Both the position numbers and the translations under genes were made by a program. Positions 1 through 64,000 of a stretch of DNA of 64,000 nucleotides are shown in pieces. Under the pieces are notes generated by a model. The model was not told the origin of the DNA. It saw nothing but the letters and a program-made list of their open reading frames with translations, and did no database searches. Origin of the DNA: Sipunculus nudus. Lineage: Eukaryota > Annelida > Sipuncula > Golfingiida > Sipunculidae. Position 1 is the first letter of the stretch; each line of letters opens with the position of its first letter. The stretch lies in contig CM049308.1 of NCBI GenBank assembly GCA_026874595.1, positions 93,859,624-93,923,623 on the forward strand. The letters run 5' to 3'.

Positions 1-754
1 GAGGCCGCCGCGCGCAAACAGGTGGTTCCCGATGACGAATCATCAACATCGCCAGGCGCAGAACGCTTGGTGAAAGTTGTGTATGAATTTAACGTGAATT
101 TTGCAGCAGGGCTATCAAAGGTGAGGTTCAAAATCAATAATTAAGTGGAAAGTTACTGGGAGTCAGTCATTGGTCAGTGGTTCTGGTACTTTTAATGCAT
201 AGGATCGTACTTTTATTTAGAGGATCAGATTTTTAAGGTTGAAAGTAACTTGGCATATTCCCACAGTGAGTTCTACCACAATGCTAAGTGGTTTAAGTTT
301 AAAATACGTTTATGCGAGGTTTATGAACGTTTGTAGGAATTTCTGATACATTTCGCTAACATTTCGTGGTAATTCAAGTTGTCAAAAATAAAAGAGAGAA
401 GGGGGGGGGGTGTTATGGGTTAGCTCGAATTAGTGCGAGCATCCACCGATAGACGGCAGCACGGTTATAGTCATAACGTCTTCGTTTGTTTGAGAGAAGG
501 CCGTTGCTGTAGAACCATTTTCTCTTTACTCATATTTATGCCGTAGACCCATTTTCTCATTATATTTTATAAAAGAAAATACGATTTTATAGAATTATTC
601 AATACGAGTGTTACAATTAGTTCTGTTATGTTTTAAATCCTGTTCACTCAATTCTATGCATTTTCAAGCTTATTTTTAAATATTGCTGATGCCTTAGGAG
701 TGGGGGGAAATGATGGATAGACGGAAATAACGGAGGTTAGATGTACCGGTACAG
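1..754 (+). repeat. Left arm of large inverted repeat around Gypsy element
   Basis: This segment is the reverse complement of 6958-7712 with only scattered substitutions and a different length of its G/C homopolymer (about 400-410 here, about 7301-7315 in the other arm). The inner edge of both arms is the 12 bp palindrome TGTACCGGTACA (742-753 and 6959-6970). The arm starts at base 1, so the repeat probably extends left of the window. No coding sequence is evident in it. It could be terminal inverted repeat of a larger transposon that captured the Gypsy element, or a palindromic rearrangement. Confidence 0.9.
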
Positions 755-2327
755 ATATAATTGTTTATTGGCCATTCTTTCAGTACCACGTGGAATTCTA
801 TCGGAACACGTGGAGATTATCTAGACACGAGGAAATTATTTGGACACGTGGAAATGCTTTTAGAGGTCAGCATTAATTTGGCATATTGACTTGGTGTGGG
901 CCCCTTTAAAGATTTACAGGAATATTTCACGGGGTTTCCAGTGCAACCAAAGAACTCAGGTCGAAGGTTCAGAGGTCCCGTAGTAATAACGATGATATTA
1001 CAAGGATATATAATTAAAGCACCCAGATAGAAAATATATTAATATTAATTAGGGAATATTATATTGACATTCAATTTATACTTTGGCATCTATCTACAAC
1101 ATTGTGAAAATAATTTTACCTACCTGCAATAAAGTGGACAAGATCAGAATCGACGTGTTGTCGAAAGCATGACATGAGGCTGGACTGACGTGATGTCCCT
1201 AACGGGATCGTCAGTAGGGGCACGTCACGCCCAAGTACCCATGCCATGCGACCTGTCCTATTGTTGCTTTAGGTTTCTCAAAAACCGGTCAGGGAAGGTT
1301 TCATGCCACATAGCCGTTCAGTACGGACATCTTCGGCAAATCCCGAGATGGTGGGGATCTATACATATAATAATTGTATTGATATCGCCTTTATTCTGAC
1401 CTCTATTAAATATAAATCTAAACTTTAATGATATAGAACTATATTAAATGATTAATCTGAAAAATTATATCTATTCAGGGGAGTCAACCAGAGAGACAGA
1501 TTAAAACGGTTTCCGGTGACAGTGTCTTGGCCTGCGTGAACTGCCGTTTTGTTTGCGGTTAGTGTGTCCCACTGAACATGATAGTTTATCGACGTCACCC
1601 CTGTTTAAGTGACAGTTGTTTGCGTGGATGTTCCGTCGCAGCAGAAGCGAGTACAAGGACATTCACTGCATAATAAAAACTTCTCCGGAGTTATTTATTT
1701 CTACGTGCACTGTTGAAGTGAATCGCGCCTCAGAATTTCTTAGTCAAAGAAAATTTGATGGACTTTACTTTTCGGTCATTCACTCTTGCGGTACTCTCAT
1801 CTGGGTAACAGTGCCGGCCGTGTACCCAGGACACCAAAGAGAACTGTAGAGACTCTGAACGTTAATGTGAATCCAGCGTGATCCTCTACTTCGGTGACCA
1901 ACCTGTGACATTTGATACAGATACATTTATTATTAGCACATGGGTCACCACTAGTTATTTGTTATTATGCAACTTTGATTACCCATTGTTGCATATCATG
2001 TTTACTTATGATATTTAATATCTAATTGTTTTAATATCTGATAGTTTTGTTATGTAAACATTAATGTTCACTAATCCAGTTGCTTTTTAGATTCACGTAC
2101 TCCTTTACAGAGGTAAGCTGACCTTGTATATTTTATACTAGGTTCGGTACTGGTATTTTATTTAATGATCACCTAGTAGGCTACAAATATGATACTTCAC
2201 TTGAAGATAAGCTTAGCTTCACTTAGATAAATTATTAGATTTTAAGCGGTAGTGTAACTTAGATTGTAGTGTAACTGACTGAACTGTAGTTGTTTACCTA
2301 ACTAAACAGAACTTTGATCTCACCACT
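755..2327. other. Non-coding stretch upstream of gag; LTR and primer site not identified
   Basis: No convincing ORF lies here. It precedes the Gypsy gag start and may contain the element's 5' untranslated leader, but I could find no primer-binding site or LTR boundary. The only recognisable piece is a ~62 bp block at 1131-1192 that recurs inverted at 8552-8623. Confidence 0.5.
1131..1192 (-). repeat. Short block repeated inverted at 8552-8623, exon-like edge
   Basis: On the minus strand the block ends TTTATTGCAG and is followed by GTAGGTAAAA, which resembles an exon end plus a splice donor. In the other copy (8552-8623, plus strand) the same TTGCAG is followed by unrelated sequence AATAAACAG. 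The two copies are nearly identical over about 62 bases. This could be a shared exon or a fragment of a repeat; no protein is recognised. Confidence 0.55.
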
Positions 2328-3686
2328 ATGAAGTACCAAAACACCCTTGTGGTAGATAACTTACCAGTAGATGTGCAGCAAGCAGAACTCGGGGATCACT
2401 TTGGTGCTGCGGGTGACGTGGAGCATGTGTTGCTGGTTCCTTCAGACTCTAGTCCGGACCAGGCTTTCATTGTCTTTGCCTCCTCATCCGCAGTTACCAA
2501 GGTTCTTAGTTCTCCCAGTTTTGCTGAATGGCAGACTCCATCGGGAGCTGTGTCACTAAAAGTAAAAGCTGCCACAACCGATCATGAGAACTGTATACGA
2601 GAATTGATCGCTGAGGGGAAATCATCCTTAACAGATCCGCTAGATATTTTTCTAGATAGACTGTCCTCTGACAATCTTAACAGATTAAAGCATAAAATAG
2701 AGGATAGGATGGCTTATCAGAGGATCCCTTCTTTTCCAGAGGGCGCTGCCATGGGTCCTAACCTAGTGTATACAATGTCCCAGAAACCACGTTTACCCAC
2801 ATTTTCCGGTGACCCCCAAACAAAAGACACCCCTTTTCGCCAGTGGCGTTACCAAGTTGACTGTCTCTTAGATAACAGATGTTACCGCCACCAAGATATA
2901 GAGGAGGCAATTAGACTGTCCCTTAGAGGTTCAGCCGCGGAGGTTCTTCTTTACCTGGACCCATCTGCCCCTCTTACTGATTTGATCCACCACTTAGACC
3001 TCACGTTTGGAGAGGTGGTAGACATTAATATGATAAGGGAGCAGTATTATGGGGCCCAACAAGAAACTGGGGAGACCATCGTTAAATGGGGCTGTCGTAT
3101 TCAAAAGCTTCTACACAGTTTAAAGCAACGGGGTGAAATCTCAGACCACGAGGCTCGTAGCAGTCTATGTTCAAGATTCTGGTATGGATTAAATGACCTC
3201 CATCAACCCGTGAAAGATGCCCTACGTCCCACTTTAAAATCGGGTACGTCCTTTGAAGTTCTTTTTAGTGCAGCCCGGGAGCTCGAGGTTGAATATATGC
3301 CTATGATGACTCCATCAAAACCTTCCCCTGGGGGTGGTAACATTAGGAGACCCAATTTAAAACCCTCTCAAAATTCCCAACAACAGTCACTTAGTGATCT
3401 TTCCCAAATGGTCAATACAGTGTTACAAAAACTAGAAGGTATTGAATCTCGCCTTACGAGAGTCGAAACAACCCAAAGCTATAGACATAGTAGACCAACC
3501 ACTCCTGCCTATCGAAAGAGTAACGCTACAGTTTCAGAACAAAATTCGAATCCACCTGAACTAGCCACGTTTTGCACCAGGTGTAAACGTAATAACCATT
3601 CTGTTCAAGACTGTAGAGCACGTCGTGACGTAACTGGTAAGCCTTTAAACTCCGGTCCACCTGCGCCAGTCAGTGGGAGGACGTAG
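2328..3686 (+). CDS. gag: Ty3/Gypsy Gag polyprotein with N-terminal RRM-like domain
   Basis: The 452-residue product is the structural (nucleocapsid) protein of an LTR retrotransposon. Residues 5-85 look like an RRM/ferredoxin fold: an RNP2-like strand LVVDNLP at 7-13 and an RNP1-like strand QAFIVFAS at 45-52. The middle (about 150-310) is the helical retrotransposon Gag/capsid region, with typical features such as FRQWRYQVD and a run of helices ending near LEVEY. Residues 365-395 form a short coiled coil. A single CCHC zinc knuckle of the form CX2CX4HX4C uses C416, C419, H424 and C429. The RRM-plus-capsid-plus-knuckle plan is that of the vertebrate PNMA family and its Gypsy relatives. The frame is uninterrupted, and ATG 2328 is the first in-frame start giving the whole RRM. 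The end overlaps the pol frame by 46 bases. Confidence 0.9.
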   Translation: MKYQNTLVVDNLPVDVQQAELGDHFGAAGDVEHVLLVPSDSSPDQAFIVFASSSAVTKVLSSPSFAEWQTPSGAVSLKVKAATTDHENCIRELIAEGKSSLTDPLDIFLDRLSSDNLNRLKHKIEDRMAYQRIPSFPEGAAMGPNLVYTMSQKPRLPTFSGDPQTKDTPFRQWRYQVDCLLDNRCYRHQDIEEAIRLSLRGSAAEVLLYLDPSAPLTDLIHHLDLTFGEVVDINMIREQYYGAQQETGETIVKWGCRIQKLLHSLKQRGEISDHEARSSLCSRFWYGLNDLHQPVKDALRPTLKSGTSFEVLFSAARELEVEYMPMMTPSKPSPGGGNIRRPNLKPSQNSQQQSLSDLSQMVNTVLQKLEGIESRLTRVETTQSYRHSRPTTPAYRKSNATVSEQNSNPPELATFCTRCKRNNHSVQDCRARRDVTGKPLNSGPPAPVSGRT

Positions 3687-6600
3687 GTCGGACACACAGG
3701 CCCACTAAACCCAAGGTTATACCTGTTGCTTTGACCGGGGATGTAGATTGTGTCTCGCTCGCATCACAGGGGGTTCCATGTACCGGTTTACTAGACACTG
3801 GCTCTTCTGTTACCACAGTGGCTGAACATTTCTACAATCAGTATGTGTCTTCTTTACCAATCCAACAAATATCTGATGTCCTTAACATAGAGGTCGCAGG
3901 GGGAAATAATCTCGAATACCTTGGCATTGTTGAAATAAATTTAAATTTTCCAGGTGTATTGGATAAAATTTTTCCAACTCCCGTATTACTGGTAAAAGAT
4001 ACAACCTTTAATGCGTTGCACCCTTTTGTAATTGGACAGAATGTCCTAAAGCAGTGTGCTCGGATACTTCGCGGTGATGGGGGCCCTAGGTTCCTCCAGA
4101 AGAGTAAAATTCCCGATGCCTGGCGGTCAGCCTTAAAATGCTGTACTTTTGCGACTGCTAAATCTTCCTCAATAGGCCTCGTCACCTCCTTTAGGCAAAT
4201 AACTATTCCACCAAATCAGTCTCTTACTGTACCAGGTAAAACCCGGGCTTGTACATACGGAAAGACGTTGATTGTAACAGAACCTTACGGTCCTCTTCCG
4301 GCGGGATTAGCAGTAGACCCTCTATTGATGGAGGTAAACTTGCAAAATCGTTCAGAGAAACGATTCGATATAAGAATGTCTAATCTTACAAATGACATTG
4401 TTACTATTCCAGCGAAAACAACCATCTGTTCGTTGCAATTGGCCTCTGTTGTTCCTTCAGGCAAATCCAGCCTCGAGGCCAACGATAACGTACTTGATCA
4501 ATTTACCATTGATCCCTCCCTTTCCCTTACGGAAAGACAGCAAGTCCTGGACCTGCTGTGGGAGTGGCGAGACATTTTTGCTAAGCATGATTTGGATCTT
4601 GGGCGCACAGATAAAGTTAAACACAAAATTGTTCTGTCAGACTCTGCCCCTTTTCGCGAGGCATATCGACGTATCCCTCCACACCTTTATCAGGAGGTGC
4701 GCGATCACATAAGGGAAATGCTCGAATTGGGGGTGATTAGAGATAGTTGCAGCCCATATTCGTCAGCTATTGTTCTAGTCAGAAAGCCAGATGATAAGCT
4801 ACGCTTCTGCATAGACTATCGCAAGCTTAATGCTAAAACTGTCCGTGATGCTTACTCATTACCACGTATAGATGACACCTTAGATTCGCTAGTTGGGAGT
4901 AAATACTTCTCTTCTCTCGATTTGAAAGCGGGGTACTGGCAGGTTGAAGTAGAGGAGGAGGATAAGCCTAAAACCGCATTCACTGCAGGTCCTCTCGGGT
5001 TTTTCGAATGGAATACGATGCCGTTCGGTTTAATTAACGCCCCCGCCACGTTCCAACGCCTTATGCAAAAGACAATGGGTGATCTCCATCTGTCTCAGTG
5101 TCTCCTCTATCTTGACGATATTATAGTGTTCAGTTCCACCTTTCAAGAACACTTAGATCGACTTACGGCAGTCTTTAAACGTCTGAAAGAGGCTGGATTG
5201 AAATTGAAACCCAGTAAATGTCATTTGTTCAAAAAACAAGTAAATTACCTTGGCCATGTTGTTTCGGCTAAAGGAATCCAAACTGACCCCACTAAAATTG
5301 AAGCCTTGAAGAACTGGCCCATTCCATCTTCCGTAACTGAAGTCCGACGTTTCCTTGGCTTTGCCAGCTTTTACCGAAAGTTCGTGCGTAATTTTGCTCA
5401 AATCGCAAGGCCCCTCCATGACCTCCTTAAAGGCGAAGGCTCTAGTATAAGTCCTGCATCTAAGAAGCGTAAATCCAAAGCACCACCTTTTGTATGGGGT
5501 CCAGACCAAAAGTCCTCCTTTGAGAAACTGATAGAGCTCCTGTGTAAAGCCCCAGTTTTGGCGTATGCAGACTTTTCTAAGCCTTTTATTTTGCATACAG
5601 ACGCTTCTAGATCTGGCTTAGGGGCGGTTCTATACCAGGAACACGATTCGAAACTGAAACCCATTGCTTATGCCAGCCGCAGTCTAAACAGGTCTGAGCA
5701 GAATTATGCTGTTCACAAACTAGAATTCCTGGCCTTAAAATGGGCGGTTGTTGACAAATACAAAGATTACTTGTATGGGGGCAATTTTACTGTCAAGACT
5801 GACAATAATCCCCTTTGCTATGTGTTAACCACCGCAAAACTGGATGCCACAGGGCATAGGTGGGTGGCTGCATTAGCAAACTTTAACTTTAAAATAGAAT
5901 ATCGGTCCGGAAAAAGGAACGTCGATGCTGACTTCCTATCCAGGACTTGTAATCTTCCCAGTACGGATGATTCTCTCTCTCCTGATATTCTGTCTTCAGA
6001 TTTGGTTCAAGCTATATGCCAGTCTCACCTGCCCGGTTGTACAGGACTACAAAACACCAATCATGACCCATTTATTCCATTTGTATCCCTTAGCCTCCCT
6101 TCTATGCCAATAGACATGATTCAGGAGCAATCAAAAGATCTTGTCCTTAAAACAGTCATAGAAGCTATAAAAAGCGGGAACAAACTAAAATACCGTAAAG
6201 GGGACTCGACTGAGCTGCTGTGTTATCAGACTGAGCTGCTGTGTTATCAGCGCCACCTATCTAAATTTCTCATCAATAAAGGCGTCTTATGTAGAAAACG
6301 GATTGTAGATGACATAGAGACTTTGCAGGTAGTTTTGCCTACCGCTTTGCGTCAAACGGCTCTCAAGGGGCTCCATGATGATATGGGCCATATGGGTCAG
6401 ACTAGAACAATCAACCTAGTACAAGATCGTTTCTTTTGGCCTGGTATGAACAAACATATCACAGAGTATGTAGCTCAGTGTCCACGATGTGTGAGACGAA
6501 AAACTCCTACCTGCCAAAGAGCACCTCTTGTAAACATCCAATCCTCAGCCCCTCTAGAAATTTTGTGCATAGATTTCCTATCTCTGAAACCCAGTAAAGG

Positions 6601-7018
6601 TAACATAGAAAATATATTAGTGGTTACTGATCATTTTACTAAGTTTGCCAGGGCATTCCCATGTAAAAGCCAAAAAGCAAAACCAACCGCTCAACTGTTA
6701 TGGGATAATTTTATCTGTAACTACGGATTTCCCCAAAGAATCCATTCCGATCAGGGGCGAAATTTTGAAAGCAAAGTTATCAAAGATTTGTGCACTCTAG
6801 CTGGTATCGAAAAGTCGCACACAAGTCCCTACCATCCCATGGGCAATGGGCAGTGCGAGCGCTTCAATCGCACGCTACTGAATATGTTAGGCTGTTTAGA
6901 ACCTAATCAAAAGAAAGATTGGAAACTCTTTGTTAATTCTGTTACCCATGCCTATAACTGTACCGGTACATCTAACCTCCGTTATTTCCGTCTATCCATC
7001 ATTTCCCCCCACTCCTAA
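3641..7018 (+). CDS. pol: Ty3/Gypsy Pol polyprotein (PR-RT-RH-INT), truncated in integrase
   Basis: Expressed by -1 frameshift from gag; it needs no ATG of its own. Domain order is that of Ty3/Gypsy. Aspartic protease has DTGS at 3794-3805. Reverse transcriptase runs about 4640-5250, with the FCIDYRKLN motif and catalytic YLDD at 5108-5119. RNase H runs about 5550-5940, first Asp in HTDAS at 5600. Integrase has an HHCC zinc finger about 6370-6490 and a catalytic triad D 6572, D 6749, E 6857 with the expected 35-residue D-E spacing. The last authentic residues are HAYNCT at about 6946-6962. There the inverted repeat begins and supplies a foreign tail to the stop at 7016-7018. The C-terminal integrase domain and 3' LTR are therefore missing, so this copy cannot transpose by itself although everything upstream is open. 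Confidence 0.93.
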   Translation, partial: AFKLRSTCASQWEDVGRTHRPTKPKVIPVALTGDVDCVSLASQGVPCTGLLDTGSSVTTVAEHFYNQYVSSLPIQQISDVLNIEVAGGNNLEYLGIVEINLNFPGVLDKIFPTPVLLVKDTTFNALHPFVIGQNVLKQCARILRGDGGPRFLQKSKIPDAWRSALKCCTFATAKSSSIGLVTSFRQITIPPNQSLTVPGKTRACTYGKTLIVTEPYGPLPAGLAVDPLLMEVNLQNRSEKRFDIRMSNLTNDIVTIPAKTTICSLQLASVVPSGKSSLEANDNVLDQFTIDPSLSLTERQQVLDLLWEWRDIFAKHDLDLGRTDKVKHKIVLSDSAPFREAYRRIPPHLYQEVRDHIREMLELGVIRDSCSPYSSAIVLVRKPDDKLRFCIDYRKLNAKTVRDAYSLPRIDDTLDSLVGSKYFSSLDLKAGYWQVEVEEEDKPKTAFTAGPLGFFEWNTMPFGLINAPATFQRLMQKTMGDLHLSQCLLYLDDIIVFSSTFQEHLDRLTAVFKRLKEAGLKLKPSKCHLFKKQVNYLGHVVSAKGIQTDPTKIEALKNWPIPSSVTEVRRFLGFASFYRKFVRNFAQIARPLHDLLKGEGSSISPASKKRKSKAPPFVWGPDQKSSFEKLIELLCKAPVLAYADFSKPFILHTDASRSGLGAVLYQEHDSKLKPIAYASRSLNRSEQNYAVHKLEFLALKWAVVDKYKDYLYGGNFTVKTDNNPLCYVLTTAKLDATGHRWVAALANFNFKIEYRSGKRNVDADFLSRTCNLPSTDDSLSPDILSSDLVQAICQSHLPGCTGLQNTNHDPFIPFVSLSLPSMPIDMIQEQSKDLVLKTVIEAIKSGNKLKYRKGDSTELLCYQTELLCYQRHLSKFLINKGVLCRKRIVDDIETLQVVLPTALRQTALKGLHDDMGHMGQTRTINLVQDRFFWPGMNKHITEYVAQCPRCVRRKTPTCQRAPLVNIQSSAPLEILCIDFLSLKPSKGNIENILVVTDHFTKFARAFPCKSQKAKPTAQLLWDNFICNYGFPQRIHSDQGRNFESKVIKDLCTLAGIEKSHTSPYHPMGNGQCERFNRTLLNMLGCLEPNQKKDWKLFVNSVTHAYNCTGTSNLRYFRLSIISPHS
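3644..3682 (+). promoter_or_regulatory. Programmed -1 ribosomal frameshift signal between gag and pol
   Basis: Positions 3644-3650 read TTTAAAC, a perfect X XXY YYZ slippery heptamer in register with gag (T TTA AAC) and with the -1 pol frame (TTT AAA C). The pol frame is open from 3641 (stop TAA at 3638-3640) and gag stops at 3684-3686, so the heptamer sits exactly in the overlap. Four bases downstream a stem-loop can form: 3655-3662 pairs with 3675-3682 (GTCC/GGAC, one A-A mismatch, CCT/GGG) round a 12-base loop. TTTAAAC is one of the most efficient known -1 sites. Confidence 0.85.
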
Positions 7019-7712
7019 GGCATCAGCAATATTTAAAAATAAGCTTGAAAATGCATAGAATTGAGTGAACAGGATTTAAAACATAACAGAACTAATTGTA
7101 ACACTCGTATTGAATAATTCTATAAAATCGTATTTTCTTTTATAAAATATAATGAGAAAATGGGTCTACGGCATAAATATGAGTAAAGAGAAAATGGTTC
7201 TACAGCAACGGCCTTCTCTCAAACAAACGCAGACGTTATGACTATAACCGTGCTGCCGTCTATCGGTGGATGCTCGCACTAATTCGAGCTAACCCATAAC
7301 CCCCCCCCCCCCCCTTCTCTCTTTTATTTTGGACAACTTGAATTACCACGAAATGTTAGCGAAATGTATAAGAAATTCCTACAAACGTTCATAAACCTCG
7401 CATAAACGTATTTTAAACTTAAACCACTTAGCATTGTGGCAGAACTCACTGTGGGAATATGCCAAGTTACTTTCAACCTAAAAAATCTGATCCTGTAAAT
7501 AAAAGTACAATCCTATGCATTAAAAGTACCAGAACCACTGACCAATGACTGACTCCCAGTAACTTTCCACTTAATTATTGATTTTGAACCTCACCTTTGA
7601 TAGCCCTGCTGCAAAATTCACGTTAAATTCATACACAACTTTCACCAAGCGTTCTGCGCCTGGCGATGTTGATGATTCGTCATCGGGAACCACCTGTTTG
7701 CGCGCGGCGGCC
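6958..7712 (-). repeat. Right arm of large inverted repeat
   Basis: Reverse complement of 1-754. Its inner edge falls inside the integrase codons (NCT then TGTACCGGTACA), so it replaced the 3' part of the Gypsy element. It contains a C homopolymer at about 7301-7315. The outer part has a minus-strand open frame that is also open in the other arm, but nothing in it resembles a known protein. Confidence 0.9.
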
Positions 7713-8551
7713 TCGTTGTTCTCGCCCGCTGTTCCCTTTATAAACCATTCCCCTTTCATAACACACATTAGTCCTTCTATTTATTATGTTACGATTATTA
7801 TGTTACGAAGTAATGTTAATATGGGTGATCAACCAAAGATATCCCATACCTACAAGTAAATAAATATTTACCGAGGTAGATTTCTTGAATTTCCTAGGGG
7901 AGATAAACAACCATTATCCGTCCCTCCAAATATAGTGGGATACCCCCTTCGCTCTTCCATCATAGACTCCCAGAAAATAACCACCCCGAATGTTTTCACT
8001 AAGAAATTTACTACAATCATTGGTCATATTTATATTTTACCTTGTAATAGCATAATTACTTTGAATGATAACAATATAAAACATTATGTACTTAAGAATG
8101 ATACTTAGCCTAGATGTTTCACATTTGTATACTTATTGATGTTATTATAGATAAAAGATATAAACGAAGTGAAATCTTAGTGGTATTGTTTGTGTATAGT
8201 TGTACACAAACATAATGTGTATGAATAGTTAGATGTAAACAAATATAAAACTAGATGAGGGTTTGAGATAAAGATTGATAGATATGTACAAACAAGATGT
8301 TAGATAGTATGAGACTAGTTGTTTAAAAGATATGTATAATAACATGGTTATAATAATAACATGGTTATAATAACATGCAGTGAAGATTTCAGGTAAACCT
8401 ACCTTAATGAATATCTTGTGTACTTGTTGCAGATGCATACATTGCATTTGAGTATATTTATATACAGTTTAATAAGCAATCCAGTATTTGTAAACAATAA
8501 GTTGAGTACCTTTATATACATTATAATGAGCAGTCCAATATTTGTAAACAA
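7713..8551. other. AT-rich stretch, no gene seen
   Basis: I see no ORF, RNA gene or recognisable repeat apart from a short near-duplication (GCAGTCCAATATTTGTAAAC-like) at about 8478-8550. Confidence 0.5.
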
Positions 8552-8623
8552 TATGATCACGTGAGTCCAGCCTCATGTCATGCTTTCGACAACACGTCGA
8601 TTCTGATCTTGTCCACTTTGTTG
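8552..8623 (+). repeat. Inverted copy of the 1131-1192 block
   Basis: Nearly identical reverse complement of 1131-1192. It lies just upstream of the LTR array. The match ends at TTGCAG at its right edge. Confidence 0.6.
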
Positions 8624-8868
8624 CAGAATAAACAGTTGTCAAGTGTCAGCTGCGTGTCGTTTACCATTTGTGTGTGTGCGAGTGGGCCACGAACCAGACC
8701 CCGCCTTACCGCCCGCCCGCGACACTGGCGCAGCCTGCAGGATTCGATATCGCAGCTGGACACTGATACTCCAGGTGGACTTCCGGTTGGACGCACTGTC
8801 ATGAATGGGCCTCCAGTCCTTGGACCCCGGGCACCCATGTGGAGACGGCCAGTCGGAGAGGGGGTGAA
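8624..8868 (+). mobile_element. GC-rich internal segment ending in a polypurine tract
   Basis: This GC-rich stretch is unlike its AT-rich surroundings. Its last bases (about 8853-8868) are GGAGAGGGGGTGAA, the same purine tract that precedes the two downstream LTRs, so it is probably the 3' end of an internal region belonging to the same element family. Its left limit is not defined. Confidence 0.5.
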
Positions 8869-9013
8869 TGTAACCGGACACACAAAAGCGTTCCTACTGG
8901 CCTTCCTAGTGAAGCTTGCTTTATTAGCGAAGCGGTAGAACGTCTGACTTGTGTGTCACAGGTTACGGGTTCGAACCCACATTCGGGCCAGGTTTCTATT
9001 TTCACCCGTTACA
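8869..9013 (+). repeat. LTR 1 of the miniature element, contains tRNA-like Pol III promoter
   Basis: TGTAAC...GTTACA. Inside is an A box TAGCGAAGCGG (8925-8935, perfect to TRGCNNAGYGG) and a B box GGTTCGAACCC (8968-8978) at tRNA-like spacing. The cloverleaf is degenerate: acceptor and T stems do not pair well, so it is tRNA-derived rather than a working tRNA gene. Confidence 0.8.
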
Positions 9014-9015
9014 AA

Positions 9016-9033
9016 TGGTGGCAGCGGTGGGAT
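9016..9033 (+). other. Primer-binding site for tRNA-Leu
   Basis: TGGTGGCAGCGGTGGGAT is complementary to the last 18 nt of eukaryotic tRNA-Leu (AAG/TAG isoacceptors) including the non-templated CCA. It lies 2 bp after LTR 1. An identical site follows LTR 2 at 9286-9303. Confidence 0.85.
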
Positions 9034-9138
9034 CCGGGGAGTTGGTGTCGTGGCATGATGCCCCACCCAGTTCACGTGTGTGACCCCCGGGATAGATCCC
9101 ACGTTCTGGGGACAGAACGTCCTCGGAGAGGGGGTGAA

Positions 9139-9283
9139 TGTAACCGGACACACAAAAGCGTACCTACTGGCCTTGCTAGTGAAGCTTGCTTTATTAGCGA
9201 AGCGGTAGAACGTCTGACTTGTGTGTCACAGGTTACGGGTTCGAACCCACATTCGGGCCTGGTTACCATTTTCACCCGTTACA
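9139..9283 (+). repeat. LTR 2 of the miniature element
   Basis: Same ends and same A box (9195-9205) and B box (9238-9248) as LTR 1, 270 bp downstream, with few substitutions. Followed by PBS at 9286-9303. Confidence 0.8.
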
Positions 9284-9408
9284 AATGGTGGCAGCGGTGG
9301 GATCTGGGGAGTTGGTGTCGTGGCATGATGCCCCACCCAGTTCACGTGTGTGACCCCCGGGATAGATCCCACGTTCTGGGGCCAGAACGTCCTCGGAGAG
9401 GGGGTAAA

Positions 9409-9553
9409 TGTAACCGGACACACAAAAGCGTTCCTACTGGCCTTGCTAGTGAGGCTTGCTTTATTAGCGAAGCGGTAGAACGTCTGACTTGTGTGTCACA
9501 GGTTACGGGTTCGAACCCACATTCGGGCCTGGTTTCCATTTTCACCCGTTACA
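9409..9553 (+). repeat. LTR 3 of the miniature element
   Basis: Third copy, with A box 9465-9475 and B box 9508-9518. Its PBS at 9556-9573 is the one that continues into tRNA-Leu cDNA. Confidence 0.8.
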
Positions 9554-9555
9554 AA

Positions 9556-9613
9556 TGGTGGCAGCGGTGGGATTCGAACCCACGCCTCCGAAGAGACTGG
9601 TGCCTCAAACCAG
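9556..9613 (+). other. PBS extended into tRNA-Leu primer cDNA
   Basis: The first 18 bases are the normal PBS. The next 40 continue as the exact complement of a tRNA-Leu: T arm, Leu-type variable arm with TCTCTTCGGAGG, and the whole anticodon arm. On the tRNA strand the anticodon arm reads CTGGT-TTGAGGC-ACCAG, giving GAG at 34-36. The copy ends exactly after tRNA nucleotide 27, and Gypsy pol sequence begins. Total length matches CCA plus nucleotides 73-27 with an eight-base longer variable arm. The other two PBS copies leave tRNA identity after base 18-20. Confidence 0.85.
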
Positions 9614-10857
9614 TCAGCATCGACGTTCCTTTTTCCGGACCGATATTCTATTTTAAAGTTAAAGTTTGCTAATGCAGCCACCCACCTATGCCCTGTGGCA
9701 TCCAGTTTTGCGGTGGTTAACACATAGCAAAGGGGATTATTGTCAGTCTTGACAGTAAAATTGCCCCCATACAAGTAATCTTTGTATTTGTCAACAACCG
9801 CCCATTTTAAGGCCAGGAATTCTAGTTTGTGAACAGCATAATTCTGCTCAGATCTGTTTAGACTGTGGCTTGCATAAGCAATTGGTTTCAGTTTCGAATC
9901 GTGTTCCTGGTATAGAACCGCCCCTAAGCCAGATCTAGAAGCGTCTGTATGCAAAATAAAAGGCTTAGAAAAGTCTGCATACGCCAAAACTGGGGCTTTA
10001 CACAGGAGCTCTATCAGTTTCTCAAAGGAGGACTTTTGGTCTGGACCCCATACAAAAGGTGGTGCTTTGGATTTACGCTTCTTAGATGCAGGACTTATAC
10101 TAGAGCCTTCGCCTTTAAGGAGGTCATGGAGGGGCCTTGCGATTTGAGCAAAATTACGCACGAACTTTCGGTAAAAGCTGGCAAAGCCAAGGAAACGTCG
10201 GACTTCAGTTACGGAAGATGGAATGGGCCAGTTCTTCAAGGCTTCAATTTTAGTGGGGTCAGTTTGGATTCCTTTAGCCGAAACAACATGGCCAAGGTAA
10301 TTTACTTGTTTTTTGAACAAATGACATTTACTGGGTTTCAATTTCAATCCAGCCTCTTTCAGACGTTTAAAGACTGCCGTAAGTCGATCTAAGTGTTCTT
10401 GAAAGGTGGAACTGAACACTATAATATCGTCAAGATAGAGGAGACACTGAGACAGATGGAGATCACCCATTGTCTTTTGCATTAGGCGTTGGAACGTGGC
10501 GGGGGCGTTAATTAAACCGAACGGCATCGTATTCCATTCGAAAAACCCGAGAGGACCTGCAGTGAATGCGGTTTTAGGCTTATCCTCCTCCTCTACTTCA
10601 ACCTGCCAGTACCCCGCTTTCAAATCGAGAGAAGAGAAGTATTTACTCCCAACTAGCGAATCTAAGGTGTCATCTATACGTGGTAATGAGTAAGCATCAC
10701 GGACAGTTTTAGCATTAAGCTTGCGATAGTCTATGCAGAAGCGTAGCTTATCATCTGGCTTTCTGACTAGAACAATAGCTGACGAATATGGGCTGCAACT
10801 ATCTCTAATCACCCCCAATTCGAGCATTTCCCTTATGTGATCGCGCACCTCCTGATA
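9612..10857 (-). pseudogene. Antisense Gypsy pol fragment (RT and RNase H), near-identical to 4690-5933
   Basis: On the minus strand this encodes the pol segment from YQEVRDHI through RT (YLDD) to the RNase H end KRNVDAD. It matches the upstream pol protein at all but one residue (Arg to His in YASRSLNRS), so the copies are very recent relatives. It lacks gag, protease, the first RT residues and integrase. At its 3' end (left) it joins tRNA-Leu cDNA at shared AG. At its 5' end (right) it stops at a TATATATATATACACAC run. It is not a gene; it is a retro-inserted or strand-transferred fragment. Confidence 0.92.
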
Positions 10858-11430
10858 TATATATATATACACACTTCCAACATCAGTTTACTGGAAGAGT
10901 ATACTGCAGACATTCATTTTCAAACCTAGATATAGACCAGGTTTGGCTCGATTATAAATCGATTTTATAGAGAGCCCGAAATTAGTTAAACTTAGATGAG
11001 CTGGCAAAGCTACCTTAAAGAAAGCTTTGAACCCTATGGCTGACAGGCCGTAAATCATATGCCCGCCTGTGTGTGAGAGAGGAGTGTGATGATGAAGGGG
11101 GGGGGGATGAACCATGGGGAAAATGTTACCCCGTTCTATCAAATTTAATGTTGTCTGTGCTACTACCTGAATCATAACTTGATAACTTGTCCGATTATAC
11201 CCCGTTTTCAACAATTTATGCAGAAGTAAACAGTTCCACAATAAATTTAACTTATTATGTTCCCATTATATGAATAAATAGTTCAATGGAGCCGGAACAA
11301 ATTAGAGAGTTAGCAGTGCTTATGTTGAAATAATACCACTAATGTCTTGAACACACATAAAATGTAGAAATAACAGTGCATAAATCAATGAATTAAATTA
11401 TATCACACATCATCGGATCTGTGGTTTTAT
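10858..11430. other. No gene seen; short TA run and G homopolymer
   Basis: Starts with a TA/CA dinucleotide run (10856-10871) and contains a G tract near 11097-11107. A minus-strand open frame at 10888-11241 has no recognisable features. Confidence 0.45.
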
Positions 11431-14400
11431 ACTTTTCATATGAAGTGTCGGATATACGTTTTCGGTTAAATAATTAATCCTTATACAGACCATAATGATA
11501 CACTCAGTTTGCATTTAAGAAAGGACAAGGTAACTTGGGGTTTCATTTTTGTTTTCATATAAAGTATCAGATACATAGTCCACTTTAATGAAAACATTTA
11601 TTTTCAAGCAATTTATATCTGGGAAAATTTAAATAATTGCAATGTTTGCTTTGACGTTAGAAAAATAAGAAACCAACATTAAATGAAATTTGATTAATGC
11701 TCGAAAAACATAAAGAACGTGTTAGCATGCATATATGGAATATATATAAATACGCTCAATTGAATTTAAAAAAATCAAGGTTAATATGGACCTTATCCTT
11801 TAAGTTTTAGATACATATCTAACAGAAGAATAAATTTATTTTCATAAAATGTATATATGGACAAAGTAACATTAGAGCAATGTTTGCCTGGCGTTAGAAA
11901 ACAATGTTACATAGTATAATTAAATAAAATTCGAACAATAAACGGATAACGTTCGGAAAAGGTTAAAAATACACGGAATTAGCATTTAAAAGAAATGACA
12001 AGATAAGTTTTGGATTTCAATTTTTGATTTTTATGAAGTATCCAATACATTCCAAACCAGTGAATACATTTATTTTCGAGAAATATAAATATGGAAAACA
12101 TACGTTAAGGCAATGTTTGCTTGACGTTAGAAGATGTTATATAGTAATATTGAGTAACATTCAAACAATACTCAGATAACGTTTAGAAAAGGTTAGTATG
12201 GGTCAAAGTAAATACAGTCTACGACTAGGTAACTCTGGATTTTACTTTTGTTTTCATAAAGTATCAAAAACATTCGCAAATAAAGATTACATGTATTTTC
12301 AAGAGAGATATATATGTGGACAAAATAACATTGGAGCTATGTTGTCCTGGCGTCAGATAAAAATATTATTCCAACATTAAATCACATCTGATTGATGTTC
12401 GGGAAACATTAGGAAAATATTAGCCGATGGAAAAAAATAAATACGCTCAATTTCAAAGAAACCTCAGAATAAATTCGATCTTATCTTTGTTCTAATACTT
12501 TCATAAGAAAAGAATACATTTTCATGAAATGTATATATGGATATATATTAACATTAGAGCAATGTTTGTCTGGCGTTAGAAAAAAATGTTATATAGTAAT
12601 ATTAAATAACATCCGAACAATATTCAGACAACGTTCGGAAAAGGTTAGCAAAGTTCAAAGTAAAGACACACTGAATTTGCATTTAAAAGAAATGACAAGA
12701 TAATTATTGGATTTCATTTTTGTTTTTATGAAGTATCCAATACATTGCAAACCATTGAATACATTTATTTTCGAGAAATATTAATATGGACAAATTAACA
12801 TTAGAGTAATGTTTGCCTGGCGTTGGAAAAAGTGTTATATTTAATAACATTCGAAAAATAGTCGGATAACGTTCGGAAAATGTTAGCAAAGGTCGAAGTA
12901 AAAATAGACTGAATTTGCATGTTAAAGAAATTACAAGATAAATTTTGGATTTAATTTTTGTTTTCACGAAGTATCAAATACATAAAAAACCAGCGAATAC
13001 ATTTATTTTCGAGAAATATAAATATGGACAACATAAGTTAGGGCGATGTTTGCTTGACGTTAGAAAAAAGTTTTATAGTAATATTGAGTAACATTCGAAC
13101 ATTAGTCAGATAACGTTTGGAAAAGGTTAGTATGGGTCAAAGTAAATACAGACTATACGACAAGGTAACTGTGGATTTTACTTTTGTTTTCATAAAGTAT
13201 CAAATACATTCGCAAATAAAGAATACGTTTATTTTCATGAGATGTATATATGGACAAAATAACATTGGAGCAATGTTGTCCTGGCGTCCGATACAAATAT
13301 TTCCCCAATATTAAATAACATATGATTAATGTTCGAAAAACGTTAGGAAAATAGTAGCGTATGGAAAAATATAAATACGCACAATTTCAAGGAAAACCTC
13401 AGAGTAACTGTGATCTTATCTATTTTCTAATAAGTTTTAGATACATTCCTAACAAAAGAATAAATTTATTTTCATGAAATGTATATATGGATATAATAAC
13501 ATTAGAGCAATGTTTGCCTGGCGTTAGAAAAAAAGGTTATATAGTAATATTGAATAACATTCGAACAATAGTCGGATAACTTTCGGAAAAGGTTAGCAAA
13601 AGTCAAAGTAAAAATACACTATATTTGCATTTAAAAGAAATTCCAGATAAATTTTGGATTTCATGTTTTATTTTCATGAAGTATTAAATACATTAAAAAC
13701 CAGTTAATACATTTATTTTCGAGAACTATAAATATGGAAATCATACGTTAGGGCGATGTTTGCTTGACGTTAGACAAATGTTTTATAGTAATATTGAGTA
13801 ACATTCGAACAATAGTCAGATAACGTTTGGAAAAGGTTAGTATGGGTCAAAGTAAATACAGACTACGACAAGGTAACTCTGGATTTTACTTTTGTTTTCA
13901 TAAAGTATCAAATACATTCGCAAATAAAGAATACGTTTATTTTCAAGAGATGTATATATGGACAAAATAACATTGGAGCAATGTTGTCCTGGCGTCCGAT
14001 ACAAATATTTCCCCAATATTAAATAACATATGATTAATGTTCGAAAAACGTTAGGAAAATATTAGCGTATGGAAAAATATAAATACGCACAATTTCAAGG
14101 AAAACCTCAGAGTAACTGTGATCTTATCTATTTTCTAATAAGTTTAAGATACATTCCTAACAAAAGACTAAATTTATTTTCATGAAATGTATAAATGGAT
14201 ATAATAACATTAGAGCAATGTTTGCCTGGCGTTAGAAAAAAAGGTTATATAGTAATATTGAATAACATTCGAACAATAGTCGGATAACGTTCGGAAAAGG
14301 TTAGCAAAAGTCAAAGTAATAATACACTATATTTGCATTTAAAAGAAATTCAAGATAAATTTTGGATTTCATGTTTTATTTTCATGAAGTATTAAATACA

Positions 14401-15870
14401 TTAAAAACCAGTTAATACATTTATTTTCGAGAAATATAAATATGGAAAACATACGTTAAGGCGATGTTTGCTTGACGTTAGACAAATGTTTTATAGTAAT
14501 ATTGAGTAACATTCGAACAATAGTCAGATAACGTTTGGAAAAGGTTAGTATGGGTCAAAGTAAATACAGACTACGACAAGGTAACTCTGGATTTTACTTT
14601 TGTTTTCATAAAGTATCAAATACATTCGCAAATAAAGAATACGTTTATTTTCATGAGATGTATATATGGACAAAATAACATTGGAGCAATGTTGTCCTGG
14701 CGTCCGATACAAATATTTCCCCAATATTAAATAACATCTGATTAATGTTCGAAAAACGTTAGGAAAATATTAGCGTATGGAAAAATATAAATACGCACAA
14801 TTTCAAGGAAAACCTCAGAGTAACTGTGATCTTGTCTATTTTCTAATAAGTTTAAGATACATTCCTAACAAAAGAATGAATTTATTTTCATGAAATGTAT
14901 AAAAGGATATAATAACATTAGAGCAATGTTTGCCTGGCGTTAGAAAAAAAGGTTATATAGTAATATTGAATAACATTCGAACAATAGTCGGATAACGTTC
15001 GGAAAAGGTTAGCAAAAGTCAAAGTAAAAATACACTATATTTGCATTTAAAAGAAATTCAAGATAAATCTTGGATTTCATGTTTTATTTTCATGAAGTAT
15101 TAAATACATTAAAAACCAGTTAATACATTTATTTTCGAGAAATATAAATATGGAAAACATACGTTAAGGCGATGTTTGCTTGACGTTAGACAAATGTTTT
15201 ATAGTAATATTGAGTAACATTCGAACAATAGTCAGATAACGTTTGGAAAAGGTTAGTATGGGTCAAAGTAAATACAGACTACGACAAGGTAACTCTGGAT
15301 ATTACTTTTGTTTTCATAAAGTATCAAACACATTCGCAAATAAAGAATACGTTTATTTTCAAGAGATGCATATATGGACAAAATAACATTGGAGCAATGT
15401 TGTCCTGGCGTCCGATACAAATATTTCCCCAATATTAAATAACATCTGATTAATGTTCGAAAAACGATAGGAAAATATTAGCGTATGGAAAAATATAAAT
15501 ACGCACAATTTCAAGGAAAACCTCAGAGTAACTGTGATCTTATCTATTTTCTAATAAGTTTTAGATACATTCCTAACAAAAGAATACATTTATTTTCATG
15601 AAATATATATACGGATATATTAACATTAGGGCAATGTTTGCCTGGCGTTAGAATAAAAGGTTATATAGTAATATTGAACAACATTCGAACAATAGTCGAA
15701 TAACGTTCGTTAGGGAAACGTTATCCAAATATTATATAACATTCGACAAAACGTTCGGAAAACGTCCAGAAACTGTTAGCATAAGGTCAAAGAAAAGGCA
15801 CGCTCAATTTGTATTTGAAAGAAACCTCAAGGTTACTTTGGATCTGATATTTTTTATACTGGGTATCGGT
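11430..15870. repeat. Satellite array: ~235 bp monomers in a 708 bp higher-order repeat
   Basis: About 18 diverged monomers of 222-247 bp each carry a core like CAATGTTTGCCTGGCGTTAG and runs such as AACGTTCGGAAAAGGTTAG. From about 13131 the array is organised in trimers: the marker TATGGGTCAAAG recurs at 13131, 13841, 14549 and 15257 (spacing 710, 708, 708), and trimers are nearly identical while monomers within a trimer differ clearly. The interval before it (12197 to 13131, 934 bp) holds four monomers. Edges are degenerate, as expected for satellite margins. Open frames in it are by-products of the repeat. Confidence 0.9.
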
Positions 15871-16473
15871 TGCTTTTCCAACTGAATATACCCCTCTTAA
15901 ATCATAACTCTTCACCGTAATTCGGTAATCATTGATTCGCAAGAGAATTAATAGCTAGTTTTTTTTACTACGGGAATAAACGAAAATAAAGATAAATATA
16001 AGCTGATTGAAATATTCACAACGCATAATTTACGTGTTTAAATTGCCAGTGAATATAAATTCTTTAAATAAGTTTGTACAACGTTTTCCCCACCTATAAA
16101 AATAAAGTGTCTTTCAAAACCATCTGACAACCATTAAGCATTGCTCACCAAACGTTGCCTCGATGTTGTGAAAAAATTTTAGTGAAACTAGACGAAGGGC
16201 AAATTATTACATTAAATAACATTATATAATATTTGAATAGGAAAAATATGACGATATATATTATTCTAAACTGAAATTAAAGAAAACTTTCACGTGATAT
16301 TTATATTTCCATACGACATTGGGAAAATGTTTCTGTAAGGTAAAATACTAAACGTTTTTCCCATAACGTCTATACACCATCCGCCGCTTCCCTTTTGCAG
16401 CCTGTTCATGTTGCTACAACGTTGTGACACTGTAATGTTGTAGCATAACTTTCTGTCAACTTTATCATGAAAG
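15871..16473. other. AT-rich flank of satellite, no gene seen
   Basis: Scattered AACGTT-containing pieces resemble diffuse satellite remnants; nothing else is recognisable. Confidence 0.4.
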
Positions 16474-16960
16474 TTGCGGAAACGTTATGTGTTAGCTGGG
16501 TGTTCATATACATGCACAAAGAAAATAAAACTTCAGGTTTTTCAGTATAAACTCATTCATAGGATTATTACTCACAACAAATGGTTACACACAATGAATA
16601 TAATTGATTCAGCTTTATGCAAATATTGTAAAATTAATGAGGAAAACTTAATTCATAAATTCACGACATGCAAAGAAGTAAAAGCTTTCTGGGATATTTT
16701 CACAACTTGGTGGAATGGTATATTTTTAACATCTCACAGGTTTGAAGTGAAAGACAAAATATTTGGTATCTTCTATAATTTTAACGAAAAACAACCTAAT
16801 TATTGCACGTTGTAGGCTAGATACTATATCCATCATATCAAATGTATGGAGGACAATCTTTCTTTCTTCAGATTTAAGATAAAGCTTCTCAGAGATTTAA
16901 AAATAGAGAGATATAGGTCCGTAAATTCGAATTCAGTTGATGACATTAAATGAAAAAAGT
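16474..16960 (+). pseudogene. LINE retrotransposon relic, C-terminal part of ORF2
   Basis: The open part (16474-16815) encodes LQVFQYKLIHRIITHNKWLH, then ALCKYCKINEENLIHKFTTC and AFWDIFTTWW. This is the post-RT zinc-finger-like region (zf-RVT type, CxxC...H...C) of LINE reverse transcriptases. A frame change at about 16812 is followed by LARYYIHHIKCMEDN and LLRDLKIERYRS, the usual continuation of that region, so the copy is frameshifted. No RT catalytic core or endonuclease remains upstream. An A run just before the duplication boundary (about 17147-17156) may be the element's tail. Confidence 0.75.
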
Positions 16961-17561
16961 TAATCACTGCAATAGAAAACCAGCAGTGATGCACATAAAA
17001 ACACTTTTATCAACAGATAAACGTCTCTCAAGCAACATGGTTATGTTGATTCCCTATTATTATAATATGGTTTTAAACAGTAATGATATTACTTGAACCC
17101 ATAACTGTACTCTATATTTTGTGAAAATATTTAAGTATGCCGGACACAAAAAAAAATTTGCTAGGGGTAAAAGGAGAGGAGGCACTTTATTTCACATTTA
17201 TCCATGGCTTACTAACAGAACAAGGAATAGTGATATTTTCATAAAAAAAAAACCCTTATGGTGTATGATCACGTTGAGTGGTTGAAAACTTAATGATTAT
17301 CACATATACATTTGAATGGACTACATGAAAGATGTGGGAGTCTGTCATGATCCCGTTTTTCCTATTATATTTAAGTATCTCAAATATGGGACTGTAATAT
17401 GCATAAATAAATACCCACTGGGACAGTAACAATGTTGAATATATAGAATAATGTAGTGAATGCAGGGTTCCGTGGGGGTCAGTCACACTGCAGGTGTAGG
17501 GGTTAGCTGCGTATCTCACTTACGTAAGCGGGATTTGTCCGCTGGCCTGTAACAGCGATGT

Positions 17562-18013
17562 AGGTCAAGCAAACGTATTCCAAATCTCATTATATTATCA
17601 TATAACATAATTGCCTATGAAAAAATGTTAATATAGATTTTACATTAAATGAGCCCAATTCCTGCAGGAAAAACATTCTATTTTTCCACTAAAAACATGA
17701 GGTTGTGTGATTTGTTCAAAAACTATGGGCACATCTATGAGCACTGTCAAATCGGCAGTGACATCACACACTGGGAAACCCCCTGTGACTAAAAATTCTA
17801 GATCTCAGTAAAAGCACAGTATTTCCGCCTCTGTCAGTCCCAAATTTTCAGCAGAGAATAAAAACAACATGTATTACTAGATCTGAGTTGTTGATAAAAT
17901 TCAGTCCATGATGTCACACGTGTACCAGCCAATCAAATCAGGGCAAAGTCTGGGATCTGGATGAAATCCTCCCATCACACAACAAACGCACGTGGAATAG
18001 GTTTACTTAACCT
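17562..18013 (+). mobile_element. MITE, copy 1 (tandem pair in LTR)
   Basis: Non-coding ~452 bp element with imperfect 13 bp terminal inverted repeats: AGGTCAAGCAAAC at the left and the complement of AGGTTAAGTAAAC at the right. It is joined to copy 2 by two or three bases. The intact LTR at 22800 shows the empty sequence GCGATGTAGCGC. Confidence 0.85.
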
Positions 18014-18015
18014 TC

Positions 18016-18473
18016 AGGTCAAGCAAACGTATTCCAAATCTCATTATATTATCATATAACATAATTGCCTATGAAAAAAATATTAATATAGATTTTACAT
18101 TAAATGAGCCCAATTCCTGCAGGAAAAACATTTTTTCTATCTATTTTTTCCACTAAAAACATGAGGTTGTGTGATTTGTTCAAAAACTATGGGCACATCT
18201 ATGAGCACTGTCAAATCGACAGTGACGTCACTGGGAAACCCCCTGTGACTAAAAATTCTAGATCTCAGTAAAAGCACAGTATTTCCGCCTCTGTCAGTCC
18301 CAAATTTTCAGCAGAGAATAAAAACAACATGTATTACTAGATCTGAGTTGTTGATAAAATTCAGTCCATGATGTCACACGTGTACCAGCCAATCAAATCA
18401 GGGCAAAGTCTGGGATCTGGATGAAATCCTCCCATCACACAACAAACGCACGTGGAATAGGTTTACTTAACCT
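18016..18473 (+). mobile_element. MITE, copy 2 (tandem pair in LTR)
   Basis: Near-identical to copy 1, apart from a short indel in the T-rich stretch and loss of a few bases. Flanks TGTA on both sides of the pair suggest a short target duplication. Confidence 0.85.
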
Positions 18474-19048
18474 GTAGCGCTGGGCGATAACCGCCCGTGC
18501 AGGGCTGACCATGCGGATACCGTTCGGACGGTAACCGTCGTCCTTTAGCCTGTAAGTAGAGCTCGCGCAGAGCGTGTAAAATCAGTGTGAAGTGTTGCTC
18601 TGTCTGTTCTCAGGGTGGTCAGCTCTCGTGTCAGCCTTAGAAGTGATATGTTCACTTGCCATTGGGATTCTATCCTGGAATATTCACATTTACTTTTGGA
18701 TTACCTATACTGCATAGGAGTATATATAATTGGATGACTCTACCAACCTACGTTTACGGGGATTATAATTGTTTAGGATATTGTGCGTAGCGGAATGAGA
18801 CCACGCCCCCGGCTTCGCCTGCAACGGAGTGAGAGAGCGCCTCACCATCTTCTTTTGCCATCTGTAAGTTATTACTAAGTTGTATTAAAACCTGAATCAT
18901 GTACTGCTGCTTATTTCATTTGTGAATGCATGCGACTTAGAGTGTCAAGTGCAGATACAACAACCCGAGCCGTTAGGACTTAAATAAACTAACCCGAACT
19001 CACGTGTACACCCCCTCCCCCCCCCCCCCCCCGATGTTACAGATATTT

Positions 19049-19066
19049 TGGCGCCCAACGCGGGGC
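19049..19066 (+). other. Primer-binding site, tRNA-Lys type
   Basis: TGGCGCCCAACGCGGGGC differs at one base from the classical complement of the tRNA-Lys(CUU) 3' end. It lies 7 bases after the LTR end TTACA. Confidence 0.75.
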
Positions 19067-19629
19067 TCGGGAAATTTATTAGACATTATTTGAATTAGGT
19101 AGGAAAGTTAATAGGTTCTACTGATAACAAATGGTTTTGTTTATACGGAAAAAAAATCCTATTGAGCATATTTTGGCACGTAGATACAGATAAACAGTAG
19201 TGGATAATTCTAGTTTACTGGGGATATTCTTACTTCTGACCATGACCCTGTTCCGTACACCGAGGTTGAGCTTAGTTGATGAACAGGAGCATAGAGTGGC
19301 GGTTACAGCTGAATATCGTCCACCAGAGCCACCCATAAGGTCATCATATACGGACACTATGACAGAGCCGGATGAGCGCCAGCCAGCCCACTACAGCATG
19401 ACAAGCATGGCCAACCATAGTCGACCGGAGAGACGAACTACCTTTGATCCAGCAGTAATTAACACTTAACCGAGATCAACCTGGCTTGAGAGAAATCCAA
19501 CCGCACCTCAACCGGAAACAACACCGATGAATCACCCAGCAGCGCCACCTATGAGGTAATCAGTCTTCGAGAGAACGACGCAGCATGATCCTCGTATCCG
19601 CCTAAATCAGAGTGGAACGGGTGAAGTGA

Positions 19630-20250
19630 GGCATATTAGCATGGATGTCTGCAGCCAAATGGTGTATGTAGGTTGCGCCAACTACCACAAAATCCAGAAA
19701 GCCATCCAAGTTGTATACATATGCAAAATTTGAGGCAGATAAGTAAAAACCACTATATGTTTATGAGTGATTTTAGCCCGTGGCAGACAAACAGATGGAC
19801 GCTGTGCAAAAATGGTTGAAGGTGGCGCCACCAGTTTTGCGTATGATAAAGAGCTATGTGAGAACTATACACATGCAAAACTTTGGCCCAATCGGTCAAA
19901 CGGTTCCCGAGATATGAGCTTAGATGTCTGCTGCATAAACTAGAATGCAGGTGGCGCCACCTGTCATAAAATCAAGAGAGCTGTCGGGGATGTATAAACC
20001 TGCAAAATTTTAGGCAGATATGTCAAACCACTGCCGAGATATGAGTGATTTTATCCTATGGCAGACGAACAGATGGACAGTGCAAACATGGTTGCAGGTG
20101 GCGCCACCATTTCTTGTGTATGTTATAAAGCTCTCCAAGGGCTACATTTGTGCAAAAAAATTTTCCTGATCCGTCAAACGGTTCCCGAGATATGTGGGTT
20201 TATGTGTGGAAACAGACGCACAAACGGACGCAGAGCGCAGAGGAAAGGTA
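19630..20250. repeat. GGTGGCGCCACC tandem repeat block inside the Gypsy relic
   Basis: About four diverged units containing ATGCAAAATTT, AGGCAGATA, CGAGATATGAG, then AGGTGGCGCCACC. The same unit occurs at 35985-36350, 58600-58922 and 63503-64000. Confidence 0.75.
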
Positions 20251-20879
20251 AGAGGTCAAAACAAAATCGGGGCGCAGCAGTTCACATGTGACCCGTACAT
20301 AATCCCGGGTTTCGTAAAATTCCGCCCAGCGGTTACGGAGGAGTTCTCCGGACACCTACGCGGCGGCGGCGGCGGCGGCGTGCAGCTGAAAACATAGTAT
20401 CCGCAAAACTCTGTTTTGGCGGATACAATAATTACAGTGGATTTACCATTTAAATAAGATATCCATTAAAGACAACCCTTGTACAATTGCAAGCAGCGAA
20501 CGGTCAGCGATTACATATTACTAGGACAGCACAGCTAGGACCAACTTGGCGAATCAGTTTATGAACAACCATGTTTAGTTTGTAATCTACCCAATCTTGA
20601 TGGAACAATAGGGTCAGACTGCTACAGAGAAGAGGGCTGATTTAAATCTCTACACCACATGGGATACTGAAACTCTCAGACCAAATCGTCAAGTAATATC
20701 ACCGCATAAATTCGCACATCTGCCCCTAGTCTCAGAAACCACAGAAGTAGAAGCGATGACTGAAGATTACGTACTGTGTTCCGTCAAAGAGACTCAAGAA
20801 CCAGATCCAGAATCTATTTGTATTGTTGAGCTTACTTCCGATTTCAAGAGAGACGGCTAACGCCACCTGGATGATAGAA

Positions 20880-21472
20880 TTGAAGACTACACCATGGACC
20901 GAAGAAGAACTGGTCAGCCTCCAAAAAGAAGATCCAAATACCCAAACCGTAACAAACAGACTATCGGATTCTCGACAGCGACCGCTTTGGTAAACAGTGA
21001 GTTGTGAGAACTGAGATGTTAAATTCTGTGGCTGCAGTGGGACACCCTAAAGTGTCGAGACGAGTTGCTGTAGCGAGTACTACCGCTAAAGCCTCATGAG
21101 TCCACTTGGCTACTAGGTGCGGCCAAACAACCGAGGGGGTAGATAATGCATAAGCTTCATGGAACGGAGCTGGGAGGCCACCTTGGGTTCAGGAATACTC
21201 TAGTAAAATTCGACAGAGGTGATACTGGCCCGAACAACGCGAAGAAATTGCGCGTTGGTGTCAAAAACGTAAAGAGAGTGCTGGATCTAGGCGGAGCAAA
21301 GCGAAGTTGCAGCAACGCAAGTTGGGGCATGTCTTCGAAGGTGCACATAGATATTCTAGATAGACTCCCGATAAAGAAGGTTAGTGACCGCTATATTGTA
21401 GTCCTGGCTGACTACTTCAGCAATCGGATCGAGGTATATTTGCACAGCGCAAGCGGTAGAAAGTTCATTTGA
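20880..21472 (+). pseudogene. Gypsy pol remnant: RT-integrase linker and integrase N-terminal half
   Basis: A readable stretch near 20895-21000 gives TPWTEEELVSLQKEDPN, the linker typical of Gypsy before integrase. 21146-21472 gives LHGTELGGHLGFRNTL (HHCC finger helix) and then VHIDILDRLP and YIVVLADYFSNRIEVY, the first catalytic Asp region. The second Asp and the Glu are lost, and frames are broken between the two parts. Confidence 0.75.
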
Positions 21473-22076
21473 CATTTGGAGAACCACTGCAACTGCACTC
21501 CGATCAAGGCATTTGAATCTGTTCAGCGGTAATTGGAACTACTTGAAGAAGCCAACATCGAAAAACCATCAGACTACATCATCTCAGCCACCGATGTTAG
21601 CACTGAGTTAGAGAGATAAGCTCAGGTTCAACACCTGTAACCTACACCCTTGTATCGGAAAATCAACAAAAACAGAGAAACGCTCCAGACAAGAAGCCTT
21701 CCCGACCCGTACACCTGAGGACGACGACGCTTTCCCCTGGAGGGAGCATCCATCGGAGAAAGCCAAAAAAAGGTTGCAATTACCGTACCCTCTCCCTACC
21801 GAACAGACGGCAATGGAGCAGCTGATGAAAGAAGCAGACGGCAAGATAAATTTCTTCAAGGAAGAATTTGACGCATGGCTCATACTAAGGGAACGAGCCC
21901 GGGGTAGGCTAGAGAAATTACAGAGGGATGAGATATAACGACTGCTACGAAAACAAGAACAATTCGACGATTTGGCCAATGTCTTGAACAGTTGCATAAA
22001 ATACTCTGAACGCGAGGTCCTACCAGATGTCAACCATGAGTAAGAAGAGCTTTGTGACAAAGTTACTTTATGGATG

Positions 22077-22372
22077 TACCCTTTTGATTTACGCTATATT
22101 GATTTACCTGTTGGCTTACTGTGCCTCTTTACCTTTTCGATTACTGTGTCGTTTTACCTTTTGGATATACGCTGCCTGGATTTAGTTTTTTGGATTAATG
22201 TGCCTTTTTACCTTTTGGATATACGCTACCTGGATTTGTTTATTCGATTACTGTGCCTTTTACCTTTTGGATTTACGCTGCCTGGATTTGTCATTTGGAT
22301 ACTGTGCCTTTTTACCCGTTGGATTTACGCTGTATGGATTTACCTTTGGATATACGCTTGGATATTACAAAA
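22077..22372 (+). repeat. Minisatellite of ~53 bp in the Gypsy relic
   Basis: Imperfect repeats of the type TTTTGGATATACGCTGCCTG followed by GATT and TGTGCCTTTTTACC. It produces a spurious hydrophobic open frame. Confidence 0.7.
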
Positions 22373-22674
22373 TCCTGTTATGGTGTGACGTGCTAAAAAA
22401 TGAAATTTGTGCTTATTAACAATGATGTGTGATGAAACTCTTGGACTTGGACTTGTGATTTCCAGAACTTACTTAGACAGAACATACTCTATATTTTACA
22501 TATCACTATAAGATGACAGTAAGAACACATCTGGTTAATACGAGGACTTGTATCATTCTTTTTAAGGTTTACGTAGTATTTGGTTCTTTTATATTTTGCA
22601 TTAATGATTATTTTGTGATTTGTCATTTCAGGCGCAGCCGACGGGATGGTAGAGATTTTCGCTACGCTACAGTC

Positions 22675-22692
22675 ATTTAAGGGGGAGGGAAA
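22675..22692 (+). other. Polypurine tract of decayed Gypsy element
   Basis: AAGGGGGAGGGAAA sits directly against the TG of the 3' LTR, as required for plus-strand priming. Confidence 0.8.
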
Positions 22693-23322
22693 TGTAGTGA
22701 ATGCATGGTTCCATTGGGGTCAGTCACACTGGAGGTGATCGGGTTAGCTGCGTATCTCACTTACGTAAGCGGGATTTGTCCGCTGGCCTGTAACAGCGAT
22801 GTAGCGCTGGGCGATAACCACCCGTGCAGGGCTGAACATGCGGATACCGCTCGGACGGTAACCGTCGTCCTTTAGCCTCTATATAGAGCTGCGGCTCACG
22901 CTGGTCATTCAGTGTGTGTCACTCCGTGTCTTGATTGCAGCCCTGATTTGATTACGCTTTTATTTGGATTACCCCCTCTTTGCAGCCCTAATTTGATTAC
23001 GTTTTTATTATTTGGATTACCTGTCACGGAATTAGTGTTCTGTTTACCTGGGATTACCATTGAACTTTATTTGGGATTAATTCGGCCTTGATCTGCAGTT
23101 GCGAGAATCGAAACCACGACCTACGGCTTCGCCTGCGGCCATCACCCGACGGCAACCAAAGTGTACTTTGGTATTTGTTACATATTAAATGATATTTTTC
23201 TAACTTGCTGTCCCGTTTATTTATGTATGTTAAGCGGCATGCGACTGTGCGTAAACTGCTAGTGTCTAAAACTCCGAGCCGTAAAATTACTCGAACCTAC
23301 GTCAGTCACATCCCATCCCAAT
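22693..23322 (+). repeat. 3' LTR of decayed Gypsy element
   Basis: About 630 bp; uninterrupted version of the 5' LTR. The first 110 bases match 17452-17561 closely, and the rest matches from 18474 with more divergence, including CGGACGGTAACCGTCGTCC. Confidence 0.8.
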
Positions 23323-24528
23323 GTGGAATGAGCATTAGTAAAGCAATGCACATTCATTTACTCCAATAAAGAGAAATGGTAATGAGCATAGGAGATTGTG
23401 AAATAATCCATTGATAAATAACATTTCATTATAAGCATATGCTCATAAGAAGTGATTTCACATTTATGTTAATAACATTTTTACCAATGATCTAATTTCT
23501 GATACACAATTACGTTTATATTAAATATAGTTGTTCTTTTTGAGAAAAGTCTCTCCCTTTAACAATTGACAAAACCAAAATACTATATTTGATTAAAATA
23601 CCAGTAGTGGTGTTGACAACAGACACTTTTGAAGTGTTACGATGGGTTTCTTTATTCAACAGTTTCTCGAGGGAACTTAGTCTCGGGGGTTTAGTTTTGG
23701 AATTGAAAGGTGAACCTATGGAAATCAAACTGTATCTTCAGTTCTGCAAAACTATGTCTCGTCAATGCTGGAAAGGTTGATTCAGTCCCTTAAAATCAAC
23801 GATTGTTTAATTGACATCTAAATTATTTTGAGGCAAATTATAGGGGTATCATTATGATCCCCACTGTCATGATGAAATGCTTGGACCGATCGACTTAAAC
23901 AGGGAAAATGGTGCATGTGGTGTTTCGTACATACAAGAAAAAAAATGTTCGCTCCTACCTCCCTCTCATACTGACACCTTAGACACTTTACAACCTAGGC
24001 GCTGTCACTCAGAAGTATGCTTGCTCTTGGCTGTTGGTTTGTTGTGTCTCATGTTTCCCGGAATCAAGAATGCTTTATTACTACATGAACGTTTTGTATT
24101 ACTGCGATCGACATGAATATAATCAACTGCCGAAAGACTGTTAAATATCAAGTTGCTTGGAATAGTACCTGTGCTGAAGTGGTCGATATGATTCGCCCGC
24201 CGTGTTCACAGACCGGCATGTTTCGCATGAGATGTTAGCACGGTCTACTTGGGACCAGCCAATAGATTTCCTGAATACTTCATGTTTCAGTCAGAAAATT
24301 TAGTCATCGGGACTACCTTCATAATTATATACTGGCGCAGATCCCGCGAAATCTGTGTCATGGGGTCAGATAACTAAGATTTATTTTTTGAAAATTAAGA
24401 AATTTTATTAAAACGGCTTGGCATGTAACTGCCGACTGTACAAAGCTTGACCTTAGCGTTTCTGCAAAAAGGAGCTTCCTTGACTCTCACTGACAGGGGC
24501 TCCAATAAACAGATCCCTTTTTAAGTCC
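23323..24528. other. Duplicated single-copy-like DNA of unit 1
   Basis: Matches 33630-34683 and 35286-35575 in unit 2. A short plus-strand open frame at 23589-23780 is also open in the paralogue (34005-34229) with two synonymous and two replacement codons in the compared part. I do not recognise the peptide and see no start or splice context that makes it a gene. Confidence 0.5.
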
Positions 24529-26037
24529 TAAAGCCCCGTTCCCACTTTCACGAATTTGACGCCGAATCGCCACGATGTTGAATTCGTGGCGATTCGTGGC
24601 CAATCGGCCTGTCGAGTGATAAAAATTCCATCACGACCACGATATTGTACGAAAGGAGTACGATGCCAGTACGATTGGCTACGACAGTGATCCGAAGCCA
24701 GCACGATATGACACGACACTTTTAAGAATGTTCACGGCTCAGTGACGACGTCTAAGATACTCGTACGATATTCCACGATTGATCTGTGACTTGTGGACGC
24801 TACTCCTACGATCATTCAATTTTGCTACGGATTGTTAGATAGCTATATATGAGATATATGGCTATTGTAATGTCACAAAGAAGACGATATTAGTAAAAGG
24901 ACACCATAACAACATTTTATTCAACTTCTCCAGATATTTTAATTTGACAAAAGTTATCAAGTTTAAAACACTGATAATATATGTCTCATTTGATTTGAGT
25001 AATTCGACAATTACGACTTATTTATGTGGTGGCAAATACGATGTTAACTTCTTTAAGTCCAAGTAGACGACCGTCTTAATCGGATGTAAAATATCTGTAT
25101 TCTCAAAATATTGGTTAAAATATCTTATTGATTCAGCTCTCAATGTGATATGAGATTCTGTTAAAATCAATTTGTGTTAGGCTCAGTTTATTCTCCCATA
25201 GTAAAATAGGAAATTCGTAATTTATTATATTGACCATATGTTTAAGTATGGCGAAATTGTATAATATATTCAGCTTCTTTAAACTGTTTTGGTTCAAATT
25301 TATTTTGTCAACCAATATTAACGATAAAAAAATTTCTTTAAAACAAATTTACGAATCTACATGGTTTACTCACTGAAAAAACTTCCTTGTTTGTTTACAA
25401 AGAAGATACAAATTACAAAGGAAACTTAATTTGATTCAGCTTCTTCAAATTATTTTAGTTCAAATTTAGTTGGAACCAATAACCACAATACAAATCTTCT
25501 TTAAAACAAATTTACAAATCTACACAGTGTTCTTACTTCTAAACCTTATTCCTCATTGGTTTGTAAGAAGTTAAAAATCACTAAGAAAATAAAATTTTCC
25601 GTTACATTATGATGTCAGTTCTTGATGATTCGTCACCTAATTCGTGGAAGTAGGAAGGGCCTTTATGAACGTGACTCTCTCTTGAGAGGTTCTCGTGGTA
25701 GTCGTATTGTAGTCGTGTTGAAGTCGTGTCGATGTCGTTGTCCTTCGTGAGCATTCGTGACATCGTTTTACATCACGAATTTACAAGAATTATGAAGACT
25801 CTCATACGACTTACCAAGAAACTGTTACGACTTAGCTAGGACTTGTGACGACAAAGCTTAATTTTTGAACATTTCAAAAATAGCGCCACAAATTCTGAGT
25901 GCTCAAGACCTCGCTACGAACATTACCGAATGTTCAAGACATCATCTACGACACTCCCACGACGTCCCTACGAATTTTAATGATGTAAGTTCGTGGCGAT
26001 TCGGCGTCAAATTCGTGAAAGTGGGAACGGGGCTTTA
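24529..26037. mobile_element. DNA transposon derivative with long TIRs (1.5 kb)
   Basis: Terminal inverted repeats of about 45 bp: AAAGCCCCGTTCCCACTTTC at the left and its complement at the right, continuing through a CGCCGAATCGCCACGA region. The subterminal zones are dense in TCGTG/TACGA words. The interior is AT-rich with no transposase. Unit 2 has the empty site (about 35575: TCTTTACTGTTCC); the flanking TA/TTA suggests a 2-3 bp target duplication as in Harbinger-type elements. Confidence 0.85.
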
Positions 26038-26410
26038 CTGTTCTCAACCAAGCCTTCCCAAGAGATATGCGTTTACATGGGAAAACCAAATAGAAAGTAG
26101 TTAAGCTGCGGGAGAAATATATCTCAGACAAATCAAATTAAACTTGTAACAAATTAATGAAATAATAACAAACATGAAATGTTGTAAGAGGCCTACAAGC
26201 CTAATGCAAACCTGTGCAATATGAACAACAGGTATAATGCTTCCATGATAACACGCCTGACCATAATTTGATAAGTACTTTCTAAGTACATGAGTGACAT
26301 GTGCATGTACATTGCAAGTACGAAACGAACAAGGGTACAAGTACCAATTACACAAACGTCACTCCTAAAATACCGGAATGCACATGAATGTACACAACAC
26401 AGAAATGATA
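26038..26410. repeat. Duplicated DNA with a dispersed ~200 bp repeat
   Basis: Matches 35576-35984. The part around AGGCCTACAAGCCTAATGCA (26190-26400) has a further diverged relative at 58285-58490, so it is a dispersed repeat as well. Confidence 0.65.
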
Positions 26411-28383
26411 AGCTCAGCTGACTGTAAGTCAACTGAGTTATAAGAATGGCGCTTTGTCCGTCGTCCGTCCGGTCGTCCGTTAGCAGGGCACAAATCGTAA
26501 CTGCTGGCCCTAAAGACTTCTAAGTTAACATCCAAGGAGCTCAATAAAAATCTCCTTGAAAACCTGAAATAAGGTCACTGTGATCTATATCCTCCGAGCA
26601 ATGGGGCTTGAAAGTACCCCCCAGAATAATCAAAAATATAATACAAAACCTCCAATATCTTGATAATTAACGCATGGATTGTCATGAATCCTGCTTTGAA
26701 TATTGACCAGGACTAGTTTTGTCAGTTCCCTAAAAGTGGTGACGCCACCTGCACATTTCGTTATTTTAACGAATATTTTTCTATTTTTTTTTAACTATTA
26801 AATGACAACAATCATGTAAGTTTCTCAGCTGTAATTACATCTAATGTCCCAAAACCTGGTGTGTTTATTGATTACAAGTGGATGCCATATAGTAATTACC
26901 CTGTCTGTCTGTTCGTCTGTCTGTCTGTCCATCTGTCCATCCAGATAAATTTGTTTCCAGATAATAACTCCAGGTTGTATTGACACATGGATTTCAAACT
27001 TCGACTTACGTATGGCCCACCACTAAAGCAAGAACCTATATGATTTTGGGGTCACGAGGTCAAAGGTCAAGGCCACTGGACTCACTTATTTAAAAAGATT
27101 ATGGCTGCATTTTAAGCCAAGCTTTTCATCCCAAACTTTACATTTTGCGCATTAAGCTGACTTGCCAGTATAGGGAGAGCTTAAATGAATTTGGGTTCAC
27201 ATGGTCAAAGGTCAAGGTCACAGGGGCCATCTGTTCACAAATTAGTTTCCAGATGATAACTCCAGTTTAGTTTGACATATTGGTTTCAAACTTAGCTTAT
27301 ATATGACTCACCACTAAAGTAAGAACCGTGTCGATTTTGGGGTCCAACGGTCAAAGGTCAAGGTCACAGGACTCTTTTCTTTAAAAAGAATGCATATGCA
27401 TTTGAAGCCAAATTTTTCATTGCAAACCTTCTATCTTCAAGATGTTGCTAATCTGCCAATGGGGAAAGATTCTGTTCAATTTTGGGGTCATGAGGTCGAA
27501 GGTCAAGGTCACAGTGTCCACTTATTAAGAAAGATTGTGGATGCATTTAAAACTTTTCATCCCAAACCTTCCATCTTGCACATATAGCTGAGCTGCCAAT
27601 AGGGGAAGAACCTGATTGATTTGGGGGTCACAAGGTCAAAGGTCATGGTCACAGGGACCCATCTGTCAACATATTTGTTTCTGGATGATAACTCCAGTTA
27701 GGATTGACATATTGGTTTCAATTATGACATATATGACCCACCAATAATATAAGAACCCTTAAGATTTTGGGGTCATAAGACCAAAGGTCAAGGTCACAGG
27801 ACCCGCCTCTTTAAAATGATTGTTGATGTATTTTTATCCAAACTTTCTGCCCCAAACCTTCTATCTTCCAGATGTTGCTCACTTGCCAATAGTGGAAGTA
27901 ACTTATGGATTTCGGGGTCACAAGGTCAAAGTCATGTGGGCCATCTAACCACATATTAGTGTCCGGATGATAACACCAGTTTGTTTTGAAATATATTGGT
28001 TTCAAACTTGACTTATATATGGCCCACCACTAAAGTAAGAACTGTTGATTCTTGGGTCATGAGATCAAAGGTCAAGGTCACAGGGCCCATCACTTTAGGA
28101 AGATTGTGGATACATTTTAAGCCAAACTTTTCATTTCAATCCTTCCATCATCAATATGTGGTGCACCTGCCAATAGGGGTAGTTTCCATTTGATTTTGGG
28201 GTCACAAGGTCAAAGGTTAAGGTCACAGGGCACATCCTATCACAAATTAATTTATGGATGATAACTCCAGTTTGGGTAGACAGGTTGGCTTCAAACTGAT
28301 CACAGGACCAATATTTTGGAAAACCTTATGAACATATATCCTTATAGACAAATGCAGCTGAGCGTCGAGACCCATGGGTCCCT
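26411..28383 (-). mobile_element. Helitron-like composite repeat with tandem core
   Basis: Read on the minus strand it begins near GACCCATGGGTC and CGCTCAGCTG (right end) and finishes in a terminal hairpin AGCTCAGCTGAC...(left end), after a GGACGACGGAC-type microsatellite. The core is a tandem of diverged ~300 bp units containing AGGTCAAAGGTCAAGGTCAC. No coding sequence. Confidence 0.7.
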
Positions 28384-29325
28384 AGTTTTTAGTACTGCAA
28401 CCAGCCTTGTGACTCACTTTTGACATGTTAAAGAATTTGATACGCCAGTTTTGCAGAAAAAGACTATTGCAGAGTATAAGCTTATATAAGCTTACTGACC
28501 AATTTAAGTTTATTTATAACTCTACCAAAAATCCATGTATCCAATCTACTCTTATACAATGGAAAGAACCCCACCCAAGGTCATTCTTTTAAAATACTTT
28601 CCAATATGGCTTGACAGTTTCATTTTTTTATAAATTTAGAGTTGAGGCTGAAAGAGGCTAAAATTACTATTTTCTACTTGTAAAAACGTCGATGCAGTTG
28701 GCGTCATGTTGATGCTAGCTCCTGAGACTCTAATGTAAGTTATCGTATTAGTATACTTTCTTGGCCAAGAGACTCTTGACTAAGAGTTACCAGTAATTTA
28801 GGCAAATATCACTTAACTGTAACTATATGAACAAATTGAGAGAACTCGTCTCTGGAATCAATCCTGCGAGATATTAAACAATTTGGCTGAATGATTTCGT
28901 AGAAGATTTTCAAAGGTTTCCTAGCTTTCTCCACGTAAATGTAAGAGGATGCAGGTGGCGCCAAAACAAAACATCTTCTGAAAATTGTTGACATGTTACT
29001 ACTTCTTACATAAAATTTGGCGTTGCTGGCAGCTACGGTTTTTGAGATAATAGGGTAAACGTAATGACGACGGCGCACCATCCAATAAGCTGACAGATTC
29101 GCTAGAATGAATATAAAAATACCATTCACGTGATTCCCAATGGACACTGTGCCATCGCACAAGTTTATTGAATTAAAATATGACACAAAAAGGATGAAAA
29201 GGACAAAGATTAATCAGAGGACTGACGCTAAAAGCGCGAAAATTAAAACCCCGCTAACAAATCCACTTCCACAGTATACTGTTCATACTGATTTTCCTTC
29301 AGTTTTTAAAATCATGTAAAACATA
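28384..29325. other. Duplicated DNA, no gene seen
   Basis: From about 28940 it matches 37085-37255 and 41118-41310 of unit 2. A minus-strand open frame at 28809-29186 is not conserved as an ORF in the paralogue, which is split by an insertion, and has no recognisable domain. Confidence 0.5.
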
Positions 29326-31612
29326 ATTAAACAAGGGACAAATGTGTCACAGCGCTCAGCTGAATTTTGGAAAATATTGGTAACTGCAAAATATTTTTAT
29401 TTCTTTTGGTTTTTCATGTATATTATCATTAGAAAAGCTATGAGAAAATGGCCCTGCTAAAATGAAACTCTGTAAATTAAAGAATAATGGACATGAGCTA
29501 AACCATTTAGTGATGCACCAAGGGAACAAAGTGTTATACGGTAAGTGTTATATATAAAAGTAACATTTCATAAACAAATAATGTGTGAAGGTAATTAAGT
29601 TTTCAAAAGTTAAATATATGGCCATATGAGTTAAAAATTAATTCCACAAAGTTTGACCAATATTCCTAATTTTAAGACTTAGTTAACAGTGTTATTCACA
29701 CCTAGGCCCCGCCAACTTTAAGAGATATGAATGAAATACTTCAAAGTATTTATATCTTCTTAAATCTTGTCAGTTACCACTTACATTAGATCTTAATATT
29801 TTATCACATTTGAATACTAGAATTAAATTCCTGATTTTTTTTTTCTTTAGAACAATCAAAATTGTCCAAGTCTCTCAAAGAATTTATTTAACATTAAAAT
29901 GATAAGATTCATCTTGTTTATTAGTCCTGTGTATTGAAGGGGTGGGTGGGGGAGGGGTCTCCGTTGTTACTGCTCGTTGCTGAAAAAAATGTTAATTTTA
30001 AGATTCATCTAGTTCATAGCACAGGTCTGTCAACAGAATGGGGGGGGGGGTTTAGAGAAAAAGGCTCCCTGTGGTATTGTATTAAATGCAGACAGCCTGA
30101 TCAAGCTCAACTCAGTGGAGAGAGCTGCACTGAATGACCTACAGTCACCAAAGTGGACTGCTTGACAATGCATGTAAGGGAATACAACAAGAGCCTCCAA
30201 AGAAAAATTTAATAACTAGCCTAAGTTTGCAGCTTTTATTTTCAAATTTCAGATTTTAACAGATTAAATCCTTATGTGCACATGCTGAGAAAATTAAATC
30301 CACAGTACTTACAGGAAAAAAACGTGCCGTGGCCAAAGTTTGGCAAAATTTAAGGTACCAATTTTTATTTTTGCTTATATTTTAAAAAACTTAAAAGATT
30401 TTGATCAAATGTTGGGTATACAATTTAATTTTGATTAATGAAAGTTATATTACTGGAAAAAAAGTCCTTAGCTTTAACATTTTTTTGTGTTAAGGGATCA
30501 AATAGCTTTCCTGATTTTTTTACAAAAAATGCATGATGTTTGAGCCCATAACTTTTTTTAAATTATATAATACAGACCTTATTTCGGGCATGTGCATAGG
30601 AACTATATAGAGGAATATTTATGGTAAATATGAGGAAAAACAGATGAGTGGTTTTGATATTAGGCAGTCCTGAAGTGTGAAAATATGTTTTTAATAAAAA
30701 TTTGAGATTTTTCCTTAATTTCTAAAAGGAACAAAGTCGCAAAGACCAAGTTTTCAGCTTGGTAGGAGATCTTTGGGACATCTAACATTATGCCAACAGC
30801 CTGGGGTGCATAGAGATAGGCACTGAATGACCTTCAGTCACCAAAGTGGACTGCTTGACAATGTAAGGGAATACAACAAGAGCCTAAAAAAATTCCATAA
30901 CTAGCCTAATTTTGCAGCTTTTATTTTCAAATTTCAGATTTTAACAGATTAAATCCTTATCTGTACATGCTGTGAAAATTAAATCCACAGCACTTACAGG
31001 AACAAAACGTGCCGTGGCCAAAGTTGGGCAAAATTTAAGGTACCATTATTCATTTTTGCCAATATTTAAGAAAATTTAACAGATTTTGATCTAATTTTTG
31101 GTATACAATTAAATTTGGTTTAATTAAAGTTGTATTACTGAAAAAAAGTCCCTACCTTTAACATATTTGGTCTTTAGTGACCAACTGTCTTTCCTGATTT
31201 TTTTTAAAAGTCCATTATGTTTGGGCCCATTACTTTTTCAGATTAAATAATAATGACTTAATTTCTGGCATGTACATAGTAACCATATAGCGGAAAATAT
31301 TATATGGTAAATATGAAGAAAACCAGATGAGTGGTTTTGATATTAGGCAGTCCTGAAGTGTGAAAATAGATTTTTAATAAAAAATTGAGGTTTATCTTTA
31401 ATATCTCGAAGGAACAAAGTCCTATTGACCCAATTTTCGGCATGGTGGGAGATTTTAGGGACATGTATACCGAATTCCAGATTCGTAGGTCCAATGGTGT
31501 CGAAACGTGCCAGTCTTACGGAAGGACATCCGGACGGACAGACGGACGGACGGACGACGGACAATGGACCACGACTATAGCTCAGATGACTTATAGTCAG
31601 CTGAGCTAAAAA
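29326..31612 (+). mobile_element. Helitron-like composite repeat (unit 1 specific)
   Basis: Starts ACAAGGGAC and GCGCTCAGCTG; ends in a GGACGGACGGAC microsatellite (31535-31560) and the hairpin AGCTCAGATGACT-TAT-AGTCAGCTGAGCT before AAAAA. It contains two tandem ~690 bp units (about 30120-30790 and 30830-31400). The paralogous site in unit 2 (about 41300) is uninterrupted, so this is an insertion with no evident target duplication. Confidence 0.75.
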
Positions 31613-31734
31613 TGAAAATAAAATTTCGAACATTAACAATCATGCTTTAAGATGGAATAGATAGAAATGATCTACGGAAATGCAGTCCTCTGCGGTCACA
31701 CAGCGCTCTTTGTTTTGCAACAGAGCATCATATG

Positions 31735-31887
31735 CTAAGGTATGTGATGAATCTAAATGTTTTCACCTGTCGCCATGGACCAGGGGCACCAAACCGTGCA
31801 GTAAAGATATTATATTGAACTTAAGACACCTGATGAGCCGTTGAGGCAAAACCAACGGTAGTGATTAAGATTCATCACATACCTTAG
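31735..31887 (+). mobile_element. Small TIR element carrying a hammerhead-like ribozyme, copy A
   Basis: 153 bp bounded by perfect inverted repeats CTAAGGTATGTGATGAATCT. It is also present in unit 2 at 41973-42147. The right part contains the hammerhead-like core described separately. The element is too short to code for protein. Confidence 0.75.
31821..31870 (+). ncRNA. Hammerhead ribozyme-like motif (type I), degenerate, copy A
   Basis: Core CTGATGAG at 31830-31837 is followed by stem II (GCC/GGC, loop GTTGA), then AAAA where the family requires GAAA (31848-31851). Stem III is ACC/GGT with loop AAC and a U-A cleavage site at 31859-31860. Stem I can form between 31820-31829 (CTTAA, CAC) and 31861-31869 (GTG, TTAAG) with a small internal loop. 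The paralogue at 42090 keeps CGAAAC, so the missing G12 here is a mutation. Known family: three-stem self-cleaving ribozyme found in retrozymes and Penelope-like elements. Confidence 0.65.
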
Positions 31888-31888
31888 C

Positions 31889-31925
<37 letters not shown>
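31888..31925. repeat. (AT)n microsatellite
   Basis: About 36 bases of alternating TA directly abutting the TIR element. Confidence 0.95.
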
Positions 31926-31928
<3 letters not shown>

Positions 31929-32355
31929 CATCACAAATGCAAAGACAACAAATTTTCAAATTATGTGACCGACTAAATTCAGATTCTGTTAAGACGCCAT
32001 CCTAAAAATAATTTGAATGAATTTATTCTCATTCTATTCCCCCTCATCGAAGCAACCGCTGACTATGATACGGCTATACAACACGTCTGCCGACATCAGA
32101 AGTATACTTCTGCATATTCATCACATGATTAAAACGTCTGCAAGGTTTCATGAGGCAGCAGCTGTTGAGATATTTGGTAAAAGATGGTGGACGGTTGACG
32201 TTGGACGGTGAACCAATGCTTGGACACCGCGTCTAAGATTGTCCACAAATTTGAAAATGTTTGACTAGCATTGAGGTAATGGGGATATATCATTTATTTA
32301 AATCGCTGTACTTAACGCGTTTACCAAAGCCACATGTTCAATGTTCATGTGGCAT
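31926..32355. other. 3' flank of the MpaB-like pseudogene
   Basis: Aligns to 45790-46257, the 3' flank of the intact copy, and so probably includes the ancestral 3' UTR (minus strand). No further gene. Confidence 0.6.
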
Positions 32356-33318
32356 TTACCTGGTTTTGTGCAAATACTTGTCCATGACAGAATCTGTGTG
32401 CTGCATTAAGAGCTTGTTAAAGAGGGCTTCAAAACCTGGTACCCATTTAACGAAAAGGAGGATGAATCGAAGGAACCAGACTCGTAAAATATCAGCCAAG
32501 GAAAGTTTGCGCGGCGGCATGTCCCATCTGCCTATGACGCGACATATTTCTATTATGGATTCTTTTGAATGTAATTTAAATATATGCGGAATGTTTATGC
32601 CATCAATGTAAGCGTCCGACATCAGGTAAAAATCCTTGGGCGGGTTAACAATGCCAGGCTCCACCAGTTCGTGTTCGATCTCTTTACACAGGCTGTATGC
32701 CTGATCGTAACCTCCTGAGCATAAGTTATACTTATCTTTGATACCCAGCAAGTAACCGAGACCCCTCCAGAAGTGTACAACGTCCTCTAACTCGACACGT
32801 GAACACTTAATACCAAGCTGTTCTGGATACATCACCACAAAGCCCATGAATCCCGACTGTACCACGGCCATGTCATACTGCGACACATATCTGTGATTAG
32901 CCTCACCGTGTTCGGTGTCACGTGTTCGCATGACCTCTCTCTTTGAATTCATGGACTTGGCTATCCTCGCATGCATTTTCCTGACTGTCTGCACAGATTC
33001 ATATGCTGGATCCGAGGAGTCCCACACATTACCGGTGAACCACAAGAATAAGTGACGGAATGTGTCCAAGTAGCGTCGGAGCGCCTATTCTGGGGTGTCT
33101 GACATCTTTGTAAAGACCAATGGGACCAAGAGGTTGATGACGCCGAAACCCACCACCAGGGAGACGTGCATCGCCAGCACGCACATGGCGATGTGTTTCT
33201 GGTAAAACCGCTGTCCGTTCTTGAACCGTTCCATGTCCATCCATGACGGCATCTTGTCCGGACTGTTTCCACTGTCCCCTCCCTCTACACAGCCTTTTTG
33301 AATGTCCGAAAGCTTCAT
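32356..33318 (-). pseudogene. MpaB/rubber-oxygenase (DUF2236) family, nonsense-mutated copy
   Basis: The frame is the same length as the intact copy at 46258-47220 (321 codons) and roughly 90 percent identical in protein. Codon 78 is TAG (minus strand, near 33086-33088) where the intact copy has AAG for Lys. Downstream the frame stays open for 237 residues from an internal Met, with MHARI, SQYDMAVVQSGFMG and YLLGI all kept. Product, if made from the first ATG, would be 77 residues containing only the N-terminal membrane segment. The single disabling change and absence of frameshifts point to recent loss, or to a polymorphic or sequencing difference. Catalytic role as in the intact copy. Confidence 0.88.
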
Positions 33319-33330
33319 TTTCGTTCAACA

Positions 33331-34683
33331 TTTGCTAGGGGTAAAAGGAGATAAGGCACTTTATTTCACATTTATCCATGGCTTACTAACAGAATAAGAA
33401 ATAGTGATATTTTCATAAAAAGAAGCCCCTTATGGTGTATGATCACGTTGAGCGGATGAAAACTTAATAATTATCACAAATACATTAGAATGGACTACAT
33501 GAAAGATGTGGGAGTGTGTCATGATCCCGTATTTCTATTATGTTTTAGTATCTCAAATATGGGAATGTAACATGCATAAATAAATACCCACTGGGACCGT
33601 ATGAAACAATGTTGAATATATGGCATAAGGATGAATGTGGAAATGAACATTACAAAAGCACTGCACATTCATTAACTCCAATAAAGAGAAATGGTAATGA
33701 GCATAGGAGATTGTGAAATAATCCATTGATAGATAACATTTCATTATAAGCAAGTAACTCATAGGAAGTGATTTAACATTTATGTTAACGTTTTTACCAA
33801 CCTCTGATCTAATTTCTGATACACAATTACGTTTATATCAAATATAGTTGTACTTGCTTTAACACATGACATGTTAATGTAGTACATGTTTTCTTCGGAT
33901 CTTAGTACATTATGTTTGTAGTCTAAAACATCTACAATGTAAGCTAGATTAACATAATTAGTTGCACATTCATAGGAAATAATCAAGGAACCAAAATACT
34001 ATATATGATTAAAATACCAGTAGTGGTGTTGACAACAGACACTCTTGAAGTGTTACGATGGGTTTCTTTATTCAACAGTTTCTCGAGGGAACTTAGTCTC
34101 GGAGGTCTTGTTTTGGAATTGGAAGGTGAACCTATGGAAATCAAACTGTATCTTCAGTTCTGCAATACTCTCTGTCTCGTCCATGCTGGAAAGGTTCATT
34201 CAGTCCTTTTAAAATCAATGATCGTTTGATATCTAAATTATTTTTTTTTACAAATTATAGGGGTATCATTTTGATCCCCACTGTCATGAAGAAATGCTTG
34301 GACCGATCGACTTAAACATGGATAATAGTGCATGTGATGTGTTTCGTACATACAAGAAAAAAAATGTTCGCTCCTACCTCCCTCTCACACTGACACCTTG
34401 GACACTTTACAACCAAGGCGCTGTCACTCGGAACTATGTATACTCTTGGCTGTGGGCTTGTTATGTCTCACGTTTCCCGGAATCAAGAATGCTTTATTAC
34501 TACTTGAACGTTTATTATTACTGCCATCGACATCAAGATGATCAACTGCCGAAAGACTGTTAAATATCAAATGGCATGCAATAGTACCTGTGCTGAAGGG
34601 GTCGAGATGATTCGCCCGCTGTGTTCACAGACTGGCATGTTTCGCATGAGACGTTAGCACGGTCTACTTGGTACCAGCCAGAA
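33331..34683. other. Duplicated single-copy-like DNA of unit 2
   Basis: Counterpart of 17155-17450 joined directly to 23323-24250. It is the pre-insertion state for the decayed Gypsy element. Short open frames at 34005-34229 and 34294-34563 are not recognised; the second is frameshifted relative to its paralogue at 23877, which argues against coding. Confidence 0.6.
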
Positions 34684-35285
34684 AACGAAAGTATGATTGT
34701 AGGCAGCCAACCATGACGAATGTAACTGCTTTCGTTTTGTATTTGACCGAGTCATTTACACAATGAAAGTGAAGTAGTAAACGTCACTTAACGAAAACTT
34801 TTTCGTCATTTTTATTATTTAGTTTTGCGTTACAGCCCTTTATTTGGCGAGTTAACCTTGTAAAAACTGGTCATATCTGATATCAGATCAGGGACATAAA
34901 TGTTATGTATGAAAATACTGGCACTTACTCTAAACAAAAATCATTTAATTGTTGTCTCCATCGACTCCCGTTTCTAGCCTTAGAAAGTTTAGGAGGGTGG
35001 TTCTCAGGCGGAGTAATAATGAGGCACGAGGAACCCACCATATATTGGATGTATTAGGTCTATATGTGTTTATAGAGCCCCCTGTTTAAGCTGTTTCTTT
35101 GCATAAGATTCCTGTTTTGGGGGCGTGTCTCATCAAAGGGGAAATTCTCCCCAAAAGCTATTCCGACTGCATTCCTATGAATGGAGTCTGAAAGTTCTGG
35201 ATATAGTTAATAATAGAGTTAAAGAGTTAATAAACATTATCACTGAATATCATTAACATCGATTGACATCTAAATAGATGTCATG
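34684..35285. mobile_element. ~600 bp insertion specific to unit 2, unidentified
   Basis: Unit 1 reads straight through (about 24250) from ACCAGCC to AGATTTCCTGAAT, whereas here 602 bases intervene. It has GAAAACGAAAG near its start and its near complement CTTTCGTTTT at 34729, but no clear terminal repeats or coding sequence. Confidence 0.65.
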
Positions 35286-35984
35286 CAACAGATTTCCTGA
35301 ATATATATGTACGTCATATTTCAGTCAGAAACTAAAGTCATCGGGATAACCCTCATAACTATATACTAGCGCAGATCCCGCGAAATCTGTGTCATGGGTC
35401 AGAAAATAAGGATTATTTTTTTTTTAAATAAAGGAATTTAATCAAACGGCTTGGTCTGTAACTGCCGGCTGTACAAAGCTTGACCTATGCGTTTCTTTTT
35501 CAGGAGCTCCCAAGACTCTCACTTACAGGGGGTCCATTAAACAGATCCCTTATTTAGTCTTTACTGTTCCCAACCAAGCCTTCTCAAGAGATGTGCGTTT
35601 ACATAGGAAAACAAAACAGAAAGTAGTTAATCTTCGAGATCGAGGAATATATCTCAGACAAATCAAACTGAACTTGTAACAAATTAATGATATAATAACA
35701 ACAATGAAATGTAATAAAAAGTTAAGGTTTTTTACTGACCCTGCAACTTAGTGTCTTGTAGAGGCCTACAAGCCTAATGCAAATTTGTGCAATGGGATAT
35801 ACAACAGGTATAATGCCTCCATGATAACATGCCTGACCATTATTTGAAAAGTACGTTTGATGTACATGAGTGACACATGCATATACAATGCAAGTACGAA
35901 ACGCACAAGAGAAAAGTACCAATTACACAAACGTCACTCCTGAATTGCCGGCATGCACATGAATGTTCACAACACAGAAATGAT

Positions 35985-36350
35985 TTTAAGTAGCGCCACC
36001 AGTCTTGTGTATGAATAAACCCTGGAAGATGTATGGACATGCAATATTTCAGGCAGATGCTTCAAATTACTCATATTATGTTCGAAGATGCATGGAACCC
36101 AAAAACAATTGTAAGTGCCACCAAAAGTCTTTAAAAAAAAAACATCCAAGATGGACGGACATGCACAATTTTCGGGCTGAAATATCAAATCCCTTCTGTG
36201 AAATAAGCAGGGACATACGCTGTGCCAAAATTATTGTAGGTGGCGCCACCAGACTTGTATTCGACGACGCTATCCAAGAAGTATAGATATGCAGAAGTTC
36301 AGGCCGATATATCAAATCCCTCCTGAGAAAAAGCAGGGACATAACTTCTC
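35985..36350. repeat. GGTGGCGCCACC repeat block
   Basis: Three diverged units with ATGCAATATTTCAGGCAGAT and a perfect GGTGGCGCCACC at 36240-36251. Confidence 0.7.
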
Positions 36351-36869
36351 TTGAGTAAGGTGCACAGGGCTGACGAATCTCAGTTGAGGAAGTCAGTTGC
36401 CCCCAAAAGTCAAGCGAAGCTGAAGTGTCAGGTTCAGCTTCTGCACTGAGTGAACTTTCGACCTGTTGCCAAATATGATATGGTTGGCTATCTGTCAAAT
36501 CTATTAATGGATACGCAGTGAAACATCTGAATGTAAACAATCAGGCAAATATGTCCACCTAAACTAGCCATGAATATGCTATGTCTACAGCAATTTTACA
36601 GCAGCAGCTAAATGATAGCACAAGTCATTCTTTATTCCTGGTTACTATTTATGCATCCTATTTACCCGGGGGGGGGGGGGGGGGGGTAAAGCTTTTGCCA
36701 GGTTACCAAAGCATCTGCTTCCAAGTTGGTTGTAGTTGAAGTGAAAGACGTGGCTACTCCACTGACTCATGGCCTGACGAATCTATTTATAGATGCTGGC
36801 AAATTATTGGACTATTGCCAAATATGTTAATAAATAATGACAGACTTTTTCAACATTGCTTTTTTCAAG

Positions 36870-36921
<52 letters not shown>

Positions 36922-37084
36922 ACAAATTATTTAGAATAAGAACAAATGCCCATTGAAAGCAAACTAAGAATACGGATATATTTTATTCATGAATTCCTCT
37001 TACACAGGAGCTGGATATGGACACCAATTATTCAGAAGAAGATTTTTAAAGTTTTTAAGCTTTCTCCAGGTAAATGGTAGGTCG
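36351..37084. other. No gene seen; G homopolymer and (AT)n tract
   Basis: G19 at 36668-36686 and (AT)n at 36873-36918. The remainder is not recognised. Confidence 0.5.
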
Positions 37085-37257
37085 ATGCAGGTTGCGCCAA
37101 AACAAAACGTCATCATATATTTGTTGATATGTTACTTATTCTTACATGAAATTAGGCAATGCTAGCAGATATATGGTTTTTGAGATGGTTGGGTAAAAGT
37201 ACGGACGCCGCCACACCATCGAATAAACTCACAGGTTCGCTATAAAGTGAATATTAC

Positions 37258-40200
37258 AAGTGACCTAATGGTCATGACACTCAGCGGCCAAGCATGACCT
37301 GCAACTCATGGGCTCAGATTCACATTTTCCAGTCAAATTTTTTGAAGAACCTATTTGCAAATTTTCTAAGATGACAGAAATAGATATCACATATGTCTGG
37401 CTAAAACACAGGTGACTTGATGGTCTGTAGCAAAATGTATGGTTGTTGAGCTAACAGGAACTAATCCCATTTGCTTGATACCTGTCCCTCTCAAAAGGAA
37501 CACCACACAGGCCGAATATAAGATCAACATATATAGCAAAAAAAAATCAAAGAAATCAATGCAAGAATTAATTAAACGGGTGCTTCCATATGAATTTTTA
37601 TTCAATACAAACTAGCTGTACTGAACTTTCATAAATGATGGTCATATTTTTAAAGAAATCTTTGACCCAGTTCTTTGCACGATTACATTGATATAAGTCC
37701 CACATTGTATAGATGGATACCTGGTGGCCATACTGGATTTCTGAAATGTCTGAAATCCGACGACAAACATCCTCTAAAAGGGACCAAACATTAAAAAGAA
37801 TCACAGAAACTGCACTGACAAAAGGATTTCTATGTTTGCTAACTGGCAGACATAATGGATTTATGACTAGTCTGACATTTGATATCACACATCCTCCAAT
37901 AAGAGAACAAACTTGTGGCAATTGCTCTAAAGAATGTTACAGTAATGAATGTCCATAAACAATTAAAACAAGTGACCCATAGGTCATGACGCTCAGCCGA
38001 CTGACATGTTGACAATATGTCCTTGCACAGACAACTAATTAAGGTAATGTAGGTGGCATCATTGTTCATGCATATTAGCTTAAGTACATCAAGACCCATA
38101 AGCACAACAAATCTGATGACAAACCAACCGGCCTTTCATGAGGAATCTGGCAATTTGTGTGTATTTTGCATTATGTCTAGGGTGCTCAAACATACCCCAA
38201 AACTCTAAGAATTCATTATTCTGGGGGGTACTTCGGAGCCCCATAGCTGAAAGAATATGGGTAACAGAGACATAATTCAAGGTTTCCAAGAAGACTTTTC
38301 ATGGACCTCTCTGGATGTAAAGTGAGAAGATTCCAGGTCCACCGGTTCCGATTTGTGCCCTGTTAACAGTTGACGGCATTTTTGGAGATCTCAAAAATAG
38401 AGAAAAAATCATGAAAAATTGAAAAAAATACATGTGGCGCCACCAGTCTGCAGAAACTGATAAAACACTCCATTATTAATATCCATGCAAAGAATCATGG
38501 TGATCAATGCATTAGTTCTTCAGATACTTGAGCTTTTGTATCAAAATTTTCATTATTCTTGAGGGGGGGGGGGACTTTGGAGCCCCATAGCTCAAAGAAT
38601 ATGGGTAACAGAGACCTAATTCCAGGTTTCCAAGAAAAACTTTCATTGACCTCTCTGGATGTAAGAGAGAAGATTCCAAGTCAAGCAGTTACAATTTGTA
38701 CCCTGTTAACAGATGACGGCATCTTTTTAGATCTCAAAAATAGAGAGAAAAAAATCGTAAAAATTAAAAAAAATACAGGTGGCGCCACCAGTCTGCAGAA
38801 ACTGATGAAACACTCCATGATCAATATTCATGCTAAGAATCATGTTGATCAATGCATTAGTTGCTGAGATACTTGAGCTTTTGCATCAAATTTTTCATTT
38901 TTCTGGAGGGTACTTCAGATTCCTATAGCTCGAAGAATATGGGTAACAGAGACCTAATCCCTGGTTTCCAAGAAGACTTTTCATGGACCTCTCTGGATGT
39001 AAAGTGAGAAGATTCCAGGTCCACCGGTTACAATTTGTACCCTGTTAACAGCTGACGGCATCTTTTGAGGTCTCAAAAATAGAGAGAAAAAAATCATAAA
39101 AAAAAAGAAAAATACAGGTGGCGCCGCCAGTCTGCAGAAACTGATGTAACACTCCATGATCAATATCCATGCAAAGAATCATGGTGATCAATGCATTAGT
39201 TCTTCAGATAATTGAGCTTTTGTATCAAAATTTTCTATTTTTCTGGGGGGTACTTCGGAGCCCCATAGCTCAAAGAAAATTGGTAACAGAGACCTAATTC
39301 TAGGTTTCAAAAGATATTTTTCATTTACCTCTCAGGATGTAAAGTTAGAAGATTCTAGGTCCAGCAGTTACGATTTGTGCCCTGTTAACGGCCAGACGGC
39401 CGGACGACCGGACAGACGACGGACAAAGAGTGATTGCTAAAGCTCAGATGACTTACAGTCAGCTGAGCTAAAAAATCAAAAGGCATTAAGGATGAAGAGC
39501 TCTCATATCAGATTTATGGACATGCAAATGTAAAAAGTGTAAGTCCAATATTTATTATTATCACCTGTCTTTTAAGTTGGGTCAGCAGGGTAGGTAAACT
39601 GAAAAACCTGAAAGAAAAGAAATGCAGAAAGCATCACTAAGAGCCTTGAAAATCAATTAAAGCCATCCTAAATTCAGGTACAGACCCACAATTTATCAGA
39701 ATAAACGCTTGCTGGAATATCTGATGATTTGTATATAAAATATTTAGATATAACTAGGAAACTAAGTTTATTGCTATGATTCCATAAAATAAATTGCAAA
39801 ATGTTCCAATCATCCTATAAACCAGAAGCTATACCTTAATACACTACTCCTTAAGTCTACCTGTGGTAACAGAATTTTTTGTTATGCACTAATGAGGTCC
39901 AGTGGGATGATACAAAGGGAGTCATGTATCAGAAATGTCGCTCACAATTATGGCCACACAGTGATATGTACAAGTTGGAGTGCAATGGTTTATACATGAA
40001 AAATAGAGATCGTCTACAAAGTAAGTTTTATTGTGAACATACCCGACCTAACACCTTGGCCTTTTGCCCACATATCAACTGAATTTATTCTTGAGTGATG
40101 TGTAACTACTTACCACTTAAACTACTAACCACTTAAAACTGGAGTAATCACTTGCCAACCATTGTGTGAAATTACTTTGACATGCAACCTTTAACCTCCT

Positions 40201-41117
40201 GACAAGCTGACCCAACAATTAATATTTTTTTTCTCCAAGCAAATACACCCATAACTATGAAGTTTTAATCAAATTGAGTGATGCATAAATGGGGCATATG
40301 TGAAACACTGAAGGTTTGGGATGAATAGTCCGGCTTTAACTATGTTCACAGGCATTTGGAACAATTTATTACAGTGATCTTGACCCTAACCTTTTGAAAT
40401 CCAACATCAATAGGGTTCTTCCCCTATTGGTAGGTAAGCCATGCATGACAGATGGTAGGTATAGGTTGCAAAGTTTGCTTAAAAATGACTCCAGGGAAGA
40501 AGTGGGTGCTGTGAGCTTGACTTTTGACCTCATAATCAACAGGTCTTTTCCCTGTTGGCAGTGAAGCGACATAGCAATGCTGGAAGGTTTGGAATGAAAA
40601 GTCTAGCTTGAAATGTGTCCATAACCTATTTAAGAAGAAGGATCCTGTGACCTTGACCTTGTGACCTCAAAATCTATTGGATTCTTCTCCCACTTGGTGC
40701 CATATGTGAAAGATAAAAGGTCTGGGATGAAAGGTTTGGCATAAAATGCATCCACAGTCTGTTAAAAAGAGTGGGTTATGTGACCTTGACCTTTGACCTT
40801 GTGACCTCAAAAATATTATGGCTCTGCCCCTGTTGGTAGTGAGCCATATGTGAAAGATTTTGAATGAAAATTTTGGCAATAAGAATTATTCCTGGGGGGG
40901 GGGGCGAAACCCCGTAACTCGGAGAACATAGGTTACAGTGACCTAATATCAGGTTTGAGAGGAGAAATTTCTAGAACCTCTAAGAATGCATAGGGTTCAT
41001 GATCCTAGCCTTACGGTTACGATTTGTGCCCTGCCGGGCCCGACGGACAGACGGGAGGACGACGGACAAATCCCATTGCTATAGTACAGCATGACTAAAA
41101 GTCAGCCGAGCTAAAAA
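37258..41117 (+). mobile_element. Helitron-like composite repeat, outer element of a nested pair
   Basis: Starts ACAAGTGACC...GTCATGACACTCAGC, ends with a GGACAGACGGGAGGACGACGGAC stretch (41040-41065, given here in outline) and AAAGTCAGCCGAGCTAAAAA. Unit 1 has the empty site at about 29130 (AATATAAAAATACCATT). It is interrupted by 37955-39473. Confidence 0.75.
37955..39473 (+). mobile_element. Helitron-like composite repeat nested in the outer one
   Basis: Begins ACAAGTGACCCATAGGTCAT and ends in the hairpin AGCTCAGATGACT-TAC-AGTCAGCTGAGCT. Related sequence at about 61795 (AACAATTCAAAAGGC) is the uninterrupted target. The core is four ~340 bp tandem units, marked by CCCCATAGCT at about 38240, 38581, 38920 and 39262; units two and three include GGTGGCGCCACC or GGTGGCGCCGCC. 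Confidence 0.75.
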
Positions 41118-41501
41118 TACCATTCTTGTTGCTCCCTGTGGACATTGTGTCATCCCAAAAGTTTTTAAAGTTAAAATATGACAAAAAAAACGGATGATTA
41201 GGACTTAGATTAATCAGATGACAAACGCTAAAAGCGCAAAAATTAAAACCCCTCCAACAAATCCACTTCCACAGTATACCGTTTTAAAATCATGTTAAAC
41301 GTAATTAAAAAATAAAAATAATATTTCGAACATTAAAATTCAAGCTTTTACATGAAGCTAGTTAGTTCTTCAATATTTTCAGTTTCAGAAAAATGGATTT
41401 GATGAAAAAATATATATAGAGAGAGATAAGATATGCGGGTATACTGTCTTTCCTCCGCGGTCACACAGCATTAGGCTTTGCAACAGAGCATGGTATGCTT
41501 A

Positions 41502-41972
41502 GGTCAAGCAAACGTATTCCAAATCTCATTATATTATCATATAACATAATTGCCTATGAAAAAAATATTAATATAGATTTTACATAAAATAAGCCCAATT
41601 CCTGGAGGAAAAACATTTCTCTATCTATATTGTCACTAAAAACATGAGGTTGTGTGATTTGTTCAAAAACTATTGGCACATCTATGAGCACTGTCAACTC
41701 GGCAGTGACGTCACACACTGGGAAATCCCCTGTGACTAAAGATCCTAGATCTCAGTAAAAGCACAGTATTTCTGCCTCAGTCAGTCCCAAATTTTCAGCA
41801 GAGAATAAAAACAACATGCATTACTAGATCTGAGTAAATGATCTGAGTTGTTGATAAAATTCAGTCCGTGATGTCACATGTGCACCAGCCAATCAAATCA
41901 GGACAAAGTCTGGGATCTGGATGAAATCCCCCCATCACACAACAAACGCACATGTAATAGGTTTACTTAACC
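41502..41972 (+). mobile_element. MITE, copy 3
   Basis: Same family as 17562 and 18016, with ends GGTCAAGCAAAC and GTTTACTTAACC. It sits exactly at the left end of the hammerhead-bearing TIR element. Unit 1 has the empty site TATGCTAAGGTATG at 31731-31744. CTTA and CTAA flanks suggest a 3-4 bp target duplication. Confidence 0.85.
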
Positions 41973-42147
41973 CTAAGGTATGTGATGAATCTGAATGTGT
42001 ACACCTGTCACCATGGACCAAGGGCACCCAACCGTGCAAGAAAAAATATTATAAAAAACCATTATTGCTTTTACTTAAACTTCAGTCACCCTATGAGCCG
42101 ATGAGGCGAAACCGACGGTAGTGATTCAGATTCATCAACTACCTTAG
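41973..42147 (+). mobile_element. Small TIR element carrying a hammerhead-like ribozyme, copy B
   Basis: 175 bp version of the 31735 element. The inverted repeats are slightly decayed on the right (ATCAACTACCTTAG). Confidence 0.7.
42081..42130 (+). ncRNA. Hammerhead ribozyme-like motif, degenerate, copy B
   Basis: Stem II GCC/GGC with loop GATGA (42098-42107), intact GAAA at 42108-42111, stem III ACC/GGT with loop GAC, cleavage-site UA at 42119-42120. The CUGAUGA box has two substitutions (CCTATGAG at 42090-42097). Stem I pairing CAC/GTG persists. Likely inactive. Confidence 0.6.
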
Positions 42148-42410
42148 CATATATATTTTACATGTTTTATTACATTTTTAATCGACAAAATGTGAACTTT
42201 CGTTCCGAAATAGTTTGACTGAATTTATATTTATTTCCTTTCCTCATAACAGTTGAAAGCCAAATTAATAATACTTTATGACATATCTTGGAATAGTGGA
42301 TTAAAAAAAATTACAGCTAGCAGAAAATCAAATAGTAGTCATATGATCAAAATTCATGGGAAATCTGATGCTGAAAGCTGCAGCAGATCCTGAGATATTT
42401 TGTAACACAC

Positions 42411-45400
42411 ATTACATCTTTTATGCAAACACAACGAATCGTCAAATTGTGTGATCGACAAAATTTGAACTTCCATAAAGACGCCATCTAGAAAATAATT
42501 TAACTGAATTTATACTTATTCTTCTTCCTTTAAGCAGTTGCTTACTCTGATAGGAAAACCAAACATTTCATACTCATGACATAACATGCAAATAGCAATA
42601 AGGACCTATACCTCCTGCAATAAGGGCCTATACCTCCTGCAATAAGGACCTATACCTCCTGCAATAAGGACCTATACCTCCTGCAATAAGGACCTATACC
42701 TCCTGCAATAAGGGCCTATACCTCCTGCAATAAGGACCTATACCTCCTGCAATAAGAGCCTATACCTCCTGCAATAAGGACCTATACCTCCTGCAATAAG
42801 GACCTATACCTCCTGCAATAAGGACCTATACCTCCTGCAATAAGAGCCTATACCTCCTGCAATAAGGACCTATACCTCCTGCAATAAGGGCCTATACCTC
42901 CTGCAATAAGGGCCTATACCTCCTGCAATAAGGGCCTATACCTCCTGCAGACATTGGGCCCACGCAGATGGTGCAACCTGCAGTTCAAAATCAGATAGAA
43001 GTCACATGATCAATATTCATGTGAAATTTTGCACCGACGACTACAGCAGTTCCCGAGATATTTGGTAACAAATATTACATCATATATGCAGTCAAAACAA
43101 ATTTTCAAATTGTTTGATCGACAAAATTTGAACTTCCGTGAAGACGCCATCTAGAAAATAATTTAACTGAATTTATACTTATTCTTCTTCCTTTAAGCAG
43201 TTGCTTACTCTGATAGGAAAACCAAACATTTCATACTCATGACATAACATGCAAATAGCAATAAGGGCCTATACCTCCTGCAATAAGGGCCTATACCTCC
43301 TGCAATAAGGGCCTATACCTCCTGCAATAAGGACCTATACCTCCTGCAATAAGGGCCTATACCTCCTGCAATAAGGACCTATACCTCCTGCAATAAGGGC
43401 CTATACCTCCTGCAGACATTGGGCCCACGCAGATGGTGCAACCTGCAGTTCAAAATCAGATAGAAGTCACATGATCAATATTCATGTGAAATTTTGCACC
43501 GACGACTACAGCAGTTCCCGAGATATTTGGTAACAAATATTACATCATATATGCAGTCAAAACAAATTTTCAAATTGTTTGATCGACAAAATTTGAACTT
43601 CCGTGAAGACGCCATCTAGAAAATAATTTAACTGAATTTATACTTATTCTTCTTCCTTTAAGCAGTTGCTTACTCTGATAGGAAAACCAAACATTTCATA
43701 CTCATGACATAACATGCAAATAGCAATAAGGACCTATACCTCCTGCAATAAGGGCCTATACCTCCTGCAATAAGGGCCTATACCTCCTGCAATAAGGGCC
43801 TATACCTCCTGCAATAAGGACCTATACCTCCTGCAATAAGGGCCTATACCTCCTGCAATAAGGACCTATACCTCCTGCAATAAGGGCCTATACCTCCTGC
43901 AATAAGGGCCTATACCTCCTGCAATAAGGGCCTATACCTCCTGCAATAAGGACCTATACCTCCTGCAATAAGGGCCTATACCTCCTGCAATAAGGACCTA
44001 TACCTCCTGCAATAAGGACCTATACCTCCTGCAATAAGGACCTATACCTCCTGCAATAAGGGCCTATACCTCCTGCAATAAGGACCTATACCTCCTGCAA
44101 TAAGGACCTATACCTCCTGCAATAAGGACCTATACCTCCTGCAATAAGGGCCTATACCTCCTGCAATAAGGGCCTATACCTCCTGCAATAAGGACCTATA
44201 CCTCCTGCAATAAGGGCCTATACCTCCTGCAATAAGGACCTATACCTCCTGCAATAAGGACCTATACCTCCTGCAATAAGGACCTATACCTCCTGCAATA
44301 AGGGCCTATACCTCCTGCAATAAGGACCTATACCTCCTGCAATAAGGGCCTATACCTCCTGCAATAAGGGCCTATACCTCCTGCAATAAGGACCTATACC
44401 TCCTGCAATAAGGGCCTATACCTCCTGCAATAAGGGCCTATACCTCCTGCAATAAGGGCCTATACCTCCTGCAATAAGGGCCTATACCTCCTGCAATAAG
44501 GACCTATACCTCCTGCAATAAGGGCCTATACCTCCTGCAATAAGGGCCTATACCTCCTGCAATAAGGGCCTATACCTCCTGCAATAAGGGCCTATACCTC
44601 CTGCAATAAGGACCTATACCTCCTGCAATAAGGGCCTATACCTCCTGCAATAAGGGCCTATACCTCCTGCAGACATTGGGCCCACGCAGATGGTGCAACC
44701 TGCAGTTCAAAATCAGATAGAAGTCACATGATCAATATTCATGTGAAATTTTGCACCGACGACTACAGCAGTTCCCGAGATATTTGGTAACAAATATTAC
44801 ATCATATATGCAGTCAAAACAAATTTTCAAATTGTTTGATCGACAAAATTTGAACTTCCGTGAAGACGCCATCTAGAAAATAATTTAACTGAATTTATAC
44901 TTATTCTTCTTCCTTTAAGCAGTTGCTTACTCTGATAGGAAAACCAAACATTTCATACTCATGACATAACATGCAAATAGCAATAAGGACCTATACCTCC
45001 TGCAATAAGGGCCTATACCTCCTGCAATAAGGGCCTATACCTCCTGCAATAAGGGCCTATACCTCCTGCAATAAGGACCTATACCTCCTGCAATAAGGGC
45101 CTATACCTCCTGCAATAAGGACCTATACCTCCTGCAATAAGGGCCTATACCTCCTGCAGACATTGGGCCCACGCAGATGGTGCAACCTGCAGTTCAAAAT
45201 CAGATAGAAGTCACATGATCAATATTCATGTGAAATTTTGCACCGACGACTACAGCAGTTCCCGAGATATTTGGTAACAAATATTACATCATATATGCAG
45301 TCAAAACAAATTTTCAAATTGTTTGATCGACAAAATTTGAACTTCCGTGAAGACGCCATCTAGAAAATAATTTAACTGAATTTATACTTATTCTTCTTCC

Positions 45401-45855
45401 TTTAAGCAGTTGCTTACTCTGATAGGAAAACCAAACATTTCATACTCATGACATAACATGCAAATAGCAATAAGGACCTATACCTCCTGCAATAAGGGCC
45501 TATACCTCCTGCAATAAGGGCCTATACCTCCTGCAATAAGGGCCTATACCTCCTGCAATAAGGGCCTATACCTCCTGCAATAAGGGCCTATACCTCCTGC
45601 AATAAGGGCCTATACCTCCTGCAATAAGGGCCTATACCTCCTGCAGACATTGGGCCCACGCAGATGGTGCAACCTGCAGTTCAAAATCAGATAGAAGTCA
45701 CATGATCAATATTCATGTGAAATTTTGAACTGACGACTACAGCAGTTCCCGAGATATTTGGTAACAAATATTACATCATATATGCAGTCAAAACAAATTT
45801 TCAAATTGTTTGATCGACAAAATTTGAACTTCCGTGAAGACGCGATCTTGAAAAA
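42411..45855. repeat. Compound minisatellite: 22 bp arrays separated by 311 bp spacers
   Basis: Five blocks of a 22 bp unit AATAAGGRCCTATACCTCCT(GC) alternate with a near-identical ~311 bp spacer (GACATTGGGCCCACGCAG ... CATGCAAATAGC). Blocks: 42597-42949 (16 units), 43260-43413 (7), 43725-44670 (43), 44982-45157 (8), 45469-45644 (8). Most variation is A or G at one position of the unit. A partial spacer flanks each end. Unit 1 lacks the array. Confidence 0.95.
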
Positions 45856-46257
45856 TAATTTATTATTCGCCTTTATCTAAGGAACCGCTGAATATGATAT
45901 GAAAAACAAATAATTTATTGCTTATATTTGAAAAAGAGGAAAAGATTATTTCATTCCGCAAAAGTAGGTCAACACCAGAAGCTTACTTTTGCATATCCAT
46001 TACATGATAAAAACGTCTGCAAGGTTTCATGAAGTCCACTGCAGCAGCTGTTAAGATATTTGGTAAAAGACAGCGGACGGTTGACGTTGGACGCTGAACC
46101 AAACATTCGACACCACGTCTTTGATTGTCCACAAATTTGAAAATTTTTGACCAACACGGTCAATTATAGCTGAGATAATGGGTATATATCATTTATATAA
46201 ATCGCTGTACTAAACGCGTTTACCAAATCCTCAACATCTTCAAAGTTCCTGTGGCAT

Positions 46258-47220
46258 TTACCTGGTTTTGTGGACATACTTGTCCACGAAAAAATTTGTT
46301 TGCTGCATTGAGAGCTTGTTAAAGAGAGCTTCAAAACCTGGTACCCATCTAACCAAAAAGACGAGGAATCGAAAGAACCAGACTCGTAAAATATCCGCTA
46401 AGGAAAGTTTGCGCGGCGGCATGTTCCATCTGCCATTGACGCGACTTATTTCTATTATGGATTCTTTTGAATGTAATTTTAATTTTAGCGGTAAGTTTAA
46501 GCCATCAATGTAAGCGTCCGACATCAGGTCAAAATCTTTGGGCGGATTTACAAGGCCCGGTACCACCAGTTCGTGTTCGATCTCTTTACACAGGCTGTAG
46601 GCCTGATCGTAACCTCCTGAGCATAAGTTATACTCATCTTTGATACCCAGCAAGTAACCGAGACCCCTCCAGAAGTGTACAACATCCTCTAACTCGGCAC
46701 GTGAACACTTAATACCGAGCTGTTCTGGATACATTACCAGTATACCCATGAATCCCGACTGTACTACAGCCATGTCATACTGCGACACATATCTGTGATT
46801 AGCGTCACCAGGGTCGGTTTCACGTGATCGCATGACCTCTCTCTTTGAATTCATGGACTTGGCCACCCTCGCATGCATTTTCCTGACTTTCTGCACAGAT
46901 TTATATGCCCGATCCGAGGAGTCCCATACATTACCGGTGAACCACAAGAGTAAGTGATGGAATGTGTCCAAGTAGCGTCGGAGCGCCTTTTCTGGGGTGT
47001 CTGACATCTTTGTAAAGACCAATGGGACCAAAAGGTTGATGACGCCGAAACCCACCACCAGGGAGACGTGCATCGCCAGAGCGCACATGGCGATGTGTTT
47101 CTGGTAAAACCGCTGACCGTTCTTGAACCGTTCCATGTCCATCCATGACGGCATGTCGTCCGGACTGTTTCCACTGTCCCCGTCCTCCACACAGCCTTTA
47201 CGGATGTCCGAGAGCTTCAT
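46258..47220 (-). CDS. ER-bound oxygenase MpaB/rubber-oxygenase (DUF2236) domain protein
   Basis: A 320-residue open frame in a single exon. A hydrophobic segment at about 44-68 would anchor it in a membrane. The DUF2236/MpaB-Lcp catalytic region follows: RRYLDTFHHLLLW (81-93), the histidine motif VRKMHARV (112-119), SQYDMAVVQSGFMG (146-159), HFWRGLGYLLGIKDEYNLC (182-200). Relatives are haem-dependent oxygenases: fungal MpaB cleaves a farnesyl chain in the ER, bacterial Lcp cleaves rubber. The substrate of animal members is not known. The ATG chosen gives the complete N-terminus and is shared with the pseudogene copy. An AG splice acceptor lies 18 bases upstream, so a 5' untranslated exon probably exists further right (minus-strand upstream). 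Only the start 70 bases separate it from a composite repeat. Confidence 0.85.
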   Translation of the reverse strand: MKLSDIRKGCVEDGDSGNSPDDMPSWMDMERFKNGQRFYQKHIAMCALAMHVSLVVGFGVINLLVPLVFTKMSDTPEKALRRYLDTFHHLLLWFTGNVWDSSDRAYKSVQKVRKMHARVAKSMNSKREVMRSRETDPGDANHRYVSQYDMAVVQSGFMGILVMYPEQLGIKCSRAELEDVVHFWRGLGYLLGIKDEYNLCSGGYDQAYSLCKEIEHELVVPGLVNPPKDFDLMSDAYIDGLNLPLKLKLHSKESIIEISRVNGRWNMPPRKLSLADILRVWFFRFLVFLVRWVPGFEALFNKLSMQQTNFFVDKYVHKTR

Positions 47221-47236
47221 CTTCCTTCACCGATAG

Positions 47237-47252
47237 CTGGCAAAAATAGCAG
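47237..47252 (-). promoter_or_regulatory. Candidate 3' splice site upstream of the MpaB-like exon
   Basis: On the minus strand CTGCTATTTTTGCCAG precedes 18 bases and the ATG. The pseudogene has CTCCTTTTACCCCTAG at the matching place (33335-33350), so both copies keep a pyrimidine tract plus AG although the sequences differ. This supports a 5' UTR intron. Confidence 0.55.
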
Positions 47253-47289
47253 AGATACATTCCGCTAAATGTAGTGAACAGCAAATTTG

Positions 47290-48850
47290 TTGATGACATA
47301 CTGAAACATGTGACCCATGGGTCATGACGCTCAGCTTAAATTGACATGTGATGCATGTATTAATTTTTGATGTTATGATTTGGTAAAAAAATTATTAAGG
47401 AACCTTGAACAATGGGTAGAATGACTTCCAGGGTGCTCAAAATCATGTTTTCCCCCATATCCTTAGAAAATAGTAACAGCAACCTTATTTAAGATTTCCA
47501 AGATTTTTACTTGGAAATCGCTAGATGCTGAGTTAGAGTTTCTACGTCAAACTGCTATTACTTGTGTCCATGTGACATATAGGGTACTCACAAAGCTCAC
47601 AGAATATAGGTCACAATGACCTGAGCTTGTTTTATATTAAGAAAGGGATTTCTAGATCCAACATATAAGATTTGTGACCTGTCTGACTTTCTGAGTGCTC
47701 GTAATCATGTTTTCGGCCAGTTGCTCACAGAATATAGTTCATGGTGGCCTAATTTTAGGTTTCTAGGAAAATTTGCCCAAGACATCCCTGGCTATTATAT
47801 TAAAATATTCTAGGCTAACAGGTACAATTATGCACACTTGACATTCTGGGTGCTCAAGTCATTTTTTTCCTATAGCTCAGAGAATATAGGTCACTGCGAC
47901 CTAATTTCATATTGGCAAGGACATTTATCCAGGACCTCCCTGATTAGAAGATTCTAAGCCAAATGGTTACAATTTGTGCCCCGTCTAACTCTCTCGGTGC
48001 TAAAAATCATGTTTTCCGCCAACATTTCGCAAACTGTCCCTGTCTGACTCTCTTAGTGATCAATATCAAGTTTTCGGCCAGAAGTCACTATGCCACTAGT
48101 CACCTAATTTCAGGTTTCTGAGAAGATCTGTCTAGGACCTCCCTAGATGTACGTTTAGAAGTTTCTAGGTCTAACCCATATATTCTGTGCCCTTTCGGAC
48201 TCTCTGGGTGCACAAAATCATGTTTTTGGCCAGTCACTCGCAGAATATCATGACCTAGTTTCATGTTTTCATGAAACTTTTATCAGAATCTCCCTGAATA
48301 TTGCGTTAGAAGATTCTAGGTCTGACTTTCAGTGTGCTCAAATCAAGGATCATATAGCTCACAGAAAGTAGGTAACTGTGACCTTATTTCATATTTCCAA
48401 GGACATTTATCCAGGACCTCCCTGATTAGAAGATTCTATGCAAAATGGTTACAATTTGTGCCCCGTCAAACTCTCTCGGTGCTCAAAATCATGTTTTCCG
48501 CCAACATTTTACAAAATATAGGTCACCATGACATAATTTTAGGTTTCCATAGAGATTTGCCTATGACCTCCTTTTATGTACAGTTACATGTTTCTAGGTC
48601 TAACGATAATAGTTAGTGCGTTGTTAACATCTTTATTTAATAGTCTCAATAATAGAGAAAACTAACGTTAAAATTTGAAAAATACAGGTGGCATACTGGT
48701 GAAATACTCCATGATCAATATGCATGAGGAGAATCACGGTAATCAATGCATTAGTTATTAAGGTAATGGATTAGTGTTTCAATTTTTAATAATTCTGGGG
48801 GTACTTGTTAGCCCCATAGCTCGGAGAATATAGGTCGCAGTGAAACACTG
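47290..48850 (+). mobile_element. Helitron-like composite repeat, 3' end missing
   Basis: Begins ATGTGACCCATGGGTCATGA and CGCTCAGC. The core is a tandem of strongly diverged ~250 bp units around GCTCAGAGAATATAGGTCAC and TGACCTAATTTCAGGTTTC. No terminal hairpin is found on the right; similarity fades at 48850. Confidence 0.65.
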
Positions 48851-51800
48851 CCGGCACCATATACCGGGGTATCATTCACATATAATGATCCTACTTATAC
48901 AGGTTGTAATTGGACCCTTCATGGATACCTTTGTCAGAAAAACTGTCCTGTGCTATTGTGTGTCACTGTGTAACCGTTCACAAATCTTGTTCACAGATGA
49001 GCTCCTTCTTAACGTAGGAAGTCCCTAACTCCAATGAATGGTTTTACAAGGAAAGAAAATCCTTTACATAAAACTTGTGTAAAGTTGATAACAGACAAAC
49101 TGACGGTGTAACAATGATGATTCCAACTACAATAATCGATCACACAAGGGTTTCGGTTAAGCCACAAATATTTATTCAAATTAAGAATACAAACAGACGT
49201 GTTACTCCATAATGTCGATTTCTTATGAACAACCGCTTCGTTGTCGTTGTGATAGTTTCGTCCACTCATAGACTATCGTAGACTGGCCCAGTCAATGAAA
49301 TGGCTCTTAATTGTTGCCTCTGACAGAGAAATCAAATGTTCTCTAACTGTTTCGCACTGAGTGTCGGTACTGCCATATCGCAGCAACTTATATAACTAAT
49401 TATCACATTCTGGTTCCCTTATTCCATCGACTGGTAAACTTGGGCCGTACCGGACAGTCAGCGCCACACATCACCGCCTCGCTGAACTAAGGATTTTCCC
49501 AGTGACGTAAGGGGTAATTATAGTGGTATTTCCCGGAATGTTTTTTTTTTTTCAAAACCAACATGGTTAATTCAGTAACCGCCTATTGTCGGCTTCAAGC
49601 AGGCTATTTATATTCCCAATTAATCAGTCTTAATATTTTAGGTACTCGGCTATTTTGAGTACGGCAAGACTTTCAGCATTATATATAACCCTTAGCCTCA
49701 GTGAGTCAGTGTGTCACCGTTTATCAGACCATCGCTTTTCAAAGCAGGCCGGTTTAAAAATGTATCTCTAGCTCACCCAATCAGAGTGTCAAACTTTAAT
49801 TCAAGTACCGGCTTGCTGAAATGATGACGACGATCAACGTGTTGGCAACTTAACAGTGGCAAGACTTTCAAGTGTAATTTGAACACGAACAAATACACAG
49901 TACAAAATCTATGCATCAGTGTCTACAATGCACCTTCATTTGGCCAATGGACCGTAATGTTCGAACAGCAGAGATATATCATAGGACAAGAAGGTCCATG
50001 TAATTGTATGGACTTTCTGAAAATATGATTGCATTGCGAATGTTACCAAGAGGGTTGAGCTATCTATTTGCCAATGGGACTGCTGTTAGCGTCCTCATAG
50101 CAACGATGCCATTCACAGGAGGCGTGACGGCCTGATATGCAAATGCGAAGGAATCGTCAGGAGCCTTGTGACGCCCTGTTATGCAAATATCAGGGATTCA
50201 CCATACGGACTTTACAGGGCTTAAGTAATAAGAGCTAGTACTGAGTTACGTCTATCGGTACATGGAATCACGTTTTATTTTAAGTATTTAAGTAGTTAAA
50301 GTAAATAAACTAAAGCTCAGGCAGGGCTAAGACTCTATCTTTACATACTAATCGATAGTATGGAATATAATCACTATACTACACCAGCCATATGCAGATG
50401 TTTAGAGATGTGTTATAAACATGTAGTGTTTTATTTTTAAAAGCATACAGTAGTAAGTGAACGGCTACCTGTGACTCGCCCTTAATTCGGCCAACAACAA
50501 ACAGAACGTTGCTATTTTATCCCTGCAGGCTTGAGGTTGCTGACATAGCAGTCCTGGGGTGTTTGGTGGACACCGGGGTTATAAACAAGGACAGCTGTTT
50601 ATCCACAAGTCCAATAGTCCATAAAAAAGTTAAATCCATCTATATACTCTGACATATGGCAGCAAAGTTCTCACAAGGTCACAAGATATGCACACGTCAT
50701 ATTCTTGGTAAGACTATGCCATAAAACAAATATTATCACTCTCACGTGTACGTATAATTTATCATATGTTACCTACATGTTAGTAACGATCAGGGGTATA
50801 TTATCTGTTTGTGTATAGCTCATCGAGGTTATCTGATAAACCATATTGGTTAATAGGCGATACAAGCATCAATCACACACACCTTACTCAGAACATGTGT
50901 GAGTACTTGGGGAAAAGGACCAGTAATTAAATGGGCCGAAAATTTTATCTAACCTAATAACTTTACATGAGTACAGAAGCCATAATACGTCCCCGAGCCA
51001 TAATATTAATAATTAACTCAATATCCTATTTTTTTAATTAAAATGTTTAAAGTCTATGATTTTTTCACACTTTTTGCATGATGAATGCTCATCGCACACT
51101 AGCATCGACGCCTTTGTGTTTAAAAACACAGATTGAAAATCAAGATCCACCGTCGACGTCAACTGCAGGAAAAAGGACAGTTCTAATCTTCACTACCCGT
51201 ATACAAATGGCACTCTGGCTGCCATGGGTATAATTGACCAGAATAAAACTTGCCAATTTATATACAGAGGCAGACCCCTTCACTGAAATAAAGACTTTTT
51301 TTTATCTTTTTCCCGATTCAAAAACCCTTATCTGGCATTATGGAACTTTGTGGCGTTATTCAATTGTCTTTCTATACCAAGAAATGCAAATTCCTTCCAC
51401 CCAAGGATTATCTATATCAAATAAATCGGATAAATCTGGGTGGTGTCATCCTTATTTTTGCAAGGTGTAGGAGGTATTCTGTATGTAAATAATTTCTTTA
51501 GTGAAACATTCATTAGATAATATAATTTAAATTCTAGATAATGTTAACCTGTGTTGGAAAACCTTAAGATTCCATAAATTATTCGCAGTTTTGAGTTTAT
51601 GTTTATGGTCAAGTTGTCCCCCCGCCTCCCCCCCCCCCCTCCCGGATCTGCCACTGATAACGATGCAGTCCCCTATATAAATATCTGATGTATATATATA
51701 AATTATAATGTATAACTGTGTGTACGCGGCGTGGGTAGGCCTATCCATGCAGGGCCTTGGTAAAGAGAGCATCCATGGGAGCAAAGGTTGTACGTACAAT

Positions 51801-53100
51801 ATGATAAATATGAATAACCATGTAAAACTGAAAAATAAGCCAGCAATCTGGTTACATGTGCAGGTAAGCTGCAGATTTCATTTCATTAAGCAGTAAATTG
51901 CTCAGGAATCGCATTCCTGATCAATACTCCAGTTACTAAAAGAGTTCATAGGCTCGGACTTGTCCCTGCATGGTAAAACCGGACAGAGGGAAAGTACGTC
52001 TGGTTAATCCAATAGACCAATATCAAATTGCAGGCGCCACATCGTCACGACAAGCCTGGTTGGCGTATGAATAATGAATCATGACTCATGTTGTCAAAAA
52101 AAAATTTGCTTGAAGCAGTTTTGATCAGTGACCAGTGATTTCCGATTTTAACCAAACTGTGGACAAACTCCGCACAGTTAACGGACGACCCCCCCCCCCC
52201 CCCCCCCCCCCCGACAACCCTACTCAGCAATCAATCGGATAATTGAGCTGGTACAATCTGGTCGTAAAGCCAGAGGGTCGATATGACGCTATATATACTT
52301 ACGTGAATGTACTCTTCAGGCTGTCGAGTGTTCTCCTTACTAACTACCTGATACGACCAACGTTTCCGTAAAGCGCTGAGCAGTCATTGGTCTGATTATT
52401 CCGACAATCCCGCACACATCGGATACTAGTATCATAAACTATAATATAAAGATCAACATCCGACCGGTATACCAGTGACACTAACACTAGTGACAGTACT
52501 GTCAGTTGTGTGTGACTGCAGGTACGCTAGGCAGAGTATTCGTCTGCAAGTTCCTGTGTTTGTTCTTTCACGCCTCCTATTGTGTGATTTTCAATCTCTT
52601 TCGGAAACTGAAATTTCAGTATATGTTATTTAAAGTTATCATTGTTCCTTATCTTCCTCTTAATGAAAGGTTAGCGCAAGGCCGTTTGGTGAAATGAAAC
52701 GTGACTACTAGTCCTATGGGGAACTACGCTTTCTTTGCGGTTGTGAAGACTGTAGTGTAGTAGTATTGCATCAGAAATTCAGAAGGCTGACCTTGAGGCT
52801 TGCGTGCCTCTGTCACAACTTCCATGTTCAAACCTGTGTTATTTAAAAAAAAAATCGAGTGTACCGGTACAAGTCATAAGGGTTCATAAACGGTCCCATG
52901 TGACTTGACCTGTTGTTGACAATGCAAATAGCGCCATCTGTCGAGAATACAATGTAATGCTATATGAAGTTTGCATGACACTCGCCAGGTGGCAGGTATG
53001 TTCTCTCATGAAAGTAAATATGAGCAAACAAGTGCTCATATGAACAACTGATGCATTGGCGTCAATTAAATTGTTTTCAAGGGTGGGTGGGGGGGATGAC
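48851..53100. other. 4.2 kb without a supported gene
   Basis: Less repetitive than the rest. Short open frames (for example 49009-49269, 51234-51470, 51527-51799) have no recognisable features. Notable marks are C tracts at 51620-51640 and 52189-52212 (C24) and a short TA run at 51690-51700. A multi-exon gene could pass through unseen because I cannot call isolated short exons here. Confidence 0.4.
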
Positions 53101-53110
53101 TTTTTTTAAC

Positions 53111-53146
53111 ACACACACACTATATATATATATACATATATACCTT
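53111..53146. repeat. (AC)n/(AT)n microsatellite
   Basis: ACACACACAC then TATATATATA with small interruptions. Confidence 0.9.
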
Positions 53147-53737
53147 TTTTATTGTCTGTGTGAAACATTTAAATATATTACAATTAAGTATAAGGTTTTT
53201 GAAAATAATCTATTCTGTTTCCAGTATATGTTAATTCTAAATCAGGTTTAACTATAAAATATTTCATATTAAACTCAGAAATTGAACTAAAGTGCATAAT
53301 TCTAATTATAATTTATTTCATTTTCAATATATAAATATTCTCAGAATTTCTGGGGGGGGGGGGGGGGGGGGGTGATTACATAGATTATCGACCCTTGCAA
53401 ATACGTTGGAGGGGGGTATATATACCCCCATCCCCCCTATATTGACGCCCCTGGAAGGGTGCCCATATTCCCCTTGACAAAATAAAGGGCAGTATTAACA
53501 ATTAAAGGATGAGAAACTACCGAATAAAGTCGAATATATATGTTAAAAATAAAAATTAAATTTGCCCAAAACTGAACCGCCAGAAATGAAAAGCATTGGA
53601 TAAATAATTGAAATACCGTTACCTTAAATTACTAGGTTCACAATTCCAACAGTCTTTTTTAAGGCACGAAATTAAGCGTACGTAGGATAAATCAAATACT
53701 TGTTTGAAAGATTATCCGAGGTGAACTGTTTGCTCTT
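53147..53737. other. AT-rich stretch, no gene seen
   Basis: Apart from the G homopolymer, nothing recognisable. Confidence 0.4.
53352..53372. repeat. G homopolymer
   Basis: About 21 consecutive G. Length is unreliable in any assembly. Confidence 0.9.
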
Positions 53738-54090
53738 TGTGACACGCCCCCTCTCTGTATTATATATGTTGTGACACGCCCCCTCTCTGTATTATATATT
53801 TCGTGACACGCCCCCTCCCTGTATCATATATTTTGTGAAACGCCCCCTCTCTGTGTTATATATTTTGTGACACTCCCCCTCTCTGTGTTATATATTTTGT
53901 GACACGCCCCCTCTCTGTGTTATATATTTTGTGAAACACCCCCTCACTGTGTTATATATTTTTGTGACACGCCCCATCTCTGTGTTATATATTTAGTGTC
54001 ACGCCCCCTCTCTGTATTATATATTTTGTGACACGCCCCCTCTCTGTATTATATATTTTGTGACACGCTCCCTCCCTGTATTATACATAC
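53738..54090. repeat. ~32 bp minisatellite, 11 units, CACGCCCCCTC core
   Basis: Units of the form TGACACGCCCCCTCTCTGTA followed by TTATATATTTTG. Each unit joins a GC-box-like CGCCCCCTC word to a TATATAT stretch. Variation is scattered (CACTCCCCC, AACACCCCC, CGCTCCCTC). Confidence 0.93.
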
Positions 54091-54600
54091 TCCTTAAGTG
54101 CCTAATTTATCTAATTTCTTGTTACTTGGTCGATTTTTTTATCACACACTAAAATAGGGTACAAGCGACTGTTCCAGGTTTGACATATTTATAGAGGCGG
54201 AGGGTTAGACCGGAATACAGTTAAAGACAAAGGTAAATTGAGGGGGGATCTGGTTTGGTTAGCTAAAACAATAAATGAAATGTTAAGAAAATAGTCTACT
54301 TTTAATGGAAAAATTAGTTGAAGTTTTGTGAGCAAATAAGAGATAAGAATTACGGGAAGTCATTCAACTACACATGAACAACAAAATATATTCCATGCAT
54401 GATAATAACACTGTAAGATATAATTCATAGTGTGCATAGTGGCTGAACACACATATTTAAATAAACTTAAACAATCACCAGCGGACCAGTTGACCGGCAA
54501 ATAAAAAAGAAACTAGAATGTGTTTCTTTTTTTTTTTTTTTTTTTTTTTTGCAGTTTTAGTTGCAAAAACAGATTTGTCTAAATTCATGTATAGTGAATA
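54091..54600. other. No gene seen; T24 tract
   Basis: T homopolymer at 54527-54550 followed by GCAG; otherwise featureless. Confidence 0.45.
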
Positions 54601-55760
54601 TCACTAAAATGATTGAGTGGTACAAAAGTTACAGCGATCACAACAAATTATAATTTGGCAGATTGACCTTGAAGATGGAGGCCAAGGCCTGTGGTTGTGG
54701 TTGAAACAACTTGTGTATCAAATTTGAGGGGAAAATATGCAGTGCTTCAAAAGTTATCTCATTCACAAAAATTCCTGTTTTTGAATTCAACTGAGAACTT
54801 CGGTGCTTTGGCCTTGAAGCTGAAGGTCAAATTCACCCATTCTTGAGAGAACTTGGTTGATACAACTTGCGTATCAGATTCCAGAAACAAATACAAGACG
54901 TAAAGAGTTATGGGGTTCATACAAGTTTATATTTCGTTGATGGGAACGCCCTTGCTTAGACGCCCTTCTACATCAGTTGCTTCTTAACATTAAACAATTA
55001 GATATTGGTATATTTGCACCTAAAATGTTAAAAAGAATTCGAAATTGGACGAAGCATAGTTTAGGAATATGAACAACAAGGATATACACGGTTAATTTGT
55101 ATTCCTTTTTGTATTTCCTTCTTAAAATAACACGTGACACGAGGCAGCATACGACCGATTTTTTAACATTCCTGCAGGGGATTTAGGCTGTGTGTTTCGC
55201 TGATGTCTGATTACGCCTCACAGTACCTTGAACAAATGTACGTTTTGAGGTTACGTATTGAGAAACTGTTTGAATTATTCCTGAAAATGAACCAGATATG
55301 GTGACGCTTCATACTTGCTGGTCAAGGTTACCAGTACTTGAACTGGTCCAAGAAACTGGTTGAAACATTTTTGTGTGTCGAATCTGAGAGGAAAATATGT
55401 AATACTTCACAAGTTATCGCATTCACAAGACGACTTGGAGACGAAGTATAATTCAGCTTATTTGATCTTGAAGATCCTATTCAAGATCACTACTTTTTGA
55501 ACTCGTCGAAGAAATTGGCTGAAATAATTCGTATGTCAAATTGGAGGACAAAATGTGCTTAAATTGAAAATTTATGGGGTTAACAAAAATTTTTCATTTC
55601 GGCAGATTTGACCTTAATAATCAAGGTAACCGGTTTTCGAACTTGTCCGAGATTTTGGAAGTAACAATTTGTGTTCAAATATGGGGGACGGGGGGATATA
55701 TGTTACCCTTCAATAGTTTTCGCGTTCACAACATATCCTCTAGACGACGACACTGAAACA
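54601..55760. repeat. Diverged tandem repeat (~330 bp units)
   Basis: Three or more diverged units share GACCTTGAAGAT...CAAGGT, a run like GGTTGAAACAACTTGTGTAT and CAAATTTGAGGGGAAAATAT. Part of a dispersed repeat with a tandem core; its ends are not defined. Confidence 0.6.
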
Positions 55761-55890
55761 AATGGTATGGGGGGGGAGGGGACATAATGCTTACCAATAT
55801 GCCGAAAACAAATACTCGGACTCAACTATATGATCCTCAAATAACACTCTAATAAAAACTCTCATATAGCTCTTAGTACTGTTGTCAGTC
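55761..55890. other. Short spacer, no feature
   Basis: Only a G-rich run near 55768-55780. Confidence 0.4.
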
Positions 55891-58229
55891 TAAAAACAAG
55901 GGACCCATGGGTCACGGCGCTCAGCTGTTATATATGATAAACAAGGGACCTATGGGTCACGGCGCTCAGCTGATCGTGATTGGACTTTAAATGTTTCTCC
56001 ACTGTGATACTATATCGAGTAGATAAAGCTTATGAATATCATGGACATGTTGGGCTATTATAAAGGAATGTAATATAATATGTGAGTAAATGATAAATGA
56101 AATTTCCTGACTGATGGATTAATAGAGTAAAATATAGTGGTTTATTTTTTATTTATTTAGGAGGGGTTGAAAATTGTGATATATTTGAGCAAATATGAAT
56201 GCAAAGACAACAGTAATAAGCAGTAGTAGAATGATGATAAGGCTATTTGTTGAAGGATCTAAAGTGTATGGTAGTCTGCAAGCTTTCAATTTGACAGATA
56301 TGATGTTATGATTAACTATGCTGATGAAGTGATTTATGAATTTGTTACTGTATGACACAATATCTCTTTAGTCTTGACAAGGTACATTATTGTGATGCCC
56401 ACTATGTCTACATATTACACAATATTGACATAATTTCTGGCATGTACATAGATACCTATGGACGAATAGCTATACAAAATATTAAAGTATGAATATATCT
56501 GATTCATCTTGTTCTTGCTTACTGAGGCTGACTTTGGTTGGGGTTCAGAGAAGGGAAAAGTGAGGGCAGCACGAAGGTGGATGTAGAAATATTCTATTGT
56601 AATGATTTCTTTTATATAAGAATATGAAAAGCTAAGAGGAACGGGGCCCTCCTGCTTGGTTATAGTAAAGTTCTAAATATATGATTGCAAACTAATACTC
56701 TGACAAGACTGTCATGAAGAAAAACAGTAAAAGTTTTGAGATACTGTGATGCATATGAAAATTTACGGATGGACAGGCAAGTGGACAGAATGGACTAATA
56801 CCTTTATTTCACTTTCAAGGGAATAATGCATTTAAGTTTATATATAAGCCTTATTTTTTAAGCATATCCACTTTTTCCATTAAGAAGTTTTTATCTGAAT
56901 ATTTTTTTTTATTTACAGGTTTTATAAATTTTTAATAAAAAAATGAAAATATAAGTTAAAATATTAGAATTGTTGCAAAAGTTGTAATCATTATATATAC
57001 AGAGTATAAAACTGAAACTATAAGTTAAAATATTAGAATAGTTGCAAAAGTTGCAATCATCATATATCCAGAGTGTAGCTCATATTGGGTCATATTATGC
57101 ATACACATATATTTTATTATTTTTAAATTATAAATGTTTAAACGAAATTTAAAATTCAGATTTTTACAGATTAAATCCTTATGTATACATGCTGTAAAAA
57201 TTAAATCCACAGTACTTACATGAAAAAAACGTGCCGTGGCCAAAGTTGGGCAAAATTTAAGGTACCAATTTTATATTTTTGCCAATATTTAAAAAAAATT
57301 AACTGATTTTGATCTAAATTTTGATTAATTAAAGTTGTATTACTGAAAAAAAGTCCCTACCTTTAACACTTTTGGTCTTAAGTGACCAAATATCTTCCTG
57401 ATTTTTTTACAAAGTCCATTATGTTGCAATCATCATATATCCAGAGTGTAGCTCATATTGGGTCATATTATGCATACACATATATTTTATGATTTTTAAA
57501 TTATAAATGTTTAAACGAAATTTAAAATTCAGATTTTTACAGATTAAATCCTTATGTATACATGCTGTAAAAATTAAATCCACAGTACTTACATGAAAAA
57601 AACGTGCCGTGGCCAAAGTTGGGCAAAATTTAAGGTACCAATTTTATATTTTTGCCAATATTTAAAAAAAATTAACTGATTTTGATCTAATTTTTGGTAT
57701 ACAATTAAATTTTGATTAATTAAAGTTGTATTACTGAAAAAAAGTCCCTACCTTTAACACTTTTGGTCTTATGTGACCAAATATCTTCCTGATTTTTTTA
57801 CAAAGTCCATTATGTTTGGGCCCATAACTTTTTTAAATCAAATAATACTGACTTAATTTCTGGCATGTACATAGGAAGTATATAGAGGAATATTTATGGT
57901 AAATATGAAGAAAACGAGATGAGTGGTTTTGATATTAGGCAGTCCTGAAGTGTAAAAATAGATTTCTAATAAAAAATTGAGGTTTTTCCTTAATATCTCG
58001 AAGGAACGAAGTCCTATTGACCTAATTTTCGTCATGGTAGGAGATTTTGGGGACATCTAACTGTATGCCGAATTTAAGATTCGTAGGTCCAATGGTGTCG
58101 AAACGTGCCAGTCTTACGGACGGACATCCGGAGAGACGGACGGACGGACGGACAGACAGACGGACGGACGACGGACAATGGACCACGACTATAGCTCAGA
58201 TGACTTATAGTCTGCTGAGCTAAAAAGCC
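55891..58229 (+). mobile_element. Helitron-like composite repeat with duplicated 5' end
   Basis: Two successive starts, ACAAGGGACCCATGGGTCAC at about 55895 and ACAAGGGACCTATGGGTCAC at about 55939, each followed by GGCGCTCAGCTG. It ends in a GGACGGACGGAC microsatellite (58130-58175) and the hairpin AGCTCAGATGACT-TAT-AGTCTGCTGAGCT. The 3' half matches 30240-31610. Confidence 0.75.
57051..57800 (+). repeat. Recent 373 bp tandem duplication inside the composite repeat
   Basis: 57051-57423 and 57424 onward are almost identical, apart from a 20 bp stretch (TTTTTGGTATACAATTAAAT) missing from the first copy. The near identity shows the duplication is young. Confidence 0.85.
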
Positions 58230-58599
58230 TTCAGTTTGCATGAAAGAAAATACATGGGTGGCACTAGAGTTTAATACAAACGGACAAGGCCTACAGGGCT
58301 AATGCGAACCTGTGCAATGAGACTACACCAGGTATAATGCTTCAATGCTGGACCATTACTTTTCAAGAACATGTGTAACATGTATATGAACAATGCAAGT
58401 ACTAAACACTTAGAACAAGAAAAAACTAAACAAACATCACTGCTGCAATTCTGGCATGGGTGCACACAACACAAAAACTAGAATATGGGTTGTCAACAAG
58501 CGACAACGTGTATCCGGCAAAATCAGAGTAGGAAAGGTGAAGTGAGGCATGAATTGAGTGGCAAGGGGAAATAGAGTGAGGTGTGTTGCATAATAGCCT
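58230..58599. repeat. Third relative of the 26190/35760 dispersed repeat
   Basis: 58285-58490 resembles 26190-26400 and 35757-35970 (GGCCTACAGGGCTAATGCGA, ACCTGTGCAATG, CCAGGTATAATGCTTC) at clearly lower identity. Confidence 0.6.
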
Positions 58600-58922
58600 G
58601 GATGTGTGCAGCCGAAATGTGTATGTTGGTTGCGCCACCTACCACAAAATCCAGAAAGCTGTCCAAGATGTATAAACATGCAAAATTTTAGGCAGATAAG
58701 TCAAACCACTACTGTGATATGAGTGATTTTAGCCCACGGCAGAAAAACAGAGGGACGCTGTACAAAAATGGTGGCAGGTGGCGCCACCAATTTTGAGTAT
58801 GATTAAGAGCTATGTGAGATCTATAAACATGCAAAATTTCAGGGGCATCTGTCAAACCAGTCCTGAGATATAAGCCTGAATGTCTGCAGCGTAAACATAA
58901 ATGTAGGTGGCGCCACCTGCCA
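58600..58922. repeat. GGTGGCGCCACC repeat block, interrupted on the right
   Basis: Two to three units with perfect GGTGGCGCCACC at about 58777 and 58910. It is continued after the next element at 63503, so 58923-63502 is inserted within one array. Confidence 0.75.
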
Positions 58923-59219
58923 TAACAAGTGACCCATGGGTCATGACGCTCAGCTGCCAAGCATGACCTGCGACATCATGGGCTGTGATTCACTACTAGT
59001 AAAATTGTTGCAGAACCTATATGCCAAATTTGTTTAAACTTTCTACATTACCATAAATTCTTATCATATATGTCTGGTTAAAACATAGTGAACTAGATAT
59101 TTCTTGGCACCGCAGGTGCCAGAGTATCCCCAGACATAGTAGGCCCCCCACCCCCCTTTAAGAATAGGCCCCCATTTTTAGCAGCATATACTGACACTTG
59201 GCAAGCAATTATTGTTTCT

Positions 59220-60600
59220 TCCATCTATCAATCCAAAATCTTTTTGAAGATGTTGGTCCTGTGACCTTGACCTTTGACCTCATGACCCAAAAATCAATTG
59301 GGGTCTTGCTTTTTCAATGGGACATATATAAGTCAAGTTTGAAATCTATACATCAATAAAAGCAGGAATTATCATCCAGAAACTAATTTGATGGCTCCTG
59401 TGGCCTTGACCTTTGACCTTGTGACCCCAAAATTGATATTGATCATCCACTTTTATATATAAATCAATAGAGGTCTAGATTTATTGATGGGCCATATATA
59501 AGTCAGGTTTGAAAAACCATATATTAATCCAAGCTTGCATTATCATCTCAGGAACTAATTTTTGGACATATGGCTCCTGTGACTTTCACCTTTGACCTTG
59601 TGACCTCACAATTGACAGGCGTCTTCCTCTATTGGCAGGGGAACTGTATGTGCAAGATGAAATGTCTGAGATGAAATGTTTGGCTGAAAATGCATCCACA
59701 TCTTTTTGAAGATGTGTCCTGTGACCTTGACCTTTGACCTCATGATCCCAAAATCAATTAAGGTCTTGCTTTTCCAATGGGACATATACAAGTCAAGTTT
59801 GAAATCCATACATCAATAAAAGCGAGCATTATCATCCGGAAACTAATTTTTGGACAGATGCCTCTTGTGACCTTCACCTTTGACCTTGTGACCTCAAAAT
59901 TGATAGGGGTCTTCCACTCTTGGCAGGTGATCTATATGTGCAAGATGAAATGTCTGAGATGAATTGTTTGGCTGAAAATGCATCCACAATCATTTTAAAG
60001 ATGTGTCCTGTGACCTTGACCTTTGACCTCATGACCCCAAAATTAATTCAGGTCTTGCTTTACCAATGGGTCATATACAAGTCAAGTTTGAAATCCATAC
60101 ATCAATAAAAGCAGGAATTATCATCCAGAAACTAATTTTTGGACAGATGGCTCCTGTGACCTTCACCTTTGACCTTGTGACCTCAAAATTGATAGGGGTC
60201 TTCCTCTATTGGCAGATGAACTATATGTGCAAGATGAAAGGTCTGAGATGAAATGTTTGGCTGAAAATGCATCCATAATCTTTTTAAAGATGTGTCCTGT
60301 GACCTTGACCTTTGACCTCATGACCTCAAAATCAATTGGAGTCTTGCTTTTTCAATGGGACATATATAAGTCAAGTTTGAAATCAATACATCAATATAAG
60401 CAGGAATTATCATCCAGAAACTAATTTTTTTACATATAGCTCCTGTGGCCTTGACCTTTGTTCTTGTGACCCCAAAAGTGATATGGATCATTCACTACTG
60501 GCAAGTGAGCTATATATTCAAGATGGAAGACCTTGAAAGTTTGGCTTAAAATGCATCCACAGTATCTTGTAAGATGCAAGTCCAGTGACCTTGACCTGAG
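59220..60600. repeat. 289 bp tandem core with AGGTCA half-site clusters
   Basis: The marker GATGTGTCCTGTGACCTTGA recurs at 59711, 60000 and 60289, spacing exactly 289. Every unit has TGACCTTGACCTTTGACCT, the complement of AGGTCAAAGGTCAAGGTCA. Confidence 0.88.
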
Positions 60601-63387
60601 ACCTCATGACCCTAGAACCTATAGGGTTCCTACTTTAGTAGTGGGCCATACATAAGTCACGTTTGAAATCCATATGGCTATCAACACTGGAGATATCATA
60701 AGAGGTGTGTGATTTTCACCAAATATGGACACATTAAAGGTCAAGGCCACTCTCATGGTAAAGGTCATGACCCAAATGTAAACAGACCTCATCCCATAGC
60801 TCATCTCTCTACATGTGCATAATATGAAAGAAATCTGTCCATTAGTTTTTGACTTATAATGCTTACAGTACTGTCAAGTGGCAATTATGGGGGTATTAAA
60901 AGGCGTAAAAACAAGAAAAGGATAATAGGTGGCGCCACCAGTTTCCGGTATATCACAAGGCTATCCTAGATCTTCGGTCACCTTAATTTTTAGACCAGTC
61001 CATGCAAGCTTACTTGAGATATTTAAGAATTTGTGTTATTTTCAGCAATAATGGACCTATTCAAGGTCAAGGTCATTCTCCTAGCATAGGTCATGACCCC
61101 ATTTTAAATAGGCTTCGTCCCCTTACCTTTATCTATACAAATGTAAAGTTTGAAAAAAATCACTGAAATATTTTTTGAGTTATCCCACTCACAAGGTTTT
61201 TCTGCGGCACAATGATGGTCTGAGGCAAAATGTATGGTTGTTGAGCTATCAGGAACTAATCCCACACATTGCTCGATACCTGTCAGGCTCAAAAGGAATA
61301 CCACACAGGCCACACTTAAGATCAAAATATAGCAAAAGATCAAGGAAATCCATGCAAGAATTATTGTGAAACGGGTGCTTCCATATTAATTTTTATTCAA
61401 TACAAGTCAACTGTACTGAGCTTTCATAAATGATGGTCATATTTATTAAGAAATCTTTGACCCAATGCAAGATAACATTAATATACATCCCACTGCATTC
61501 ACTTTAATAGTTCTTGAGATAATATGTTCTAAAGGAATTTAAAGATGGCTTCCTGGTGGCCATATTGGATTTCTGACAGGTCGGAAATTGAACAACAAAC
61601 ATCCTCTAAAAGGGACCAAACATCATAAAAAAATCACAGAAACTGCCCTGGCAAAAGGATTTCTGAAATGGCTACCTGGCAGACATAATGGTTTTCTGAC
61701 AAGTCTGACATTTGATATCACACATCCTCCAATAAGACACTAAACTTGTAGCAATTGCTTCAAAGAATGTAACAGTTATGAATGTCCAAAACAATTCAAA
61801 AGGCATGATCAGGTTGGAGAGCTCTCATATCAGATTTATGAACATGCAAATGTAAAAAGTGTAAGTCCAATTTGTTTTAATTATCAGCTTACTATTCAAT
61901 GGGGTCAGCAGGGTAGGTAAACTGCAAAACCTAAAAGAAAAGAAATGCAGAAAGCATCACTAAGAGTCTTGTAATCAAATAAAGCCATCCTAAATCCAAG
62001 TAAAGACCCACATATTATCAGAACAAACACTTGCTGGTATATCTGATGATTTGTATAATAATATTCAGATATCTAGAAAACTAAGTTTATTGCTATGAGT
62101 CCATGATATAAACTGCAAAATGTTCCCATCATTTTATAAATCAGTAGCTAAACCTTAACACTTAACTCTCATAGTCTTAATGCCTGGCCAAAGCATTCCA
62201 GCAACAGTGTTTTTGTTATGCACTAATGATATATCCTTATCACTCCATGAGCTGATACAAAAGGGAGTCATATATCACAAGTGTCACTAACAATTATGGG
62301 CTCATAGTGACATGTACCAGTTGTGAGTGCCATGGTTATATATACAAGAAAACAAAAAAATAGAGATGGTCTACAAAATAAGTTATTGTGAACATCCCTG
62401 ACCTATGACCTTGGCCTTTTGCCCACATATCAACTGGATTCTTTCTAAATGATGGGTAACTACTTACCACTTACATCTGGCCGGGTGTAATTACTTGGCA
62501 ACCAATGAGTGAATAACTTAGACCTGCAACCTTTAACCTCCTGACCAGCTGACCTCAAAATCAATTAGTTATTTCTTCATGCAAAAAGACCCATAAATAT
62601 GAAGTTTGAATCAAATTCAGTGATGCATAGATGTGGCATATGTGAAAGACTGAAGGTTTGGGTTGAACAGTTTCACTTGAAATATGTTCACAAGCATTTT
62701 GAACAATATTGTGACCTTGACCTTTGACCTTTTGAACTCAATAGGCTTCTTCTCCTATTGGTAGGCAAGCCATATATGACAGATGGGAAGTATAGATTGA
62801 AAACTTTGCCTTAAAATAACTCCACGCAAGAAGAGGGTGCTGTGAACTTGACCTCTGACCTCAAAATCAACAGGTCTTTTCCCCTGTTGGCAGAGAAGCG
62901 ATATCAGTGCTAAAAGGTTTGGAATGAAAGGTCTAGCTTGAAATGTGTCCACAACCTTTTCAAAGAAGTGGATCCTGTGACCCTGACCTTTGACCTTGTG
63001 ACCTCAACATCTTTAGGATTCTTCTCCCACTTAGTAGGTGAGCTATATGTGAAAGATCAAAGAATTGGGATGAAAGGTTTGGCTAAAAATGCATCCTGAG
63101 GCTTTTCAAAGAAGTTGGTTCTGTGACCTTGACCTTTGACCTTGTGACCTCAAAATAATTATGGTTCTTCCCCTGTTGGTAGGTGAGCTGTATGTGAAAG
63201 ATGGAAGGTTTTGGATGAAAATTTTGGCTAAAAGAAGTATTTCTGGGGGGTGCAAACACACCCCATAACTTCGAGAATATAGGTCGCAGTGACCTAATTT
63301 CAGGTTTGCAAGGAGATCTTTTTAGAACCTCTAAGACTGCATAGGGTTCATGGCCCTAGCCCCTACGGTTACGATTTGTGCCCTGCT

Positions 63388-63440
63388 AACGGACGGACGG
63401 CCGGCCGGACGGCCGGCCGGACGGACGGACAGACGGAAGG
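63388..63440. repeat. GGAC/GGCC tetranucleotide microsatellite
   Basis: Irregular run of GGACGGACGGCCGGCCGGAC type, sitting as always just before the terminal hairpin of the composite repeat. Confidence 0.9.
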
Positions 63441-63502
63441 ACGCCGGACAAAGACCCATCGCTATAGCCCAGCATGACTGAAAGTCAGCTGAGCTAAAAA
63501 TC

Positions 63503-64000
63503 CAGAAAGCTTTCCAAGATGTATAAACATGCAAAATTTTAGGCAGATATGTCAAACCAGTGCCGAGATATGAGTTATTATATCCCCCGGCAAACAAACA
63601 GACGGACGCTGTGCAAAAATTATTGCAGGTGGCGCCACCAGTTTTGCGTATGATAAAGAGCTATGTGAGATCTAAAAACATGCAAAATTTTTGCAAAATC
63701 GGTCAAATGGTTCCTGAGATATGAGCTTGGATTTCTGCAGCGTAAATCTGAATGTAGGTGGCGCCGCCTGTCATAAAATCAAGAAAGCTGTCAAGGATGT
63801 ATAAACCTGCAAAATATCAGGTGGATAAGTCAAACCACTGCCGAGATATGAGTGATTTTATCCCACGGCAAACAAACGGATTGACGCTGTGCAAAAATGG
63901 TTGCAGGTGGCACTACCAGTTTTGCGTAAGATAAAGAGCTATGGGAGATCTATACACATGCAAAATTTTGGCCCAACTGGTCAAACGGTTCCCGAGATAT
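63503..64000. repeat. GGTGGCGCCACC tandem array, runs off the window
   Basis: About four units of ~135-145 bp in two alternating types. One has CGAGATATGAGTGATTTTAT and GACGCTGTGCAAAAATGGTT before the palindrome; the other has AAAGAGCTATGTGAGATCTA and CTGAGATATGAGCTTGGATT. Palindromes at 63629 (perfect), 63757 (GGCGCCGCC) and 63905 (GGTGGCACTACC). Confidence 0.85.

Follow-up and report, generated by a model that had tools for sequence, protein, structure and literature searches.

TRIMs are short, non-autonomous LTR elements, and two described groups come close to the one reported here. Helenus TRIMs share with it A and B boxes in the LTR, a primer-binding site (PBS), a polypurine tract (PPT) and, in animals, a 4-bp target duplication (Kojima 2024, PMC10886601). 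In the accessible text of that paper, tRNA-Leu is not among the primers of bivalve Helenus elements, whereas hymenopteran and vertebrate Helenus do use it. Primer read-through, which is present in the TRIM of our locus, is not described in that text. The biv-TRIM, according to the accessible part of PMC6934838, is also a short TRIM that makes tandem LTR-internal arrays. However, it has an LTR of 202–218 bp and an internal domain of 77–80 bp without an unambiguous PBS; the present element has 145 and 125 bp, and on this size difference it is not a biv-TRIM.

The stop of the plus strand on the primer tRNA, so far studied with enzymes and HIV-infected cells, is readable here from chromosomes. In HIV, read-through past m1A58 gives minor stops, one of them at modified position 37, as stated in the accessible text of PMC13191261. 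Both m2,2G26 and m1G37 hinder reverse transcriptases; the available portion of PMC11417395 lists them for many zebrafish tRNAs and also reports that inosine, which pairs with C, makes reverse transcription insert G. One study cited in PMC13191261 found more than 90% I34 in tRNA-Leu(AAG), in cells and in virus particles. Inosine read as G is an internal sign of an edited tRNA template rather than a gene.

We analysed 64,000 nucleotides of the Sipunculus nudus genome (the window). A TRIM tandem array at 8853–9555, on contig C3 of the 1.43-Gb genome, holds three LTRs and two complete internal domains (Table 1). The unit is non-coding and has many dispersed copies in the genome. Its 145/125/145 bp form has the two short LTRs, short non-coding interior, PBS and PPT of a TRIM. 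Each internal domain begins with an 18-nt primer site for the CCA end of tRNA-Leu, located 2 bases past the LTR, and ends with the polypurine tract. The three LTRs are not those of the flanking Gypsy element, whose own LTR, about 1.77 kb long, has another sequence.

Table 1. Features of the TRIM array, its Gypsy flanks and the tRNA-Leu copy. Positions are those of the window unless a contig is given.
Feature	Position	Strand	Remark
Copy of the pol piece in the neighbouring Gypsy gag-pol, highest score of the other copies scored	4688..5933	+	
Gypsy LTR, same family as the pol piece, about 1.77 kb	6953..8724	+	
Gypsy primer-binding site, not tRNA-Leu	8726..8743	+	
Gypsy leader	8744..8850	+	TRIM sequence begins 2 bases later
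Left end of the array: truncated TRIM internal domain with PPT	8853..8868	+	
TRIM LTR 1	8869..9013	+	
TRIM internal domain 1 (PBS 9016-9033, PPT 9125-9138)	9014..9138	+	
TRIM LTR 2	9139..9283	+	
TRIM internal domain 2 (PBS 9286-9303, PPT 9395-9408)	9284..9408	+	
TRIM LTR 3 (A-box-like 9465-9475, B-box-like 9508-9518)	9409..9553	+	
PBS, complement of the tRNA-Leu 3' end including CCA	9556..9573	+	
Copy of tRNA-Leu nt 58 to 27, including variable arm and anticodon arm	9574..9613	+	39/40 bases as in AAG genes
C opposite tRNA position 34 (A34 in AAG genes), probable inosine-34 footprint	9606	+	
Antisense Gypsy pol piece (reverse transcriptase, RNase H), AG common with the tRNA copy	9612..10857	-	
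TRIM variant with GCGGGGAGTCGG	C4:212; C4:97436482; C4:97521792; C8:78578		

The TRIM LTR contains TAGCGAAGCGG at the A-box position and GGTTCGAACCC at the B-box position. The consensus used for these boxes is in part general background and in part that of PMC10886601. ARAGORN found no tRNA in the window, and Rfam placed no tRNA family on the TRIM LTRs within 8500–9900, one overlapping match of the same clan being suppressed. The five Rfam matches in that region are all below the gathering score, and the most significant is a tmRNA-type match on the tRNA copy. Among 16 TRIM loci viewed, 4-bp target duplications are seen as TACA (L051), TATG (L087) and ATTC (L086); several of the 16 sit in TATA or (TA)n, where the length of a duplication is unreadable, L052 is flanked by AATA and TATA, and L081 has none. 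The boxes, PBS, PPT and 4-bp duplication would make the element Helenus-like, and the name is kept at that because recognition of the LTR by tRNA models gave no clear match. TATA ends the left TRIM flank in 8 of the 16 loci, several within (TA)n tracts, which suggests a target-site preference for TATA/(TA)n. A TRIM on C2 (L085, 373–513) has a normal primer-site junction and a 16-nt insertion repeating part of its own internal domain. Four TRIM-variant copies with GCGGGGAGTCGG after the primer site lie less than 100 kb from contig ends, among the matches listed.

LTR 3 is followed by AA and the PBS; the internal domain is absent, and the complement of tRNA-Leu takes its place up to 9613. The first-pass annotation had read the 40 bases past the PBS as exact tRNA-Leu complement, joined to antisense Gypsy pol at a common AG. 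The junction at AG is confirmed, and the tRNA-Leu genes with anticodon AAG agree at 39 of the 40 bases, the sole difference being tRNA nt 34. Such a 40-base match cannot be due to chance: a 32-nt LTR-PBS-tRNA pattern has 3 matches in the genome at up to 2 mismatches, and its reversed control has none.

The source of the copy was sought with 35 nt of the variable arm and T arm over the whole genome (up to 2 mismatches). All of the 62 places found were read: 58 are tRNA-Leu genes, divided equally into 29 with anticodon AAG and 29 with TAG, and 4 are LTR junctions. No GAG anticodon and no encoded CCA occurs in the 58 genes. An additional tRNA-Leu gene outside the 62 places, L062, has anticodon AAG. 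The window copy has GAG. Alignment to the tRNA-Leu genes of the species, which the first-pass annotation had proposed, shows 19 of the 29 AAG genes identical to the copy over nt 27–73 except at nt 34. An exact search of the 1.43 Gb with the 17-nt GAG anticodon arm returned a single place, the window copy, with 0 for the control. A genome-wide search for a tRNA gene or SINE having the same bases and the same right flank, which would have made the locus a simple DNA insertion, was negative. Many of the tRNA-Leu genes are clustered: an array of 51 lies at C5:52594028-52636333 (L042–L046), with AAG and TAG genes largely alternating.

The copy reads GAG, no GAG gene was found, and A34 to G is the change that inosine predicts; the template of reverse transcription was therefore most likely a mature, edited tRNA. 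The G at nt 34 is probably the signature of inosine-34, and the earlier proposal that the mature primer tRNA was copied past A58 is well supported by the same two observations. A tRNA gene, a SINE or a processed tRNA as source fails on the missing GAG gene and on the register of the copy with the PBS. The editing footprint is confined to the window copy, 1 of 4 junction loci being informative for inosine, and one A-to-G mutation arising later at nt 34 would look the same. In all four junctions the copy starts exactly at the PBS and includes CCA, against 0 of the 58 genes; CCA sits inside the PBS, so that its presence is consistent with a copied mature tRNA and is not decisive alone.

The first-pass annotation had also called for a wider search for LTR-PBS-tRNA junctions, which added three in the TRIM family of the window. 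The primer site plus 7 tRNA bases (up to 2 mismatches) occurs at 28 places in the genome, 20 of which coincide in position with tRNA genes read in the preceding search; the remaining 8 were read individually. The non-gene places are the window, L050, L051 and L052 of the same TRIM family, L057 of another LTR element, L079 and L080. L079 is a weak match and was set aside. L057 was rejected as a TRIM junction, its tRNA-Leu primer site belonging to a different LTR; at about 1456–1575 (C2:86312333), 9–10 nt of tRNA complement with one mismatch precede a diverged repeat of the LTR end. L080 (C16:1589150), also rejected, is a degenerate tRNA-Leu-like copy with CCA and no LTR recognised alongside, perhaps an old tRNA retrocopy or an old junction. 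The genome search thus gives 4 LTR-PBS-tRNA junctions versus 115 normal TRIM junctions, numbers obtained with two patterns of unequal length at up to 2 mismatches each, which count junctions rather than insertions and miss more diverged copies.

L080 indicates that tRNA retrocopies may exist in this genome, and a retrotransposed tRNA pseudogene, a SINE or one with a LINE-made tail, might have landed by chance beside LTR 3. This is the most improbable of the explanations considered, as the copy is in PBS register and the LTR-PBS gap of 2 nt or 1 nt is kept in 4 of 4 loci. That TRIM, tRNA and pol were brought together by an artefact of the assembly or the library is scarcely credible either, in view of four loci with distinct flanks, a clean target duplication in L051 and a genome without a GAG source to mis-join. 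A copied primer tRNA remains the preferred reading of the four junctions.

Both L051 and L052, on C8, are complete elements with two LTRs. Their tRNA copy extends to C38 and then passes into their own TRIM internal domain at a common TGGTG. The 4-bp duplication TACA and the 99.3% identity of the LTRs in L051 indicate that a read-through molecule was finished and integrated. The LTRs of L052 are 96% identical and its flanks lack a clean duplication; L052 is the older of the two. L050, on C11, differs from the window copy in anticodon: it reads CCTAAAA, which fits tRNA-Leu(UAG) and neither AAG nor inosine, and it ends in an A run at U31–U34. Unrelated sequence follows for about 640 bases, up to an LTR-like CGCGACA beside a (TA)n tract that resembles the (TA)n on the left of the locus. 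The TRIM LTR, the tRNA-Leu(UAG) copy and the second piece (3143–3975 of C11:29836000-29842500) are thus set inside a (TA)n tract. L050 is possibly one cDNA with two unrelated LTR ends, the right end being judged by inspection to be the LTR of another element.

A tree built on 30 LTRs at 17 loci was used to examine how the junction loci are related; it draws on the best TRIM matches and the junction loci, and omits one divergent LTR and an inverted fragment of L081 as well as a truncated LTR of L088. Support ranges from 0.23 to 0.98 and is modest, the sequences being short and similar. L088 and L082, both with the normal junction, each have an LTR allied to a junction locus: that of L088 is identical to LTR 1 of L051, and that of L082 groups with L050. 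L052 forms a separate lineage. LTR 3 of the window groups with L002, L004 and L005, of which L002 and L005 have the normal junction and L004 is a solo LTR. At this modest support, the four junction loci fall in different LTR subgroups, three of them beside copies with normal junctions. Because of this placement and the differing end points of the copies, there were probably at least three, and likely four, separate read-through events.

An old inherited tRNA extension could also be imagined, with the normal internal start as a deletion derivative and L051 and L052 keeping the ancestral form. Compared by eye, the normal start TCCGGGGAGTTGGTG and the stretch TCCGAAGAGACTGGTG of the tRNA complement do agree at about 12 of 15 sites, and the L051 and L052 junctions are alike. 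Yet a search for the long form (40 of 297 candidates scored) gave 41 matches, in which only L051 and L052 span 158 bases and the other 39 span 138–144. LTR 1 of L051, moreover, is identical to one LTR of normal-form L088, and the window and L050 copies extend past the common end of L051 and L052 and so cannot descend from it. This explanation is therefore unlikely. The resemblance of the normal start to the tRNA complement may reflect an older read-through behind the whole TRIM family.

Recombination of DNA is a further alternative: the TRIM primer site would have recombined with a genomic tRNA-Leu(AAG) gene through 14–15 common bases, and a later break at nt 27 would have been joined to pol. 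In its favour, tRNA-Leu genes are abundant, with 51 in the C5 array, and have bases in common with the primer site; the copies in L051 and L052 stop short of the anticodon and are silent on editing; and the neighbouring Gypsy copy is the best other pol match among those scored. However, with no GAG gene found, this route requires an extra A-to-G exactly at nt 34, for which the chance is about 0.6–0.8% given exactly one random substitution in 55 or 40 sites. It also requires two breaks against one strand ending, plus recurrence in four loci. We regard it as very unlikely and retain reverse transcription of the edited primer.

The end points of the copies bear on the tRNA modifications. The first-pass annotation had placed the stop after nucleotide 27. 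This nucleotide stands as the furthest extent of the copy, while the exact stop does not: because AG is common to tRNA and pol, the end is only resolved to nt 29–27. The copies in L051 and L052 end at nt 42–38, within the TGGTG microhomology, and that in L050 at nt 35–31, within the A run, having passed G37 without error. The end points are thus blurred by microhomology (AG, TGGTG, A run). The next nucleotide is G26 in the window and G37 in both L051 and L052. Three of the four events therefore appear likely to end beside a modification block, and m2,2G26 and m1G37 would be the cause of the stops. The end point of L050 (U31–U34) adjoins no modification block known to us. Position 58 is T in all four copies, that is, it was read as A. 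Either m1A58 was faithfully bypassed, or the tRNA was unmethylated there and presented no block to bypass.

The pol piece is the reverse complement of 4688–5933, which lies in the gag-pol of the Gypsy next to it, and differs from it at 5 of 1246 positions; four of the five fall within 31 bases. Seventeen other full-span copies at 97% identity or above are found among the 40 of 258 candidates scored, so the Gypsy family was probably active recently. The neighbouring copy, 3.7 kb away, is the best match by a narrow difference (2225 bits, the runner-up having 2216, with 40 of 258 candidates scored), and its position would also suit a local DNA event. Gypsy sequence occurs on the other side as well. 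To the left of the array, bases 8400–8850 comprise the end of a Gypsy LTR, the primer site and the leader, all of the family that the pol piece belongs to. Matches to this stretch sit beside pol matches on C3, C5, C10, C12 and C17, among the matches listed. Of the listed family matches that pass the Gypsy LTR end, 16 of 17 stop at 8850 and one at 8824, and among 39 other long matches listed, 38 place the LTR start at 6953. The Gypsy and TRIM DNA searches scored at most 40 candidates each, and their counts refer to those. From left to right, the block consists of the sense-oriented Gypsy leader, the TRIM array, the tRNA copy and the antisense Gypsy pol.

The Gypsy primer site at 8726–8743 is one which we take to be tRNA-Ser-like. 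A tRNA-Leu-primed Gypsy as driver of the TRIM was considered and provisionally rejected, the best tRNA-Leu primer-site match in 1000–2330 being 10/18 and the element's own site differing. TRIM and flanking Gypsy do not have a common primer, and this Gypsy need not be the usual driver of the TRIM.

Several other features of the window were noted. At 6952/6953 the start of the Gypsy LTR directly meets the integrase region of another gag-pol belonging to this family, about 2 kb short of where the C10 copy would place the 3' LTR of that gag-pol; this geometry could result from self-integration. The Gypsy Gag frame (2328–3683) has an N-terminal RNA-recognition motif (RRM_1) with PNMA-like and zinc-finger domains. 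An A+T-rich satellite with 708-bp higher-order repeats occupies 11490–15710. A direct repeat of 245 bp, 100% identical and 460 bp apart, lies at 17769–18473 inside a larger duplicated stretch.

The best explanation of the junction, and very probably the right one, is a read-through copy of the edited primer tRNA-Leu(AAG) by the plus strand, followed by a template switch to Gypsy pol. The primer would be a mature, CCA-bearing tRNA-Leu(AAG), edited from A34 to I34 and still joined to the TRIM minus strand at the 5' end of that DNA. The minus strand primed by it on TRIM RNA would have switched earlier to Gypsy RNA, giving the left leader junction. The plus strand would then copy this back, pass through the LTR, copy the 18-nt primer-site part without stopping at position 58, and continue along the T arm and the variable arm and across the anticodon loop, where I34 would be read as G. 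It would end at nt 29–27, beside G26 (probably m2,2G26). Through the 2-nt AG match the free 3' end would transfer to Gypsy pol in sense orientation, for which genomic RNA in the same particle is the simplest template, and be extended as antisense pol. The whole block would be a chimeric cDNA, with TRIM and Gypsy in one particle.

The first-pass annotation had taken the junction for a plus-strand strong-stop intermediate. The order of LTR, PBS and tRNA bears this out in part, but the molecule need not be a classical strong-stop product; a longer chimeric plus strand fits better, given that the array is also fused, on its left, to the Gypsy leader. The chimera was probably formed during reverse transcription in a shared particle, since one Gypsy family flanks the array on both sides. 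This scheme starts from the observed sequence and order, the uniqueness of GAG, the recurrence in three more loci and the Gypsy on both sides, and supposes the modifications, an RNA template for pol, the shared particle and the route of integration.

Read-through molecules can be integrated and inherited, and their tRNA copies can tell which isoacceptor, AAG or UAG, primed each event. The union of a non-autonomous TRIM with a many-copy, near-identical Gypsy family in one chimeric DNA gives a lead on which element moves the TRIM. We are inclined, with some reserve, to see integrated LTR elements as a fossil record of tRNA modification, in which I34 appears as a base change and blocked G37 or G26 as end points, and to see position-58 read-through as no dead end but a recurrent, heritable source of primer-site-proximal sequence and chimeric elements. 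Whether tRNA modification limits retroelement DNA in germ cells is now testable.

The mechanism is textbook reverse transcription carried one step too far; the unusual part is a genomic record with a sign of the RNA template. In openly licensed literature, searched by titles and the starts of abstracts, we found no report of an integrated LTR element with an inosine-marked copy of its primer tRNA. Copies of the tRNA primer in retroviral laboratory DNA are already known, and inherited, recurrent copies with an editing footprint look new. The murine leukaemia virus circle is alike in that the tRNA was kept on the minus strand and copied, with the tRNA 5' end missing. In the accessible account, however, it is unintegrated laboratory DNA with a spurious primer and a loss of 4 nt, whereas the TRIM copies are integrated, derive from a tRNA that fits the primer site, occur at several loci and show an editing footprint in one. 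Beside an HIV provirus in a Jurkat clone, a CCA-bearing, reverse-transcribed mature tRNA-Gly is likewise joined to LTR-element DNA (PMC12220202). That tRNA-Gly is not the cognate primer, the authors regard provirus and tRNA as two independent events, and the accessible text describes no evidence of inosine. The HIV read-through past m1A58 is the same step as in the TRIM copies, with minor stops at modified nucleotides including 37 (PMC13191261). These are biochemical or cell-culture products, and those stopped at 37 are described, in the part of the paper available, as unable to serve further. Unlike them, the L051 and L052 copies ending at nt 38 were inherited.
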